Source of the DNA: Fluviicola taffensis DSM 16823
Lineage (GTDB): Bacteria > Bacteroidota > Bacteroidia > Flavobacteriales_D > Crocinitomicaceae
NCBI RefSeq assembly: GCF_000194605.1
Contig: NC_015321.1
Coordinates: 806,001-870,000, forward strand
DNA: 64,000 bases
Direction: 5' to 3'
Shown here: in pieces, positions 1 through 64,000 of the stretch
Numbering within the stretch: the stretch's first letter is position 1
How the letters are laid out: the number at the start of each line of letters is the position of its first letter
Notes under the pieces: model-generated
Databases searched by the model: none
What the model was told of the DNA's origin: nothing
What the model saw: the letters and a program-made list of their open reading frames with translations, nothing else
Position numbers and translations under genes: made by a program

Positions 1-1823
1 GTCATTACAGGTGCTGTTGGTGGTTCCAAGATACGGAAACACAAATCAAACAATGCTTGTGCTTTTGTATCTGCCGTTTTTAGAGCATTCACGGAAGAGA
101 AAATCTGTCCCTGAAAGCTTCTTCCATAAACAATCCCTACCGTAATGTTATTTACCGCTCCTGGTTTTAAAGTAAATGGTCCTGCTGACTGTACAAAACG
201 ACGGTCACCAGATGGGTTTGATGTTGAATTCAATCCACATGGCTCAAATTCAGACCAGCTCGCTCCTGGATCTTGACCCTCTGTTGCCCAATGCAAAGTA
301 TCTGAATCTGCTGGGAACATATAATTTGTTCGGATTGTTGAAGAAACACATGGAGCGCCTGGGAAACCTGTACCTCCATAATACAATGGATCTCCTAACT
401 GCCACAATCCTTGCATATAATTGTAATACTGAACAGAAGATGTTGGATCTGCTTGCCCTATTGGTGCAAGATTCCCTGTATAAATCGTAAAGTTACGCAT
501 ACCGTAGCGCTCATTATCAGCAATTCCATCACCATAACCTAGTCCAAGTCCTCTGTAAACGATACCCGTATCCAATAATGCCTGAGATACAGTTGGACTA
601 ACCCATTTATTTGAAATAGAGTCAAATACAGGCCCCACATTATCTCGCCCATCTGCATCTTGATAAGGACCTTCGAAAAAGTCAACACCAATTGCCGGAG
701 GATTTTGTCCAAAACCTGGACGACCTCCATTTGGTTCGTCAAGCAAATCACCATTATACATGTAACTCAATCCACGTGTTACATCACAACCAGCATAATC
801 ATCTGCATTATTTCCTAAATCTGCATCAATGTATTGGGAGAAGTAAGTATTATACAAGGTTTGTGTACCTCGGTTGATCAACTCGTAGTTATAGAAAGTC
901 ATTTTATTGATCTCATCATCTGTTGCAAATGCAAAAGCCTGAGCATGAATTTCCATTCCAATTGGTTCACCCTGTGATTCCGTATGACTATTTCCTTGGT
1001 CATTAAATACCCACCAATTGGTAACGTCACCAAACAAGGTAACACGTCTATCCGCTCCACATTGAACGTCATTACGTCCTAAGATATCATCGTACCAAGG
1101 ATATTCACCATCTGAAGGCTCATAAACAAAGTCATCATCTAAATCCTTGAAAGGAGCCAAAAATTGATCTTCACCTAAACTTGCATTTCCATTTCCTGGC
1201 CATGCATTGATTTGAGCCAAGGTTTCATTGGATGGTTCTGGACAATCACCCGTCGTACATTCATTCCAAACAATAAATCCGATTACTCCAGCTTTAGTAA
1301 TTGTGAAAATGTTGTCATACAAGAGACAGCTTTCTGGTGTAATCGCACCAACACCAGAATTACGTGTTGTAGCATCACCTTGAGGAACATTCGGATTGAA
1401 ATTACCAGTCCCAAAATTCACTGTTAACGGACCAGGCCAAAAATCATTTCCTTCGTTTCGGAATTTAACTGCCGCCAATTTTAGTTGACCATTAATGTTT
1501 TTCCCTCCCATCCACAATGCTCCAGCATAAATTACTGTAACAGCTGTTTCACTTCCTTTTTTCTTAGGAACAGTATAAGTAGCAAGGTTATTTGATCGGT
1601 CTAAGAACAACAAACCTCCAGTTTCCAAACGACAACTAACGTCGTTAAAATCCATTACTTTGCTGTAATTAGCAGGTGCACAATTGGCAGCCTTTGTTGT
1701 TACTGTGGGCTTCGGTTTACCACCTGATTTCCCACTTTTCTCAAAATCATAATTGTATGCGCTGGCTTCGCCAACGAAACACATCGTAATTGCAAGAGAT
1801 AAGTATTTAAATGTTCGTTTCAT
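1..1823 (-). CDS. Large T9SS-type secreted protein, second copy (3' end outside window)
   Basis: The reading frame starts at the ATG complementary to 1821-1823 and stays open to the window edge, so only the N-terminal ~607 residues are visible. It is a close paralogue of the gene at 3156-7340: positions 1-1823 align with 5521-7340 with a net difference of one codon. The signal peptide (about residues 1-23, MKRTFKYLSLAITMCFVGEA) is identical to that copy. The visible part is rich in Gly, Asn, Asp and aromatic residues, as expected of an exported beta-rich protein; no enzymatic motif is recognised. Its C-terminal sorting domain cannot be seen and is inferred from the paralogue. A terminator lies between it and the PorV-like gene upstream, so it probably needs its own promoter, but no clear TAnnTTTG was found in 1824-2010. 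Divergence from the other copy is concentrated in residues ~135-195 and ~382-515. Confidence 0.85.
   Translation of the reverse strand, partial: MKRTFKYLSLAITMCFVGEASAYNYDFEKSGKSGGKPKPTVTTKAANCAPANYSKVMDFNDVSCRLETGGLLFLDRSNNLATYTVPKKKGSETAVTVIYAGALWMGGKNINGQLKLAAVKFRNEGNDFWPGPLTVNFGTGNFNPNVPQGDATTRNSGVGAITPESCLLYDNIFTITKAGVIGFIVWNECTTGDCPEPSNETLAQINAWPGNGNASLGEDQFLAPFKDLDDDFVYEPSDGEYPWYDDILGRNDVQCGADRRVTLFGDVTNWWVFNDQGNSHTESQGEPIGMEIHAQAFAFATDDEINKMTFYNYELINRGTQTLYNTYFSQYIDADLGNNADDYAGCDVTRGLSYMYNGDLLDEPNGGRPGFGQNPPAIGVDFFEGPYQDADGRDNVGPVFDSISNKWVSPTVSQALLDTGIVYRGLGLGYGDGIADNERYGMRNFTIYTGNLAPIGQADPTSSVQYYNYMQGLWQLGDPLYYGGTGFPGAPCVSSTIRTNYMFPADSDTLHWATEGQDPGASWSEFEPCGLNSTSNPSGDRRFVQSAGPFTLKPGAVNNITVGIVYGRSFQGQIFSSVNALKTADTKAQALFDLCFRILEPPTAPVM
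1..1823. repeat. Near-identical duplication of 5521-7340
   Basis: Direct repeat of about 1.82 kb whose partner is 5521-7340. Long stretches differ by only a few bases (for example 1-278 against 5521-5798), while inner blocks differ strongly. Identity stops exactly at the start codon: the bases upstream of the two ATGs are unrelated. The repeat continues beyond the window start for an unknown distance. Confidence 0.95.
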
Positions 1824-2011
1824 AGTAATATTTTTTACTTGGAAATTAATTTGCCCCCCTTTAAAATATTAAGTTCACATGTAAAGAATGGGTTAGATTC
1901 TCTCATATTATGATGAACGCAAACAATGGAAAAATGGTTGGTGAAATTCAAGATAATTCGTCTAAATATATGCAAGCTAAAATAGAGGTCTGTGCAAGTT
2001 GAGTCAAAAAA

Positions 2012-2042
2012 AAACAGGAGAGTCAAATTGACTCTCCTGTTT
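2012..2042 (-). terminator. Intrinsic terminator of the TonB/cargo/PorV-like unit
   Basis: A perfect 15-bp inverted repeat (AAACAGGAGAGTCAA at 2012-2026 and its complement at 2028-2042, centre 2027). Read on the minus strand it is followed by an unbroken T run (complement of 2005-2014). It lies 27 bp past the stop of the PorV-like gene and separates it from the second cargo copy. Confidence 0.9.
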
Positions 2043-2068
2043 CAAATAAAAATATTAATCTAATGAGC

Positions 2069-3133
2069 TTATTTAATGCTAATAGTAGCTCCAAATGTAT
2101 GAATTACTCCAAATACTCCAGCCAATCTCATTGCGTACTCCAATCCCAAAGCCGATTTATTTTTACCAACTAAAGCGTCAGCAGAGAAACCTGCCGTTAA
2201 ACCAGTCAATGCATTTGAACGATTTTCTGTTTTGAAAATTCCTTTCTCTGCAATATAACCCGCACGAATATTGAATGCTACTCTATTTAATGTCATTCCA
2301 TAATCTAAACCTAAACGGTATTGATCTTTTTGGAATGAATTAGCTGTAAATGCTGCACTTAGAATTAACTTATTCTTTTCATTCATATTGAAATCATAAG
2401 ATCCTCCAATATTCAATAAAGAAGGTAATTCATAGGTTGCAGAACGTTGCTCCAAAGTTGCAATACCACCAGTAGCCAAAATATTAACTTGATCTGATAG
2501 CCCATCACCTTTATACTTCATTACAGGACCAACATTCTTTAGAGCAATTCCAAATTTAATTTGGTCTTGCTCACCAGTAACATATCGGATACCAGCATCG
2601 AATGCAACTCCAGTAGCTCTCAAATTCGAAATACTTTCAGAAATAACCTTGAAGTTAACTCCTCCATAAATACTCGAGGAAAAGCTATGAGCAAATCCAA
2701 CATTAAATATGTTCATTCTCGGAGAGAAAGTACCTTGATTTCCATCTGGTAAATCCACAGTCGTTATCAGATTATCTCCAAAATTCATAGATTGAATTGA
2801 GACTGCTATAACTGAAGAAGCTGAAATTCTTTGTGCGACACCTGCTGCATTTAATGCAATACCAGCACTGCCCATCCAGTTTGTTCTGTTAAACTTAATC
2901 TGCGTTTTATCAGTAAATGCTAAACCCGCTATATTGGTAAATGTTGCTTCTAAACCATTAACATGAGAAACACCTGCATCCCCAATAGCAAGACTTCTTG
3001 CCCATGGATTAACCAATAGTTGTGTCGCACCTGCCGAACCAACACGATCTTCGTTTCCAGCGAATACACTGGAGTAGCTCATCACTACTCCAGCCAATGC
3101 TGTACATCTTATAATATTATTAATCGATTTCAT
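2069..3133 (-). CDS. PorV/PorQ-family outer-membrane beta-barrel protein
   Basis: 354 residues. Residues 1-25 form a signal peptide ending SSVFA. The mature N-terminus carries the family signature: a Gly-rich RVGSAG stretch, then NPWARSLAIGDAGVS (about 42-56) and TNIAGLAF. The rest alternates Gly/aromatic beta strands and ends in a short barrel strand (ISIK). PorV and its relatives belong to the FadL-like barrels; PorV binds the C-terminal sorting domains of T9SS substrates and carries them from the translocon to the attachment machinery. The gene lies 22 bp after the giant cargo gene and is the last gene before a strong terminator, so a dedicated partner or shuttle role for that cargo is a reasonable inference but not shown. 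It may be a paralogue rather than the housekeeping PorV. Confidence 0.85.
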   Translation of the reverse strand: MKSINNIIRCTALAGVVMSYSSVFAGNEDRVGSAGATQLLVNPWARSLAIGDAGVSHVNGLEATFTNIAGLAFTDKTQIKFNRTNWMGSAGIALNAAGVAQRISASSVIAVSIQSMNFGDNLITTVDLPDGNQGTFSPRMNIFNVGFAHSFSSSIYGGVNFKVISESISNLRATGVAFDAGIRYVTGEQDQIKFGIALKNVGPVMKYKGDGLSDQVNILATGGIATLEQRSATYELPSLLNIGGSYDFNMNEKNKLILSAAFTANSFQKDQYRLGLDYGMTLNRVAFNIRAGYIAEKGIFKTENRSNALTGLTAGFSADALVGKNKSALGLEYAMRLAGVFGVIHTFGATISIK

Positions 3134-3155
3134 ATGTTTTGCTTAACAGAATTGA

Positions 3156-6100
3156 TTAAATAGTTTCTAAATCGACTTGTCTCATTCCACCAAAGAACTT
3201 AACAATACGTTCTCCAACTCCTGGAACATCCACATGAATCAAGTAAACTCCACTTGCAATTGGAACTCCGATAGAATTCTTCAAATCCCAGTCAATCGTT
3301 GTTACTGGATTGTCTTTCTTATACTGACGAATCATTTTTCCACTCACGTTGTAGATTGTTACCGTACACTGATCTGGTAGGTTTACAATTTTAACACGCG
3401 TATCAACTCTGTTTCGCTCGTATTCAGAAAATGCATAGTAAGGATTTGGAACAACATTGATTAAATCCAATGCGCTTGCCAAAGCATCTCTACTTCCTGT
3501 CGTGGTTTGTAAATCATTCATCGACCAAGAATACATTGGTTTACCTCCATTAAGTCCCGTTGCTGTAAAATCAGCATATTGCTTGTTTACTCGCAATTTC
3601 AATCGTGCTGTGGACTCCAAAACGCTATGACCTGGTGCTGTAATCGTGTTAGCAATCCACATCAAACTTGTATACAATTTCTTGTAGGAAGTATTTGTTG
3701 CTATTTGGAATTGATCGTAAACCCACGTGTTCGTGCCATCGTAATAAGGACAACCCTCATTGTTGATGTTTACTCCAAATACCCAAATCGGTTGGTTACC
3801 TCCATTTACATACAACCCATTTCCGTCTGTCTGTCTGCTTGATGGATTCCAAACCATGTCTGCTCCATTGTCTCCTCCTAAGAACGAATTCTCTCCAAAA
3901 GCCATGTGCAAACGTGCGCCTGTTTCCAAATCAATTGCATAACCTGGGAACCAACCCATACCTGTAGTTGGAGTTCCGTCAGGATTTCCATTCTTGTCTA
4001 CTGATGCGGATGCCCGAGGACGACCTGGTAAACCTCCTCCTTGATTCAAATTCGCATCGCGACCTAGTTCTACAACCACACAACGAGTCCATTTTGTCTT
4101 ATCTGGAGTCATAACGATATCTACGCTAGGTAACGATTTGATCGATGCATTAGTACGAGCAATCGGTATTCCTCCATAATTTGTCGGATAAGCCAATGGC
4201 ATGAAATCACATTGATAACCTGTCAACTTGTGTGGACCTACTCCGCCACCCAATAATTTGTTGTACTTCTCCTTTGGATCAAGACCTATCTCATCTTGGA
4301 AACAACATGGATTCAAATAAGTCGCGCCTCCCCAAGTATCACAATCTGTTGCTTGAACAGGGGCATAAGTCCCCGTTCTTAACCAGTTTCGTGGTGTCAA
4401 GGATGCATCATCTTCTACAAAATCCAACCACCGCTTTGTGGAATCTGAATACGAAATCGACGAAGACAAGGGATCTGTGTACAAATAAAAAGCTGAATTA
4501 GGTGCTACAGGGTAGTAGTACTTATCTTGGAAAATCTCAATCGAAACTCCCCATTTGGGAACTACCTGCTCATTCCCTTGTTTAATCGTTACATCCGATG
4601 TTACGGAATCCAATAAATTACCCCCTTCTGTATCATACCTGTTAATAACCCAACTAGATGTGTCAATTCCTTTAATCTCGGTAATTCCATTTCCTGAAAC
4701 ACCAACATAATTACGGAATTTACACTCAAAGTAACCGCCTACAACATTTAAGGGATCAACAACTTTCACATTGATTGGACCGCCATTGTAGTCATACTCC
4801 AATTTATCTTTGAAGCCATTAGCTACAATCGCATCCTCAGATGCTGTTGTTAATTCCAAGGATCTAGAACCATTTCCTGTTCCGTCTAGACGCGTAATAC
4901 GTGGCGTTTGACCATAGATAGAATTTGCTATAGATCCGCCCGCTTCTGGTGCTATCTTATGAGGAACCGCTGGAACTCCTTGCAACGTAGATCCATCTGC
5001 ATTAATACGTGAACGTAAGTATGGTTTTTTCTGCCCATCTAAATATTGGGCATCACTTGGATCATATGCTTTATAACTATTGTAACCATAAGCTACTGCG
5101 ATATAGTAATACGTTTTAAAGTTAACTAAGCGGCGATCTCCTGCAGCAAATAAATCCTCTGTAACTCTAAAGGTATGCTTGATCCCTGCATCAGTACCAT
5201 TTACTTTCTCTACTGGGAATGAATAACCTAGTTGCTCATCAAATTCAAAGTTAATCAAGCGTTTTACTCCATTTTTAATATCACACTGTGCTACTAAACG
5301 TGCAAACTGATCATCATCCAAATCTGTAATACCTACCTGAGCATCTTTCAATTGATAAATTTGGTAACCTTCAAATCGATAGAATTTATCATAAACAATT
5401 CCCCCTGTTGCTGGGTCAACGATACCAATTAAATCTTCTTCCGTATATTTTTCCTTGAAGTTATTGGATGTTTTTGGATTATCTAACATGATAATCAACT
5501 CATTCCCCATTTCTTGGAAAGTCATTACAGGTGCTGTTGGTGGTTCCAAGATACGGAAACACAAATCAAACAATGCTTGTGCTTTTGTATCTGCTGTTTT
5601 TAGAGCATTCACGGAAGAGAAAATCTGTCCCTGAAAGCTTCTCCCATAAACAATCCCTACCGTAATGTTATTTACCGCTCCTGGCGTTAAAGTAAACGGT
5701 CCTGCTGACTGTACAAAACGACGGTCACCAGATGGGTTTGATGTTGAATTCAATCCACATGGCTCAAATTCAGACCAGTTAAATCCTGGATCTTGACCCT
5801 CTGTTGCCCAATGTAAAGTATCTGAATCTGCTGGGAACATGTAATTTGTTTCGATTGAAGAAACACAAGGGGCTCCAGGGAAACCTGTACCACCATAATA
5901 CAACTGGTCGCCAAATTGCCACAATCCTTGCATATAATTGTAAAACTGAACAGAAGATGTTGGATCAGATTGTCCTGCTGGTGCATTTTGACCCGTATAA
6001 ATCGTAAAGTTACGCATACCGTAACGCTCATTATCTACAATAGTATCTCCATATCCAATACCTAATCCACGGTAAACAATCCCTTTATTAGCAATTGCAC

Positions 6101-7340
6101 TAGAAACGGAAGGAATAACTAAAAGTCCCGTAGCTGGATTAACAACTGGTCCTGGATTATCTAATCCATCTGCATCTTGATAAGGACCTTCGAAAAAGTC
6201 AACACCAATTGCAGGAGGGTTTTGTCCAAAACCTGGACGACCAGCATTTGGTTCGTCGTTCAAGTCGCCATTATACATGTAGCTCAATCCACGTGTTACA
6301 TCACAACCAGCATAATCATCATTGTAGTTACCTAAATCCGCATCAATGTATTGGGAGAAGTAAGTATCATACAACGTTTGTGTACCTCGGTTGATCAACT
6401 CGTAGTTATAGAAAGTCATTTTATTGATCTCATCATCTGTTGCAAATGCAAAAGCCTGAGCATGAATTTCCATTCCAATTGGTTCACCTTGTGATTCCGT
6501 ATGAATATTTCCTTTATCATTAAATACCCACCAATTAGTAACGTCACCAAACAAAGTAACACGTCTATCCGCTCCACATTGAACGTCATTACGTCCTAAG
6601 ATATCATCGTACCAAGGATATTCACCATCTGAAGGCTCATAAACAAAGTCATCATCTAGATCCTTGAAGGGAGCCAAAAATTGATCTTCACCTAAACTTG
6701 CATTTCCATTTCCTGGCCATGCATTGATTTGAGCCAAGGTTTCATTGGATGGAGCAGGGCAATCACCAGTCGTACATTCATTAAAAGTAATGAATCCAAT
6801 TACTCCAGCTTTAGTAATGGTAAAAATGTTGTCATACAAGAGACATTCTTCTGGTATAATTGATCCAGCACCATAATCACGTCTAGCTGTATCACCTTGA
6901 GGAGCATTCGGATTGAAATTACCAGACCCAAAATTCACTGTTAACGGACCAGGCCAAAAATCATTTCCTTCGTTTCGGAATTTAACTGCCGCCAATTTTA
7001 GCTGACCATTAATATCTCGTCCTCCCATCCACAATGCTCCAGCATAAATTACTGTAACAGCTGTTTCACTTCCTTTTTTCTTAGGAACAGTATAAGTAGC
7101 GAGGTTATTTGATCGGTCTAAGAACAACAAACCTCCGGTTTCCAAACGACAACTAACGTCGTTAAAATCCATTACTTTGCTGTAATTAGCAGGTGCACAA
7201 TTGGCAGCCTTTGTTGTTACTGTGGGCTTCGGTTTACCACCTGATTTCCCACTTTTCTCAAAATCATGATTATATGCGCTGGCTTCGCCAACGAAACACA
7301 TCGTAATTGCAAGAGATAAGTATTTAAATGTTCGTTTCAT
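3156..7340 (-). CDS. Giant T9SS-sorted secreted protein (1394 aa), first copy
   Basis: Signal peptide at residues 1-23, then a Lys/Gly/Thr-rich linker and a very long beta-rich region with many Asn, Asp, Gly and Tyr residues and scattered cysteines (for example ECTTGDCP near residue 190). The last ~95 residues look like a T9SS type A sorting domain: VVPNPYY, then VKIVNLPDQCTVTIYNVSG, WDLKNSIGVPIASGVYLIHV and a final GERIVKFFGG block. Such domains are recognised by the T9SS and usually removed when the protein is anchored or released. No catalytic motif is recognised. The gene starts 19 bp after the TonB-dependent receptor gene and is followed 22 bp later by the PorV/PorQ-like gene, so the three are probably one operon. 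A second copy follows after the terminator. The function is unknown; a surface structural, adhesive or binding protein is possible. Confidence 0.9.
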   Translation of the reverse strand: MKRTFKYLSLAITMCFVGEASAYNHDFEKSGKSGGKPKPTVTTKAANCAPANYSKVMDFNDVSCRLETGGLLFLDRSNNLATYTVPKKKGSETAVTVIYAGALWMGGRDINGQLKLAAVKFRNEGNDFWPGPLTVNFGSGNFNPNAPQGDTARRDYGAGSIIPEECLLYDNIFTITKAGVIGFITFNECTTGDCPAPSNETLAQINAWPGNGNASLGEDQFLAPFKDLDDDFVYEPSDGEYPWYDDILGRNDVQCGADRRVTLFGDVTNWWVFNDKGNIHTESQGEPIGMEIHAQAFAFATDDEINKMTFYNYELINRGTQTLYDTYFSQYIDADLGNYNDDYAGCDVTRGLSYMYNGDLNDEPNAGRPGFGQNPPAIGVDFFEGPYQDADGLDNPGPVVNPATGLLVIPSVSSAIANKGIVYRGLGIGYGDTIVDNERYGMRNFTIYTGQNAPAGQSDPTSSVQFYNYMQGLWQFGDQLYYGGTGFPGAPCVSSIETNYMFPADSDTLHWATEGQDPGFNWSEFEPCGLNSTSNPSGDRRFVQSAGPFTLTPGAVNNITVGIVYGRSFQGQIFSSVNALKTADTKAQALFDLCFRILEPPTAPVMTFQEMGNELIIMLDNPKTSNNFKEKYTEEDLIGIVDPATGGIVYDKFYRFEGYQIYQLKDAQVGITDLDDDQFARLVAQCDIKNGVKRLINFEFDEQLGYSFPVEKVNGTDAGIKHTFRVTEDLFAAGDRRLVNFKTYYYIAVAYGYNSYKAYDPSDAQYLDGQKKPYLRSRINADGSTLQGVPAVPHKIAPEAGGSIANSIYGQTPRITRLDGTGNGSRSLELTTASEDAIVANGFKDKLEYDYNGGPINVKVVDPLNVVGGYFECKFRNYVGVSGNGITEIKGIDTSSWVINRYDTEGGNLLDSVTSDVTIKQGNEQVVPKWGVSIEIFQDKYYYPVAPNSAFYLYTDPLSSSISYSDSTKRWLDFVEDDASLTPRNWLRTGTYAPVQATDCDTWGGATYLNPCCFQDEIGLDPKEKYNKLLGGGVGPHKLTGYQCDFMPLAYPTNYGGIPIARTNASIKSLPSVDIVMTPDKTKWTRCVVVELGRDANLNQGGGLPGRPRASASVDKNGNPDGTPTTGMGWFPGYAIDLETGARLHMAFGENSFLGGDNGADMVWNPSSRQTDGNGLYVNGGNQPIWVFGVNINNEGCPYYDGTNTWVYDQFQIATNTSYKKLYTSLMWIANTITAPGHSVLESTARLKLRVNKQYADFTATGLNGGKPMYSWSMNDLQTTTGSRDALASALDLINVVPNPYYAFSEYERNRVDTRVKIVNLPDQCTVTIYNVSGKMIRQYKKDNPVTTIDWDLKNSIGVPIASGVYLIHVDVPGVGERIVKFFGGMRQVDLETI

Positions 7341-7358
7341 ACTTTAATTAATTTTTTC

Positions 7359-10300
7359 TTAGAAATCAAACTTAACCCCTAAACGTATAGTTCTAGGAAT
7401 ACTAATATTGTACGGGTTAGCTACTTTCATATTGTAGTAATCTCTAAAAGACTGTTCGTCCAATTGATTCTGAATAGATGTTTGGTATTGAGCCGCAGCT
7501 AAGTACCCATCATCGTTCCAGTTCCCTGTTGCTCTGTATGCACTAAGAACGTTCATTGTATTGAAAAGGTTGGTAACTCGAAGATAAACATTCAAATATG
7601 CTGATTTCTTCTTACCCTCTTTTCCGAAGTTCAAGCCAAAAGATCGATCTACTGTTAAATCCAATCGATACTGCCAAGGCAAACGAGATCCATTAACTGT
7701 TCCTGAAATACCTGAAGCATTTGGATTTTGTAATGCATCTCCTGTAATATTCGTTTGTGATGTATACGGAGATCCAGAATAAATATTTGTTACAAGATTT
7801 AAACCTGTATTTTCCAATATTTTAGCATCACCAATCATAGGTCCGTTATAATCCGCTCCTTCACCATAATGATAATCAAACGTAATAGCGAATGCATGAC
7901 GTTGATCATATGAATAAGGGAAAACACTTCTCAAGTTTGGCAAACCTGCTGTTTGAAGACCTGTTAACAAACTTTGAGCTGAAGTTGCATCAGAACCTGT
8001 TCCGTCAGCAAACTGTAAGGTATAAGCCGCAGTCATACGTATATTTCCTGTTCTACGTAAATCATACGTAACTGTCAAACCTTTTACTGTACCAAAATCA
8101 CGGTTTCCGTAAGTTCTATAAGTATTCGGGAATGCTTCAAACACATTCATTAATTGTACATTATTGCGTTGTTCACGGTAAAATGCAGAGATTTTTAATG
8201 ACGATGTTTTTGTTAATACTTGTTGGAAACCAATTTCGTAATCAATTGTTTGCTCAGGCTTTAAGTTTGAGTTGTTGATTACGTTTGATCTAGACTGAAT
8301 AAATTGATAATCAATTGGATTAAAACGATTACCACTTGTAGGTCTTTTTGTCAAGATATCATAATGTGCGAAGAAAGATGCCTCATCCGAAATTGGGAAT
8401 GAAAATGCAATACGCGGCATCACATTAATTTGCGGTTTGTAATCTTCAAACACATTCGCGTTTACTTTTTTGCTCTTAAATGCAGCTGGATCTTTCAACC
8501 AAGGTGAAATACCAACAGCTCCTTTAATTAATTTAGGATCTTCAATCGCAATACCATTTGCATCATACCACTGATCACCATTACGGAAACCTTTAATAGA
8601 ACCTGCATTAGAATAATCATCCACATATACAACATAGTCATCGCCCATTGTAGTTGGAATAACCATATTCGAATATTTAGCAGGGTCTGCATCAATCAAA
8701 GATTTAGCTTCACGCACGTTGTTTGCAGAGTAAACCAAATACTTATCTTTCAATACTGGTTGATTTGCATCGAATACATCCACACGTACACCTACGTTGA
8801 AGACGATATCTTTGAATGCAAATTTATCCATAATGTATCCAGAAATATATACAGGTTGGAAAGCTCCAATAAAACGTTTGTAATTCCCGTTTTCATCAAA
8901 GTCATTAAAATATTTTTCAATATCTGTATTTCCTTTAACTCTTTTACCTGTTTGATCATAACCATAGTAATTGATGTAGTTATTACCTTGATTAAACAAT
9001 TCATCTGCGGAGAACATGTCTAAACTGAAAACACTTGGATCATACGCATCAATATTAATTAAATCTGTTCCCGCAGGATCAAATCCTAATTTCTTACGTA
9101 AATTGTAATCAAAGAAACCTTGTTGGTCACTGATACGCTCTCCTCCATATTCACCAGTTCCTGAAAGGAATGCATTACCAATATTCAAGCGATCATAGCT
9201 ATATTGTTGGTAAGATCCAAAATCAACGATTGTAGGATTTGACAAATCCAATTCTTTAATATGACTATTCGCTTTCAAACGAGCCAAAGTCCATAATTGA
9301 ATAGGACCAGTCAATGATGTATTTCCATCTCCCCAGCCTCTATCCCAGCGTTGCTCATATTCAAATCCTAATGAAATTGAATGGTCTCCAACGTTAACAG
9401 AACCTGATCCTGTGATACGGAACTGATCTTGTTCATTTCTTCCAAATGAATTATTAGGACTACCGATATTATTCCAAATTCCATATACTGCATCTGGAAC
9501 ATCCCCATTTCTTAGAGCACGACCACCAAGTACCTCATCTAATTTTCCATAATGTCCAACAGGATCATTTCGGAATGCTTCAAAGTAATTTGTTGTTATC
9601 GCTGCTAGAGCCGCATTTGTTTCAGAAGCTTGAAATTGAACTAAGTATTCTTCTGGAACGGCTGTTTGGTAGTAATTGTGATCTAAATTATTGAACTGAT
9701 AGGTTGTTCTGTACAATCTATCAAACTTCCCAACATGTCCATAACTAAACAAATCAAACTTATGTTTTCTATCGTATTGTTCTGATTTAGTTTTTGAATA
9801 ATCAACCATTAACGAGTAGAATGCTGATTTCACTTTAGAACTAGACCCCTCTTTATTATTAGAGAAACGTTGAGTGAATCTACCGTATACCCGATAATCT
9901 AATTGATTAAACACTCCATTGTTTGCAAAATTCAACAATGAATTACTATAACTATACTGATCACCAAATGAGTAATTCAATGAACCTCCAAAAGTTAAAT
10001 TCACAGACGGCCCCGTGTTTATATCAATTTTTGCAGACGCAGAAAGGGATGAACGAGCAGCATTCATTCTCCATGCAGTTTTCTCAAAATCACCTGCTCT
10101 TAAATAATTTGCATTGTGAAAAGTTCCATTACCAGTAGCACTTGCTCTTACAGGATTTGACAACAAGTTATCTCTTGCTTCTTTTTTAATTCTATAAGAA
10201 CCTCCGTATAAAGGACGATCATCCAATTCATTGGTGTAATTTACAGATAACAAGAATCCTAAAATAGGTTTTGTTTTCTTACCTGTTGAGTCTTTACGCA

Positions 10301-11150
10301 TCAAAAGCGGTCCGGAAATCAAGCCTTCAACCAAGTTGTAACCGAACTTATCCAATCCAATCACTTTTCCATCATAACCATCTGGATCTTTTCCTTTAAA
10401 ATAGAACCCTGAAGTCACTCCCTCAATCGAACCAAAATACTTAGCAGACGGACCTCTTGTTGTTACAGCGATAATACCACCAGTTACGTCACCGTAATTT
10501 GCTGGCAAACCTCCTGTAATAACAGAAACTTCTTCAATTGCTGATTTTGGCAAGTTAGAAGACCCTCGAACTTTGATACCATCAATGTAGAAATAAGTAC
10601 CATCGGATCTAGATCCACGAACAGATATTTCATCTGATCCTTCTTTTGCGTTTACACCTCCAATGGTAGCTGCGGCACCTGCAGCAGTACGAATAGGCAT
10701 TCTCGCAAAGTCCTCTCTAGTAACAGTTCCCCCAGAAGGACCACCATCTTTATTAATTAATGGAATCCTATAGGCTACAACTACTACTTCCTCGATGTCT
10801 TTTACATCGGAAGGAAGTCCAAGAGCAGTATTATCCAAGAAGGTAATTCTATCAGCATTTACAACAACACCTTTAATTGCCGTTGGCTGATAACCTTCAC
10901 CTGGATTACTGATCTCAACATCATAGGAACCTGGAGACAACGCGTTAAGTTGAAACTTACCATCTGTATCAGTGGTAGTATTCGCCTTAACTGTTCCATT
11001 TTGCTTGACGACAACGATACAATCGTATATTGCCTCCTTGCTGTTCTTGTCAACAACACTTCCACGAACAGTTCCCAAACCTGATTGAGAATACCCGTAA
11101 GAGATTGTCAGTAAGATACTTGCAATTAACAAGTTGAGTTTACGTAACAT
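7359..11150 (-). CDS. TonB-dependent outer-membrane receptor with carboxypeptidase-regulatory-like domain
   Basis: 1263 residues. Signal peptide 1-22 (ends GYSQ). A CarboxypepD_reg-like beta-sandwich spans about 25-110 (starts GTVRGSVVDKNSKEAIYDC, includes TDTDGKFQLNALSPGSYDVEI). The plug domain follows at ~135-235 with EISVRGSRSDGTYFYIDGI, VSVITGGLPANYGDVTGGII and TTRGPS. The remainder is a 22-strand-type barrel ending in the typical aromatic residue (KFDF). This is the architecture of SusC-like and RagA-like receptors that move large substrates using TonB energy. No SusD-like lipoprotein lies next to it, so it is not a standard SusCD pair; instead it heads a unit with a giant T9SS cargo and a PorV-like protein. 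The substrate cannot be read from the sequence. Confidence 0.93.
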   Translation of the reverse strand: MLRKLNLLIASILLTISYGYSQSGLGTVRGSVVDKNSKEAIYDCIVVVKQNGTVKANTTTDTDGKFQLNALSPGSYDVEISNPGEGYQPTAIKGVVVNADRITFLDNTALGLPSDVKDIEEVVVVAYRIPLINKDGGPSGGTVTREDFARMPIRTAAGAAATIGGVNAKEGSDEISVRGSRSDGTYFYIDGIKVRGSSNLPKSAIEEVSVITGGLPANYGDVTGGIIAVTTRGPSAKYFGSIEGVTSGFYFKGKDPDGYDGKVIGLDKFGYNLVEGLISGPLLMRKDSTGKKTKPILGFLLSVNYTNELDDRPLYGGSYRIKKEARDNLLSNPVRASATGNGTFHNANYLRAGDFEKTAWRMNAARSSLSASAKIDINTGPSVNLTFGGSLNYSFGDQYSYSNSLLNFANNGVFNQLDYRVYGRFTQRFSNNKEGSSSKVKSAFYSLMVDYSKTKSEQYDRKHKFDLFSYGHVGKFDRLYRTTYQFNNLDHNYYQTAVPEEYLVQFQASETNAALAAITTNYFEAFRNDPVGHYGKLDEVLGGRALRNGDVPDAVYGIWNNIGSPNNSFGRNEQDQFRITGSGSVNVGDHSISLGFEYEQRWDRGWGDGNTSLTGPIQLWTLARLKANSHIKELDLSNPTIVDFGSYQQYSYDRLNIGNAFLSGTGEYGGERISDQQGFFDYNLRKKLGFDPAGTDLINIDAYDPSVFSLDMFSADELFNQGNNYINYYGYDQTGKRVKGNTDIEKYFNDFDENGNYKRFIGAFQPVYISGYIMDKFAFKDIVFNVGVRVDVFDANQPVLKDKYLVYSANNVREAKSLIDADPAKYSNMVIPTTMGDDYVVYVDDYSNAGSIKGFRNGDQWYDANGIAIEDPKLIKGAVGISPWLKDPAAFKSKKVNANVFEDYKPQINVMPRIAFSFPISDEASFFAHYDILTKRPTSGNRFNPIDYQFIQSRSNVINNSNLKPEQTIDYEIGFQQVLTKTSSLKISAFYREQRNNVQLMNVFEAFPNTYRTYGNRDFGTVKGLTVTYDLRRTGNIRMTAAYTLQFADGTGSDATSAQSLLTGLQTAGLPNLRSVFPYSYDQRHAFAITFDYHYGEGADYNGPMIGDAKILENTGLNLVTNIYSGSPYTSQTNITGDALQNPNASGISGTVNGSRLPWQYRLDLTVDRSFGLNFGKEGKKKSAYLNVYLRVTNLFNTMNVLSAYRATGNWNDDGYLAAAQYQTSIQNQLDEQSFRDYYNMKVANPYNISIPRTIRLGVKFDF

Positions 11151-11366
11151 AAGTACAGTTTAATTTTACATCATTTTTATTGTAACAAAGCGTGTAAATA
11201 TAGTAATTTTCGATTTGTTAACATTTCCTAAAAAACTTTTCTTCATTCTTTCTCCTAAACGAACGTTAACTCTTTATTAACTTTTCATTTCCGCAAAACC
11301 CCTTATTTTTAAGACTTATCATGTGAAAATTAAACTGTTTTTTGTTCGATAATTACTATTCTGACT

Positions 11367-11374
11367 TACTTTTG
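11367..11374 (+). promoter_or_regulatory. -7 box of the PPTase/GGGPS promoter
   Basis: TACTTTTG matches the Bacteroidota -7 consensus TAnnTTTG. A TTTG lies at 11341-11344, 22 nt upstream, slightly far for a -33 box. The box ends only four bases before the ATG at 11379, so transcription should begin at or beside the start codon, implying a leaderless or nearly leaderless message. Confidence 0.55.
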
Positions 11375-11378
11375 CTGC

Positions 11379-12011
11379 ATGTCTAATATTTCGATTATCA
11401 ATTTAAATGCTGTTTCTATTTATTTAATGGAAATCGATTCTGAGCTATTTGAATCTTATATTTTGGATCTAAACAATTCTGAAAAAGAAAAATTACAAGA
11501 GTTGAAACACCCCTTAAAAAAGCTGGAATTTGCTGCATCACGTTATTTAAAGCATCAGTTATTCGGTTTAGCATCCATTGAATATGACACTACTGGTGGA
11601 CCAAAAATATCAGGTGTTGGCTACTTATCAATTTCACACTCAAGATCCCATGTTGGAATAGCAATTTGCCAAGACCACAAAGTAGGTTTAGATTTAGAGG
11701 AAGTTCGGGATAAATCCGTTCAGCTTTCATCAAAATTCTGCACACTTGAAGAAAGTCAACTATTTGACACGACTAACTCTCTGGATATGACAGCGCTCTG
11801 GTCACTAAAAGAATGCTTGTATAAGTTATCCGATCGAAAAAAATTAATTTTCAAGGAAGACATTCTTGTTTCCAAACGGCAGAATCGCATTTATGGGAAG
11901 ATTACTAAAACATCAGGAATTTATGAATATGAATTACATGTTGAAAGCTTTCAACATTTTTTAATAACTTGCAATTTAGACAACGGAAAACTACTCCATG
12001 AACATCCTTAA
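11379..12011 (+). CDS. 4'-phosphopantetheinyl transferase superfamily protein
   Basis: 210 residues, the normal size for an Sfp/AcpS-like enzyme. Visible motifs: SISHS at 84-88, the Mg-binding GLDLEEV at 103-109 (the G(V/I)D.E signature), and WSLKECLYKL at 141-150 (the W..KE...K signature). These enzymes transfer phosphopantetheine from CoA to a serine of acyl or peptidyl carrier proteins in the cytoplasm. The gene overlaps the next one, GGGP synthase, by 14 bp, so the two are surely co-transcribed. No carrier protein or polyketide gene lies nearby, so a housekeeping role in activating fatty-acid ACP is as likely as a secondary-metabolite role. Confidence 0.9.
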   Translation: MSNISIINLNAVSIYLMEIDSELFESYILDLNNSEKEKLQELKHPLKKLEFAASRYLKHQLFGLASIEYDTTGGPKISGVGYLSISHSRSHVGIAICQDHKVGLDLEEVRDKSVQLSSKFCTLEESQLFDTTNSLDMTALWSLKECLYKLSDRKKLIFKEDILVSKRQNRIYGKITKTSGIYEYELHVESFQHFLITCNLDNGKLLHEHP

Positions 12012-12738
12012 AAGAATTCAATCAAAAAGTGGGCAACTGGCTTTATTGATAGACCCTGACAAAACAAAAGACGAGCATTATTTAATTCAATTAATTAAAA
12101 AAGCGGAATTTGCACACATTGATTTTTTCTTTGTTGGAGGAAGTACAGTTACCCGAAAAGAAATAGAAAAAGTAGTTTCATTTCTGAAACAACACTCAAA
12201 AATCCCAGTAGTTCTATTTCCTGGGTCGAGCAATCAATTGAGCGAACAAGCCGATGCATTGCTTTTTCTAAACCTACTATCTGGCAGAAATCCAGATTTT
12301 TTAATCGGTCATCATGTAACATGCGCCGAAGAAGTTTTAGAGATGGGTATCGAAGTAATTCCCACATCATACCTATTAATTGATGGAGGAAAAATGACTT
12401 CTGTCGCATATGTCAGTCAAACAACTCCAATTCCAAGTCAAAACACAAGTATTTCATTAAAAACAAGCATTGCTGGATACTTAATGGGCCAGCAATTAAC
12501 CTACTTTGATGCGGGGAGCGGCGCCTTAAATGCTGTCCCAGTTAATCTGATTGAAGAATTAAAACAAAAAATCAATACGCCGATTATTGTTGGCGGAGGA
12601 GTTCGATCCATTGAACAAATAGAATCTTATAAAAAGGTTGGCGCCAATGTGATCGTAATAGGCACTAAAATTGAAGAAAATAGTGATTTTTTACTAGACA
12701 TAGAAAGCTATAAAAGATCCTCATTTATAATTGATTAA
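11998..12738 (+). CDS. Geranylgeranylglyceryl/heptaprenylglyceryl phosphate synthase (PcrB family)
   Basis: 246 residues forming a TIM barrel. Motifs: LLIDPDK at 16-22, FFVGGST at 44-50, the phosphate and polyprenyl site YFDAGSGA at 168-175, VGGGVRS at 197-203 and IGTKIE at 220-225. The family joins a polyprenyl diphosphate to sn-glycerol-1-phosphate, the first ether-lipid step in archaea; Bacteroidota have a bacterial GGGPS group whose in vivo product role is less clear. The ATG lies inside the preceding phosphopantetheinyl transferase gene, suggesting translational coupling. No downstream archaeal-type ether-lipid enzymes are in the window. Confidence 0.93.
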   Translation: MNILKRIQSKSGQLALLIDPDKTKDEHYLIQLIKKAEFAHIDFFFVGGSTVTRKEIEKVVSFLKQHSKIPVVLFPGSSNQLSEQADALLFLNLLSGRNPDFLIGHHVTCAEEVLEMGIEVIPTSYLLIDGGKMTSVAYVSQTTPIPSQNTSISLKTSIAGYLMGQQLTYFDAGSGALNAVPVNLIEELKQKINTPIIVGGGVRSIEQIESYKKVGANVIVIGTKIEENSDFLLDIESYKRSSFIID

Positions 12739-12821
12739 GGAAAAAAAGACCGTTTAATCATCACCAAATACACTTTAATAAATGAGATCTCATATTATTC
12801 GAGTGTTATAAATAATTGAAT

Positions 12822-12829
12822 TATATTTA
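12822..12829 (+). promoter_or_regulatory. Weak -7 box upstream of the M43 protease
   Basis: TATATTTA matches TAnnTTTG at all but the last position. No convincing -33 TTG is placed correctly. If used, it would give a leader of about 185 nt that contains the putative folded element at 12853-12931. Confidence 0.3.
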
Positions 12830-12852
12830 CCCAGTGTGAACTACGAAAACTA

Positions 12853-12931
12853 GGAGCTACGCATCGCGTCAGCCAGTACAACTGTCTGATTACATGCTAC
12901 TTAATTAGGTAACAAAGCAACTTACAGCTCT
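12853..12931 (+). ncRNA. Possible structured leader RNA (three-way junction)
   Basis: Hand folding gives a closing stem GGAGCT (12853-12858) with AGCTCT (12926-12931). Hairpin one, 12869-12889, is TCAG-C-CAGT-ACA-ACTG-T-CTGA (4+4 bp with one mismatch). Hairpin two, 12895-12919, is TGCT-ACTT-AATT-AGGT-aacaa-AGCA. The region is visibly less A+T-rich than the flanking spacer and ends ~90 nt before the protease ATG. I do not recognise a known riboswitch or tRNA. Stems are short, so chance folding cannot be excluded. Confidence 0.3.
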
Positions 12932-13020
12932 CAAATTCAAATGTCTACACACCGCTTTTTCTATCCGAAAAGGCAACGATTAAGTTGAAAAACAATGTTG
13001 AATCTATTAAATTGTTAAAC

Positions 13021-15222
13021 ATGCGCAAAAAATTACTTTTGAGTGTATTTTCACTAATAGGAATGATTTCAACTGGGAATTCATTTGCTCAGGAAAACCA
13101 TTTCAAATGTGGAAGCCATACACAAATGCAAAAATTGTATGCCGAGAATCCAGGATTGGAAGCTGACTACAAGAAACTAATGAATCGCTACACTGAAAAC
13201 AGAATTGTTAATGGAAAAGCGATTACTGTTCGTATTATTCCTATCGTTTTCCATATTGTTCATGAATATGGCGAAGAAAATATTTCTGATTTGCAAGTAA
13301 TCGATCAGGTTAAAATTCTGAATAGAGATTTCCGCAAAAAAAATGCTGATACGAGTGTTGTTATATCTCCATTTGATACCATTATTGGAGATGCGCATAT
13401 TGAATTCCGTTTAGCTACAATTGACCCTTATGGAAACCCCACTAATGGGATTGAGCACATTTTCAATCACAATACAAACCTAGCAGATGATTATTCAAAA
13501 TTAAACCAGTGGAATCGTGATGAATATTTAAATGTTTGGACAACGGGTACAATTGGTTCATCAGGAACTGCAGGCTACGCTTATTACCCAACAGGGGTAA
13601 CTGGGTCTGGATTTTGGAGAGATGGTATTATCATCTTACACAATTACGTTGGAAGTATTGGTACAGGTACTGTGCCATACTCAAGAGCATTAACTCATGA
13701 GATTGGACATTACTTAGGTTTAGCTCACACTTGGGGGAACGATAATGATCCTGGTGCACTTAGCAGCTGTAATCAGGATGATGGTATTAGAGATACACCA
13801 AACTGTATTGGTATGACTACTTGTCAATTGGGTTTAAACTCATGTAATGACACACTTGTCTTAAATTCATATTGGGGACCTTCTTACAATCCAGTAGATA
13901 ATGCTCAAAATTACATGGATTATTCATATTGTTCCGTAATGTTCACCAGAGGGCAATGTTCATTTATGAACAATGTATTGGATCAAGAAACAAGCGCTCG
14001 TAATAACTTATATACTCATGATAATTTAGTATTAACGGGAACAGATACAATTTTACCATCTACATCTATTCCAGTAGCTGATTTCTACGTAGATGTGAAC
14101 GCTGGATCTCCAAACATAGGTCCAAATGCATTTGGAATGACTGCTTGTGTTAACAATCCAATTGCTTTTAAAGATGCATCTTGGAAAGCTACTATAACTT
14201 CATGGGAATGGAGTTTCCCTGGAGGAAGTCCATCAAGTTCAACATCTCAAACACCTCCAAATGTAACTTATGCTGCAGCAGGATGGTACCCGGTGACTCT
14301 AAAAGTTTCCAATGCAAATGGATCAGACACAAAAACAATCGACCACATGATTTATATTCAAGGAGATTGGGCTGATTATTATGGTCCTCGCTCTGATAAT
14401 TTCAATCAAAATGCTGATTTCTGGATTGTTAACAATCCAGAAGAAAACTCCCCGTTTTTTCACCGTGTTACTTCAGGAGGACGTGATAATACAGCTTGTT
14501 TCAAATTAAACAACTTTAGATTGAATACAGCACAAGAGTTTACTGAAGACTGGTTTTATAATGACCGTCTTGGAAACTCAAAAGACTATTTAATTTCGCC
14601 TGCTTTCGATTTAAGAAACACTTCAAATGTGAATATTTCATTTGATTATGCTTATGGAACAAAAGCAAATGTAACTACTAATATTACTGAAAAATTGATT
14701 GTTTACTACTCAAGAGATTGTGGTAAAACATGGGTTCAAAAAGGAGTAATTACTGGAGCTGAGTTAGCTTCAGCAGGGTATGTTGGAAATGAAGATTACG
14801 TTCCTAACAATAATTTACAGTGGAAAACTAAAAATTACACTTATTCTGTTACAGCTTCTGATAATAAAACAAGATTCAAATTTGAGTTCTTTACTTCTGA
14901 TTTTTCATCGAATTTCTATTTCGATAATTTCAACATCTCTGGGACTTTAGGAATCGAGGATAATGGTGTTACATCATCTATTACAATCGCTCCCAATCCA
15001 GTTGCTTCAGGATCCGATTTATCTGTTGAAATTCCAAACAGTGAACTTGGAATGCAATTAATCGTAATGGATTTGAAAGGTGCAATTATTTCAACAATGA
15101 ATGTACCTGCTTCTTCAGGTGTTCAAACAGTGAATGTTCCTATGAATGTCGCAAAAGGATGTTACATCTTAAATGCTATTCAAGGTGCTGCTAAATCTAC
15201 TCATCGAGTAGTCGTTTACTAA
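13021..15222 (+). CDS. Secreted M43-family metalloprotease with PKD domain and T9SS sorting domain
   Basis: The open frame can be extended to a TTG at 12985, but the ATG at 13021 is chosen because a signal peptide (MRKKLLLSVFSLIGMISTG, cleavage near FAQ) starts there; this gives 733 residues. The zinc site HEIGHYLGLAHTW lies at about 226-238 (HExxHxxGxxH) and the Met-turn NYMDYS around 297-302, both typical of the pappalysin/cytophagalysin family. A PKD domain follows (~350-445, WEWSFPGGSPS and KVSNANGSDTKTI), then a jelly-roll-like region, and the last ~75 residues are a type A sorting domain starting APNPVASG and ending HRVVVY. It should be exported by the Sec and T9SS routes and act outside the cell as an endopeptidase. 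A strong terminator follows; it appears monocistronic. Confidence 0.93.
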   Translation: MRKKLLLSVFSLIGMISTGNSFAQENHFKCGSHTQMQKLYAENPGLEADYKKLMNRYTENRIVNGKAITVRIIPIVFHIVHEYGEENISDLQVIDQVKILNRDFRKKNADTSVVISPFDTIIGDAHIEFRLATIDPYGNPTNGIEHIFNHNTNLADDYSKLNQWNRDEYLNVWTTGTIGSSGTAGYAYYPTGVTGSGFWRDGIIILHNYVGSIGTGTVPYSRALTHEIGHYLGLAHTWGNDNDPGALSSCNQDDGIRDTPNCIGMTTCQLGLNSCNDTLVLNSYWGPSYNPVDNAQNYMDYSYCSVMFTRGQCSFMNNVLDQETSARNNLYTHDNLVLTGTDTILPSTSIPVADFYVDVNAGSPNIGPNAFGMTACVNNPIAFKDASWKATITSWEWSFPGGSPSSSTSQTPPNVTYAAAGWYPVTLKVSNANGSDTKTIDHMIYIQGDWADYYGPRSDNFNQNADFWIVNNPEENSPFFHRVTSGGRDNTACFKLNNFRLNTAQEFTEDWFYNDRLGNSKDYLISPAFDLRNTSNVNISFDYAYGTKANVTTNITEKLIVYYSRDCGKTWVQKGVITGAELASAGYVGNEDYVPNNNLQWKTKNYTYSVTASDNKTRFKFEFFTSDFSSNFYFDNFNISGTLGIEDNGVTSSITIAPNPVASGSDLSVEIPNSELGMQLIVMDLKGAIISTMNVPASSGVQTVNVPMNVAKGCYILNAIQGAAKSTHRVVVY

Positions 15223-15244
15223 ATAAAGATTCAACTTTTAGATA

Positions 15245-15289
15245 AAAAGCCCCGATTCCGTAAACACGGAATCGGGGCTTTTATTTTTT
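15245..15289 (+). terminator. Intrinsic terminator of the M43 protease gene
   Basis: A perfect 16-bp stem (AAAAGCCCCGATTCCG at 15245-15260 pairing with 15267-15282), a six-base loop TAAACA, then ATTTTTTT. It is among the strongest hairpins in the window. Confidence 0.95.
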
Positions 15290-15333
15290 TGACACGTTCT
15301 TAAAATAGGTAATAATTTAGTATTTTCACAACT

Positions 15334-15765
15334 ATGAGTCAATTCAAAACTTTTGCTACTCCATACCCCTTTCAAAGACCTGCATTCATTGGTATTCGTG
15401 AATATTCCTTCACAAACTCACTTGGCGATGAATATAGCGTACAATTTGTCCAAAAAAACAATCAAATCACTAATTACATCGTTGACTTAAGTCTTCGAAG
15501 TGAAGACCGAGATGAATACCAAACAATGAATACTGGAGATGTGTATAAAGTAATGGCAACAGTGATTGATATACTCATAGACTTTATAGAACACACTACC
15601 TACTGTCAAAGTATCGAATTTGTTCCTGTTTCAGAAAGTAATCATCTATCAAACAGAAGATCCGTTTTATTTTTACGTTACGTTCAATTTTTCAAGAAAC
15701 TTACTGGATGGAATTACACCGTCATAGATGGAGTCTTTACTTTAACTCGCCCAAATACGAAATAA
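15334..15765 (+). CDS. Conserved-looking protein of unknown function (143 aa)
   Basis: I do not recognise a family. The protein has no signal peptide or membrane segment. It has a predicted alternation of beta strands (residues 18-55, EYSVQFVQKNN, NYIVDLSLRS) and a helix (70-90, DVYKVMATVIDILIDFIEH), then further strands (RRSVLFLRYVQFF). Coding is supported by its normal codon use, an ATG placed just after the strong terminator of the protease gene, and a gap of 18 bp to the next gene. It may form a small operon with the DEAD-box-like and membrane genes that follow. No function is proposed. Confidence 0.7.
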   Translation: MSQFKTFATPYPFQRPAFIGIREYSFTNSLGDEYSVQFVQKNNQITNYIVDLSLRSEDRDEYQTMNTGDVYKVMATVIDILIDFIEHTTYCQSIEFVPVSESNHLSNRRSVLFLRYVQFFKKLTGWNYTVIDGVFTLTRPNTK

Positions 15766-15783
15766 AATGCCTTATTTTGTAGA

Positions 15784-16395
15784 ATGAAGTTTGAAGAATT
15801 AAATAAACGACTTGAAAACACACTAGTCGAATCAGGTTTAGAAGCATATACCGAAAAACAAGAGAAATTAGTCAAACTCTCCAAACAAGGTAAAAATCAG
15901 TTATTTTTTACCGCATTAGACGATGAATTAATCCAAGGCCTGCATTATATTTCTTTTATGAGAGCCCCTGAAATGCTCGAAGGTTCTCCAAGAGTATTGT
16001 GGTTTACCCCTACCTGGGAAAGTGCTCGCGAAAAAGTGAAGTCCTTTCAAAACCTCATGAAAAGAACAGATGTCACAATCGAAATAGCCGATAATAAAGG
16101 CAAAATCATTGAACAACGAAATGCCATTTTTGAAGGAGCTGAAATTCTAATCGGAAATCCAAAAAGACTACTCGAAATTTACACTCAAAATGGAATTCAT
16201 GTCAACCAGTTAAGCTTAGTAATTATTGATGACGCTGACATTCTTTGTAAAGATCCACTTATCCTTCAAATGGTAAAACGAATTGCGGAAAGTTTGCCAA
16301 AATGCCAGAAACTCATCTTCGCAAATAAAGAACATCATCGATTAGAAGCTTTCTGTGAAGAAATTTGTACCTTTTACGAAATTTCTGATTTATAA
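15784..16395 (+). CDS. Degenerate DEAD-box-like single RecA domain, Walker A missing
   Basis: 203 residues aligning by eye to the first RecA domain of DEAD-box RNA helicases. VLWFTPTWES (about 71-80) sits where PTREL belongs, ILIGNPKRLLEIY (~120-132) where TPGRLLD belongs, and VIIDDAD (~145-151) in place of DEAD. The expected Walker A (GxGKT) is replaced by QLFFTALDDE, motif III SAT is replaced by FANK, and there is no second RecA domain, so ATP-driven unwinding is unlikely. It could be a binding or regulatory derivative, or the surviving half of a helicase gene. It lies between an unknown gene and a small membrane protein whose ATG starts 5 bp after its stop. Confidence 0.65.
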   Translation: MKFEELNKRLENTLVESGLEAYTEKQEKLVKLSKQGKNQLFFTALDDELIQGLHYISFMRAPEMLEGSPRVLWFTPTWESAREKVKSFQNLMKRTDVTIEIADNKGKIIEQRNAIFEGAEILIGNPKRLLEIYTQNGIHVNQLSLVIIDDADILCKDPLILQMVKRIAESLPKCQKLIFANKEHHRLEAFCEEICTFYEISDL

Positions 16396-16399
16396 TTAT

Positions 16400-16774
16400 A
16401 TGAAGGCTAAGCAGATTAAAATACTTTCTAATATCTTTTATATTTTAGGAATTATCTGCGCTATCCTCTTATTCACTCATAATACACACGGTTTTTTTAC
16501 AGCAATTAGAATAGGATTCTATGTTTTTGGAGGAGCTGGATTAGTCTTAAGTCTTCTTCAATTTACATTTATTACGGAAGATAAATGGGAGGATTTTAAT
16601 TTGCTTTTCTGGATCGGTTCATTAGTTGTTTTTATTGGGTTTGTAGCGAAAACCACACACTTAAAATACGCTACTCACATTTTGATAGTAGGTCTTGCTA
16701 TAACTGGTATCTCCTACTTCGTAAATCCTTTTAAGAAGGATAAAACAGATGAAGATGAATTATTAGACAACTAA
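16400..16774 (+). CDS. Small integral membrane protein, about four TM segments
   Basis: The ATG at 16400 is preferred over an in-frame start at 16355 that overlaps the preceding gene; it gives 124 residues. Hydrophobic segments lie near residues 7-27 (SNIFYILGIICAILLFT), 33-58, 67-84 (LLFWIGSLVVFIGFVAK) and 88-108 (HILIVGLAITGISYFV), with a charged C-terminal tail (KKDKTDEDELLDN). The topology resembles small four-helix membrane proteins of Bacteroidota, but I do not recognise a named family. Its position directly after the DEAD-box-like gene suggests co-transcription. Confidence 0.7.
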   Translation: MKAKQIKILSNIFYILGIICAILLFTHNTHGFFTAIRIGFYVFGGAGLVLSLLQFTFITEDKWEDFNLLFWIGSLVVFIGFVAKTTHLKYATHILIVGLAITGISYFVNPFKKDKTDEDELLDN

Positions 16775-16878
16775 CTTATTCATAATCACTATTCAAAATG
16801 TTTTTATATTTAATTTAGAATCTAAGCTTCTACATTTAGCGTATGTAGTTTGCTGAAATGTTTTACTAATTTAGTGTA

Positions 16879-18948
16879 GTGAGAAAATTATTCGTTCTAT
16901 CTCTGTTATTGCTTGTTAAAGTTGTTACTAATGCGCAAGTAATTATTAATTCTAATGACGATTTTATAAAATTAGAAGAACAACAAATCAGTTACTTCAT
17001 TGCACCTCAAAAAACTTCTTCACTTCAAGAAATACGAAGTCATTTAAACGAATTTAAACCTGTGAATTCACGCATGGTAAATTTGGGATTCGAAACAAAA
17101 GATGTTTGGTTCTATTTCGAAACAAAAAACATCTCCGATTCCCGATTGATTCGTATGCTTAAATTAAGTAATCCAATCATTGACGAAGTGGATGTTTACA
17201 AACGTATTGGAAACAATACGTTTATTCCGGTTTCGAAAGGTGGAGATCAAAGACCATTTGCTTGGAGATATAATGGTAATCGAGAATTGATTTTCCCATT
17301 AAAACTAGATCCACATAGTACCAATGGTTTCTTATTTCGCGTAAATAATGGCGGTGAGCAATTTTACTTCCAAAGTTCGCTTGAAAAAGGATCATATATT
17401 CAAGTAAAACACGGAAATAAACAGGTTTTCTATGGCTTGCTTTTTGGAGTAATGATTTTCATTATTATTCTCAACCTTGCTATTGGAGTATTGTTTCGGC
17501 AGCGCATTGCTTATATCTACACCTTATACGGAGCTTCCTTTACCCTACTCCAAATGTCATTACTTGGCTTTGGAACAACTTGGCTCTGGACAGATCAATT
17601 CTTTATCTCAAATCGCGCAAATCCGATATTTGCAACCTTGGGTGTATTTTACTTTTTGAATTTTACTTATCGTTTCCTCGAACTAAAGCAAAATACTCCT
17701 CGAATACTTCCTTTTGTGCGATTTATTCAAATATCGTTATTGATAAACCTTTGTATCAGCTTGATTCCTGGAACAATTTTCATGAATATTTCAGCCATTA
17801 CTGTTAATGCACTCACCTTGATTCTGAATTTATTTATCATCTATCCACTCATCATTACTTTAAGGACTGGTTCAAAAACAGCAAAATCATACTTAGTCGC
17901 TTTTTCTGTACTACAAATTTCAGTATTTGCTTTTGTACTTCGGAATTTTGGAATCATTCCAAACTCATTTCTCGCAGATAATGGCTTACAAATAGGATTC
18001 GCAGTTGAAATGATCATCTTAACATTTGCAATTCTACAACGTTTCAAATTAATGAATGATGCTTCCATCTCTGTTCTCGCTGAAGCCAATGAATTGAAAG
18101 AAAATCTAAACATTCAATTGGAAGCCGAGGTTGATTTACGCACGAAAGAGGTTATTCAGCAACGAAATGAATTGGAACATAAAAACGAAGAAATTACAAG
18201 TAGTATTTTATACGCAAAACGCATTCAAAATGCATTGTTACCAAGTAATTCATACTATACAAACTTAATTCCTAATCTGAATGTTTTTTATTATCCTAAA
18301 GACATTGTAGCTGGTGATTTTTATTGGATTAAACGTATTCGAATTGGTGAAGATATTTGGAAATTCGTCGCCGTTGCAGATTGTACTGGTCATGGTGTTC
18401 CTGGAGCAATGATGAGCGTTTTATGTATGAATGCTCTAAATGAGTCTTCTCGTTTATTGGAAGAAGCAGATCCTGCAGACTTATTAACGCGAGTGAGCAC
18501 CTATTTGAGAAACTATTTACTGACAGACGGGATGGAGCTTTCAGATGGAATGGACATATCCGTTGTCTGTTTCAATTCAGAGAAAAAAATCATGCGTTTT
18601 TGTGGTGCAAATAATCCGCTTTGGATTCTAAATGAGACTGAAATAAAAGTAATTCCTCCAACGAAAAGACCCGTAGGGAAATCAGAATCAAGTTTGGCGT
18701 TTGTGCAACATGAGATGACTTATCACCCAAATGAGCGAATCTTATTGTTCTCGGATGGGTGTATTGACCAATTCGGAGAAAAAACGGGCAAAAAATTAAA
18801 AACCCCTGGCCTTAAGAAAATGGTTATCGACAAATTTGATTCAAATCCAACAACTCATTTGAAGAACATTGAAAAAGGATTACTCGAATGGATGGGTAAA
18901 GAAGAACAATTGGATGATATTTGTATGATGCTAATTGACCTGAATTAA
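16879..18948 (+). CDS. 7TM-DISM sensor with cytoplasmic SpoIIE-type PP2C phosphatase domain
   Basis: 689 residues from a GTG start, which opens a clean signal peptide (MRKLFVLSLLLLVKVVTNAQ). Residues ~25-160 form the extracytoplasmic 7TMR-DISMED2 sandwich (VNSRMVNLGFETKDVWFYFE). Seven hydrophobic helices span ~180-395, followed by a coiled coil (~398-445, RTKEVIQQRNELEHKNEEI). The SpoIIE/PP2C-like domain occupies ~470-685 with metal-binding VAGDFYW, VADCTGHGVPGAMMS and LFSDGCIDQFGE. Such proteins sense a ligand outside and dephosphorylate serine/threonine partners inside, often anti-sigma antagonists. No partner STAS or anti-sigma gene lies nearby. The gene converges on nadC with an 11-bp gap. 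Confidence 0.9.
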   Translation: MRKLFVLSLLLLVKVVTNAQVIINSNDDFIKLEEQQISYFIAPQKTSSLQEIRSHLNEFKPVNSRMVNLGFETKDVWFYFETKNISDSRLIRMLKLSNPIIDEVDVYKRIGNNTFIPVSKGGDQRPFAWRYNGNRELIFPLKLDPHSTNGFLFRVNNGGEQFYFQSSLEKGSYIQVKHGNKQVFYGLLFGVMIFIIILNLAIGVLFRQRIAYIYTLYGASFTLLQMSLLGFGTTWLWTDQFFISNRANPIFATLGVFYFLNFTYRFLELKQNTPRILPFVRFIQISLLINLCISLIPGTIFMNISAITVNALTLILNLFIIYPLIITLRTGSKTAKSYLVAFSVLQISVFAFVLRNFGIIPNSFLADNGLQIGFAVEMIILTFAILQRFKLMNDASISVLAEANELKENLNIQLEAEVDLRTKEVIQQRNELEHKNEEITSSILYAKRIQNALLPSNSYYTNLIPNLNVFYYPKDIVAGDFYWIKRIRIGEDIWKFVAVADCTGHGVPGAMMSVLCMNALNESSRLLEEADPADLLTRVSTYLRNYLLTDGMELSDGMDISVVCFNSEKKIMRFCGANNPLWILNETEIKVIPPTKRPVGKSESSLAFVQHEMTYHPNERILLFSDGCIDQFGEKTGKKLKTPGLKKMVIDKFDSNPTTHLKNIEKGLLEWMGKEEQLDDICMMLIDLN

Positions 18949-18959
18949 TTCAAGCTAAA

Positions 18960-19793
18960 TTAAAATGTCGCTTTCAAACTCATATCCAAACTTTGGAAAC
19001 TATGAGTCAGTGCACCAACAGAAATAAAATCAACACCCGTTTCAGCGAAAGAGCGAATGGTTTGCTTTGTTATACCTCCGGATGCCTCCGTTTCATAGCG
19101 ACCATCAATGATTTCGATTGCTTCTTTTAACAAGGGTGGCGTAAAATTATCCAACATAATTCGATCCACCATTCCAACTTCCAAAACCTGATGTAACTCT
19201 GCAATATTACGCACTTCGATTTCTACCTTCAAACTTTTCCCTGTAGCCTTTAAATAATCATGCGTGCGAGTAATTGCTTCACGGATTCCACCTGCAAAAT
19301 CAACATGGTTATCCTTCAACATAATCATATCGTACAAGGCAAATCGATGGTTCATACCACCTCCAATTCTTACAGCCCATTTTTCCATGTAGCGAATTCC
19401 TGGAGTGGTTTTTCGAGTATCTAACAACCTTGTATTCGTTCCTTCTAATAAATCAACATACGTTTTTGTTTGAGTCGCAATACCAGACATCCTCTGCATA
19501 AAATTCAACAATGTCCGTTCTGCACCTAAAATAGATTGAGCACTTCCTTTCAGATAAAAGGCAATATCACCAGGCTTTACCCAAGCGCCATCTGACAATA
19601 ACTCTTCAAAAACCAATGTTGAATCGACCAATTCGCACACTTTCTTAGCAACTTCCACACCTGCTAAAACTCCCGTATCTTTCACTAATAATTTAGCAAT
19701 TCCAGAAGCATTTTGAGGGATACAAGCTAAAGAGGAATGATCTCCATCTCCTAAATCTTCTTGCAAGGCATTTTTTACAATTTCATCAAACAT
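18960..19793 (-). CDS. nadC: Nicotinate-nucleotide pyrophosphorylase (carboxylating), quinolinate phosphoribosyltransferase
   Basis: 277 residues, normal length. The family motifs are present: EDLGDGDHSS near the N-terminus (13-22), ERTLLNFMQRMSGIAT (~92-107), LLDTRKTTPGIRYMEKWAV (~118-136), IGGGMNHRFALYDMIMLKDN (~138-157) and a C-terminal EASGGIT block. It converts quinolinate and PRPP to nicotinate mononucleotide, CO2 and pyrophosphate in de novo NAD synthesis in the cytoplasm. The DUF4783 gene lies upstream on the same strand and rlmH is divergent beyond it; this neighbourhood is common in Bacteroidota. nadA and nadB are not in the window. Confidence 0.97.
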   Translation of the reverse strand: MFDEIVKNALQEDLGDGDHSSLACIPQNASGIAKLLVKDTGVLAGVEVAKKVCELVDSTLVFEELLSDGAWVKPGDIAFYLKGSAQSILGAERTLLNFMQRMSGIATQTKTYVDLLEGTNTRLLDTRKTTPGIRYMEKWAVRIGGGMNHRFALYDMIMLKDNHVDFAGGIREAITRTHDYLKATGKSLKVEIEVRNIAELHQVLEVGMVDRIMLDNFTPPLLKEAIEIIDGRYETEASGGITKQTIRSFAETGVDFISVGALTHSFQSLDMSLKATF

Positions 19794-19894
19794 AACGTAA
19801 AGGTAAAAGTAAAAAGTGTAAAGCGAGAATTGAGAAGTAAAAAGTGAGCAGGTCGAAGTGTTTCAATCAACTTTTCTCTCTTTTAAGTTCTGAC

Positions 19895-20272
19895 TTACTC
19901 GATGGACAATGATTCTATACGTAAATCTAAACCAATGTGCTTCCACTTAATCGTTACGCGAAAAGATTCGCTTTTAGAAGTATAAATTCCAGTTGTCAAT
20001 GGAGAATCATCGCTTTCCTTCCCTTTAAAGGTGAAACGAAAACTAGAAACTGGTTTGCGATTAAAGAAATCTTTCAATAATTGAGTGGCTTGTGACTGAG
20101 CATAAACACCTTCTTTTCCCTGAATTTGAAGTAACACTTTATCTTTTCCGTAAGAAATAATTTTAGTAGCATCTTCTCGTCCAAAAGCTTGCTCTACTGC
20201 CGAAAAACTGGCATCAGTAAGTACACTTAAGGAACAAATGATGGAAGCAATTAAGGATAAAATAAAATTCAT
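19895..20272 (-). CDS. DUF4783-family exported small protein
   Basis: 125 residues with a signal peptide (about 1-21, NFILSLIASIICSLSVLTDA). The body (DATKIISYGKDKVLLQIQG, QATQLLKDFFNRKPVSSFRF, FRVTIKWKHIGLDLRIESLSIE) matches what I know of the DUF4783 family, an NTF2/SnoaL-like cone fold found in Bacteroidota beside nadC. It has no catalytic residues that I can identify. It is transcribed toward nadC with a ~100-bp spacer containing two copies of GTAAAAAGT, and is divergent from rlmH. Function unknown. Confidence 0.8.
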   Translation of the reverse strand: MNFILSLIASIICSLSVLTDASFSAVEQAFGREDATKIISYGKDKVLLQIQGKEGVYAQSQATQLLKDFFNRKPVSSFRFTFKGKESDDSPLTTGIYTSKSESFRVTIKWKHIGLDLRIESLSIE

Positions 20273-20432
20273 AATTCAGACAATTTATCACTGGCCATGA
20301 ACAAATATAATGCCTAAAATGAGAATCCGTAAAAAAAATCTATTAAAACGCTAGAACAATTAAAACTGAACTCTTTATTTAATTCTCTCAGACACTAATT
20401 CATCGAAAGGAACACACTAATCACAATTTTCG

Positions 20433-20440
20433 TATCTTCG
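20433..20440 (+). promoter_or_regulatory. -7-like box of rlmH
   Basis: TATCTTCG differs from TAnnTTTG by one base and ends four bases before the rlmH ATG, the same close spacing as at 11367-11374 and 36839-36846. No clear -33 TTG at the best spacing. Confidence 0.4.
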
Positions 20441-20444
20441 TTGC

Positions 20445-20918
20445 ATGCAGGTAACGCTACTTTGTATTGGGAAAACAGGAAAGAAATTTCTAGAAGATGG
20501 AGAACAAGAATACCTGAAAAGGCTTGGCCATTATTTGTCGTTCCAAATGCAAGTAATTCCAGATATTAAACAAGCAAAAAGCTTATCTGAAACACAAATC
20601 AAGCAAAAAGAAGGAGAATTAATCCTGGATAAAATTGGAGTTTCTGACACTTTAATATTATTGGATGAACGTGGTAAGGAATTCAGTTCGATGGAGTTTT
20701 CTCAGTACCTACAAGATCAATTTAATCGCGGTGGAAAGCAGCTATACTTTGTGATCGGCGGACCGTATGGTTTTAGCGATTCCGTTTACCAACGAGCAAA
20801 TGGAAAAATATCCCTTTCTCAAATGACCTTTTCGCATCAAATGATTCGCTTATTTTTCATCGAACAAGTTTATCGCGCAATGACGATTTTGAAGAATGAA
20901 CCTTATCATCATCAGTAG
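20445..20918 (+). CDS. rlmH: 23S rRNA (pseudouridine1915-N3)-methyltransferase
   Basis: 157 residues, matching the family. Motifs: IGKTGKKFLEDGEQEYLKRL near the N-terminus, LDERGKEFSSMEFS (~75-88), the SAM-binding trefoil-knot loop VIGGPYGFSDSVY (~103-115) and the C-terminal LSQMTFSHQMIRLFFIEQVY with YHH at the end. It methylates pseudouridine 1915 in helix 69 of 23S rRNA. Only 3 bp separate its stop from the first polysaccharide gene, so read-through from the rlmH promoter probably contributes to transcription of that locus. Confidence 0.97.
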   Translation: MQVTLLCIGKTGKKFLEDGEQEYLKRLGHYLSFQMQVIPDIKQAKSLSETQIKQKEGELILDKIGVSDTLILLDERGKEFSSMEFSQYLQDQFNRGGKQLYFVIGGPYGFSDSVYQRANGKISLSQMTFSHQMIRLFFIEQVYRAMTILKNEPYHHQ

Positions 20919-20921
20919 GTC

Positions 20922-22274
20922 ATGAAGTATACTCAGTTTACATTATATGATTGGATATTCTTTTCAGCATACCTTATTCTGTTTAGTCTAATTACTATTC
21001 TAATCTACTTAAAAAACAAGGAGAACCCAGAATACCGTTATTTCCTGCCTCATTTCTTCTGGAAAATACTTATGGGTTTCGCTATGGCTTATGTCTATGT
21101 ATATAACTATGGAGGAGGAGATACGACTGCTTACTGGCAAGGAGCTGACACCTTAAATAATTTATTTTATGAGTCTCCCTTGGATTATCTAACGGAGATA
21201 TTCTCTTCCCCAACAAAAGATTATATCCCCCATTACTACAACCAGAAAACTGGAGTGCCCCCAATGTGGATTTATAATGAGCCAAACTCTTGGTTTATCT
21301 GTAAATTAAGTAGTCCATTATCATTTTTCTCCTTCAAGAGTTATCTCGCATTAAACTTGTTTTACTCAATTCTTACTACGATAATTTCTTGGAAATTCTT
21401 TCGCTTTCTGAATTCATACCTTAGCATTCAAAGTAAATATATTGCATATGCAATTTTGTTTATTCCAACTGTTGGCTTTTGGTGTACAGGAATCATGAAA
21501 GATTCAGTCACCTATGCCAGTTTGTTAGTTGTAATCATGGGAATTTTCAAAATTCTAAACAAACAATCTAGTTTTATAGTCATCATCAGTACCCTCATTG
21601 GATTGTCGTTTATTTATGTTACTCGCTCTTTTCTCTTGTTACCTATTCTAATTCCCGTATTCATCCTCTTTGTTTTCAGATTAAACAAAAACAAACCAGC
21701 CATTACAAAATTTCTAACTCGTCTTTTTGGGATTTCAATTGCTTTATCAAGCATTGTTTTTTTTATGAGCAGCGCTTCATTTTTGGGGGAATTCACATCT
21801 GAAAACTTAACAAAGTCAGCTAATACAATTTATTTGGATTTCCAAAACAACACCAACTATACTGGAAAACGTTATAATTTAGGGATTTCAGAAGTCAATT
21901 CTACAACCATGGTTACAGTTATACCCAATGCAATTTTAACAACGATTTACAGACCATTTCTTTGGGAGGCTGACAATGCTTTAATGGTAATAAATGGCCT
22001 TGAAAGTTCTATTTTCCTGACATTAACCTTATCCATCTTTCGTAGAAGAAGGGAAAAAGCGAATCTAATAAATCTCATAGACGATACTAAGACAAAAAAT
22101 TTCCTAATCTTCAGCCTTTTGTTTGTGCTTATTCTAGCCTATTTTGTTGGTTTGACTTCAGGCTTATTCGGTGTGCTTGCAAGGCTTAAAGCTCCAATTC
22201 TGCCATTTTTCTTATTATATATATTCAGTAAAGTGGATAGAAATAGGAAACAAAATCTAACAATCTCTGAATAG
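20922..22274 (+). CDS. Multi-pass membrane protein, candidate O-antigen/capsule polymerase (Wzy-like)
   Basis: 450 residues with roughly ten hydrophobic segments (first at 10-30, FFSAYLILFSLITILIY). A periplasmic-type loop follows the second segment and contains YGGGDTTAYWQG (~62-73). A conserved-looking turn IPTVGFWCTGIMKDSV (~182-197) resembles the G..KD motif seen in many Bacteroidota polysaccharide polymerases and EpsG-like proteins. Wzy enzymes join lipid-linked repeat units at the outer face of the inner membrane and are poorly conserved, so this call rests mainly on topology, size and context. It is the only such candidate in the locus. A GT39-like mannosyltransferase is an alternative. 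Confidence 0.5.
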   Translation: MKYTQFTLYDWIFFSAYLILFSLITILIYLKNKENPEYRYFLPHFFWKILMGFAMAYVYVYNYGGGDTTAYWQGADTLNNLFYESPLDYLTEIFSSPTKDYIPHYYNQKTGVPPMWIYNEPNSWFICKLSSPLSFFSFKSYLALNLFYSILTTIISWKFFRFLNSYLSIQSKYIAYAILFIPTVGFWCTGIMKDSVTYASLLVVIMGIFKILNKQSSFIVIISTLIGLSFIYVTRSFLLLPILIPVFILFVFRLNKNKPAITKFLTRLFGISIALSSIVFFMSSASFLGEFTSENLTKSANTIYLDFQNNTNYTGKRYNLGISEVNSTTMVTVIPNAILTTIYRPFLWEADNALMVINGLESSIFLTLTLSIFRRRREKANLINLIDDTKTKNFLIFSLLFVLILAYFVGLTSGLFGVLARLKAPILPFFLLYIFSKVDRNRKQNLTISE

Positions 22275-22281
22275 GTATCTC

Positions 22282-23397
22282 ATGAAAAAAAGCACGATCT
22301 ATTTTAAAAATCTGGACGGTCTTCGAACAATTTGTTTTTTGATGGTGTTCTTTTTTCACAGCTTTACCAGTCAGAACTTAACGGTATTAAACTCCCAAAC
22401 CTATTATACTGTCAAGGTTGGATTGTTTTCTAATGGAAATTTGGGAGTCAATTTCTTTTTTGTACTAAGTGGGTTTCTCATTACTTATCTGTTAATCGTT
22501 GAAAAACAAGATACTAAAAAAATAAATGTTATTCATTTTTGGATCCGGAGAGTCTTACGAATTTGGCCTCTTTATTTTTTCTGCGTATTCTTTGGCTTCT
22601 TTTTATTTCCCATTATTAAATCTCATTTTGGACAAACATCCCAAGAAACTGCTCATTTAATCAACTATGTGACCTTTACCAGCAACTTCGACTTTATCAC
22701 AAATGGTAGGCCTGACGCTTCAATTCTGGGTGTTCTTTGGAGTGTTTCCATCGAAGAACAATTTTATTTGATTTGGCCTTTACTTTTGTCATTACTTCCT
22801 GTTAAACACTACTGGATTCTATTCAGCACCTTAATTTTAGCAAGTTTAGGATATCGAATTACGCATAACAACTATTACCATATTGAGTTTCACACCTTAT
22901 CTTGCATGAATGATTTAGTAATCGGATCATTTGTTGCATGGCTAATCATTCGTTATAAAGCACTTCAGAATCGAATTATTTCCAGCTCACTTGTTACTCA
23001 AGTGTTACCGTACTTTGCTTTTGCAGTTCACTTCTTTGTTAGGGATGAAATACTAGCATGGAATAACAACCTTATCCCTTATGAACGAATTTTCACTTCA
23101 ATCTTGATGTCATGGATTATTTTGGATCAGGCAATCAATATAAATGGAATTTTTAGACTATCTCGTTTTAAACTACTTATAAAGAGTGGGAAATACACAT
23201 ACGGGATGTATTGCCTGCATTTTTTAGCAATTCTGATAACAATTACATTCACAAAATCACTATTTCATCAGGATACTTTTTGGACAGTTTTGGTAATTGA
23301 GCCGATAATCAGTCTTCTGCTAACCTACTTTATTTCAATAATCAGCTACAACTACTTCGAAAAGTATTTTTTAAAATTGAAGCACCAATTTGTTTAA
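22282..23397 (+). CDS. Acyltransferase 3 family membrane protein (OafA-like)
   Basis: 371 residues, about ten TM helices. Family signatures: FKNLDGLRTICFLMVFFFHS (~9-28; the R and H are the conserved pair of the first helix), NFFFVLSGFLITYLL (~58-72), FWIRRVLRIWPLYFF (~86-100) and LGVLWSVSIEEQFYLIWPL (~150-168). These enzymes O-acetylate or otherwise acylate sugars of surface polysaccharides, using acyl-CoA from the cytoplasm. There is no C-terminal SGNH domain. It lies 7 bp after the putative polymerase gene. Confidence 0.9.
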   Translation: MKKSTIYFKNLDGLRTICFLMVFFFHSFTSQNLTVLNSQTYYTVKVGLFSNGNLGVNFFFVLSGFLITYLLIVEKQDTKKINVIHFWIRRVLRIWPLYFFCVFFGFFLFPIIKSHFGQTSQETAHLINYVTFTSNFDFITNGRPDASILGVLWSVSIEEQFYLIWPLLLSLLPVKHYWILFSTLILASLGYRITHNNYYHIEFHTLSCMNDLVIGSFVAWLIIRYKALQNRIISSSLVTQVLPYFAFAVHFFVRDEILAWNNNLIPYERIFTSILMSWIILDQAININGIFRLSRFKLLIKSGKYTYGMYCLHFLAILITITFTKSLFHQDTFWTVLVIEPIISLLLTYFISIISYNYFEKYFLKLKHQFV

Positions 23398-23406
23398 TAA
23401 TCGTTC

Positions 23407-24249
23407 ATGAAAAGACTCCTCAAAAATAAAATTGCAGAAAATCTGCTAATAGGAATCATTCTATTATCCAATGCAAGAAATTGGGTTTTCAAACTGGTAC
23501 CTTCCAATAATCACTATAAACCTGGAACAATTCGCACAGTAAAACGAAAAGGTATATGGTATCAATTGGATTTAAGTGACTATCAGGAATGGTTGGTCTA
23601 TTTCTACTGTAAGTCAGACTCAAGCGATTATGTACTTAACTATCTTCAAAAGTCAGAAGCTATTTTCGATATTGGAGCCAATATTGGTCAAACAGCTTTT
23701 AATATGTTCACCATGCAAAAAGCAAAAAAGTTAAAACCGATTATTTATGCTTTTGAGCCATACCCCAGAACATTTAGCAAGCTTGAAAGCAACATTATTC
23801 TGAATAAAAACAACGGAATTAAGGCCTATAATTTGGGGTTGAGCTTTAAAAAAGGTACTTTAAACATGGTGCAGCATAGCCCTTCAAATAGTGGAGGTTT
23901 TCGTATGACGTCTAATTATTCTAAAGACACTATTTCTGTACCCGTTACGTCACTGGATGATTTTATTTTCGAGTATCAAATTTCATTCGTTGATTTTATC
24001 AAAATTGATGTCGAAGGCTTTGAGTTACAGGTTTTGAAAGGAGCAGAAGAAACAATTAAACGCTTTAGACCAATACTAATTTTTGAATATAGCGTCCAAA
24101 ATATTCAAGTACAAGGTGGAGATATTGAAGAATCATTAGAGAAGCTTAAATCATTGAACTATAAAATAAGTACAAAAGAAGGTCTTAGTGATTTGAAATC
24201 GATTCTGTCATTAGACTATCAAACAGACTTAATCTGTATACCAAATTAA
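23407..24249 (+). CDS. FkbM-family SAM-dependent methyltransferase
   Basis: 280 residues. The SAM-binding loop is IFDIGANIGQTAF (~86-98), followed by the acidic YAFEPYPRT (~115-123), a central SLDDFIF segment and DFIKIDVEGFELQVLKGAE (~197-215) near the C-terminus, all typical of the FkbM family. Members O-methylate sugar hydroxyls, among other targets. Placement between an acyltransferase and NDP-sugar enzymes suggests modification of a glycan residue. The next gene begins after a 94-bp gap, so this may end the first sub-operon of the locus. Confidence 0.88.
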   Translation: MKRLLKNKIAENLLIGIILLSNARNWVFKLVPSNNHYKPGTIRTVKRKGIWYQLDLSDYQEWLVYFYCKSDSSDYVLNYLQKSEAIFDIGANIGQTAFNMFTMQKAKKLKPIIYAFEPYPRTFSKLESNIILNKNNGIKAYNLGLSFKKGTLNMVQHSPSNSGGFRMTSNYSKDTISVPVTSLDDFIFEYQISFVDFIKIDVEGFELQVLKGAEETIKRFRPILIFEYSVQNIQVQGGDIEESLEKLKSLNYKISTKEGLSDLKSILSLDYQTDLICIPN

Positions 24250-24343
24250 TGTTTGCGCAATAACAAAGTGCAGATTTTTGTGTAATTTGGCTACTCCAAT
24301 GGATCATAAAAAATAAGTTCCATGGATTTATTTCTGCACACAA

Positions 24344-25294
24344 ATGATAAAAAATAAACGAATTTTTATAACTGGCGGCGCTGGATTCATCGCCAACACA
24401 CTTATTTCAAACCTAATTGAAGAAAACACCATTATTGTCTTTGATAATTTCCACCGAGATACAATTAGCAATAGTATCTTCGCGAAACATAAAAATCTAA
24501 CCATTATTAAAGGAGATGTTCTTGACAAGGAACTACTTACAAAATCAATGGAAGGTGCAGAAATCGTTGTGCATGCTGCTGGAATCGCAGGTATTGACAC
24601 CGTAATTAAAGACCCTGTCAAAACCATGACTGTTAACATGATTGGCACTGCTAATGCATTGGAAGCTGCACGAATCAATCAAGTTAGTGATCGCTTTATT
24701 GATTTTTCGACCTCCGAAATATTTGGTTCAATGGCTTTCAAATCAACTGAAAAGGATGAAACTGTTTCCGGTTCTGCAGGAGAAGCACGATGGACTTATG
24801 CCGTTAGCAAATTAGCAGGCGAACATTTAACGCATGCTTACCACGCTCAATACAAATTACCAACGGTTACAGTAAGGCCTTTCAACGTTTATGGCCCAGG
24901 ACAAACAGGTGAAGGTGCTATGCAAATTTTCATCAAAAAAGCTTTAAAAAACGAAGAGATTTTTATCAATGGAGATGGAAGCCAAATAAGAGCTTGGTGC
25001 TACGTAGATGATTTTGTAGATTGTTTGATGCGTTGCTTGGAAAATCCGAAAGCGGTGGGTGAAAGTTTCAATCTTGGAAATGCACGCGCAGTAATTACAA
25101 CTTTGGGGTTAGCTCAAACAGTTTGTCGCGTATTAAACTCGAAATCTGAAATTAAATTCAGAGACCAACTTTCTGCAGATATTGAATTACGTATTCCATC
25201 GGTCAAAAAAACCGAAGAATTGCTTGGTTTTAAAGCAAAAGTAGATTTAGAAGAAGGAATTATTCGCACAGCAGAATATTTCAAATCACTATAA
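24344..25294 (+). CDS. NAD-dependent epimerase/dehydratase (extended SDR)
   Basis: 316 residues. A Rossmann fold opens with [11 protein letters not shown] (8-18); the usual last Gly of GGxGFIG is Ala. Catalytic residues are visible as FSTSEIFG and YAVSK (Tyr and Lys about 145-150). [11 protein letters not shown] (~170-180) and [18 protein letters not shown] are typical of NDP-sugar epimerases, UDP-glucuronate decarboxylases and 4,6-dehydratases; substrate cannot be fixed from sequence alone. It is followed after 3 bp by an aminotransferase and then an acetyltransferase, an order consistent with synthesis of an N-acylated amino sugar. Confidence 0.88.
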
Positions 25295-25297
25295 AGA

Positions 25298-26416
25298 ATG
25301 GAAAAAAATCTTTTTATTCCTTTAATGATTCCCGATATTCAGCAACAGGATATTGATGCCGTTACTGAGGTACTGCAATCGGGAATGTTAATTCAGGGAA
25401 AAAAGGTGGAAGCTTTGGAAGAGCAAATCGCAGCTTATCTCGGAGTAAAACATGCTATTGCCGTTTCTAACGGAACCGCAACCTTACATCTCGCATTGAT
25501 TGTTCTCGGAATTGGCCCTGGTGATGAAGTGATTGTTCCTGCCCTATCTTATGTTGCAACAGCAAACGTGGTTGAACTAGTTGGTGCAACACCTGTTTTT
25601 GTCGATATTGAATTGGAAACTTTCAATATCAACCCAAACTTAATTGAAGCAAAAATCACTTCAAGAACAAAAGCAATCATTCCGGTTCATGAATTTGGAT
25701 TAGCTTGCAACCTGAGAGTTATTAATGAGCTCGCTAAAAAACACCAATTTGCAGTCATTGAAGATGCAGCTTGTGCTTTGGGAGCAAAAACAGGACAAAT
25801 TTTTGCAGGCACATCTGGAGATTTGGGGTCTTTCTCATTTCATCCCCGAAAAGCAATTACTTCGGGTGAAGGAGGACTATTGGTTACCAATAATGAGGCG
25901 CTTGCATCCCAATTACGGATATTAAGGAATCATGGAATTGATGCGCGAGATGGAAAAATGAATTTCGTAGCAGCTGGATTCAATTACCGGATGACAGATA
26001 TTCAGGCAGCCCTGGTATTAAGTCAGTTTCAACGGTTTGAACAGATTCTGTCTTCAAAACAAGCACTTGCAGAAATTTATTTTAAAGAACTTCAGGATAC
26101 GGATTTTGTTTTGCCAACCGTTCCTGAAAACTATGTTCATACATGGCAATCATTTCATGTTTTAGTTCCAGAGCACATTGACCGGGATTCACTAATCCAA
26201 CAAATGAAAGAAGAAGGTGTAGGTGTTAATCTTGGAGCACAATGCATTCCAAATGAAACCTTCTACCAACGTAAATATCAATTGAATTGTGCGGATTTAT
26301 TTCCAAACGCATTAAAAGCAAACCGGAAAGGATTGGTTTTACCTTTGTATGAGCGCCTGAATGGTTCGGATCTGAAACAAGTTTGCATCATTTTAAAACA
26401 AGCCACAAATGGATAA
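25298..26416 (+). CDS. DegT/DnrJ/EryC1/StrS-family sugar aminotransferase
   Basis: 372 residues, a full-length PLP enzyme. Motifs: AVSNGTATLHLAL (~57-69), VPALSYVATANVV (~80-92), the acidic cofactor-binding IEDAACALGA (~155-164) and the PLP lysine in SFHPRKAITSGEGGLL (~179-194), then RNHGID. These enzymes transfer amino groups from glutamate to keto-sugars. The stop overlaps the next ATG by 8 bp. With the NeuD/PglD-like acetyltransferase it probably builds an N-acetylated amino sugar such as a bacillosamine or QuiNAc type; which one is inference. Confidence 0.92.
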   Translation: MEKNLFIPLMIPDIQQQDIDAVTEVLQSGMLIQGKKVEALEEQIAAYLGVKHAIAVSNGTATLHLALIVLGIGPGDEVIVPALSYVATANVVELVGATPVFVDIELETFNINPNLIEAKITSRTKAIIPVHEFGLACNLRVINELAKKHQFAVIEDAACALGAKTGQIFAGTSGDLGSFSFHPRKAITSGEGGLLVTNNEALASQLRILRNHGIDARDGKMNFVAAGFNYRMTDIQAALVLSQFQRFEQILSSKQALAEIYFKELQDTDFVLPTVPENYVHTWQSFHVLVPEHIDRDSLIQQMKEEGVGVNLGAQCIPNETFYQRKYQLNCADLFPNALKANRKGLVLPLYERLNGSDLKQVCIILKQATNG

Positions 26417-27026
26417 GCTATATATCTTTCCATACAGCGGTTCGGGCTTAGAGGTTTTGGATTGCATTGATGACATTTCCAACATCGTTTTCGTATCCGA
26501 CAATCAAGAGCACATTGGCAAAAATTTTCATGGGATTCCTGTTATTTCAGGAAATGAGTTTCAAAAAGTTAGCATACCTCACTTGATTAGTGTTCACGGA
26601 AGCGTTGCATCTTATCAGAATAGGTTGGAGACTATTCAGAGATTCAACAGCGACGTCTTATGGGAAACCGTTATCCATCCAAGTGCCGTTGTTTCAAAAT
26701 ATGCCAAGATCGGGAAGAATGTATTCATTTCTGCGGGAGTTTCAATTGGTCCGAATGCCACTATTGATGACCACGTAATTATACTTGCAAACTCAACCGT
26801 TCATCATGATTCTCATATTGGAACAGGAAGTATTATCTGCGGAAATGTTTTGGTAGCAGGAAATGTTGAAATCGGAAAGCAAGTTTACATTGGCGCCGGT
26901 TCTACTATCAAAAATGGAATTATAATTGATTCTAACTCGTTGATTGGAATGGGTAGCGCGGTGCTTAATTCCGTTGGCGAGAATGAAGTTTGGTATGGAA
27001 ACCCGGCTAAAAAAATCACGCACTAA
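26409..27026 (+). CDS. NeuD/PglD-family sugar acetyltransferase
   Basis: 205 residues. The N-terminal ~75 residues form a small Rossmann-like domain (YIFPYSGSGLEVLDC), followed by a left-handed beta-helix of hexapeptide repeats (IHPSAVVSKYAKIGKNVFI, GPNATIDDHVI, IGTGSIICGNVLVAGNVEIG, VYIGAGSTI) and the closing NEVWYGNPAKKI. The catalytic-type His lies in STVHHDSHIG (~127-136). The family N- or O-acetylates sugars with acetyl-CoA; PglD acetylates the 4-amino group made by the aminotransferase PglE, which matches the overlapping upstream aminotransferase. Confidence 0.9.
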   Translation: MDKLYIFPYSGSGLEVLDCIDDISNIVFVSDNQEHIGKNFHGIPVISGNEFQKVSIPHLISVHGSVASYQNRLETIQRFNSDVLWETVIHPSAVVSKYAKIGKNVFISAGVSIGPNATIDDHVIILANSTVHHDSHIGTGSIICGNVLVAGNVEIGKQVYIGAGSTIKNGIIIDSNSLIGMGSAVLNSVGENEVWYGNPAKKITH

Positions 27027-27036
27027 TTGTTCCATT

Positions 27037-27786
27037 ATGACGAACAGGGAAAAATACTATTTTGATGATTTTACAACTGCAAATTATCAAAATCTAATAC
27101 GAATAGGCAAGGAAAATTACGATTTCAAATTATATCATGAACTTGAAAATCAGGATAATTTTATTCTATTGAGACATGATATCGATTTTTCCCCTCAAAG
27201 AGCACTTAGATGCGCACAAATAGAAAATGCCGAAGGTGTTCGGACAACATACTTTATCCATTTGCACAGCGAATTCTATAACGTATTCGAAAAAGAAGCA
27301 TTTAATTCAATCAGGCAAATTATTGAATTGGGACATGACGTCGGGGTTCATTTCGATACGCATTTTTACGATATTCAAACAGAGGATGAAATTCGCCTTC
27401 ACCTTAACGAAGAAAAATTGCTGTTGGAATCGTTATTTAAGGTGAAAATCCACTCGTTCTCATTTCATAATACCAACGCTTTCATATTAAACTGCAGAAA
27501 ACCGGAATATGCAGGATTGATCAACTGCTACTCAGACTTTTTTCAACAAGAAATGAAATACTGTTCGGACAGTAATGGCTACTGGCGTTATGAACGAATG
27601 GAAGATGTAATTCGATCCAAATTCCGAAAATTGCATCTGCTTACGCATTGTGAATGGTGGACAGAAGAAGTCATGAGTCCCTGGCAAAAAATTCAAAGGG
27701 CAATTGACGGCAGAGCAGACGCTTGTAAACAACTCTATTCTGATTTGTTACATAGAAACAACATGATTAATGTTGACTGGGATTAA
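27037..27786 (+). CDS. Polysaccharide deacetylase-like (NodB-fold) protein
   Basis: The ATG at 27037 is used instead of an in-frame start at 26944 that lies inside the acetyltransferase gene; it gives 249 residues. LLRHDIDFSPQRAL (~44-57) carries the HD pair of CE4 deacetylases and GHDVGVHFDTHFY (~101-113) the second metal-binding region. SFSFHNTNAF follows at ~142-151. Members without full CE4 activity also occur in capsule loci, so deacetylation of a glycan amino sugar is likely but not certain. There is no signal peptide, so it would act in the cytoplasm on a precursor. Confidence 0.75.
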   Translation: MTNREKYYFDDFTTANYQNLIRIGKENYDFKLYHELENQDNFILLRHDIDFSPQRALRCAQIENAEGVRTTYFIHLHSEFYNVFEKEAFNSIRQIIELGHDVGVHFDTHFYDIQTEDEIRLHLNEEKLLLESLFKVKIHSFSFHNTNAFILNCRKPEYAGLINCYSDFFQQEMKYCSDSNGYWRYERMEDVIRSKFRKLHLLTHCEWWTEEVMSPWQKIQRAIDGRADACKQLYSDLLHRNNMINVDWD

Positions 27787-27814
27787 TATCGTATCAAACT
27801 AAGGGTTTTACTAA

Positions 27815-28870
27815 ATGAAAATTTTACTTATTCATAACTTAGCTTCCTCTCATTCGACATTGGCAAATTCCCTCAATAAAATAAAAGGGATACAGGCAAA
27901 ATACATTACAACCTCAAAACACCACTACGTTTCGGAAAATGAATTTGGCACTTATATTCCTCTTTACGTTTCAAAAAAAAAGCCCTTTGCATTCCTGCTT
28001 CATAAACTGACATTCAAAAGACGGATAAAAAAACTCATTCAATGGTCAGATGTCGTTTATTACCTGTGGGATAGTTTATTGGAGGAAGAAGATTTGAAAT
28101 TAGCCTATTCTTTAGGAAAACCGATTTTTATTGAATGGATGGGCAGCGATATTCGGGACCCTGAAAAATTGCGAAAAATAAATCCATGGTTTGACGAGAC
28201 ATTCGATAAAGGCTACGAGTACAAAGACCTGGAATCTTCTGATCGGAAAAACGGAGTTCAACTCAAATTTTCCAACTATAAAGCTCAGGCACTTGCTGCT
28301 CCGGAAATGAAATTGTACATTCGGGAGGATCTGTTTCCTCTCCCGAAAACCCTTTTCCAGCGAATTGAGATTAAAAAATTTTCACCTGCATTTCCTGAAA
28401 TATCCATTCAAAGACCGAAGATTGTTCACTCTCCCTCTGCCCCGATTGCCAAAGGCACACCAACCATTGAAAAAGTGATATCCGAATTAAAAGAAACGCA
28501 TGATTTCGACTTTGTTTACCTGCATGGAATGTCAAGAGACCAGGTACTGAAAGAAATGCAAACGGCTGACATTTTTCTGGATCAAATCATTTGTGGTGGC
28601 TATGGTATGGCTGCCTGCGAAGCAATGGCATTCGGAAAACCTGTCATGTGCTATTTATTACCGGAATTATTCGAACTCGGATTGCCATTGGATTGTCCGA
28701 TCATAAATACAGATCCCGGCAATCTGAAAGAAAACCTGGTCCGTCTTCTATCCGATCCAGGATTGCGAAATCAAACTGGGATTAAAAGCAGGAATTTTAT
28801 TGAAAAGTATCATGATTCCGATAAAATTGCCGCTCAATTAGTTGACATTTTTAACGATACCCAGCAATGA
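27815..28870 (+). CDS. GT-B fold glycosyltransferase (GT4-like)
   Basis: 351 residues. The N-terminal half holds a Rossmann domain (KILLIHNLASSHSTLANSL) and IEWMGSDIRD (~108-117). The C-terminal half has the donor-binding region: VHSPSAPIAKGTPTIEKVI (~207-225), ADIFLDQIICGGYGMAACEAMAFGKP (~251-276), where the E of EAMAFGKPV is the GT4/GT1 nucleotide-sugar contact. It probably adds one sugar to the lipid-linked repeat unit at the cytoplasmic face of the membrane. Donor and acceptor are unknown. It overlaps the flippase gene by 4 bp. Its codon use looks richer in G and C than the first genes of the locus. Confidence 0.85.
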   Translation: MKILLIHNLASSHSTLANSLNKIKGIQAKYITTSKHHYVSENEFGTYIPLYVSKKKPFAFLLHKLTFKRRIKKLIQWSDVVYYLWDSLLEEEDLKLAYSLGKPIFIEWMGSDIRDPEKLRKINPWFDETFDKGYEYKDLESSDRKNGVQLKFSNYKAQALAAPEMKLYIREDLFPLPKTLFQRIEIKKFSPAFPEISIQRPKIVHSPSAPIAKGTPTIEKVISELKETHDFDFVYLHGMSRDQVLKEMQTADIFLDQIICGGYGMAACEAMAFGKPVMCYLLPELFELGLPLDCPIINTDPGNLKENLVRLLSDPGLRNQTGIKSRNFIEKYHDSDKIAAQLVDIFNDTQQ

Positions 28871-30336
28871 GATCATTATTAAAGCAACTAGTTGGTGAAA
28901 GTGCCATTTATGGGATCAGTGGGATTGTCACCAAATTCATCGGGATTTTCCTGGTTCCATTATACACGAATATTTTTGAGCCTTCAGACTACGGGATGAT
29001 CAATATCATCAATTCCTTTTTCTTTTTCGTGGGCATCTTTGTGGTTTTCGCTTTAGACAATTCGGCTGCACGCTGGTTTTACGATACGGAAGATCTGGAA
29101 GACCGTAAAAAAACCATTTCAAGTTGGTTTTGGTTTCAATTACTGATCACAACTGTCGTTTGCTCAGGAATCATCCTTCTTTCCGGGTTCCTCAGTAAGA
29201 AACTATTACACACAAACGATCCGGATTTATTTATTATTTCTGCAATCAGTGTATTTACAGGGGTTTTACCAATTATTGTTCAAAACTGGCTTCGAATGCA
29301 GCGCAAAGCAGTTCACACAGTTGTATTCAGCCTGCTTTACTCTTTACTAACGATCGGGCTCACGATCTATTTCGTTTTAATGGAACGGTCCGGAATTATT
29401 GGTGTCTTTTATGCCGTAGTCATCAGCAATTCAGTGGCAAGTATCTACTGCATTTTCCTGCTCAGATCATGGATCTCCATGAAGTATTTGTCAGGGAAAA
29501 GATTGAAAGAAATGCTGGTTTTTGCACTCCCACTCATCCCTACATCCATAGCCTTTTGGGTCATCAATAGTTCTTCAACCTTTGTATTGGACTATTTTTA
29601 TGATTTAGAGGAAGTCGGAATTTTTCAACTTGGATTAACCATTTCTTCAGCCGTTACGCTCTTTACCAGTTCTTTCCAAATGGCTTGGGGCCCCTTTGCT
29701 TATTCCATTATCAAAAAGGATAATGCAAAAGAAGTTTACAGTACCGTTCTAACTGCCTACACGATCATTGCAAACCTGATAGCACTTTCACTTGCCTTGT
29801 TTGCTTATGAGCTACTCGTTGTTTTTACAACACCCAATTATTATGATGCTTACCTTGTCGCCGGATTCTTGTCTTTTAATTCAACTATTTACAGTTACGT
29901 TTACATTATTGGGATTGGAAATGGAATTGTAAAAAACAATAAACCTTTGGCTATATCGGTATTATTGTCTGCCGCAGTGACAACAGGTCTATTAGTTGTG
30001 TTAACACCTATGTATGGAAAAACGGGAACTGCCATCAGTATGATTATCGGGAATATGATCATTCCTATTTACGTCTATTTCTCAGCTCAAAAAAGATACC
30101 ACATCCCCTATAAAATGATACTCGTTCTTTCACTTTGCGGGTTCTCATTCGGGCTGTACCTTCTATATCTTCTGATTAAAACAGATGTGACCTATATCAA
30201 TATCATTATCAAAGGAATTTTAATCATCGGATACATTATTTCCGGTTTTATAGCACTTTATCTCTGGGACCGAAAATCATTTGACGCAATCAAACAATTT
30301 TACAGCAATTTTAAAACCAGAAAAAACAAAGTTTAA
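28867..30336 (+). CDS. Polysaccharide repeat-unit flippase (Wzx-like, MOP superfamily)
   Basis: 489 residues with about fourteen TM helices. The N-terminal ESAIYGISGIVTKFIGIFLV (10-29) and PSDYGMINIINSF (~40-52) are typical of Wzx/RfbX proteins, as is the central MLVFALPLIPTSIAFWVINS (~217-236). It would flip undecaprenyl-linked repeat units from the cytoplasmic to the periplasmic face before polymerisation. It is the only flippase in the locus, pairing with the putative polymerase at 20922-22274 in a Wzx/Wzy-type pathway. Confidence 0.92.
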   Translation: MRSLLKQLVGESAIYGISGIVTKFIGIFLVPLYTNIFEPSDYGMINIINSFFFFVGIFVVFALDNSAARWFYDTEDLEDRKKTISSWFWFQLLITTVVCSGIILLSGFLSKKLLHTNDPDLFIISAISVFTGVLPIIVQNWLRMQRKAVHTVVFSLLYSLLTIGLTIYFVLMERSGIIGVFYAVVISNSVASIYCIFLLRSWISMKYLSGKRLKEMLVFALPLIPTSIAFWVINSSSTFVLDYFYDLEEVGIFQLGLTISSAVTLFTSSFQMAWGPFAYSIIKKDNAKEVYSTVLTAYTIIANLIALSLALFAYELLVVFTTPNYYDAYLVAGFLSFNSTIYSYVYIIGIGNGIVKNNKPLAISVLLSAAVTTGLLVVLTPMYGKTGTAISMIIGNMIIPIYVYFSAQKRYHIPYKMILVLSLCGFSFGLYLLYLLIKTDVTYINIIIKGILIIGYIISGFIALYLWDRKSFDAIKQFYSNFKTRKNKV

Positions 30337-30365
30337 ATTTGTAACTTCAATCAAGCATTCAATAC

Positions 30366-32036
30366 ATGTGTGGTATTTCGGGAATCGTATCTTTTACTCC
30401 ATCGGATAAATTTGTATCCGAAATTAAACTCATGACTGACAGTATCCGTCACAGAGGACCTGACGGTGAAGGACATTGGATCGATGAAAAAAACCAGGTT
30501 GCCTTGGGTCACAGAAGGCTTTCCATTATTGATCTTTCGGAGAAAGGGAAACAGCCCATGCATTACCTGGATCGGTATACGATTACATTTAACGGTGAAA
30601 TTTACAATTACATTGAGTTAAAACAACAACTGACAGAAGCTGGTTATTCCTTCACTTCTGATACAGACACTGAAGTTTTGCTTGCTTTATTCGACCAAAA
30701 AAAAGAGGCTTGTCTGCAGGATTTGGATGGGATGTTCTCTTTTGCAATCTGGGATGCTAAGGATGAAACTTTGTTTTGTGCCAGAGACCGTTTTGGAGAA
30801 AAGCCTTTTCACTATTGTTTTCATGACAATCAATTCTATTTTGCATCTGAAATGAAAGCACTTTGGGCAGCTTCCATTCCTAAAAAGAAGAATGACCGGC
30901 TGTTTACTCATTTTGAAAAGACAGGTTCTGTCCATCTTCCCGAAAACATCAACGAAACCTTTTATGAAGCTATCTGGCGTTTGGAACATGGACACTGGAT
31001 GAAAGTCAAACCGGACGGATCGCATGAAATTCAAAAGTATTACGATATCGACTGGAAAAAGCAAGATTGCAAACTGAACTTTCAGGATGCATGCATCGAG
31101 TTCAATCGCCTGTTTCAATTGAGTCTTACCCGGCGTTTCCGTTCCGATGTTCCCGTAGGAACAAGCCTAAGCGGTGGTTTGGATAGTTCTTCGATTGTTT
31201 GTAATATGAAACCCTACGCCCATCAGCAACAGGTTACTCCACTTACTTTTTCAGCCAGATTCAAGGACTTCAAAAAAGACGAAGGTTATTTCATTGAGAA
31301 GGTAATCGAAAAAACAGGTTTTGAATCCTACAATACCTGGCCGACAGGCATGGAAATGGCAAGTGATATTGAACAATTGTGCTTTCATCAAGAAGAACCC
31401 TTTGGAAGTGCCAGCATTTACGCACAATACCGCGTTCAACTCCTAGCAAAGGAAAAGAATGTTACTGTATTGATTGACGGCCAGGGAGCTGATGAAATTC
31501 TTGCAGGATATATTAACTATTACTCCGATTACCTGCAATCTTTATTCCACGAAAAACCTTTTTTTTCGCGCAAAAGAATCAAAGAACAGCATCGTTTTAT
31601 TGATTTTCACACACCTCATACTGGCCTGAAAAAAGCATTGATAAAAAGATTAAACTACTACGAAGTAAAAGGTAAGATAAAACCCAATAAAGCTGTAAAA
31701 AGGTTAAACGAACATCTTTACAATAGTACTATGCGCGGTCCCTTGCAAGACCTGTTGCGTTATGCTGACCGAAATTCCATGGCACATAGCAGAGAGATTC
31801 GCTTACCTTTCTTGTTCCATGAATTGGTAGAATTTTGTTTCTCTCTTCCTGATGAGTTCAAGCTAAAACTGGGATGGACTAAATATATTATGCGTGTCAC
31901 ATTTGAAGAAGTTTTACCAGAAGAAATTTGTTGGAGAAAAGAAAAAGTGGGATTCGAACCGCCGCAAAATGAATGGTTAGAGAATGCTGGCATAAACGCC
32001 TCCTGGAGATCGTATCTCTTAAATAAATTTGAATGA
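30366..32036 (+). CDS. asnB: Glutamine-hydrolysing asparagine synthase homologue in polysaccharide locus
   Basis: 556 residues. The N-terminal Ntn glutaminase begins at the catalytic Cys2 (MCGISGIVSF) and contains RHRGPDGEGHW and FNGEIYNY. The C-terminal synthetase domain carries the PP-loop SLSGGLDSSS (~262-271), IDGQGADEILAGY (~367-379) and the conserved EKVGFEPPQNEWL near residue 524-536. The enzyme amidates a carboxylate using glutamine and ATP. Homologues are frequent in surface-polysaccharide loci, where amidation of a uronic acid is suspected. It overlaps the next glycosyltransferase gene by 4 bp, which supports a glycan role over bulk asparagine synthesis. It is shorter than the second homologue at 42476-44374. 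Confidence 0.9.
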   Translation: MCGISGIVSFTPSDKFVSEIKLMTDSIRHRGPDGEGHWIDEKNQVALGHRRLSIIDLSEKGKQPMHYLDRYTITFNGEIYNYIELKQQLTEAGYSFTSDTDTEVLLALFDQKKEACLQDLDGMFSFAIWDAKDETLFCARDRFGEKPFHYCFHDNQFYFASEMKALWAASIPKKKNDRLFTHFEKTGSVHLPENINETFYEAIWRLEHGHWMKVKPDGSHEIQKYYDIDWKKQDCKLNFQDACIEFNRLFQLSLTRRFRSDVPVGTSLSGGLDSSSIVCNMKPYAHQQQVTPLTFSARFKDFKKDEGYFIEKVIEKTGFESYNTWPTGMEMASDIEQLCFHQEEPFGSASIYAQYRVQLLAKEKNVTVLIDGQGADEILAGYINYYSDYLQSLFHEKPFFSRKRIKEQHRFIDFHTPHTGLKKALIKRLNYYEVKGKIKPNKAVKRLNEHLYNSTMRGPLQDLLRYADRNSMAHSREIRLPFLFHELVEFCFSLPDEFKLKLGWTKYIMRVTFEEVLPEEICWRKEKVGFEPPQNEWLENAGINASWRSYLLNKFE

Positions 32037-33286
32037 AAAAAATATTAATAATCGCATACTTTTATCCTCCATGTAATGGAATAGCGGCATATAGACCCGC
32101 GGCATTTGCTAATGATTTTTCGATTGAACACGAAGTAAAGGTACTCACCAGACAATGGGAGGGAAATGAAAAGAGTTGGAATGATTACCTCAGTTCGAAT
32201 GAAAAATCAAAAACAACAGAGAAAATAAATGAAAAACTCGATGTAATTAGAATTCCTTACATTTCAAAAATCAGGAAAAAGAATAAGCTCAAAACTTTAT
32301 TCAAGCTCTGGCGAGGTGAAATGGAAACTGAAATAGTTCTTGATGATTTCTTTCAGGAAGCATGTGAACTAATTGAAAATTGGACTCCAGATTTGATTTT
32401 GGTGAGTGCTCCACCAAATAATTTGGTTTCCTTAGCTTCAGAATTAAATCGAAAATACACTATTCCATACATTGCCGATTTTAGGGATTTCGAAAATACC
32501 ATTACATTAAACAACTCGCTTAAAATCCCATTCAGAGATCTTTTCATTCATCGTTTTATTATGAAATCGATGAAAAGATCGCTTGAAAAATGTTCCGCGA
32601 TCGTTGGTGTAAACAATGAAATAACCAGCTACTTAGGTAAGGCAACCGGAAAACCATATAAAGTGATCTTTAACGGGTATGAACAATCGATTTTCAGTCA
32701 ATTTATCCCTTTAGAAAACCTAAAAAGCGAGTTATTCCATATCACACTTCTTGGTTCAATTTACCCCGAACATGAATATGAACTATTTCTGGAGTCCTTT
32801 CAAAAATTCATTCAAAATAATCCAAATCCTAAAGTCAAATTCAATTTTCTAGGCACAGATGTCATCCCAGAAGTTGGTACTGCAATTAGAAAAGCTATCC
32901 CAAGCGAATTTTTACATATTACCAATCGAATTCCAAGAGCTCAAGCACTTGAAGCACTTGAAGCAAGTCACATCGTTTGGAAACCTGAATATATTGGATT
33001 ATCTGGGGTGTATTCAGGAAAGATATTCGAATATCTCGGTGCCAAACGTCCCATTATTATTGCACCATCAACTGGTGATGTCTTAGATAAATTATTAGTA
33101 GAAACCAATGCAGGGGAGTCATTTAGCACAACCGATCAAATCACTTCCTATATCCAAGACCAATACGATGAATGGATTAAAAATGGATTTATTAACTACA
33201 ATGGTAAACCAGAGGCAATCTTATTCTACTCACGCGAAAATCAATCTAAGATATTATTGGAGTATATTTCCAGCCTTGGCATTTGA
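32033..33286 (+). CDS. Glycosyltransferase, GT4-like
   Basis: 417 residues. It opens with IIAYFYPPCNGIAAYRPAAFA (5-25), the Gly-rich acceptor loop of GT4 enzymes. PDLILVSAPPNNLV (~122-135) and IPYIADFRD (~146-154) follow, then a second Rossmann domain beginning VIFNGYEQSIF (~218-228), ITLLGSIYPEHEYE and a donor-site region near GLSGVYSGKIFEYLGAKRPI (~322-341), with the catalytic-region E in KIFEYLGA. It belongs to the same class as other sugar-adding enzymes in the locus; substrate unknown. Confidence 0.87.
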   Translation: MKKILIIAYFYPPCNGIAAYRPAAFANDFSIEHEVKVLTRQWEGNEKSWNDYLSSNEKSKTTEKINEKLDVIRIPYISKIRKKNKLKTLFKLWRGEMETEIVLDDFFQEACELIENWTPDLILVSAPPNNLVSLASELNRKYTIPYIADFRDFENTITLNNSLKIPFRDLFIHRFIMKSMKRSLEKCSAIVGVNNEITSYLGKATGKPYKVIFNGYEQSIFSQFIPLENLKSELFHITLLGSIYPEHEYELFLESFQKFIQNNPNPKVKFNFLGTDVIPEVGTAIRKAIPSEFLHITNRIPRAQALEALEASHIVWKPEYIGLSGVYSGKIFEYLGAKRPIIIAPSTGDVLDKLLVETNAGESFSTTDQITSYIQDQYDEWIKNGFINYNGKPEAILFYSRENQSKILLEYISSLGI

Positions 33287-33370
33287 TTAAAAAAACTTTC
33301 GATTCATAATTGTTCAAAATATGTTAACATTGAACTTCAAAAAATAGTATTTAGATTAAGGAGATAAATT

Positions 33371-34525
33371 ATGCTAAAATTGGTCACAATTATTGGTGCG
33401 CGGCCACAAATGATAAAAGCCGCAGCAATTTCAAGAGCAATTCGCTTACATTTTAACAACGAAATTGATGAAATAATTGTACACACTGGACAACATTATG
33501 ATGCTGCCATGTCACAAGTGTTTTTTGATGAATTACAAATTCCAAAGGAAAAATATAATTTAGAAATTGGTTCGGGAAGCCACGCTGTTCAAACGGCAAA
33601 AATGATGCTTGCTATCGAATCGGTCCTTCTCCAAGAAAAACCAGATGCCTTAATTACCTATGGCGATACGAATTCAACACTTGCTGCATGCCTAACTGCA
33701 GTTAAATTATTTATTCCTATTATCCATATTGAGGCTGGGGTTAGAGGATACAACAAACATTTCCCGGAAGAAGTAAATCGTTTAATTTGCGATCACCTTT
33801 CTTCCATGCTTTTTGTACCTACGATAGCAGGCATAGAATCATTGAAAAAGGAAAGCATTATCCACAACAATCAGGTAAAAGTCGCAAACTTTAATCAACC
33901 AAAAGTTTTTCTTACTGGAGATATTATGTACGATAATACTTTATATTTTTCAGCCATCAGTGAGCAAAAAAAAGATATAATACAAGCGAAGTACAAGTTA
34001 CCTGAAACATTTATTCTTGTAACTATTCACCGACCTAGCAACGTAGATGATTTCAATAAATTATATGGAATATTTACCGCAATTGAGCGCATATCCGTTG
34101 AATTCAACAAATCTTTCGTAATTCCAGTTCACCCAAGAACCAAAGCAATAATTGAGAAAAACAACGAATTATCGTCCCTGATTAAACAGTTGAACATATT
34201 ATTGATCCCTCCTGTGTCTTTCATCGAAATGATTTATCTTGAATCCACAGCTTCTTTTATCATGACAGATTCGGGAGGAGTACAGAAAGAAGCATATTTT
34301 CTCCAAAAACCTAGCATTATAATGTTGGATGAAACTCCGTGGACAGAATTAATTGAATCAGGAAATGCTATTCTAACTGGGAATGATCCAGAAAAAATTT
34401 ATTTGGCTTATAAAGAATTAACTCAAAAAAAATTAAAGTTTGATTTAAAACTATATGGTGACGGAAATGCTAGCACTTCCATTGTCCAAACAATTTTAAA
34501 GGATTTTAAAGGAAAAACAGTGTGA
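33371..34525 (+). CDS. wecB: Non-hydrolysing UDP-GlcNAc 2-epimerase family protein (WecB/WbpI type)
   Basis: 384 residues. Signatures: IIGARPQMIKAAAISRAI (6-23), VHTGQHYDAAMSQVF (~38-52), TYGDTNSTLAA (~96-106), HIEAGVRGYNKHFPEEVNR (~121-139) and the C-terminal TDSGGVQKEAYFLQKPSI (~299-316). It inverts C2 of UDP-GlcNAc to give UDP-ManNAc, or of a 2,3-diacetamido uronate as in WbpI; the RPQMIKAA form and a WbpG-like gene nearby make the second possible. The ATG is preceded by AAGGAG seven bases upstream, an unusually good Shine-Dalgarno for this phylum. Confidence 0.93.
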   Translation: MLKLVTIIGARPQMIKAAAISRAIRLHFNNEIDEIIVHTGQHYDAAMSQVFFDELQIPKEKYNLEIGSGSHAVQTAKMMLAIESVLLQEKPDALITYGDTNSTLAACLTAVKLFIPIIHIEAGVRGYNKHFPEEVNRLICDHLSSMLFVPTIAGIESLKKESIIHNNQVKVANFNQPKVFLTGDIMYDNTLYFSAISEQKKDIIQAKYKLPETFILVTIHRPSNVDDFNKLYGIFTAIERISVEFNKSFVIPVHPRTKAIIEKNNELSSLIKQLNILLIPPVSFIEMIYLESTASFIMTDSGGVQKEAYFLQKPSIIMLDETPWTELIESGNAILTGNDPEKIYLAYKELTQKKLKFDLKLYGDGNASTSIVQTILKDFKGKTV

Positions 34526-34740
34526 TAAGATAATATTTGCGGCCTTAATTGGTAAACCAACCATATACTATAATTTCTCCTAATACAGGAACTTGAATCA
34601 ACGGATGAGAAAATTTTGCGAGATATTGTTTGACGATTTCTCTTCCCCATTCATTTTCAATACAAGTCGAATAGGTAAATTTAATCAAATGCGGAAATCT
34701 AAGGGAATAAACAAGTATTTTAGCCTCAAATTGGTATTTT

Positions 34741-35850
34741 TTGAACATTTGCTACATTATATCGGATATTGATAAAGCTGTTTATTTTGAGCAGACAGCA
34801 CTTGCGCTTCGAAATAAAGGAACGAATGTTTCCTATATTCTGATTAACTGTACCAACTTGGCATTACATAATTTTCTGATGGAAAATGGCTTTCTTGTTC
34901 AAACCATCGAAACTAAAAGCTTGTGGAAATCTGGAAAAGCAATCCGAACTTGCCGCAGATTCTTGAAGGAACTATCCATTACACAAGTTCACTGCCACTT
35001 AGCTCATGCGAATTGGATTGGATTATGGGCTGCAAAACTTTCAGGAATTAAAACGCGAATGTTCACAAGACATTCTGGAGAACCGTTGAAAACCCATTGG
35101 AAAGAACGATTAATCGACAAAATTCAAAACCGCTTAGCCACCAAAATAGTTGCTATTTCCAAAAACATAGATGACTTATTAAGCAAGCAAGGCGTTCCTA
35201 AGTCAAAAAGAGAGATCATTCATCATGGGTTTGACTTAGAGCGGTTTTCGAATCCAAATTTGCTTGAGGTTGAACGCATTAAAAAGCAATACAATCCAGA
35301 TAACTTGAGCCCAACTATTGGAGTTATTTCACGATTTTTAGAATTAAAAGGAATTCAATATATAATTCCTGCATTTGAAAGTCTTTTGAAACAATATCCA
35401 AACGCACAATTAGCTTTATTCGGAGCCTCAGAAAATGCCGATTATTCTTCAACAATAAATGAGCTTTTAAAGAAGATACCAAAACAAAACGTTCAGATTG
35501 TTTCTTTTGAAAACAACGTTTTTGATTTGTATCAATTGTTCGATATCTACCTCCATGTTCCAATAAATCCAACTTGCGAGGCCTTTGGACAAACATATGT
35601 AGAAGCACTCGCTGCCGGAGTCCCGTCAATTTTCACGTTAAGTGGTATTGCAAGAGAATTTATTGTGAATGAAGAAAATGCATTGGTTGTTCCATTTGAA
35701 GACTCGGAAGCAATAGTAAATTCCATTATCCGTTTATTGGAAGATAAAGAGCTTCGTGAAAAATTACGTGTGAACGGGCAGAAAAGTGTCAATGAACTGT
35801 TCAGCTTCGAAACCTATATTGAACAGCTTCAAAGACTTTATTCCAAATAA
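34741..35850 (+). CDS. Glycosyltransferase, GT4 family
   Basis: 369 residues from a TTG start; an in-frame stop 33 bp upstream leaves no ATG option before ALALRNKG. QVHCHLAHANWIGLWAAKLS (~82-101) is the acceptor-domain segment. The donor domain begins KIVAISKNIDDLL (~135-147) and IIHHGFDLERF, with GVISRFLELKGIQYIIPAF (~193-211) and the catalytic EAFGQTYVEALAAGVPSIFT (~279-298; EX7E motif with both Glu present). The 215-bp spacer before it has no plus-strand gene. One base separates it from the next glycosyltransferase. Confidence 0.9.
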   Translation: MNICYIISDIDKAVYFEQTALALRNKGTNVSYILINCTNLALHNFLMENGFLVQTIETKSLWKSGKAIRTCRRFLKELSITQVHCHLAHANWIGLWAAKLSGIKTRMFTRHSGEPLKTHWKERLIDKIQNRLATKIVAISKNIDDLLSKQGVPKSKREIIHHGFDLERFSNPNLLEVERIKKQYNPDNLSPTIGVISRFLELKGIQYIIPAFESLLKQYPNAQLALFGASENADYSSTINELLKKIPKQNVQIVSFENNVFDLYQLFDIYLHVPINPTCEAFGQTYVEALAAGVPSIFTLSGIAREFIVNEENALVVPFEDSEAIVNSIIRLLEDKELREKLRVNGQKSVNELFSFETYIEQLQRLYSK

Positions 35851-35851
35851 T

Positions 35852-36742
35852 ATGTTTCTCAGTATCGTCATCCCAACATATAATCGCGCACATTTGATTG
35901 AGAATACCCTACAACGTGTTTTGGATCAAACTTGTGATGATTTTGAAGTAATTATTATTGATGATGGGAGCACTGACAATACGGAAGAAATTATTCAACC
36001 CTATCTTTCTGAGAAAGTAAAATATTACCGAATTCCAAACAGCGAACGCGGAGCTGCCCGAAATAGAGGAACCGAATTAGCAAAAGGTAATTATGTCAAT
36101 TGGTTTGACAGCGACGATGAAATGCTACCGAATCATGTGTCATTTATCAAAGAACTTGTTGAGAAAAATAACAAACCAGAAGTTCTTCATGTCATGTATC
36201 AAATAAAAGATCAAACGACTGGAAAAACAACAACTATTCAATCCTCTTATTCTTCTAGACAACGAAAAAGAAAAAACTTTTTAATTGAAGGTAATTATCT
36301 TGCATGCAACCCCGTTATTGTCCGAAGAGATATCGCACTTGAAAATCCATTTATCGAAAATCGAAATTTAAGCGCCAGCGAAGATTATGAATTGTGGTTG
36401 AGATTACTAGCCAAATATACCTTTGTTAAATCGGCCGAAATAACTTCTTACTTAATTCAACACGATGAACGAAGTGTCAATACAATGACAGACCCCGACA
36501 AGTTGGAACTGCGTTTTCTTACCTTTCTGAAATACATTGATACTAACAAGCAATTAAAAGAATTTTTAGGAATCGATTACTCTTATTTCGTAATGAGAAA
36601 CTACTTGATTTTAGCGGTTGATTTGGCTTATAATGGACACAAACGCAAAGGATTATTTTACCTAAAAAAAGCACTTCGCGAACACAAAAGAGCTTTAAAT
36701 CAACGCGTATTTTGGGCGACATTGAAACATCTGATATTTTAA
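35852..36742 (+). CDS. Glycosyltransferase family 2
   Basis: The ATG at 35852, one base after the previous stop, is chosen over an upstream in-frame start inside that gene, giving 296 residues. The GT-A fold begins directly: FLSIVIPTYNRAHLIENTL (2-20), VIIIDDGSTDNTEEI (~36-50), GAARNRGTELAKGNYVNWFD (~68-87) and the metal-binding DSDDE (~87-91). NLSASEDYELWLRLLAKY (~178-195) is the ED..L acceptor region. It uses a UDP- or dTDP-sugar at the cytoplasmic membrane. After its stop there is a 108-bp spacer carrying a promoter for the next group. Confidence 0.92.
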   Translation: MFLSIVIPTYNRAHLIENTLQRVLDQTCDDFEVIIIDDGSTDNTEEIIQPYLSEKVKYYRIPNSERGAARNRGTELAKGNYVNWFDSDDEMLPNHVSFIKELVEKNNKPEVLHVMYQIKDQTTGKTTTIQSSYSSRQRKRKNFLIEGNYLACNPVIVRRDIALENPFIENRNLSASEDYELWLRLLAKYTFVKSAEITSYLIQHDERSVNTMTDPDKLELRFLTFLKYIDTNKQLKEFLGIDYSYFVMRNYLILAVDLAYNGHKRKGLFYLKKALREHKRALNQRVFWATLKHLIF

Positions 36743-36838
36743 CATCTCCAAACCTTCACCTAATCTTACCAAATATTCATCAAGCACATCTACTTGTTTT
36801 TTAGTTACTAAAAATGCAAATTAATAAACAGATGCTGT

Positions 36839-36846
36839 TAATTTTG
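36839..36846 (+). promoter_or_regulatory. -7 box of an internal promoter in the polysaccharide locus
   Basis: TAATTTTG is an exact TAnnTTTG match ending four bases before the ATG at 36851. No correctly spaced -33 TTG was found, so strength is uncertain. It would start the sub-operon 36851-41286. Confidence 0.5.
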
Positions 36847-36850
36847 TGGC

Positions 36851-37981
36851 ATGCTAATAAAGCAATACCAACAGTGTACTTATTGCGTAATGGATACAAG
36901 TGATCCCGACATTTATTTTAATGTGGAAGGAGTTTGTAATCACTGTTTGGATTTTCGTAAAAATATTCTTCCTACTATTCAGAAAAACAGTTCCGATAAA
37001 ACACGATTAGATCAACTGATAAAACTAATTTCAGGGAAGAAGAACACAAAATCAAAATACGATTGCGTTATTGGCGTGAGTGGAGGATTGGATAGTTCAT
37101 ACACCGCTTATTTCGCAAAAATCAATGGTTTAAATCCACTTTTGGTACATTTAGACAATGGATGGAATACCGAATTAGCAGTTCAAAACATTCAAACCAT
37201 TGCAACCAAATTAGAACTCGATTTAGAAACGGTTGTGCTTGATTGGTCTGAATTCAGGGAGATTCAATTGGCTTTTTTGAGGTCTTCAATTGTAGATATT
37301 GAGATTCCAACCGATTTAGCAATTCCTGCAGCTTTGCATCAATTGGCAAAAAAATACGGTGTAAAAACAATTTTGTCCGGTGGAAATTATTCTTCAGAAG
37401 GAATTCTTCCCTTGCAATGGGGATACCATGTGATGAAGGATATGAAACTCTATAATCACATTGTTCAGAATCACAGCAAAGTATCTCGGAAAAAGATACC
37501 TGGATTTGGGTTATGGGATGAATTTTACTTCAAAATAATTCGAGGGGTGAAAATTTATTATCCATTGAATTATTTGAATTATTCCAAAAATGAAGCGGAA
37601 AAAATCCTTGAAAAAGAATTGAATTGTACTTTTCCAAAGGTAAAGCATCATGAATCGAGATACACCCGTTTTTGGCAATCATACATCATGCCCGTTAAAT
37701 TTGGATTCGATTACAGAAGAGCAACTTTATCAACACAAATATGCTCTGGGCAAACAACAAGACAAGAAGCATTAGAACAACTCAAATCACTCCCATACAA
37801 TGTGGAAACAATTGAAAGAGAAAAGTATTTCATCTGTAAAAAGCTACAAATTTCGTTGGAAGAATTCGATTTTATTCTCCAGCAAAAACCTTTAACACAT
37901 AAAGATTTTCCGAATTCAAAAAAGCGGATTAACTTCGTCTATAGCGTTTATCGCTTTTTATTTCCAAAAAAACAACAATGA
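36851..37981 (+). CDS. N-acetyl sugar amidotransferase (WbpG/LegF/PseA-like)
   Basis: 376 residues. An N-terminal zinc ribbon is seen as CTYCVMDTSDPDI (8-20) and GVCNHC (~27-32). The ATP-pyrophosphatase loop is VIGVSGGLDSSYTAYFA (~73-89), followed by LLVHLDNGWNTELAVQNI (~97-114) and SGGNYSSEGILP (~177-188). The family converts an acetamido group of a sugar to an acetamidino group using ammonia. Its ammonia normally comes from HisH/HisF-like partners encoded beside it, and none is present here. The stop overlaps the next gene by 4 bp. Confidence 0.88.
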   Translation: MLIKQYQQCTYCVMDTSDPDIYFNVEGVCNHCLDFRKNILPTIQKNSSDKTRLDQLIKLISGKKNTKSKYDCVIGVSGGLDSSYTAYFAKINGLNPLLVHLDNGWNTELAVQNIQTIATKLELDLETVVLDWSEFREIQLAFLRSSIVDIEIPTDLAIPAALHQLAKKYGVKTILSGGNYSSEGILPLQWGYHVMKDMKLYNHIVQNHSKVSRKKIPGFGLWDEFYFKIIRGVKIYYPLNYLNYSKNEAEKILEKELNCTFPKVKHHESRYTRFWQSYIMPVKFGFDYRRATLSTQICSGQTTRQEALEQLKSLPYNVETIEREKYFICKKLQISLEEFDFILQQKPLTHKDFPNSKKRINFVYSVYRFLFPKKQQ

Positions 37982-38913
37982 ATCAGTCAAAAAAAAATAT
38001 ACTTATTACTGGAGGAGCTGGTTTCATTCCTTCATCTCTCGCTGACAGATTACTTCAAAACCCCAATTATTTTGTAGTTTTAATTGACAATTTCCTTACT
38101 GGAAAAAAGGAGAATATTCCGCAACATGAAAATTGTAAATTCATTCACGGAGATGTAAACAACTTTGAAGAGATTGCTCCTCTTTTCAGTTTATACAACT
38201 TTGATTATGTGTTCCATTATGCTGCAGTTGTTGGTGTAAAACGCACATTGGAAAACCCCATCATGGTATTGGATGATATTTATGGAATTCGAAATATTCT
38301 AGACTTATCAAAACGTACAGGTGTAACACGTGTATTTTATGCATCTTCTTCAGAGGTTTACGGAGAACCAGTTCATTTGCCTCAACATGAAACAATTACA
38401 CCTTTAAATTCTCGCTTGCCTTACGCAGTAGTCAAAAATGTAGGTGAATCTTATTTTCGCTCTTACCAACAAGAATATGGCTTAGACTATACCATCTTCC
38501 GTTTTTTCAATACTTACGGTCAAAAGCAAAGTACAGACTTTGTGATGTCGCGATTTATTCAATTGGCACTATCTAATCAAGACATTACTGTTTACGGAGA
38601 TGGTTCTCAAACGCGTACTTTTTGTTACATCGAAGACCATTTGGATGCTTGTATTAAAACAATGGAGGCGGATTTAATGATTAATGATGTGGCAAACATT
38701 GGAAATGGAACAATTGTCACTGTTTTAGAATTAGCGGAAACAATTATTCGACTAACGAATTCTAAATCCAAAATTGTCCATCTACCGTCTTTAGAAGAGG
38801 GTGATATGACTAGAAGACAGCCAGATATTACTAAAATGAAGGAATTGCTTGGAAAACCCTTTACAGCATTGGAAGATGGAATTCAGATTATTTTGAACAA
38901 TCTCATTAAATGA
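37978..38913 (+). CDS. NAD-dependent NDP-sugar epimerase/decarboxylase (extended SDR)
   Basis: 311 residues. Cofactor loop [19 protein letters not shown] (7-25), FIHGDVNNFEEI (~53-64), then catalytic ASSSEVYG (~120-127) and YAVVK (~147-151). RFFNTYGQKQSTDFV (~175-189) and GDGSQTRTFCYIEDHLDAC resemble UDP-glucose 4-epimerase and UDP-glucuronate decarboxylase. It is a distant paralogue of the SDR at 24344-25294. The substrate is not determinable; its tight coupling to the amidotransferase suggests the same sugar pathway. Confidence 0.88.
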   Translation: MNQSKKNILITGGAGFIPSSLADRLLQNPNYFVVLIDNFLTGKKENIPQHENCKFIHGDVNNFEEIAPLFSLYNFDYVFHYAAVVGVKRTLENPIMVLDDIYGIRNILDLSKRTGVTRVFYASSSEVYGEPVHLPQHETITPLNSRLPYAVVKNVGESYFRSYQQEYGLDYTIFRFFNTYGQKQSTDFVMSRFIQLALSNQDITVYGDGSQTRTFCYIEDHLDACIKTMEADLMINDVANIGNGTIVTVLELAETIIRLTNSKSKIVHLPSLEEGDMTRRQPDITKMKELLGKPFTALEDGIQIILNNLIK

Positions 38914-38949
38914 CGTAACTTAACAAGCAGTTATATACTGAAAGCTGAA

Positions 38950-40167
38950 ATGAAGAATGTCCTTTACTTGTCTTACGACGGCATGACTGATCCGCTTGGT
39001 CAAAGTCAGGTGCTTCCCTATTTGATTGGATTGAGTAAAAAAGGATTTCAGTTCACACTCATCAGTTTCGAAAAACCAGAACGCTATTCATCTGAAAAAA
39101 GCAAGATAGAGGCGCTTTGCACAAAACATCGCATTGAATGGAAACCGCTTATCTACACCAAAAAACCTCCCGTTATTTCAACATTAAGAGATATTCGGAG
39201 AATGAAAAAATTAACATTTCAGTTACATACCGAAAAACACTTTCAATTGGTGCATTGTAGAAGTTATATTAGTGCATTGATTGGCCTTCAATTGAAAAAA
39301 GACAAAGGTGTTAAACTTCTATTCGACATGCGTGGTTTTTGGGCAGATGAAAGAGTGGAAGGTAAAATCTGGAATCTCAAAAATCCACTCTTCAAATTCA
39401 TCTATTCCTATTTCAAAAAGAAGGAAAAACATTTTTTTGAAGAAAGCGATGCGATTGTCAGTTTGACTGAAGTTGGAAAAAAAGAAATTCTATCTTGGAA
39501 CTTACAACAGGTTAGCGTAGAAAAAATAACCGTCATTCCGTGCTGTGTTGATTTGAACTTATTCAATCCTGAAAAAATAAATTCAGATCATACCTACAAA
39601 AAGAAAACAGAATATAAGCTCAAAGAAAAATATGTAGTTGGCTACATTGGATCTATTGGAACTTGGTATCAATTGCGCGAAATGCTTTTGTCATTTAAAC
39701 ACATTCTTCAATTAAAGCAAAATGCCGTTTTCCTCTTTGTAACGAAAGAATCGCCAGCAACTATTCACTTTGAGGCTCAAAATTTGGAAATTTCCCCAGA
39801 TGCAATTCGAGTAGTAGAAGCTCAACACCATAAAGTTCCCGCTTTTATTTCACTCTTTGATTGCTCCATATTTTTTATCCGTCCGAGTTACTCTAAAAAG
39901 GCTTCATCACCTACAAAACAAGGAGAAATAATGGCTATGGGAATTCCACTTATTTGCAATGCTGGAGTTGGTGATACCGATGAAATTGTGACACGTTACA
40001 ATGCTGGATTGGTTCTAAAAGACACAACCGAAGAAACTATTTCTTCGTTCTCCTTAGACTTCGCAACTTTTGACCGTGAAAAGACAATGCTTGGCGCGAA
40101 GGAATATTTCGGACTGGATCATGGTGTCGAATCTTATTTTAAGATCTATGACCAGTTTGTCGGTTAA
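38950..40167 (+). CDS. Glycosyltransferase, GT4-like
   Basis: 405 residues. LYLSYDGMTDPLGQSQVLPY (5-24) is a loop typical of a subgroup of Bacteroidota GT4 enzymes. LLFDMRGFWADERVEGKIW (~119-137) and DAIVSLTEVGKKEIL (~163-177) follow. The donor domain contains VIPCCVDLNLF (~197-207), VGYIGSIGTWYQLREML (~235-251) and SYSKKASSPTKQGEIMAMGIPL (~316-337) with the catalytic-type Glu. It lies 36 bp after the epimerase gene in the same direction. Confidence 0.88.
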   Translation: MKNVLYLSYDGMTDPLGQSQVLPYLIGLSKKGFQFTLISFEKPERYSSEKSKIEALCTKHRIEWKPLIYTKKPPVISTLRDIRRMKKLTFQLHTEKHFQLVHCRSYISALIGLQLKKDKGVKLLFDMRGFWADERVEGKIWNLKNPLFKFIYSYFKKKEKHFFEESDAIVSLTEVGKKEILSWNLQQVSVEKITVIPCCVDLNLFNPEKINSDHTYKKKTEYKLKEKYVVGYIGSIGTWYQLREMLLSFKHILQLKQNAVFLFVTKESPATIHFEAQNLEISPDAIRVVEAQHHKVPAFISLFDCSIFFIRPSYSKKASSPTKQGEIMAMGIPLICNAGVGDTDEIVTRYNAGLVLKDTTEETISSFSLDFATFDREKTMLGAKEYFGLDHGVESYFKIYDQFVG

Positions 40168-40212
40168 TTTTCTTTTCAGACAATCTCGAAAAAAAAGCCC
40201 ATTTTTGCTTCT

Positions 40213-41286
40213 GTGAAATTGAATAAACTCCATATTATTGCTCCTTATCCGAAAGGAGAAGCACCTTCACAACGTTTTCGGTTTGAACAATATTTACCTT
40301 TTTTAGAGGAAAACAACTTTGAGATTCACTACCATTCATTTCACACACAAAAAAGCTGGGATAGACTTTACAAAAAGGGGCGATTCATTCAGAAATTCCT
40401 CGATCTGAACTACAATTTTCTCCGTCGTTGGATTCTCTTATTTCAACTAATTGGTGCTAAGCACATTTTCATGCACCGTGAAATGACACATCTAGGCCCG
40501 CCAGTTTTCGAATGGATCTTAGTGAAAATCATGCGCAAAAAATACGTGTATGACTTCGATGATGCCATCTGGATTCCTAATTACAGTTCTGCAAATGCGC
40601 GTTTTCAAAAACTAAAATGTTACTGGAAAGTGCATTTTCTCATCAAATGGGCCGCAAAAGTGAGTGCTGGGAATGATTTTCTCGCCACTTATGCACGTCA
40701 ATTCAATTCCAATGTAGAGGTTATCCCTACAACCATCGATACACAAAACCAACATACAAAATTGGTCAATCAAGAGAAAAAACAGCCGGTTATCGGTTGG
40801 ACTGGAACACATTCCACGATGCATTATCTGGATTTTGTAGTTCCAATTTTACGAAAGCTTGAACACGAGTTCGAGTTTCAATTCAAAGTAATTTCGAATA
40901 AAAAACCCAATTATGAGTTGAAATCCTTGGTTTATCAAGATTGGAAGGCAGAAACAGAAATAGAAGATTTATCAGAAATTCAAATAGGAATTATGCCTTT
41001 GGTTTTGGACGCTTGGTCGGAAGGGAAATGTGGATTCAAAGCCTTGCAATACATGGCCCTCGGAATGGCATCAATTGTTTCACCAGTTGGCGTAAATACG
41101 AAAATAATTCAACACGAAAAAAATGGCTTTATTGCAGAAACCACCCAAGAATGGGAACAAGCAATACGTGTTTTATTGGAGAACGAGAAGCTTAGAAAAG
41201 AATTTGGCAAATATGCAACGCAATCCATTCAGCAGCTTTGGAGTGTCGATGTTTGGAAAGAAAACTACTTGAAATTGGTTCAATAA
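40213..41286 (+). CDS. Glycosyltransferase, GT4-like, last gene of the locus
   Basis: 357 residues from a GTG start, which directly precedes KLNKLHIIAPYPKGEAPSQR. HIFMHREMTHLGPPVFEW (~85-102) and YVYDFDDAIWIP (~112-123) are characteristic of the CgeB/GT4-like Bacteroidota group; the donor domain has VIPTTIDTQN (~173-182), VIGWTGTHSTMHYLDFV (~194-210) and SEGKCGFKALQYMALGMASI (~270-289). No ATG lies nearer. After it the spacer carries repeated GTTCAA words, and the following gene has no glycan function, so the locus appears to end here. Confidence 0.86.
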   Translation: MKLNKLHIIAPYPKGEAPSQRFRFEQYLPFLEENNFEIHYHSFHTQKSWDRLYKKGRFIQKFLDLNYNFLRRWILLFQLIGAKHIFMHREMTHLGPPVFEWILVKIMRKKYVYDFDDAIWIPNYSSANARFQKLKCYWKVHFLIKWAAKVSAGNDFLATYARQFNSNVEVIPTTIDTQNQHTKLVNQEKKQPVIGWTGTHSTMHYLDFVVPILRKLEHEFEFQFKVISNKKPNYELKSLVYQDWKAETEIEDLSEIQIGIMPLVLDAWSEGKCGFKALQYMALGMASIVSPVGVNTKIIQHEKNGFIAETTQEWEQAIRVLLENEKLRKEFGKYATQSIQQLWSVDVWKENYLKLVQ

Positions 41287-41339
41287 GCCATTCATTAATC
41301 CATTTTAATCAGGTACCTTTGAAGTTGTTTTTTTTCAAA

Positions 41340-41372
41340 GTTCAAAAAGAGTAAAAAGTTCAACGCGTTCAA
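41340..41372 (+). repeat. GTTCAA triplet of short direct repeats
   Basis: Three copies of GTTCAA at 41340, 41358 and 41367 in the spacer before the pentapeptide-repeat gene. Similar A-rich simple words are common in Bacteroidota spacers, so no function is inferred. Confidence 0.4.
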
Positions 41373-41425
41373 AAAATGCTGGTCTTTAACCCGATTTTCG
41401 GCTTTTGCATGTTAATTTTCAATTT

Positions 41426-41995
41426 ATGTCTCTCCTTCATTCAGACCAAACATTCAGCAAACTCAATCCCATTCAATATTCACTCGAATCTGGTGATTAC
41501 GAAAACTGTATTTTCAAGCATTGTGACTTTTCAAGTGTCAATTTTTCCAAATTCAAGTTCATTGATTGTGAATTTCAGGAATGCAACTTCAGTTTGGCTT
41601 TAATTTCCAACACTTCTTTTCAAGATGTACACTTTACGGATTGCAAAATGCTAGGTTTACGCTTCGATAATGCAAATCAATTTGGACTATCACTTCATTT
41701 TGAGAATTGCACTTTGAACCATTCTTCGTTCTATCAATGCAAACTTCCTAAAATCAAATTTATTGGCTCGCAATTGCAAGAAGTCGATTTTACGGAATCG
41801 GATCTAAGCGATGGTTTATTTGATACCTGTGATTTGATGCATGCGGTCTTTCATCAAACAAATTTGGAGAAAACAGATTTCAGAACTGCGCTTCATTTTC
41901 AAATTGATCCAGAAAAGAACAAAATCAAAAAGGCAAAATTTTCAGTAAACGGTTTAGTTGGACTGTTAAACAAATATCAAATCCAAATTGATTGA
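41426..41995 (+). CDS. Pentapeptide-repeat protein
   Basis: Start at the ATG 41426 (MSLLHSDQTF); an in-frame TTG at 41405 would add seven residues. 189 residues made largely of A(D/N)LXX-like pentapeptides: YENCIFKHCDFSSVNFSKFK (~27-46), FIDCEFQECNFSLALISNTS, FENCTLNHSSFYQCKLPKIK, VDFTESDLSDGLFDTCDLMH and TNLEKTDFRTAL. This predicts a right-handed quadrilateral beta-helix. Relatives include Qnr/McbG-type DNA-mimic proteins that protect gyrase, but most members have unknown roles. The layout with a break near the centre is Qnr-like, yet this is not enough to claim quinolone protection. A terminator follows at 42009-42032. Confidence 0.88.
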   Translation: MSLLHSDQTFSKLNPIQYSLESGDYENCIFKHCDFSSVNFSKFKFIDCEFQECNFSLALISNTSFQDVHFTDCKMLGLRFDNANQFGLSLHFENCTLNHSSFYQCKLPKIKFIGSQLQEVDFTESDLSDGLFDTCDLMHAVFHQTNLEKTDFRTALHFQIDPEKNKIKKAKFSVNGLVGLLNKYQIQID

Positions 41996-42008
41996 TTTAG
42001 AAACAAAA

Positions 42009-42032
42009 AAAGGTGTCCCATTGAACACCTTT
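42009..42032. terminator. Bidirectional terminator between convergent genes
   Basis: AAAGGTGT at 42009-42016 pairs with ACACCTTT at 42025-42032. It is followed by CACTTTTTT on the plus strand, and preceded by an A run that gives T's on the minus strand, so it can serve both the pentapeptide-repeat gene and the small CxxC gene. Confidence 0.8.
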
Positions 42033-42055
42033 CACTTTTTTACTAGAATTTCTGT

Positions 42056-42226
42056 TTACGAACCACATCCAACGCATTCGATGTAGCTATCCATTGGACG
42101 AACTCCTTCTACTTGCATTTTAAGGTTGTGAATTTTGTCTTTGATGTCCATATCTGCAAACATGTCACCCGTCAACTGTGCTTCTAGCACTGTGATTTCT
42201 TCTTGTAATTTTTGTGTGTTTTCCAT
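42056..42226 (-). CDS. Small protein with C-terminal CxxC (56 aa)
   Basis: A short frame from the ATG complementary to 42224-42226 to a TAA at 42056-42058. The protein starts MENTQKLQEEITVLEAQL, has an amphipathic helical stretch (5-40) and ends with DSYIECVGCGS, a C-V-G-C motif close to the C-terminus. Evidence for coding: no internal stop, an appropriate ATG, clean codon use, and a terminator 24 bp beyond. I do not recognise the family. A metal-binding or redox dithiol near the end of a small coiled-coil-like protein is the visible feature. Confidence 0.7.
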   Translation of the reverse strand: MENTQKLQEEITVLEAQLTGDMFADMDIKDKIHNLKMQVEGVRPMDSYIECVGCGS

Positions 42227-42331
42227 TTTTTGAAGGGTTTTAAATGATACTCTAAAATTAAGGATTAAGGCATTTCAATAAACACGGAGCTTTCCAGATT
42301 TATGAAAAGAGTTTTGAACAGGCTTTCGTCA

Positions 42332-42415
42332 GATATTAGGACTTCCTGATTTTAAGATTATAAGACTTTTATTTTGTTAGATTTTCCAGTCTTAATGTCT
42401 TAAAATCCGAATATC
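42332..42415. repeat. Large imperfect palindrome upstream of asnB
   Basis: Two arms: GATATT (42332-42337), GATTTTAAGA (42348-42357) and TAAGAC (42361-42366) pair with GTCTTA (42389-42394), TCTTAAAATC (42398-42407) and AATATC (42410-42415). The unpaired centre includes TTTTATTTTGTTAG. Words from this element (TTAAGAC, AAAATCT) recur after the gene at 44378-44424. Confidence 0.7.
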
Positions 42416-42475
42416 TTAAAGTCTTTTTCATATCTTTACTAGTTACTCAAAAATGACTAAACGCAAGAAAAAAAC

Positions 42476-44374
42476 ATGTGTGGAATAGCAGGATTTATTG
42501 ACTTCCAAGGAGCTTCTTCAGAACAAGATTTGGAAGATATGACGCATGCTTTGGAGCATCGTGGACCTGATGGATTTGGCACATTTATTCAAGTTGGTTC
42601 CAACTACAAAATTGGACTTGGGCACAGACGACTTTCTATTCTCGAACTTTCCGAATTGGGGAAACAACCCATGACATGGAATCAATTAACCATTGTTTTT
42701 AATGGTGAAATCTACAATTTCAAAGAAATCAAAAGTGATCTTGAAAAATTAGGCCATTCCTTTTTGGCTGAATCAGATACCGAAATGATTCTGCATGCTT
42801 ACAGCGAATGGGGCGAAAAATGCTTGGATCGATTCATCGGGATGTTTTCATTTGTAGTGTATGATTCAAAATCAGAAGAAATATTCATTGCACGAGATCG
42901 AGCTGGAGTAAAACCGTTATTTATCTATCAAAAAAATGGTTTATTTCTTTTTGCCTCGGAGTTAAAGGCCTTTCATAAGCATCCTCAATTCGAAAAGAAA
43001 ATAAACCCAAAAGCTGTTCACGCCTATTTGCAATACGGAAGTGTTCCTACTCCACATTGCATTTTTGACTATTGTTCGAAATTGGAACCTGGACACTTCA
43101 TCAAAACTTCTTTGAATAATTTCAAAAGCGAACCAACGCAATATTGGAATGTGTATAATTATTACAACAAACCAAAACTTGCCGTTTCAATTGAAGAAGC
43201 TAAGCTGAAAGCTGAAAACCTTTTAAAATCAGCTTGTGAATACCGCATGGTTTCCGATGTTCCTGTGGGTGTTTTTCTAAGTGGCGGATATGACAGTGCT
43301 TGTGTCACTGCCCTTTTACAAAAAGATCGAACAGAGGCTTTACGCACTTTTACCATTTCAGTTCCCGATATTGGGTTAAATGAAGCTCCTTTCGCTAAAG
43401 AAGTTGCGGAAAGATTGCAAACAAATCACACAGAAACGGAATGTACTGCAAGAGAAGCAATCGATTTAATTGCAGAACTCCCCTATTTTTATGATGAACC
43501 TTTTGCCGATTCAAGTGCAATTCCAACAACATTGGTTTCAAAAATTGCCAAACAACATGTAACCGTTGCGCTAAGTGCTGATGGCGGTGATGAAGTATTT
43601 GCAGGATACAATCGCTATGAAATGATCTTGAAATACGGTGAAAAATTGAATAAAATTCCTTCTTTCGCTCGAAAAGGTTTGGCAAGTGTGATGGAACTTG
43701 TTTCTGCAGATTCAATTCCTGTTCTCAAAAACAAATACAATTTTGCTCAACGCTACGAAAAAACGAAGTCAATTCTTCGCGATACAAGCGATCAAAACAT
43801 CATGCTTAGCGTAAGCCAATTATTCACAGAACAGCAAATCAACAAAATCTCTACTCAAAAATTTGAAACACTTCAAACTTATTTCGATAGTCAAGAATTA
43901 ACCAATCACAGTCCGCTGGCTTTTGCACAAGCAATGGATTATCAAACCTATTTATTGGATGATATTCTTCAAAAAGTGGATCGCGCATCGATGTCTGTCA
44001 GTTTAGAAAGCAGAGAGCCTTTACTCGACCACCGTTTGATCGAATACGTTGCTCAATTACCCGATGATTATAAAATTAGAAATGGTTCCAAAAAATGGCT
44101 ATTGAAAGAAATCGTTCATCAATACATTCCGCAATCGATGATGGACAGACCCAAAATGGGATTTGCCATTCCGATTGAATCCTGGCTCAAAAATGAGCTC
44201 CGAGATCTACTTGAAACCTATTTATCTGAAAAAAAAGTAGCTGAAACCGGACTTTTTAATTGGGGAGAAATCTCACGATTGAAACACTCTTTTTTGGAAG
44301 GACGAAAAGAATACGGTGTAAAAATTTGGTACTTGCTTTCATACCTCATGTGGTTTGAACGTTGGGGGAAATAA
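42476..44374 (+). CDS. asnB: Asparagine synthase (glutamine-hydrolysing)
   Basis: 632 residues, full AsnB length for the type found in glycan loci. Catalytic Cys2 (MCGIAGFIDF), EHRGPDGFGTF (~27-37) and FNGEIYNFKEI form the glutaminase. The PP-loop is VFLSGGYDSACVTALL (~266-281), where the usual GGLDSS reads GGYDSA; ALSADGGDEVFAGYNRY (~365-381) and the C-terminal DRPKMGFAIPIESWL follow. The reaction is ATP-dependent amidation of aspartate or, in polysaccharide loci, possibly of a sugar carboxylate. It lies 1.2 kb past the last glycosyltransferase, framed by palindromic repeats on both sides. It may be the housekeeping enzyme; the relation to the locus is uncertain. Confidence 0.93.
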   Translation: MCGIAGFIDFQGASSEQDLEDMTHALEHRGPDGFGTFIQVGSNYKIGLGHRRLSILELSELGKQPMTWNQLTIVFNGEIYNFKEIKSDLEKLGHSFLAESDTEMILHAYSEWGEKCLDRFIGMFSFVVYDSKSEEIFIARDRAGVKPLFIYQKNGLFLFASELKAFHKHPQFEKKINPKAVHAYLQYGSVPTPHCIFDYCSKLEPGHFIKTSLNNFKSEPTQYWNVYNYYNKPKLAVSIEEAKLKAENLLKSACEYRMVSDVPVGVFLSGGYDSACVTALLQKDRTEALRTFTISVPDIGLNEAPFAKEVAERLQTNHTETECTAREAIDLIAELPYFYDEPFADSSAIPTTLVSKIAKQHVTVALSADGGDEVFAGYNRYEMILKYGEKLNKIPSFARKGLASVMELVSADSIPVLKNKYNFAQRYEKTKSILRDTSDQNIMLSVSQLFTEQQINKISTQKFETLQTYFDSQELTNHSPLAFAQAMDYQTYLLDDILQKVDRASMSVSLESREPLLDHRLIEYVAQLPDDYKIRNGSKKWLLKEIVHQYIPQSMMDRPKMGFAIPIESWLKNELRDLLETYLSEKKVAETGLFNWGEISRLKHSFLEGRKEYGVKIWYLLSYLMWFERWGK

Positions 44375-44377
44375 CAA

Positions 44378-44424
44378 TTGGATATTAAGACTTTAAGACT
44401 GAAAATCTGGAGTATAATATCCAA
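44378..44424. repeat. Palindromic repeat downstream of asnB
   Basis: TTGGATATT (44378-44386) and AATATCCAA (44416-44424) are perfect inverted 9-mers. The loop includes AAGACTTTAAGACTGAAAAT, which resembles the reverse complement of part of the palindrome at 42332-42415. It directly follows the asnB stop, so it could also act as a transcript-end structure. Confidence 0.65.
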
Positions 44425-44457
44425 AATTCTAGAGTCCTTGTATCTAAAAAAGAAATT

Positions 44458-45324
44458 ATGGAAAATACTACAGTTGAAACAATGATGGATTTTGATGTCC
44501 CTGCTCGCGACTTGTGGGAAGCTATCACGAATCCGTCACACTTTAAAAAATGGTACTTTCACATTCCTCACTTTACCACAACCGTTGGTGAGAGCTTTGA
44601 TTTTTATGAATCAGAGGCTCGGAAGTATTTACACCACTGCACCGTGTTGGAATTTGAAAAAGGAAAGAAATTTGTTCATGCTTGGGAACATCCGAATCAA
44701 TCCAAAGGGTCATCTATTCTAACGTGGATCGTTGAACCTATTGATGAACTACATTCACGATTGATTTTGCGACATGAAGGCTTGGATTCATTTTCAGATG
44801 CGGGTTCAAATTTTACTCCTGAAAGTTATCAAATGGGCTGGGATGCAATTATAAAAACGTCTCTTCGAAATTACCTGTATCTGATTGAAAAACTTCATTT
44901 CTCGATTAATATCAACGCAACAAAAGAACGTGTTTGGGAAATACTGTGGGATGAGGAAAGTTATAAAATTTGGACGAAACCTTTTGGTGAAGGATTATCT
45001 TATAACGGTGATTTAAAACAAAATGGACGTATTCATTTTTTGTCAACTGATAGAACTGGAATGTATAGCGATGTGGTTTTCTTCAAAGAAAATGAACTGG
45101 TTGTTTTCAAGCACATTGGAGAAATTAGTAATTTTCAGGAACAAGAACTCAACGAATCAAGTAAACACTGGACAGGTTGCTTTGAGATTTATCGTCTGAT
45201 GGAAATCAATGCAACCATGACTGAATTGGAAGTAGAAATTGATGTAACCAATGACCACATTGAATACATGAAGAAGAAATTTCCTCTTGGTTTGGAAAAA
45301 GTAAAAGAGTTAAGTGAACAATAA
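44458..45324 (+). CDS. Tandem SRPBCC-domain protein (AHSA1-like plus second START-like domain)
   Basis: 288 residues in two related halves. Residues ~5-140: an Aha1-C/SRPBCC domain opening with MMDFDVPARDLWEAITNPSH and containing HAWEHPNQSKGSSILTWIVE and YQMGWDAIIKTSLRNYL. Residues ~148-285: a second such domain (INATKERVWEILWDEESYKI, TGMYSDVVFFKENELVVFKH). SRPBCC proteins have a helix-grip fold with a hydrophobic cavity; most AHSA1-like bacterial proteins have unknown ligands. Two domains in one chain is less common than the single form. It begins a run of four small same-strand genes that may be an operon. Confidence 0.85.
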   Translation: MENTTVETMMDFDVPARDLWEAITNPSHFKKWYFHIPHFTTTVGESFDFYESEARKYLHHCTVLEFEKGKKFVHAWEHPNQSKGSSILTWIVEPIDELHSRLILRHEGLDSFSDAGSNFTPESYQMGWDAIIKTSLRNYLYLIEKLHFSININATKERVWEILWDEESYKIWTKPFGEGLSYNGDLKQNGRIHFLSTDRTGMYSDVVFFKENELVVFKHIGEISNFQEQELNESSKHWTGCFEIYRLMEINATMTELEVEIDVTNDHIEYMKKKFPLGLEKVKELSEQ

Positions 45325-45329
45325 AAGGG

Positions 45330-45842
45330 ATGGAAATAACTATTGTTGATACCGCTGAAACAGCAAAAGTTAAACTTGATTTAATGAATAAACGAATGGT
45401 ATTCATTTTTCGATATCTCAGTTTGGTTTTAGTGTTTTTGAGCTCAATATGTTTGCTTCTGGGTTTCGTTTCTGGTTACACGAATCACAGCAGTTTTAAT
45501 GGAAATCACAGCTATTCCGACTACCATTTAGGAACAGGAATCGGGATTGGTTGTTTAATAACAGCTGCTTATCTGGAATTGTATATTTTCAAACTGCGAA
45601 AAAAAATGCAGAAATTCAAATACAGCATCACCACATACATTTTTTCCAACGAAGGAATAAAAACATCATCCGATTCAAGTGAAACAGTTATAAATTGGAA
45701 TGCAGTTCAGGAAATTGTCATTCAAAAAAAAGGATTACTTATTGCAACAAATAATTATACCTGCCCTACCATGTTCTTTTTGAATGATCAATTTTCGCTA
45801 GAACAGATAGCTTGGATCAAACAGAAAAGCACTAAAAAATGA
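45330..45842 (+). CDS. YcxB-like membrane protein
   Basis: 170 residues. Two TM helices (~27-49, FRYLSLVLVFLSSICLLLGFV, and ~73-92, GTGIGIGCLITAAYLELYIF) are followed by a cytoplasmic domain. The C-terminal part (ITTYIFSNEGIKTSS, INWNAVQEIVIQKKGLLIAT) resembles the YcxB-like domain seen in many small two-TM proteins. The start lies 5 bp after the SRPBCC gene. Function unknown. Confidence 0.72.
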   Translation: MEITIVDTAETAKVKLDLMNKRMVFIFRYLSLVLVFLSSICLLLGFVSGYTNHSSFNGNHSYSDYHLGTGIGIGCLITAAYLELYIFKLRKKMQKFKYSITTYIFSNEGIKTSSDSSETVINWNAVQEIVIQKKGLLIATNNYTCPTMFFLNDQFSLEQIAWIKQKSTKK

Positions 45843-45846
45843 AATT

Positions 45847-46281
45847 ATGGCAACAGTAAATGCTTATTTAACTTTTAATGGAAACTGCGAGGAAGTGTTT
45901 CTGTTTTACAAATCGGTTTTTGGAGGAGAATTCGAATATATCGGAAAATTCAAAGACATGCCTCAGGAAGGCGGAAATAAATTGGATCCGACAATGGCGG
46001 AAAGAATCATGCACGTTGAATTACCAATCAGTAAGGAAACAAGCCTAATGGGAAGTGATACTGGTGGAGAATGGGCTACACATTTCAAAGAAGGAAACAA
46101 TTTTGGTATTTCTGTTAATGCTGCCAGCAAGGAAGAAGCAGATCGCTTGTTTGGCGGTTTATCTGCAGGCGGAAAAGTAACTATGCCCATGGACAAGACC
46201 TTTTGGGGTGATTACTTCGGAATGTGGACAGATAAATTTGGCATCAATTGGATGATCAGTTTTAATGAAAATCAGAAATAA
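45847..46281 (+). CDS. VOC-family protein (PhnB/DUF1338-like glyoxalase fold)
   Basis: 144 residues. The opening VNAYLTFNGNCEEVFLFYKS and VFGGEFEYIGKFKDMP are typical of the PhnB-like subgroup of the vicinal oxygen chelate superfamily; DTGGEWATHFKEGNNFGISV, ADRLFGGLSAGGKVTMPMD and FFWGDYFGMWTDKFGINWMI-like strands complete two beta-alpha-beta-beta-beta modules. The usual metal ligands are not obvious, which is common in the subgroup. It starts 4 bp after the YcxB-like gene. Confidence 0.85.
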   Translation: MATVNAYLTFNGNCEEVFLFYKSVFGGEFEYIGKFKDMPQEGGNKLDPTMAERIMHVELPISKETSLMGSDTGGEWATHFKEGNNFGISVNAASKEEADRLFGGLSAGGKVTMPMDKTFWGDYFGMWTDKFGINWMISFNENQK

Positions 46282-46325
46282 ACGAGCAAATTAAAAAATA
46301 AAGCCATCTCCATCTTCCCCCTTAA

Positions 46326-46386
46326 TCCTCCTCTAAAGGAGGAACTGGACAATGAGCCGCTGAGCAAAAAAAAATGAGCCGCTAGC
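46326..46386. repeat. Hairpin plus duplicated AATGAGCCGCT word
   Basis: A 7-bp hairpin TCCTCCT-CTAA-AGGAGGA (46326-46343) is followed by two copies of AATGAGCCGCT (46351-46361 and 46373-46383), each continuing to a (G)AGC, separated by an A-rich run. The hairpin has no T-tract. Confidence 0.6.
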
Positions 46387-46438
46387 CAAGATCATTTCCG
46401 TATATTAGACTGAACTTTGTTCTATAAAATTTAACTAT

Positions 46439-47254
46439 ATGAAAAAAGTCATTTTAATTACGGGTGCTTCTTCTGGAATGGGAAAAGTATTCGCACAAGA
46501 TTTAGCAAAAGAAGGACACATTGTTTATGGTGCTGCAAGAAGAGTTGATTTATTGAAGGAATTAACCTCAAAAGGAGTCAAAACCATTGCTTTGGATGTT
46601 ACCAACGATGAATCGATGAAATCATGTGTTCAAACTATTCTAGACCAAGAAGGAAGAATTGATATACTAGTAAATAATGCTGGATATGGTTCTTATGGAA
46701 CGGTTGAAGATGTTTCTATGGAAGAGGCGAAACGTCAATTCGATGTTAATGTTTTTGGCTTGGCCCGCATGACCCAGTTAGTTCTTCCATCTATGCGCAA
46801 ACAAAAAAGTGGAAAAATCATTAATATTTCTTCCATTGGAGGAAAAATCGCAACTCCTTTTGGTGCTTGGTATCACGCAAGTAAATTCGCCGTAGAAGGA
46901 ATGAGTGACAGCTTGCGCACCGAGGTGAAACCTTTCGGAATTGATGTCGTTGTCATCGAACCAGGAGGTGTGAAATCAGAATGGGCAACCATCGCTTACG
47001 AGAACCTGACCAAGACGACTCAAAATACTGCCTACAGCGATATGGCAACTAAATTCAAAAAAGCATTTGAAACCACTATTTCAAAAAATGCAGAACCTGA
47101 AGTGATTTCCCGTTTAGTTTCAAAAGCAATCGCTGCTCCAAAACCAAAAACACGTTATGTTGGAGGATACATGGCTAAACCCGTGTTATTCTTTCGTCGT
47201 TGGTTGGGAGACAGAACAATGGATAAATTATTATTGAGTCAACTTCCGAAGTGA
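46439..47254 (+). CDS. Short-chain dehydrogenase/reductase
   Basis: 271 residues, classical SDR. Cofactor motif ITGASSGMGKVFAQDL (6-21; TGxxxGxG), ARR at ~34-36 suggesting NADP preference, NNAGYGSYGTVED (~85-97) and the catalytic set with SSIG (Ser ~138) and WYHASKFAVEGMSD (YxxxK, ~150-164). The C-terminal extension and YVGGYMAKP are like the YdaD/DltE-type oxidoreductases. The stop overlaps the AraC-family gene by up to 4 bp, so that regulator probably controls this operon. Substrate unknown. Confidence 0.92.
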   Translation: MKKVILITGASSGMGKVFAQDLAKEGHIVYGAARRVDLLKELTSKGVKTIALDVTNDESMKSCVQTILDQEGRIDILVNNAGYGSYGTVEDVSMEEAKRQFDVNVFGLARMTQLVLPSMRKQKSGKIINISSIGGKIATPFGAWYHASKFAVEGMSDSLRTEVKPFGIDVVVIEPGGVKSEWATIAYENLTKTTQNTAYSDMATKFKKAFETTISKNAEPEVISRLVSKAIAAPKPKTRYVGGYMAKPVLFFRRWLGDRTMDKLLLSQLPK

Positions 47255-48060
47255 TGGCTGATCAAATTCAAGAAAACATGCTGTTTTCCTGTGTTCATGA
47301 ACAGCATTTTGGCACCGAGCAATTGGTGGTGAATCACGCCTTAAGTATTGTGATATCTGGGAGAATGGAAATTTTCACCCCAGAAGGATCGCGCTTCTTC
47401 GAAGAAGGAAAAATGGGAATCATGCGTAAGAATACCTTATTGAAAACACGTAAGCATCCTGCATTGGACGGGCAACCTTTCAAATCCTTTACCATTTTCC
47501 TGACGGAAGACTATTTACAGCAATTTGCATTGCAAAATAGTCTTCCAGCTCAAGAACGTTTTACGGGTAATCACTTATATGAAATTCCAGAAGAATCATT
47601 TATAAGCGGTTTTTTCCAATCACTCCTTCCCTATTTTGACAAGCCCGATTTTTTCACTTCCAAGATGGCTGCTTTGAAGACTGAAGAAGCTGTGGAACTA
47701 TTACTTCGATTGGATCAATCCTTTTACGGATTTCTATTCGACTTCAGTAAACCCTTTAAAATTGATTTGGAGGCATTTATGCAAAAGAATTACTTGTTTA
47801 ATATTCCTTTGGTAGAATTTGCGCGGTTATCCGGACGAAGTCTTTCCACATTTAAACGTGATTTCACGAAAATTTTTCAGGAATCTCCAGAGAGATGGTT
47901 GAAGCAACAACGACTTCTAGAGGCGAAAAATCTCCTTCAATCAACAAATATTCGACCATCCGACGTTTATTTACACGTTGGATTTGAAAATTTTTCCCAT
48001 TTTTCAAATTCTTTCAAAAATTATTTTGGTTTCAATGCATCTAGGTTATTTAATTCCTAG
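47251..48060 (+). CDS. AraC-family transcriptional regulator
   Basis: 269 residues from GTG at 47251, or 268 from the ATG at 47254; both overlap the SDR stop. The first ~170 residues form a cupin-like ligand-binding region (LSIVISGRMEIFTPEGSRFF, EGKMGIMRKNTLLKTRKHP). The C-terminal ~95 residues hold two HTH units: VEFARLSGRSLSTFKRDFTK (~190-209) and the second with DVYLHVGFENFSHFSNSFKN, where GFENFSHFS is the family signature. It probably regulates the SDR gene with which it is coupled. Confidence 0.93.
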   Translation: MMADQIQENMLFSCVHEQHFGTEQLVVNHALSIVISGRMEIFTPEGSRFFEEGKMGIMRKNTLLKTRKHPALDGQPFKSFTIFLTEDYLQQFALQNSLPAQERFTGNHLYEIPEESFISGFFQSLLPYFDKPDFFTSKMAALKTEEAVELLLRLDQSFYGFLFDFSKPFKIDLEAFMQKNYLFNIPLVEFARLSGRSLSTFKRDFTKIFQESPERWLKQQRLLEAKNLLQSTNIRPSDVYLHVGFENFSHFSNSFKNYFGFNASRLFNS

Positions 48061-48089
48061 AAAAAATGTATATTGACTCAAAAAAAAGA

Positions 48090-48668
48090 ATGAAACTACT
48101 TTTCGCATCCTCCAACGAGCATAAATTAACTGAAATAAATGCGATTCTTCCTCATGGCTTTCAATTGATTTCTTTGAAAGAAATTCATTTTCACGATGAA
48201 ATTCCTGAAACTGCTGATACAATTGAAGGAAATGCGATTCAAAAAGCCACTTTCCTAGCGGATAAAATGAACATTCCTTGTTTTGCAGATGATTCCGGCT
48301 TAATTGTTCCAAGTTTAAATGGAGAACCTGGGGTTTATTCCGCTCGCTACGCTGGTCCGCAACGAGATGCGAATGACAATATGGATTTGGTGATGGAGAA
48401 ATTAGATCAACAATCCGATCGCAGCGCCTATTTTACAACCATTATTGCCTTGTATATTCATCACAAAGTACATCTTTTCGAAGGTCGAATTGACGGGACA
48501 ATCATTCACGAAAAGCGCGGAAATAACGGATTTGGTTACGATCCCATTTTCGTTCCTAATGGAAGTGACAAAACTTTTGCAGAAATGACTACCGAAGAAA
48601 AAAGCGCCATGAGCCACCGAGGAAAAGCCCTTGCTAAAATGACTGAATATTTGAAGCGAATTGGATGA
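48090..48668 (+). CDS. rdgB: Non-canonical purine NTP pyrophosphatase (RdgB/HAM1)
   Basis: The ATG at 48090 (MKLLFASSNEHKLTEI) is preferred to 48066 because the family starts with the substrate-binding SSNxHK loop; this gives 192 residues. Motifs: CFADDSGLIVPSLNGEPGVY (~65-84), SARYAGPQRDANDN and HEKRGNNGFGYDPIF (~145-159), then TFAEM and MSHRGKA. It hydrolyses ITP, dITP and XTP to monophosphates and protects DNA. It lies 29 bp after the regulator gene. Confidence 0.95.
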   Translation: MKLLFASSNEHKLTEINAILPHGFQLISLKEIHFHDEIPETADTIEGNAIQKATFLADKMNIPCFADDSGLIVPSLNGEPGVYSARYAGPQRDANDNMDLVMEKLDQQSDRSAYFTTIIALYIHHKVHLFEGRIDGTIIHEKRGNNGFGYDPIFVPNGSDKTFAEMTTEEKSAMSHRGKALAKMTEYLKRIG

Positions 48669-48707
48669 GAAATCTGACCCATAACTACCCGAATTTGAAA
48701 ATTAGAG

Positions 48708-48727
48708 TGTTCACAACTTTGTGAACA
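48708..48727. other. Perfect inverted repeat after rdgB
   Basis: TGTTCACA (48708-48715) and TGTGAACA (48720-48727) around ACTT. There is no T-tract, so it may be an operator-like or mRNA-end element rather than a classical terminator. It lies ~120 bp upstream of the icd promoter. Confidence 0.5.
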
Positions 48728-48826
48728 GATTCCATATTAAAACATTCATAATCAATGATTTAATCTTTTTGATTATTCCGTTTTAAATTACTCCTCCAAA
48801 CTCTTCAAAATTAACCTGCATATTTA

Positions 48827-51143
<2,317 letters not shown>

Positions 51144-51220
51144 ATCCTTCAATCTTAAAACCTGGTCTGAATAATCAATTGAAAAGCGGTTTATTGCAGA
51201 CTAGGTTTAATTATAAAACA

Positions 51221-51255
51221 AAATCCCCAACATATCTGATGCTGGGGATTTTTTA
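51221..51255 (+). terminator. Terminator of icd
   Basis: AAATCCCCA (51221-51229) pairs with TGGGGATTT (51243-51251), followed by TTTT. Confidence 0.85.
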
Positions 51256-51257
51256 GG

Positions 51258-51294
51258 AAAAAAAAACGGGAAATCTCTTTGAGACTCCCCGTTT
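51258..51294 (-). terminator. Terminator of the first small lipoprotein gene
   Basis: On the minus strand the stem AAACGGG/CCCGTTT (51288-51294 with 51264-51270) with inner GAGA/TCTC pairing is followed by a run of T's, the complement of the A's at 51258-51266. Confidence 0.85.
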
Positions 51295-51312
51295 AAAATA
51301 TTTCTTGACGAA

Positions 51313-51516
51313 TTATTTAATTTTACAAGTATATCCTGAAACTTGGTTTGCTGTACAAGCAGTTTCAGCATCTTTTTTCTTAGCTGTAATTTTAGAAGAA
51401 CTAGTCAATGTTTCTGAACCAAATGTGTAAGAACACTCACATGTGTATTCTTTCTTACATGAACCCAATCCAATTGCAAATGTTGCTACTGCAGCAACTA
51501 ACATAATTTTTTTCAT
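51313..51516 (-). CDS. Small Cys-rich lipoprotein, copy A (67 aa)
   Basis: The ATG complementary to 51514-51516 opens a lipoprotein signal peptide (MKKIMLVAAVATFAIGLGSC, lipobox LGSC, Cys20). The mature part is KKEYTCECSYTFGSETLTSS, then a Lys-rich segment (KITAKKKDAETAC) and a final YTCKIK. After the lipidated Cys it has four cysteines in a pattern TCxC...AC...YTCK, shared with the gene at 51617-51790. A start further upstream in the open frame is rejected because it precedes the signal peptide with non-signal residues. Function unknown; anchored in a membrane, probably the periplasmic face. Confidence 0.8.
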   Translation of the reverse strand: MKKIMLVAAVATFAIGLGSCKKEYTCECSYTFGSETLTSSSKITAKKKDAETACTANQVSGYTCKIK

Positions 51517-51616
51517 ACTTTTCTTTTTAAGTTGAAGGTTATTTAAATAAATTAACGTTACGAATATATACAAAAAAAATTATTCAAGACTCTCAATACC
51601 AAAAAAAAGTTAAAAA

Positions 51617-51790
51617 TTATTTCAAGTCGCAACTAATGGTAGTAGATTCTAACTTATCACACGCTTTTTCAGAATTCTTCTTTGAAGCACTCATTGAAAT
51701 TTGATAACCATCCGAGCAAGTGCATGTTCTAGTCTTATTGCAAGATAGGCAAAAGACAGATAAACCAATTAAAAATAAAATCTTCTTCAT
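51617..51790 (-). CDS. Small Cys-rich lipoprotein, copy B (57 aa)
   Basis: A short frame from the ATG complementary to 51788-51790 to a TAA at 51617-51619. Signal peptide MKKILFLIGLSVFCLSC (lipobox CLSC, Cys17), then NKTRTCTCSDGYQISMSASK, KNSEKAC and a terminal SCDLK. It shares with copy A the pattern C-x(5)-C-x-C-S ... S-K-K-x(3)-A-C ... C-x-(I/L)-K, though the middle differs in length. The two genes are arranged in tandem, 100 bp apart. I do not recognise a named family. The paired occurrence and conserved cysteines (possible disulfides) support that both are real genes. Confidence 0.78.
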   Translation of the reverse strand: MKKILFLIGLSVFCLSCNKTRTCTCSDGYQISMSASKKNSEKACDKLESTTISCDLK

Positions 51791-51840
51791 GAATTGAAGT
51801 TAATCTTAATTTTGAAAAAATTATCTAAAAATGAATTGTT

Positions 51841-53250
51841 GTGAATTTTTTTAAATCAAAGGCTGGTTCTTTATTAATTGTCATCCATTTATTTTTGATT
51901 TTTTCTTGTGGGACTATAAAGCCGGAAAAACCAATAGAGCAAGTAATTGAAAATCCCCCAGTATTGGCGCCAATTACAACAGAAATTGTTGTTCCAATAG
52001 AAATGAGCCTAACAAGCTATTTAACACAAGCAAACGCGAAAATCCCCAAATTTACACGTGGTTCGGATAAACCTTGCAGCGGTATTCGATACGATTACGA
52101 ATTTCAAAAAGACTCCTTCAATATTCGAACATCCAATAATAAATTACTCTCCGAACTTCATGGCTCGTATTGGATAAAAATGGAATACTGCGCGAGTTGC
52201 ACAGATCTTCTAAGTTCAAAACCCATTTGTATTTCACCAATCATTCCATTTTCTTGTGGAATAAAAGAGGATAAGCCTCAAATACGCATTCGTTTGTCAA
52301 CAGAACTAGGAATTAGTGAAAATTATAGTTTGCAAACAAAAACGAGTATTGATGAATTGAAATCTTTAAATCCCTGTGAAGTAACTCTTTTTAGATTTGA
52401 CGCAACGGAAGAGGTGATTAAAGAAGTTCGTAAAACATTGAAAAAGCAATGTGAGGAAACAGACAAACAATTAGAAACAATATCGTTCCAAAAGGACGCG
52501 AAAGACCTTTGGAAGAATATGAATCAAACAATTCAAATTCCTTATTTAGGATTTATTCATTTTGAACCTTTATCACTTGCTTTGGTAAAACCTCGATTAG
52601 AAAACAATAAACTGTATACTACATTGGTGTTAAATAGTAGAACCTATTTAAATCAAAACTCAACAAAACCAGTATCTACCGAATTACCACCACTCAAAAT
52701 ACTTGCTAAAGCACCAAAAGATACTTTTGAGCTCTTTACAGATTTCGAATTGAATTATGATTCTTTATCCACTCTTTTTTCAGAGCAAATCACAGGTAAA
52801 AAGTTAGACTTTAAAAAAAATCACATTGAATTCAATAGTGCCCGAATAAGTGGTTTAGACCAGAATAAAATTCTTTTAACAATCCAGTTTAGTGGAACTA
52901 AAAATGGAATTCTTTACCTCCAAGGAACACCTACTTTTAACAATGAATCGAAAATTCTTGAATTAAGTAATCTGACCTATGATTTAAAAACAAAAAGCGT
53001 ACTACTTAAAAGCGCATCCTGGTTATTTTCAGATCGAATATATACCGAACTTGAAAAAGCAACGAAACTCGACCTCACTTCTCAATTCAATGATTTAAAA
53101 AAGGGAATCGATAAGAACTTACAAAGGAAGAGCGGCGATTTTAGCTTACTAGGAAAAACACATGATATTCGTGTGATAGCTATTTTCCCTACAATTAACT
53201 TCCTTTATCTCCGCACTTGCTTAAAAGCTCAGTTAACTGTGAAACAATAA
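51841..53250 (+). CDS. DUF4403-family lipoprotein
   Basis: 469 residues from GTG. Lipoprotein signal peptide with lipobox LIFSCG (Cys ~23). The body resembles the DUF4403 family: IVVPIEMSLTSYLTQANAKI (~49-68), a middle region with paired cysteines (MEYCASC, CEVTLF), and a repeated half (SSKLP-like ILAKAPKDTFELFTDFELNYD, ~283-303; ISGLDQNKILLTIQFSG). DUF4403 proteins look like tandem lipid-binding (TULIP/SMP-like) or Ig-like sandwiches anchored in the envelope, but no function is established that I can state. It diverges from the lipoprotein pair and is followed 92 bp later by the OmpA-like gene. Confidence 0.75.
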   Translation: MNFFKSKAGSLLIVIHLFLIFSCGTIKPEKPIEQVIENPPVLAPITTEIVVPIEMSLTSYLTQANAKIPKFTRGSDKPCSGIRYDYEFQKDSFNIRTSNNKLLSELHGSYWIKMEYCASCTDLLSSKPICISPIIPFSCGIKEDKPQIRIRLSTELGISENYSLQTKTSIDELKSLNPCEVTLFRFDATEEVIKEVRKTLKKQCEETDKQLETISFQKDAKDLWKNMNQTIQIPYLGFIHFEPLSLALVKPRLENNKLYTTLVLNSRTYLNQNSTKPVSTELPPLKILAKAPKDTFELFTDFELNYDSLSTLFSEQITGKKLDFKKNHIEFNSARISGLDQNKILLTIQFSGTKNGILYLQGTPTFNNESKILELSNLTYDLKTKSVLLKSASWLFSDRIYTELEKATKLDLTSQFNDLKKGIDKNLQRKSGDFSLLGKTHDIRVIAIFPTINFLYLRTCLKAQLTVKQ

Positions 53251-53328
53251 GCAGGAACACACATATAAGATTATTAAACGTTTCATTAGTTTGAAAAAAT
53301 ATTTTTTAGTTGAAAGTTTAAAAAAAAC

Positions 53329-53336
53329 TATATTTG
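53329..53336 (+). promoter_or_regulatory. -7 box of the OmpA-like gene
   Basis: TATATTTG is an exact TAnnTTTG match ending six bases before the ATG at 53343. Candidate TTG motifs lie about 16 nt and further upstream, so the -33 box is uncertain. Confidence 0.5.
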
Positions 53337-53342
53337 TTAGTA

Positions 53343-54517
53343 ATGAAATATACTCTCCAATTATTTCTGATACTAGTTTCCAACTTTTTGGTTGCCCAAC
53401 ATCATTTCGAAAGCTCAGATGCTATTTCGGATTGTACAGGTGCTGTAAACATTCTGAAAGTAGGCGATTGTCGGATGCAATTTTCTGGTAAAGGAGGTAA
53501 AACAAATGATTTTGAAACCTATAATTCATTAAAGGACATTCCTGAAAACAACTCCTTATTTTGCTCCTTCAAGGCTACTTTTAACGGAAGATTTACCTTA
53601 AAAGCTAAATCAACAACTAAATTTCGAATGATTGTCTTTGAGGGTGAAACAATTTACCCCTGTGAGGAAATAAAAAAAGGGTCAGCTGAAATAAAACGAA
53701 TTATATCGAAACCTTTTTCAGAAATTGGATTAGATTTAGTTGTCTCAGAAAACACCCTCTATCCTATCGACTTAGTTGCTGGTAAAGAAATTATCATCTG
53801 CTTTATTGCTGATTCGAAAGTAAAAGATTTTATAGACGTTTCATTTGAGTTAGAACCCGTAAACTATGAACTTCAAGAAGCTTCTGAAGGGGGTAAATTA
53901 CTCGACTTAAGAACAAAAGAAAATGAATCTAGTTTAACAATACTCATTCGAGATTACGAAACTGGAAAACCTATTATTTCGAATGTCACAATTATTGGGT
54001 TAAAGCAAATAACAGCAAGTTATCAAGGATCAGATTTCAAATTCACGGCAACAAAATCTGGAAAAGTACTCATCCAAGTAGATGCCGAAGGTTATTTTTT
54101 TATTGATAGAGAAGAGCCCGTATCCGCATTTACCGAAAATGAAATTGTAATCTGGCTAGAACCACTTGGACAAGGAAAAAGCATGCAAATTGATGAAATT
54201 GAATTTTCACCAGGAAGCTCTGAATTTTTAGTTAGTGCAGAAACTAAACTAAGACGACTGAAAGATTTTTTAGCATTGAATGCTGGTGTCAATATCGAAA
54301 TACAAGGACATGTTCATTCCAATGGCGAAATACATTTGATGGGCAAAAATTATCTGAAGCTAGGGCAAAAAAAGTTTACCAATACTTAGTGGACAACGGT
54401 ATAAACAAAAACAGATTAACAACTATCGGCCTTGGAAATACCATGCCTATTTTTCCAAATGCTCAATTTGCATCTGAAGAACAAGCCAACAGACGAGTTG
54501 GGATTAAAGTCTTGTAA
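53343..54517 (+). pseudogene. OmpA-family protein gene interrupted by a frameshift
   Basis: The frame from ATG 53343 runs to 54389 and encodes a signal peptide (MKYTLQLFLILVSNFLVAQ), an N-terminal beta-rich region, a carboxypeptidase-regulatory-like module (ILIRDYETGKPIISNVTIIG, ~197-216) and the start of an OmpA C-domain (IEFSPGSSEFLVSAETKLRR, ~283-302; IEIQGHVHSNGEI). After CAT at 54333-54335 the frame is lost. The +1-shifted frame from GAT at 54338 to TAA at 54515-54517 continues the domain exactly: DGQKLSEARAKKVYQYLVDN, GINKNRLTTIGLG and ANRRVGIKVL. One missing T in the T-run at 54335-54337 explains it. It may be a real mutation or an assembly/sequencing error. The domain normally binds peptidoglycan in the periplasm. 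Confidence 0.85.
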
Positions 54518-54585
54518 ATTGAAAAGACTCTTACTCAATCACAGCCTTCTCATTGTTTTTCATTCCTACAGCTATAGAGACTAAA

Positions 54586-56583
54586 TTATTTCAAGCTTTT
54601 CAAGAGTTCTTCATCTACTAATTCAGGGATTGTAACTTTCAACTTAGGTTCTTGTTCCATAGCGCGTTTGATTGCGAAAATAGCACCCTCATTTCGAGCC
54701 CAATTGCGGCGTGCGATTCCATTATTGACATCCCAATGCAGCATTGATTTCAATTTTCTAGAAGCATCCTCAGAGCCATCCAACAACATTCCAAATCCGC
54801 CATTGATAACCTCTCCCCAACCTACTCCACCTCCATTATGGATAGAAACCCAAGTTGCGCCACGGAAAGAGTCTCCAATCACATTTTGAATCGCCATATC
54901 AGCTGTAAAACGAGAACCATCATAAATGTTGGAAGTTTCTCGATAAGGAGAATCGGTTCCTGAAACATCGTGATGATCCCGTCCCAGAACAACTGGACCT
55001 ATTTCACCTCTTTTAATCGCCTCATTGAATGCCGAAGCAATTTTTGTCCTTCCTTCAGCATCCGCATACAAAATACGTGCTTGAGAACCAACAACTAATT
55101 TGTTTGCACGAGCTCCTTTAATCCATTGAATATTATCTGCCATTTGTTGCTGAATTTCTGCTGGACTTTCTTGTTTCATTTTCTCTAAAACCGCACAAGC
55201 AATATCATCCGTTTTTTGCAAGTCGTCTGGTTTTCCCGAAGTACAAACCCATCTAAATGGTCCAAAACCATAATCAAAACACATGGGGCCCATGATATCT
55301 TGCACATAAGATGGATATCTAAAATCAATCCCGTTTTCAGCCATTACTTCTGCACCAGCTCTTGAAGCTTCTAATAAAAAGGCATTTCCATAGTCGAAGA
55401 AATAAGTGCCTTTAGCAGTATGCTTATTGATTGTAGCAGCATGTTTTACCAACGTGTCTTGAACCTTTATCTTAAACAACTCAGGATTTTCAGCCATTAG
55501 TTGATTTGCTTCTTCAAAAGAAATCCCAGTAGGGTAATATCCACCAGCCCATGGATTGTGTAATGATGTTTGATCAGATCCCAAATCAATATGAACATTC
55601 TCTTGGTCAAATTTCTCCCAAACATCCACAATGTTTCCCAAATAGGCAACCGAAACTATTTCTTTTAATTCTTGCGCTTTCCTAACGCGTGACACTAGCT
55701 CATCTAAGTCTTCAATTACTTCATGAATCCACCCTTGTTCATGGCGAATTTTTGTAATCTTAGGGTTTACTTCTGCACAAACAGTAATACAGCCTGCAAT
55801 TGTTCCAGCCTTTGGTTGCGCTCCACTCATTCCTCCTAATCCTGAAGTTACAAATAAAGATCCTGCAGGACTCTTTTTAATCTTTCTGAATCCGTTCAGA
55901 ACCGTAATAGTCGTACCATGAACAATACCTTGTGGGCCAATGTACATAAAAGAACCAGCAGTCATTTGACCATACTGCGTAACTCCAAGAGCGTTAAACT
56001 TTTCCCAATCATCTGGTTTCGAATAATTGGGGATCATCATTCCGTTAGTAACTACAACTCGTGGTGCATCTTTATGAGATGGAAACAAACCCATTGGATG
56101 CCCTGAATACATCGCCAAAGTTTGATCATCTTCCATTTCAGACAAATACTTCATTGTTAAACGATACTGAATCCAATTTTGAAAAACAGCACCATTTCCG
56201 CCATAAGTAATCAATTCATGCGGATGTTGAGCAACAGCATAATCCAAATTATTCTGAATCATGAGCATAATTGCTTTCGCTTGCATGGATTTACCTGGAT
56301 ACTCATCAATTGGGCGAGCATACATTCTATAATCAGGCCTGAAACGATACATATAAATACGACCATAGGTTTCCAGTTCATCTGAAAATTCCTTCGCTAA
56401 TACTCCGTGGTGCTCTTGTGGAAAATAACGTAAAGCATTCTTCAAAGCTAAGACCTTCTCATCTGCAGATAAAATTTCTTTTCTTTTAGGAGCGTGATTA
56501 ATCCCTAACTCATATTCTTTTTTAGGGGGTAAATTAACTGGAATTCCAGATTGGATATCGTTTTGAAAATCGTTCAGGGTCAT
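54586..56583 (-). CDS. hutU: Urocanate hydratase
   Basis: 665 residues, the longer form resembling the eukaryotic enzyme rather than the ~555-residue proteobacterial one. Motifs: the NAD-binding TSGLGGMSGAQPKAGTIAGC (~248-267), YGGNGAVFQNW (~127-137), SLHNPWAGGYYPTGISFEEA (~342-361), RDHHDVSGTDSPYRETSNI (~544-562) and GGGVGWGEVINGGFG. It converts urocanate to 4-imidazolone-5-propanoate in histidine degradation, using NAD as an electrophile. No hutH, hutI or hutG lies in the window, so the pathway genes are dispersed. A promoter is seen just upstream. Confidence 0.96.
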   Translation of the reverse strand: MTLNDFQNDIQSGIPVNLPPKKEYELGINHAPKRKEILSADEKVLALKNALRYFPQEHHGVLAKEFSDELETYGRIYMYRFRPDYRMYARPIDEYPGKSMQAKAIMLMIQNNLDYAVAQHPHELITYGGNGAVFQNWIQYRLTMKYLSEMEDDQTLAMYSGHPMGLFPSHKDAPRVVVTNGMMIPNYSKPDDWEKFNALGVTQYGQMTAGSFMYIGPQGIVHGTTITVLNGFRKIKKSPAGSLFVTSGLGGMSGAQPKAGTIAGCITVCAEVNPKITKIRHEQGWIHEVIEDLDELVSRVRKAQELKEIVSVAYLGNIVDVWEKFDQENVHIDLGSDQTSLHNPWAGGYYPTGISFEEANQLMAENPELFKIKVQDTLVKHAATINKHTAKGTYFFDYGNAFLLEASRAGAEVMAENGIDFRYPSYVQDIMGPMCFDYGFGPFRWVCTSGKPDDLQKTDDIACAVLEKMKQESPAEIQQQMADNIQWIKGARANKLVVGSQARILYADAEGRTKIASAFNEAIKRGEIGPVVLGRDHHDVSGTDSPYRETSNIYDGSRFTADMAIQNVIGDSFRGATWVSIHNGGGVGWGEVINGGFGMLLDGSEDASRKLKSMLHWDVNNGIARRNWARNEGAIFAIKRAMEQEPKLKVTIPELVDEELLKSLK

Positions 56584-56600
56584 AAAACAGAATTATTCTG

Positions 56601-56633
56601 CAAATTTAAGAAATATGAGCCTAACTAAAACAA
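56601..56633 (-). promoter_or_regulatory. Promoter of hutU
   Basis: On the minus strand TTG (complement of 56631-56633), a 22-nt spacer and TAAATTTG (complement of 56601-56608), an exact TAnnTTTG. It ends 17 bp before the hutU ATG. Confidence 0.6.
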
Positions 56634-56634
56634 T

Positions 56635-56668
56635 AAAGGGCTATCCGTCGAATAACGAATAGCCCTTT
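56635..56668 (-). terminator. Terminator of the T9SS type B cargo gene
   Basis: AAAGGGCTAT (56635-56644) and ATAGCCCTTT (56659-56668) are perfect 10-bp arms around a 14-nt loop with further CGT/ACG pairing. On the minus strand the stem is followed by ATTGTTTTAG, a weak T-rich tail. Confidence 0.75.
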
Positions 56669-56686
56669 ATCTTACGGATCAATTAT

Positions 56687-59326
56687 CTATTTGATAATAT
56701 TGACAGTTCCATTCCAAGTATATTTCTTATCTGAAATGATTTCTCTTGTGCGTATTAACCACGTATAAGTTCCTTGTTGAATCAATTGACCGTTGTAAGT
56801 ACCATCCCAAGAAGCGTTTACATCATGAGATTCCCAAACCATTTCGCCCCATCGATTAAACACTTGAAGTTCAAAATCAAATTCATCAATTCCTTCAATG
56901 TGTATTCTCCATGTTTGATTAAATTCATCTCCATCTGGTGTAAATGTATTTGGAGCATATAGAATTACTTCAGGAAGAATTACAACCTTTTTAGTTACTG
57001 TATCAGCACACCCTAAATATGATTTTGCAATTAAAGTCACATAATAAGTTCCTGTTTGACCATCAGGATACAAAACCGTTTGATCATTATTTGTAGAACT
57101 ATTCGGTGAAGCTCCTGGGAAACTCCATTCATAAGTGTTTGCATACAAGGAGTATTCCGTGAATAACACTTGGGTATTGAACATCGTTATTGGATCTGGA
57201 CTCCATTTAAAATCAGCCACCGGAGTCTGCATAACAACCAATGTATCCGTGAATGTAGTTGAATCGATACACCCATCAGGAGAAGTAACAATTAACTGTA
57301 CGTCATATGTTCCGTTCATCGTAGAAGATGTATTCAATGAATCTACATCGATAAATTCATCACCATTAGTGATTCTCCAAATGGTATTTTGAGACATATT
57401 TGGATCTGTTGTGTTTTTTAGAACAAACACCGCAGGTTCACACTTAGGCGTCATATCAATTGAAATTTGCGGAATAGGAACAGAATAAGCTATAATTTGA
57501 CCTGTTAAAGTAATCGGTGTTGTTTCACAAACATCATCAATTGTTACAGTATAGGTTGTTGTTATTAAAGGCGAATCATTCATCGTGCTTTCAGTTCCAA
57601 CATCTGTTTGTCCTGTTGACCAAGTCATTGTATATGGAGCACCAATACCACCAGAAGCCGTTACAGTTAATGAATCTTCGTAACCAGGACACGTAAATGC
57701 ATCAACAGATAGAACACCAGTTAATACTGGATTCAAAGTAACATAGATTGAATCTTTATTTGACCAACAACCCAAATTACTTTGAGCCTGAACGGGATAA
57801 TAAGCATCGATTGTAGGATTAATTTGAGTACTAGCCAATAATGATGGATTGTGATCCCAATGATAGGAATAACCTGAAGTAGAAGTAGCTCCACCTATCG
57901 CATTAGCCCAAATTGTAGCCGTACCATTTTGACAGATAACTGTATCATTTGAAACTGACATCACAATTTCAGCCGGATTAGTCAAAATTGCTGTTGTACA
58001 TTTCTGACAACCCAAGGTGTTTCTTGCACACACATTATATGTTCCTGCTGCAAAACCTCCTAGTGTATTAGAAGCTTGCCAAGTTACACCATTATTAAAA
58101 CTATATTCACTTGCACCAACACTTGTAATAGTAATTGTACCATCACTAAATCCAAAACAACTTGGATTTGTAACTGCAGATGCAAGTTGCAATTGCGAAA
58201 CAGTCACAAAAACGGTATCTCGCACAATACCACACAATGTGCTTGTTTCTCTTAAAACAAACTTATAAATTCCAGGCTGATTAACCGTTACAGTTGGGTT
58301 CATTGAGCTGGAATTCGGTGAAAAAGATGCTGTTGCAGCAGGTGTTAATCCTGGTGGAACAATTGCTTGCCAGTTTGCGGTATTTGATGTGCTTCCAACA
58401 CTCCCTGTTAACAAGATAGGTTGTCCCAAGCAAACTGTTTGATTAGGACCTGCATTTGGTGCTGGCGGGTTTACTACTGTAATGGTAAATGTCGCAGTAT
58501 CCTGCAATGCTGGATTTCCGCCCATTGGTGGTTGACTTACCACTACAGAATAAGTAGTTGTAACTGTTGGATTAACGGTTGTCGTACCCGCAGAAGGATT
58601 TGTTACTCCTGTAGTAACTAACCAGTTAAAACTAGGAGCCGTATAACCTGGTGTAGCAATTGTTACTGAAGCAGAATTCCCCAAACAAATTGTTTGATCT
58701 GCTGCAGAAACTCCACAAACTACAGAAGCCGTTCCAAAGAAATTAAAATTAATATCCTGACCTACCGAGCTGTAATTTGACAAACATAGAATAATTGTTT
58801 GCCCTGCGGTTACAGTTAATGGCGGTTGATAACTCGTATTAGAAGCACCAGGAGGATAATTTCCTGGAGCTGACATCCCTGTATTTCCATTACACATACC
58901 GTTCCAGTTACAAGCAACTGGAGGTAAGGTGTTACCATTAATACCCGCACAACCATCTGTAGTACTTGACGGACTATCTGCCCACATAATCCAGTCAAAA
59001 CATCCTGAATTTGAAGGTGTAGTAGTTCCTGAATTCAATCCAATAATCGACCATTCCAAAGTTCCGCTAGTTACAATATTAATTGTAATAAATGTTGAAA
59101 CTGTTTCACCAGATAATAGACATCCACTGTTTACTCCTTGAGGATTTGTACTTGGATTTGAAATCGTTCCAGAACCAAAATCTGGTGTATTATATGGTGG
59201 TTGAGCACCCGTAATATCAAAATCAGGATTCGAACAGCCTGGTATCGCTAAATTACAATTCACTGCCATTTGAGCAGATGCCCCAATTGAACAAAACAAC
59301 AATAAAAAATATAAAAGTACTTTCAT
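56687..59326 (-). CDS. Secreted multi-domain protein with PKD and T9SS type B (CHU_C/gliding) C-terminal domain
   Basis: 879 residues. Signal peptide 1-18 (ends GASA). Residues ~20-205 form a Cys- and Asn-rich beta domain (NCNLAIPGCSNPDFDITGAQ). Several Ig-like/SprB-like modules follow, marked by repeats of DQTICLGNSASVTIATPGY and NQTVCLGQPILLTGSVGS, and GCQKCTTAILTNPAEI. A PKD domain lies at ~700-780 (WSFPGASPNSSTNNDQTV). The last ~85 residues are the type B sorting domain: ILYAPNTFTPDGDEFNQTW, FNRWGEMVWES and GTYTWLIRTREI. Type B domains direct export by the T9SS and attachment at the surface. The upstream 120-residue secreted protein is separated by only 5 bp. Confidence 0.92.
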   Translation of the reverse strand: MKVLLYFLLLFCSIGASAQMAVNCNLAIPGCSNPDFDITGAQPPYNTPDFGSGTISNPSTNPQGVNSGCLLSGETVSTFITINIVTSGTLEWSIIGLNSGTTTPSNSGCFDWIMWADSPSSTTDGCAGINGNTLPPVACNWNGMCNGNTGMSAPGNYPPGASNTSYQPPLTVTAGQTIILCLSNYSSVGQDINFNFFGTASVVCGVSAADQTICLGNSASVTIATPGYTAPSFNWLVTTGVTNPSAGTTTVNPTVTTTYSVVVSQPPMGGNPALQDTATFTITVVNPPAPNAGPNQTVCLGQPILLTGSVGSTSNTANWQAIVPPGLTPAATASFSPNSSSMNPTVTVNQPGIYKFVLRETSTLCGIVRDTVFVTVSQLQLASAVTNPSCFGFSDGTITITSVGASEYSFNNGVTWQASNTLGGFAAGTYNVCARNTLGCQKCTTAILTNPAEIVMSVSNDTVICQNGTATIWANAIGGATSTSGYSYHWDHNPSLLASTQINPTIDAYYPVQAQSNLGCWSNKDSIYVTLNPVLTGVLSVDAFTCPGYEDSLTVTASGGIGAPYTMTWSTGQTDVGTESTMNDSPLITTTYTVTIDDVCETTPITLTGQIIAYSVPIPQISIDMTPKCEPAVFVLKNTTDPNMSQNTIWRITNGDEFIDVDSLNTSSTMNGTYDVQLIVTSPDGCIDSTTFTDTLVVMQTPVADFKWSPDPITMFNTQVLFTEYSLYANTYEWSFPGASPNSSTNNDQTVLYPDGQTGTYYVTLIAKSYLGCADTVTKKVVILPEVILYAPNTFTPDGDEFNQTWRIHIEGIDEFDFELQVFNRWGEMVWESHDVNASWDGTYNGQLIQQGTYTWLIRTREIISDKKYTWNGTVNIIK

Positions 59327-59331
59327 CGGAA

Positions 59332-59694
59332 TTAATTTTCAGAACAGTTAGTAAATGGATATGGGGTGATTGGATCAACTCCTTGTAAACCTATCTGCAA
59401 GCAAGTATAAGAAGTGGCATAAGTACCCATCCAAGATGCAAAATCCGCTGGTGTTAACGCACTTAAATCTCGGGTAACTAGAAATAATCGATGTGTTGGA
59501 ATATCAACTCGAACAACCCCCACATAAGGAATGGCACGTAATTGGTTTTCCAATGCTACTAAATCATTTTGGTTTGTTATGTTCACCATACATTGTGCAA
59601 AGTAAACAGGTCCATTATTCTGGTTCGTGCTTGTTTGAGAATTACCGACAAACGCACTTAGCGCAAAAACAATACTTAGTATTAAAATCTTCAT
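59332..59694 (-). CDS. Small secreted protein with HMA-like fold lacking CxxC
   Basis: 120 residues. Signal peptide ~1-19 (ILILSIVFALSAFVGNSQ). The mature part shows a beta-alpha-beta-beta-alpha-beta pattern: VYFAQCMVNITNQNDLVALE, NQLRAIPYVGVVRVDIPTHR, LFLVTRDLSALTPADFASWM. This is like a heavy-metal-associated (ferredoxin-like) fold, but without the metal-binding CxxC. Two cysteines (MQC-like FAQC and YTCLQIG, plus a C-terminal NCSEN) may form a disulfide. It is 5 bp upstream of the T9SS type B gene, so the two are almost certainly co-expressed. No family name is claimed. Confidence 0.75.
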   Translation of the reverse strand: MKILILSIVFALSAFVGNSQTSTNQNNGPVYFAQCMVNITNQNDLVALENQLRAIPYVGVVRVDIPTHRLFLVTRDLSALTPADFASWMGTYATSYTCLQIGLQGVDPITPYPFTNCSEN

Positions 59695-59790
59695 AATATA
59701 ATGCTTTGCTTTCTAAACGAAATAATGACAATTTGGTTGCCTAGGGATAATAAAACAAACTAATTATGAACATTTTGTTAAAAATCAAAA

Positions 59791-59812
59791 AAGGAGACTA
59801 ATTAGTCTCCTT
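59791..59812 (-). terminator. Palindromic terminator after eno
   Basis: A perfect 22-bp palindrome whose half is AAGGAGACTAA (59791-59801). On the minus strand it is followed by TTTTGATTTTT. It lies 26 bp past the eno stop. Confidence 0.85.
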
Positions 59813-59837
59813 ATATAAATCTGATTTGAATATGTCC

Positions 59838-61130
<1,293 letters not shown>

Positions 61131-61142
61131 TTATTTAGAAGC

Positions 61143-62246
61143 TTAGTGCTTCGCTTGTTGCATATTGGTTATAAATTGATCGAATAGGTAGCGTGAATCG
61201 TGCGGTCCAGCAGATGCTTCTGGATGGTATTGAACAGAAAAAACGGGTTTATCTGTCAACATGATTCCTGCAATCGTTTGATCGTTTAAATGTTCGTGTG
61301 TAACTTGAATTCTTGGATTCGCTTTTACACTTTCTTTAGCGATCACAAATCCATGATTCTGAGAGGTGATTTCTCCTTTTCCTGTCAGTAAATTCATCAC
61401 TGGATGGTTGATTCCTCGGTGACCGTTAAACATTTTCTCTGTTTTCAAGCCTTGACTTAATCCTAAGATTTGGTGACCTAAACAAATTCCGAATATCGGT
61501 GTTCCTAATTCAACCAATTCTTTCACTAGAGAAATTTCATTAGGCATTGCTGACGGATCTCCAGGGCCATTCGACAATAAATAACCATCCGGATTAAATG
61601 CTTTTAATTCAGAGACAGTTGCATTCATTGGAAAAACCTTCACAAAACAACCTCTATCTACCAAACATCGGATAATATTCTTCTTCACTCCAAAATCGAG
61701 TAAGGCAACTTTGAATTCACTCGATGAATCACCAACTTCATAAGCTGTTTTTGTAGCAACTTTTGAAGACAACTCTAAGCCATCCATTGACGGAACTTCT
61801 TTTACTTGTTTTTGAAGCGCTTTTTCATCTAAGATCTCAGATGAAATAATTGCATTCATTGCACCTTTATGACGAATGTGTCGAACCAATGCTCGTGTAT
61901 CGATATCTGTAATACCAACTTTATCATTTTCCACTAAATAATCTTGCATACTAGATGTAGCAGAAGTTCTTGAAAAGTTGTTGGCAAATTTTTTGGTAAC
62001 TAAACCAGCAATCTTTACAGTTTCAGACTCCACTTCAATTGGGTTTACACCGTAATTACCAATATGAGAAGTCGTCATGACTAGTATTTGACCATAATAG
62101 GAAGGATCAGTAAATACTTCTTGATAACCAGTCATCCCTGTGTTAAAAGCAATTTCACCAGTTGTTGTTCCAATTTTCCCGGTTGCTTTGCCGTAAAATA
62201 CTGTTCCATCTTCCAGGACCAGGAGCGCAGGCTTGCGTTCTTCCAT
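61143..62246 (-). CDS. carA: Carbamoyl-phosphate synthase small (glutaminase) subunit
   Basis: 367 residues, normal length. N-terminal LEDGTVFYGKATGKIG (~11-26), FNTGMTGYQEVFTDPSY (~34-50), LLSNGPGDPSAMPNEI (~220-235), the catalytic-Cys motif FGICLGHQILGLSQG (~249-263; Cys ~252) and VQYHPEASAGPHDSRYLFDQ (~338-357) holding the His/Glu of the class I glutaminase triad. It releases ammonia from glutamine for the CarB subunit, feeding arginine and pyrimidine synthesis. carB is not in the window. A promoter precedes it. Confidence 0.98.
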   Translation of the reverse strand: MEERKPALLVLEDGTVFYGKATGKIGTTTGEIAFNTGMTGYQEVFTDPSYYGQILVMTTSHIGNYGVNPIEVESETVKIAGLVTKKFANNFSRTSATSSMQDYLVENDKVGITDIDTRALVRHIRHKGAMNAIISSEILDEKALQKQVKEVPSMDGLELSSKVATKTAYEVGDSSSEFKVALLDFGVKKNIIRCLVDRGCFVKVFPMNATVSELKAFNPDGYLLSNGPGDPSAMPNEISLVKELVELGTPIFGICLGHQILGLSQGLKTEKMFNGHRGINHPVMNLLTGKGEITSQNHGFVIAKESVKANPRIQVTHEHLNDQTIAGIMLTDKPVFSVQYHPEASAGPHDSRYLFDQFITNMQQAKH

Positions 62247-62263
62247 ATACTAAATTGTTTTTG

Positions 62264-62294
62264 CAAAATTAGAATTTCTATTCCAACTTCAAAA
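62264..62294 (-). promoter_or_regulatory. Promoter of carA-eno
   Basis: On the minus strand TTTTG (complement of 62290-62294), an 18-nt spacer and TAATTTTG (complement of 62264-62271), an exact -7 consensus 17 bp before the carA ATG. Confidence 0.7.
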
Positions 62295-62308
62295 GTATAG
62301 TTCATAAA

Positions 62309-62342
62309 AAAAGGGTATCCGTTAATAACTGGACACCCTTTT
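62309..62342 (-). terminator. Terminator of the ribosomal protein operon after rplQ
   Basis: AAAAGGGT (62309-62316) pairs with ACCCTTTT (62335-62342), with further GTCC/GGAT-like inner pairing. On the minus strand the stem runs into TTTTTTTATG. Confidence 0.85.
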
Positions 62343-62420
62343 ATACTAATTTAAGATTGAATAAATCGTATTCTGACTGCACTAACGTTTGTCCAGTCAA
62401 ATCGAAAGCAATGCTTTCTC

Positions 62421-62999
62421 TTACTCTTCACCTTTTTTCTCTTCTTCAGTCGAATCAGCTTCTGCTTCTGGAGCCGCTGCCTCTGGAGCAACTTCTTCCG
62501 CTTTTACTTCTTCAACAACTTCTGCTACCGCTACTTCTTCAGTTACTTCAGCAACTGGAGAATCTGCTTTTTTAGCAGTTGTCGAACCACCACGACGAGA
62601 ACGACGTGTAGTTGTTTTCTTTTCACCTGATGTGTAAACTTCGTTGAAATCAACCAACTCGATTAAACACATTTCAGCATTATCTCCTAAACGGTAACCT
62701 GTTCGGATAATACGTGTGTATCCTCCTGGACGGTCAGCAATTTTTGGAGCAATTGTTCTGAAAAGCTCAGTTACAGCCTCCTTACTTTTCAAGTAAGAGA
62801 AAGTTGTACGACGATTGTGAGTTGTATCATCTTTTGATTTTGTCAAGATAGGCTCAACATAAACACGTAAAGCTTTTGCTTTAGCGATTGTAGTTGAAAT
62901 ACGTTTGTGTTCGATTAATGAACAAGCCATATTAGACAACATTGCAGCTCTGTGTGCAGTTTGTCTTCCTAAATGATTGAATTTTTTTCCGTGTCTCAT
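62421..62999 (-). CDS. rplQ: 50S ribosomal protein L17 with acidic C-terminal extension
   Basis: 192 residues. The first ~120 are canonical L17: [50 protein letters not shown]-like [40 protein letters not shown] and LIELVDFN. From ~135 an extra low-complexity tail begins with [13 protein letters not shown] and continues as alternating Glu, Ala and Val ([20 protein letters not shown]) to the end. Typical bacterial L17 is ~115-130 residues. The gene lies 92 bp after rpoA and ends the operon. Confidence 0.97.
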
Positions 63000-63091
63000 A
63001 ACATTTAATTTCGTAAGTAACGGTTAGCTAGATCTAGTATCGCATCAATCTAGCCACCTATCACGACATTATTTAAAATTTAATTGCGCTA

Positions 63092-64000
63092 CTAGTCTTT
63101 ATCTAATTTGTACTTCGCTACATTCATACCGAAGTTCAATCCTTTTGAATCAACTAAATCTTCCAACTCAGTTAATGATTTCTTACCGAAATTACGGAAT
63201 TTCAAGAGATCATTTTTGTTGTAAGATACCAAATCGCCAAGTGTTTCAACGTCTGCTGCTTTCAAACAATTAAGTGCACGAACTGAAAGATCCATATCCA
63301 CTAATTTTGTTTTCAACAATTGACGCATGTGCAATGATGTTTCATCAAACTCTTCTGTTTCCGATTTCACTTCACTATCTAAAGTGATGCGCTCATCTGA
63401 GAATAACATAAAGTGGTGAATCAAAATCTTTGCAGCTTCTTTCAAAGCATCTTTTGGATGAATTGAACCATCAGTAGTCAATTCTAAAACCAATTTTTCG
63501 TAATCCGTTTTTTGTTCTACACGGTAATTTTCAATCGTGTATTTTACGTTTACAATTGGAGTAAAAATTGAATCGATCGCAATCGTACCAAAAGGTGCGT
63601 TACCTGATTTATTCTCTTCTGCAGGAAGGTAACCACGTCCTTTAATGATTGTCAATTCCAACTCTAATTTAACAGAGCTTTCCATGTTACAAATCACTAA
63701 ATCTGGGTTTAATACTTGAAATCCTGAAGTGAATTTACCCAAATCACCAGCTGTCAACTTATCTTGACCAGAGATAGAAACAACAACTGTTTCATTATCT
63801 GTTCCTTCGATTTGTTGTTTGAAGCGAACTTGTTTCAAATTCAACACGATTTCAGTAACATCCTCTACAACACCTTTCAAAGTTGCGAACTCATGGTCCA
63901 CTCCTTCGATACGTACTGAAGAAATAGCGTACCCTTCTAATGAAGAAAGTAAAATACGACGTAATGCGTTTCCTACAGTGATACCGTATCCTGGCTCAAG
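63092..64000 (-). CDS. rpoA: DNA-directed RNA polymerase alpha subunit (5' end outside window)
   Basis: The frame is open from the TAA side at 63092 to the window edge; GTG at 63901 is internal, since the upstream codons ([20 protein letters not shown], then [20 protein letters not shown]) are canonical alpha N-terminal domain sequence. Also visible are the assembly region ([31 protein letters not shown]) and the C-terminal domain ([39 protein letters not shown]). The missing part is roughly the first 25-30 residues. Alpha dimerises to nucleate the polymerase and contacts regulators and UP elements. Confidence 0.98.

Follow-up and report, generated by a model that had tools for sequence, protein, structure and literature searches.

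A TonB receptor, a giant T9SS cargo and a PorV-like barrel share a conserved operon of Bacteroidota that is probably an alternative to the SusCD importer

The window analysed here is a 64,000-nucleotide stretch of the Fluviicola taffensis DSM 16823 genome (NC_015321.1, positions 806,001 to 870,000). Near its start, a TonB receptor (TBDR) gene is followed by the genes of a giant T9SS cargo and a PorV/PorQ-family barrel, with intergenic gaps of 18 nt (TBDR-cargo) and 22 nt (cargo-barrel), and a terminator-like hairpin lies 3' of the final stop of this trio (Table 1). A sequence-only reading had proposed these three open reading frames, with this strand, spacing and terminator, as one unit accompanied by no SusD homologue; the coordinates and the hairpin were confirmed, and SusD_RagB (PF07980) has no match anywhere in the F. 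taffensis genome, which does encode SprA. Overlooked in that reading was a second cargo gene, situated 246 nt beyond the trio on the far side of the terminator, that encodes a protein of 1403 aa with 95% identity to the trio cargo and is without a receptor or barrel of its own. A third cargo paralogue is found at 1.28 Mb. The flanks of the window trio include greA, HIT, phosphopantetheinyl transferase and PcrB-like genes and no glycan genes.

Table 1. Features of the trio locus in the window (positions counted from the first nucleotide of the window)
Feature	Positions	Strand	Details
TBDR, trio gene 1	7359..11150	minus	1263 aa; ORF, CarboxypepD_reg and Plug
CarboxypepD_reg domain of TBDR	10842..11072	minus	residues 27-103; PF13620, E 5.6e-12
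Plug domain of TBDR	10476..10727	minus	residues 142-225; PF07715, E 2.2e-8
Giant T9SS cargo, trio gene 2; candidate surface receptor/lid	3156..7340	minus	1394 aa; ORF, TIGR04183
Trio-type CTD of cargo	3159..3470	minus	about residues 1291-1394; PorZ CTD best NCBIfam match, 25.7 bits
CTD C-terminal extension MRQVDLETI	3159..3185	minus	past last predicted strand; alignment
PorV/PorQ-family barrel, 14-strand, trio gene 3	2069..3133	minus	354 aa; ORF, NF033709
Terminator-like hairpin ending trio	2011..2043	minus	15-pair stem and T tail; consensus match only
Second cargo gene, N-terminal part	3..1823	minus	rest outside the window, to G000:C1:803615

The TBDR is not of the SusC/RagA type as defined by TIGR04056. 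The window TBDR has no match to this model in the NCBIfam search, and ten trio TBDRs reach 55-85 bits where 368 are needed to pass, with alignments that cover mostly the N-terminal domain and the plug. TBDR orthologues occupy the same position in all intact Crocinitomicaceae trio loci.

The cargo is assigned to the T9SS by a marginal pass of TIGR04183 (T9SS CTD; 25.6 bits, cut-off 23), as the sequence-only reading had it, and falls under the cut-off of Por_Secre_tail (PF18962). Neither TIGR04131 (type B CTD) nor a PorP/SprF-type barrel is among the NCBIfam matches of the trio. The closest solved CTD to the cargo family profile is that of PorZ (5m11, E 0.0056), and the trio CTDs separate from canonical CTDs in 155 of 156 cross-validated cases, which marks them as a distinct subtype. 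Cargo-like N-terminal domains also occur in unlinked arrays, where they bear ordinary CTDs. In a relative, modelled with low confidence, the C-terminal extension sits after strand 7; it is missing from part of the cargo family. Trio cargos are very long (about 1000-1700 aa) and have no Pfam family or recognised enzymatic domain; eight of them, from diverse loci, gave no match to the SusD family. Tandem copies and gene conversion are seen among the cargo genes, and some genomes encode additional cargos that have neither a receptor nor a barrel to themselves. An AlphaFold2 model of cargo residues 30-1229 reached a pLDDT of 52.4, too low to be of use.

By its profile scores, the barrel is a member of the PorV/PorQ family that lies outside the named types. 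It exceeds the cut-off of the broad family model of 14-strand FadL-type barrels (NF033709, 129.5 bits against 90), in line with its earlier description as PorV/PorQ-like, and fails the equivalog models of PorV (NF033710, 61.1 bits against 250), PorQ (NF033711, 73.5 against 220) and PorV2 (NF052325, 36.2 against 325), on which the true PorV, PorQ and PorV2 of the genome score 404.9, 300.6 and 481.9 bits, respectively. PorV (6h3i) is its sole match among solved structures. Housekeeping PorV, PorQ and PorU-type proteins are all encoded in the F. taffensis genome; the PorV gene adjoins the end of a CTD-bearing PorU-like gene, and PorV2 adjoins PorU2 at 2.84 Mb. An AlphaFold2 model of CTD and barrel, prepared for a close relative by reading in frame through the cargo stop (11 paired rows), has a mean pLDDT of 46.9 and no usable interface; at this low confidence it includes a seven-strand CTD and a 14-strand PorV-like barrel, with PorV (8gl6) ranked top by Foldseek, a ranking too weak to build on. 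At one locus (L198), the cargo and barrel genes have been duplicated together, behind a single TBDR gene. This pair duplication, the distinct CTD subtype and the barrel's own subfamily support the prediction that the barrel is dedicated to the trio cargo. Of the earlier suggestion that a cargo and its dedicated shuttle replace SusD, the dedicated barrel gains support; the barrel may act as shuttle or anchor for this cargo.

Complete operons in the order TBDR, cargo and PorV-like barrel number 126 and are distributed over many families and several classes of Bacteroidota, an arrangement far beyond chance, with the TBDR as first gene in every one of them and median gaps of 21 and 23 nt. Gene order and spacing are conserved across classes and many paralogous copies; the flanks vary. 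Genomes may carry several paralogous trios, and the three gene trees agree (within-genome distance concordance r 0.885-0.957; 0 to 4 of 2000 permutations), with the TBDR and cargo trees the closest pair (r 0.957). The three genes are passed on as one operon, which has been duplicated and has diversified as a whole. Linkage alone would give matching trees, also in the absence of a complex. The single unit of the sequence-only reading is strongly supported by phylum-wide synteny, by the many paralogous trios per genome and by the matching trees, and a scatter of homologues without conserved neighbourhood was not seen in the phylum survey. The trio extends much further than that reading proposed, and a genus-specific system is ruled out.

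In searches across genomes, with SprA as the T9SS marker, the cargo family was found in 143 of 228 SprA-containing genomes of the phylum sample (~60%) and in none of the 68 that lack SprA. The trio is present in cultured Rhodothermus marinus, where one copy is plasmid-borne. At the level of the order, the cargo is found in 201 of 203 high-quality genomes and greA/HIT-sized genes are usually downstream of the locus, which rules out a horizontally mobile island at this level; the trio in Crocinitomicaceae is a near-universal core copy.

Several paralogous trios, the window copy not among them, reside in a polysaccharide-utilisation-type setting. Trios are accompanied by a CBM20 T9SS protein, LacI and GH13 (L201), by LacI, a CBM9 T9SS protein and GH10 (L231), by a sugar-binding protein and GH130 (L232), by GHL10, GH38 and GntR/LacI-type regulators (L192), by a glucoamylase-like protein and GH3 (L191), by GH53 (L185) or by GH13 (L174). 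A published xylan locus of R. marinus likely holds a trio, annotated as hypothetical proteins. Among SprA-containing genomes without SusD_RagB, the cargo family occurs in 72 of 74, a complementarity that is confounded by phylogeny. Of the display, anchoring or uptake roles offered by the sequence-only reading, uptake is favoured by these contexts and by the SusD complementarity, and pure display or adhesion is disfavoured.

The trio probably serves nutrient import as an alternative to the classic SusCD system. Its reading as a TonB-dependent importer, in which a T9SS-delivered surface receptor, probably retained by a dedicated PorV-like barrel, does the job of SusD, is held with moderate confidence. 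In this reading, the cargo would cross the outer membrane via SprA and be taken over by the operon's own PorV-like barrel rather than by the housekeeping PorV. An uncleaved CTD would keep the cargo on the barrel, which probably holds it at the cell surface, in the way that PorQ holds PorZ and PorV holds PorU. The surface-held cargo may then bind the ligand, as a receptor or as a lid on the TBDR, and the TBDR would import the captured ligand when energised by TonB. Thus, a T9SS-secreted protein, in place of a surface lipoprotein, would fill the role of SusD in SusCD or of BtuG in BtuBG. The importer reading is favoured by the synteny, the restriction to SprA-containing genomes, the concordant trees, the polysaccharide contexts and the SusD complementarity; by the distinct CTD subtype, with the PorZ CTD nearest, and the L198 pair duplication; and by the PorV, PorV2 and PorQ of the genome, each of a type that acts with a single CTD-bearing partner. 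It is weakened by the flanks of the window copy, which are not glycan genes, by the extra cargos without receptor or barrel, by the absence of the extension from part of the family and by the low pLDDT (47 and 52) of the CTD-barrel and cargo models.

A less likely alternative is that the barrel acts as a substrate-specific shuttle only. It would collect the cargo at SprA and deliver it to the PorU attachment complex; after removal of the CTD, the cargo would become lipopolysaccharide-bound or be released, with the TBDR co-transcribed for regulation and without a physical role with the cargo. In favour of this alternative, shuttling of type A CTDs by PorV is established (PMC5562754, PMC12618676), type A is also the kind to which the cargo CTD is related, and the low-confidence model contains a seven-strand CTD and a PorV-like barrel. 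Against it, the genome already has its housekeeping PorV, PorQ and PorU-type proteins, and of the three pairs of trees those of TBDR and cargo agree best. The separation of trio CTDs from canonical ones also speaks against it, yet the unlinked cargo-like arrays bear ordinary CTDs. Less probable still is a role in surface display or adhesion, with the cargo as an adhesin or S-layer-like protein, the barrel as its anchor and the TBDR as a sensor or a helper in assembly rather than an importer. The length of the cargos without recognised enzymatic domains is compatible with such a role, as are their tandem copies and gene conversion, which are frequent in surface adhesins, and type B adhesins are also paired with cognate anchoring barrels (PMC9143113, PMC12618676); against it stand the LacI/GntR regulators, glycoside hydrolases and sugar-binding and CBM-bearing T9SS proteins that flank several paralogues, and the TBDR that leads all complete operons. 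That the three genes are neighbours through history or dosage alone, without joint function, is very improbable. Linkage by itself, in the absence of any interaction, also makes gene trees agree, which would fit this view; against it, order and spacing are kept across classes and many paralogous copies despite changing flanks, and the cargo is retained in no sampled genome that lacks SprA.

An earlier description of the trio, of PorV with TonB receptors or of SusD-independent loci was not found in the literature searched (preprints absent, few subscription papers). Textbooks treat SusCD as the signature importer of Bacteroidota, and searches for polysaccharide-utilisation loci rely on susC/susD pairs. 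If the trio is an importer, SusCD-based locus-finding overlooks loci in whole classes, as the 72 sampled T9SS genomes with the cargo family and no SusD_RagB would imply, and a widespread family of large extent that Pfam does not model would acquire a function. A broader proposal, given somewhat less than an even chance, is that the trio represents a second, hitherto unrecognised class of TonB-dependent nutrient importer in Bacteroidota, with a T9SS-secreted, barrel-anchored substitute for SusD, and is the main outer-membrane architecture for glycan uptake in SusD-less T9SS genomes. The T9SS, if so, would shift from enzyme exporter to importer assembler. Cognate PorV-like barrels have been suggested to shield CTDs from cleavage (PMC10202324), and the trio offers a testable case in which barrel-shielded CTDs would decide which T9SS cargos remain surface-held.

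Among known systems, SusCD/RagAB resembles the trio in an operon of a CarboxypepD_reg TBDR and a dedicated extracellular partner, in the several paralogues per genome and in loci that often include regulators and glycoside hydrolases. SusD is, however, a lipoprotein, whereas the trio partner is a T9SS cargo without SusD match, and the trio adds a third gene, for the PorV-like barrel, to a TBDR that scores below the SusC cut-off. In BtuBG, an unrelated ligand-binding protein at the surface, the lipoprotein BtuG, likewise caps a TBDR, but neither a barrel partner nor the T9SS is involved, in contrast to the cargo and barrel of the trio. PorU:PorV and PorZ:PorQ are T9SS pairs (PMC10202324) in which, similarly to the proposed trio mechanism, a CTD-bearing surface protein is held by a PorV-family barrel; the trio differs in its position outside the PorZ and PorQ families, its link to a TBDR and its many paralogues per genome. 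PorU2:PorV2 also places a PorV paralogue beside one CTD-bearing partner, but this partner is sortase-like and a TBDR is lacking. In SprB:SprF and PG1035:PorP, a substrate gene is followed by the gene of its own FadL-family barrel, and the PorP/SprF barrel serves both secretion and anchoring of type B CTD proteins (PMC9143113, PMC12618676); by contrast, the trio has a type A-like CTD, a PorV/PorQ-family barrel and a TBDR ahead of the pair. Finally, BamG:BamH of the Bacteroidota BAM joins a FadL-family barrel to an extracellular partner (PMC12578637, PMC12611786), as proposed for the trio, but belongs to an outer-membrane-protein assembly machine in which the partner, BamH, is a lipoprotein.

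The three genes assigned by the sequence-only reading to the minus strand lie in the window as an operon, with 18 and 22 nt between genes, and the terminator noted there is a strong hairpin with a T tail 25 nt past the last stop of the trio. The TonB-dependent receptor (TBDR) has CarboxypepD_reg and Plug domains, the giant cargo has a marginal type A T9SS C-terminal sorting domain (CTD; TIGR04183, 25.6 bits vs cut-off 23) and the barrel is of the broad PorV/PorQ family (129.5 bits vs cut-off 90) but far under the PorV, PorQ and PorV2 equivalog cut-offs. In Pfam, the cargo sorting domain is under cut-off and no family is matched outside the CTD. The genome (a single contig of 4,633,577 bp; window at 806001-870000), with Fluviicola its closest named relatives, encodes the T9SS translocon SprA, a housekeeping PorV adjoining the end of a CTD-bearing PorU-like gene, and PorQ, while SusD_RagB is absent throughout, as the earlier reading held for SusD homologs in the window. 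A second cargo gene, overlooked in that reading, is found beyond the terminator; it is 95% identical, and next to it come greA and a gene for a HIT protein, both lying outside the window. A third paralog resides at 1.28 Mb. As the extra cargos retain the trio-type CTD without a barrel of their own, the one trio-type barrel of this Fluviicola genome may serve all three cargos. The three cargo genes also display recent gene conversion: the distant and tandem copies share 99-100% DNA identity over codons about 833-1300 of the former, against only about 45-75% in its flanks. PorV2, another PorV paralog of this genome (379 aa), is encoded beside one CTD-bearing partner, PorU2 (1732 aa).

Co-occurrence of the trio beyond the genus, suggested earlier as a check, was borne out: counted uniformly, complete trios number 126 (median gaps, 21 and 23 nt) and extend to families outside the order of the window's genome. 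In a named genome collection, the loci of Crocinitomicaceae and related Flavobacteriales with intact ends have TBDR, cargo and barrel in unchanged order. The cargo profile matches 287/299 genomes of the order (201/203 at high quality) and 151/296 of a phylum-wide sample; only the best few candidates were scored per genome and, thus, copy numbers are lower bounds. In a first set of loci outside the order, 37/38 cargo genes off contig edges belong to complete trios. A second set, more even and mostly of weaker-scoring and additional families, includes 34 complete trios, the exceptions being an extra cargo-barrel pair (L198), two tandem cargos (L218) and contig edges. Full-length cargos outside trios are mostly tandem second copies, plus one standalone paralog lineage of the order (L007, L157, L158, L163); the latter recurs close to ORFs of two size classes (about 270-290 aa and about 420-430 aa), the larger of which is an M28 peptidase in L007. 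A trio is carried on plasmid pRMAR01 of the cultured Rhodothermus marinus DSM 4252. CP034120.1 (L009, L026, L041), titled Glaciecola amylolytica THG-3.7, has Fluviicola-like genes (85% identity, same synteny), and its title is probably a misidentification.

The trio diversifies jointly, which upholds the earlier view of one unit. Genomes of other families have several trios (five in G328, six or more in both G362 and G563), and every one of these trios comprises a TBDR, a cargo and a barrel. Pairwise protein distances across 66 trios correlate at 0.92-0.94 among the three proteins. Restricting to same-genome pairs, which takes out the species tree, gives r of 0.957 (cargo/TBDR), 0.937 (barrel/TBDR) and 0.885 (cargo/barrel), values reached by 0/2000, 0/2000 and 4/2000 within-genome shuffles, respectively. 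These correlations show that the three genes duplicate and diverge together; they do not demonstrate physical contact. The L198 locus (G408) has cargo and PorV-like barrel doubled jointly behind a single receptor (TBDR-cargo-barrel-cargo-barrel).

Trio cargos share a conserved CTD subtype in their last ~100 residues (VVPNPY ... NLP..C...I...G.L.R ... WDL.N ... ASG.YLIHV ... G....K). In two-fold cross-validation, the trio model beats the canonical model for 155/156 trio-type CTDs, the exception (L026) being cut by a contig end, and the canonical model wins for 29/30 other T9SS proteins. The same N-terminal domain outside trios (tandem arrays, ~555 aa) ends in ordinary CTDs. Such arrays of ~550-aa proteins with type A CTDs (L188 of G550, L180 of G362) have neither receptor nor barrel adjoining; the G550 array has nine proteins in the fetched stretch and more on the G550 contigs. 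In most trio cargos, 8-12 more residues follow the final CTD strand (e.g., KFFGG-MRQVDLETI, KFGVV-KKRVQLNTF); the canonical end (...FAVIK) is seen in some lineages. Among solved structures, the PorZ CTD (5m11, E 0.0056) is the nearest, and this CTD stays uncleaved on PorQ (PMC10202324); cognate PorV-like barrels are proposed to perhaps shield CTDs from cleavage (PMC10202324, review).

In the phylum sample, the cargo family is restricted to T9SS genomes. Using an N-terminal profile, which keeps out generic CTD matches, 143/296 genomes of the phylum sample are positive, comprising 143/228 with SprA vs 0/68 without. Among SprA-positive genomes, with SusD judged by PF07980 only, the cargo occurs with SusD_RagB in 71 and without it in 72, SusD alone is present in 83 and two lack both; thus, nearly every T9SS genome sampled has one or both. 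This complementarity is suggestive of shared function, not proof, as the pattern tracks lineages and only PF07980 was tested.

Sugar-use genes surround trios of other families (see table), and LacI-type proteins occur in 11 of the subset of loci compared by BLAST. The L231 order equals that of the R. marinus xylan locus Rmar_1070-1074 (TonB-dependent receptor, hypothetical with T9SS signal, hypothetical, hypothetical with T9SS signal, GH10; PMC6987092 Table 1), as matched by published gene descriptions. Some other trios, including that of the window, have no sugar genes nearby; thus, their ligand would differ or not be a glycan. Many trios adjoin a parvulin-type prolyl isomerase (PPIase; ~560-600 aa, with a lipoprotein-like start in L212), which may be a chaperone of the cargo or the receptor. 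In one group of families, trios adjoin an ECF sigma factor and, at the loci tabulated for it, an LpxL-type acyltransferase, often with a GWxTD protein, a context without sugar genes.

Features of the window, its genome (G000) and fetched loci (L numbers)
Feature	Location	Content
TBDR	window 7359-11150	
Cargo	window 3156-7340	gene conversion
Barrel	window 2069-3133	
Second cargo gene, start	window 3-1823	
Cargo paralogs	L006:7612-11823, L007:6266-10282	gene conversion
Standalone cargo paralog and nearby ORFs	L007:6266-12766	
PorU2-PorV2	L008:1653-7997 (G000:C1 about 2.834-2.840 Mb)	
Trio	pRMAR01	annotated TonB-dependent receptor, hypothetical protein, PorV/PorQ family protein
Trio	L201	trio, CBM20 T9SS protein, LacI regulator, GH13 amylase with CBM48
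Trio	L231 (Rhodothermus-like genome)	LacI, trio, CBM9 T9SS protein, GH10 xylanase
Trio	L232	trio, ABC-type solute-binding protein, GH130
Trio	L234	LacI and PPIase adjoining
Trio	L191	CBM9 T9SS protein, trio, glucoamylase-like protein, GH3
Trio	L173	glucoamylase-like protein, LacI-type regulator nearby
Trio	L185	GH53, GH5-like protein nearby
Trio	L194, L174	GH13 nearby
Trio	L192	GntR/LacI-type regulator, two GHL10 proteins, GH38 nearby
PPIase	L212:13509-15179, L201:3125-4813, L197, L198, L194, L174, L185, L195, L193, L234	
ECF sigma factor	L207, L208, L214, L200, L205, L209, L203	
LpxL-type acyltransferase	L202, L208-L211, L213-L215	

SprA moves CTD proteins across, and type A CTDs are gathered by PorV. 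Type B substrates remain on their own PorP/SprF barrels (PMC9143113, PMC12618676). SusD and BtuG sit over TBDRs. The trio cargo would be secreted by the T9SS and held by the PorV-like barrel of the trio, and may provide the TBDR with a ligand receptor or a lid; we lean toward this chain as a whole. The trio would work like SusCD, yet is not SusCD: SusD is missing, the receptors score too low for the SusC model (55-85 bits vs 368) and the cargos match no Pfam family over cut-off. Likewise, the barrel is in the PorV/PorQ family but is not any named type. As the trio is SusCD-like without SusD, has an unnamed barrel type and has no earlier description in the literature searched, we regard it as a new form of TBDR plus surface partner that follows a known principle.
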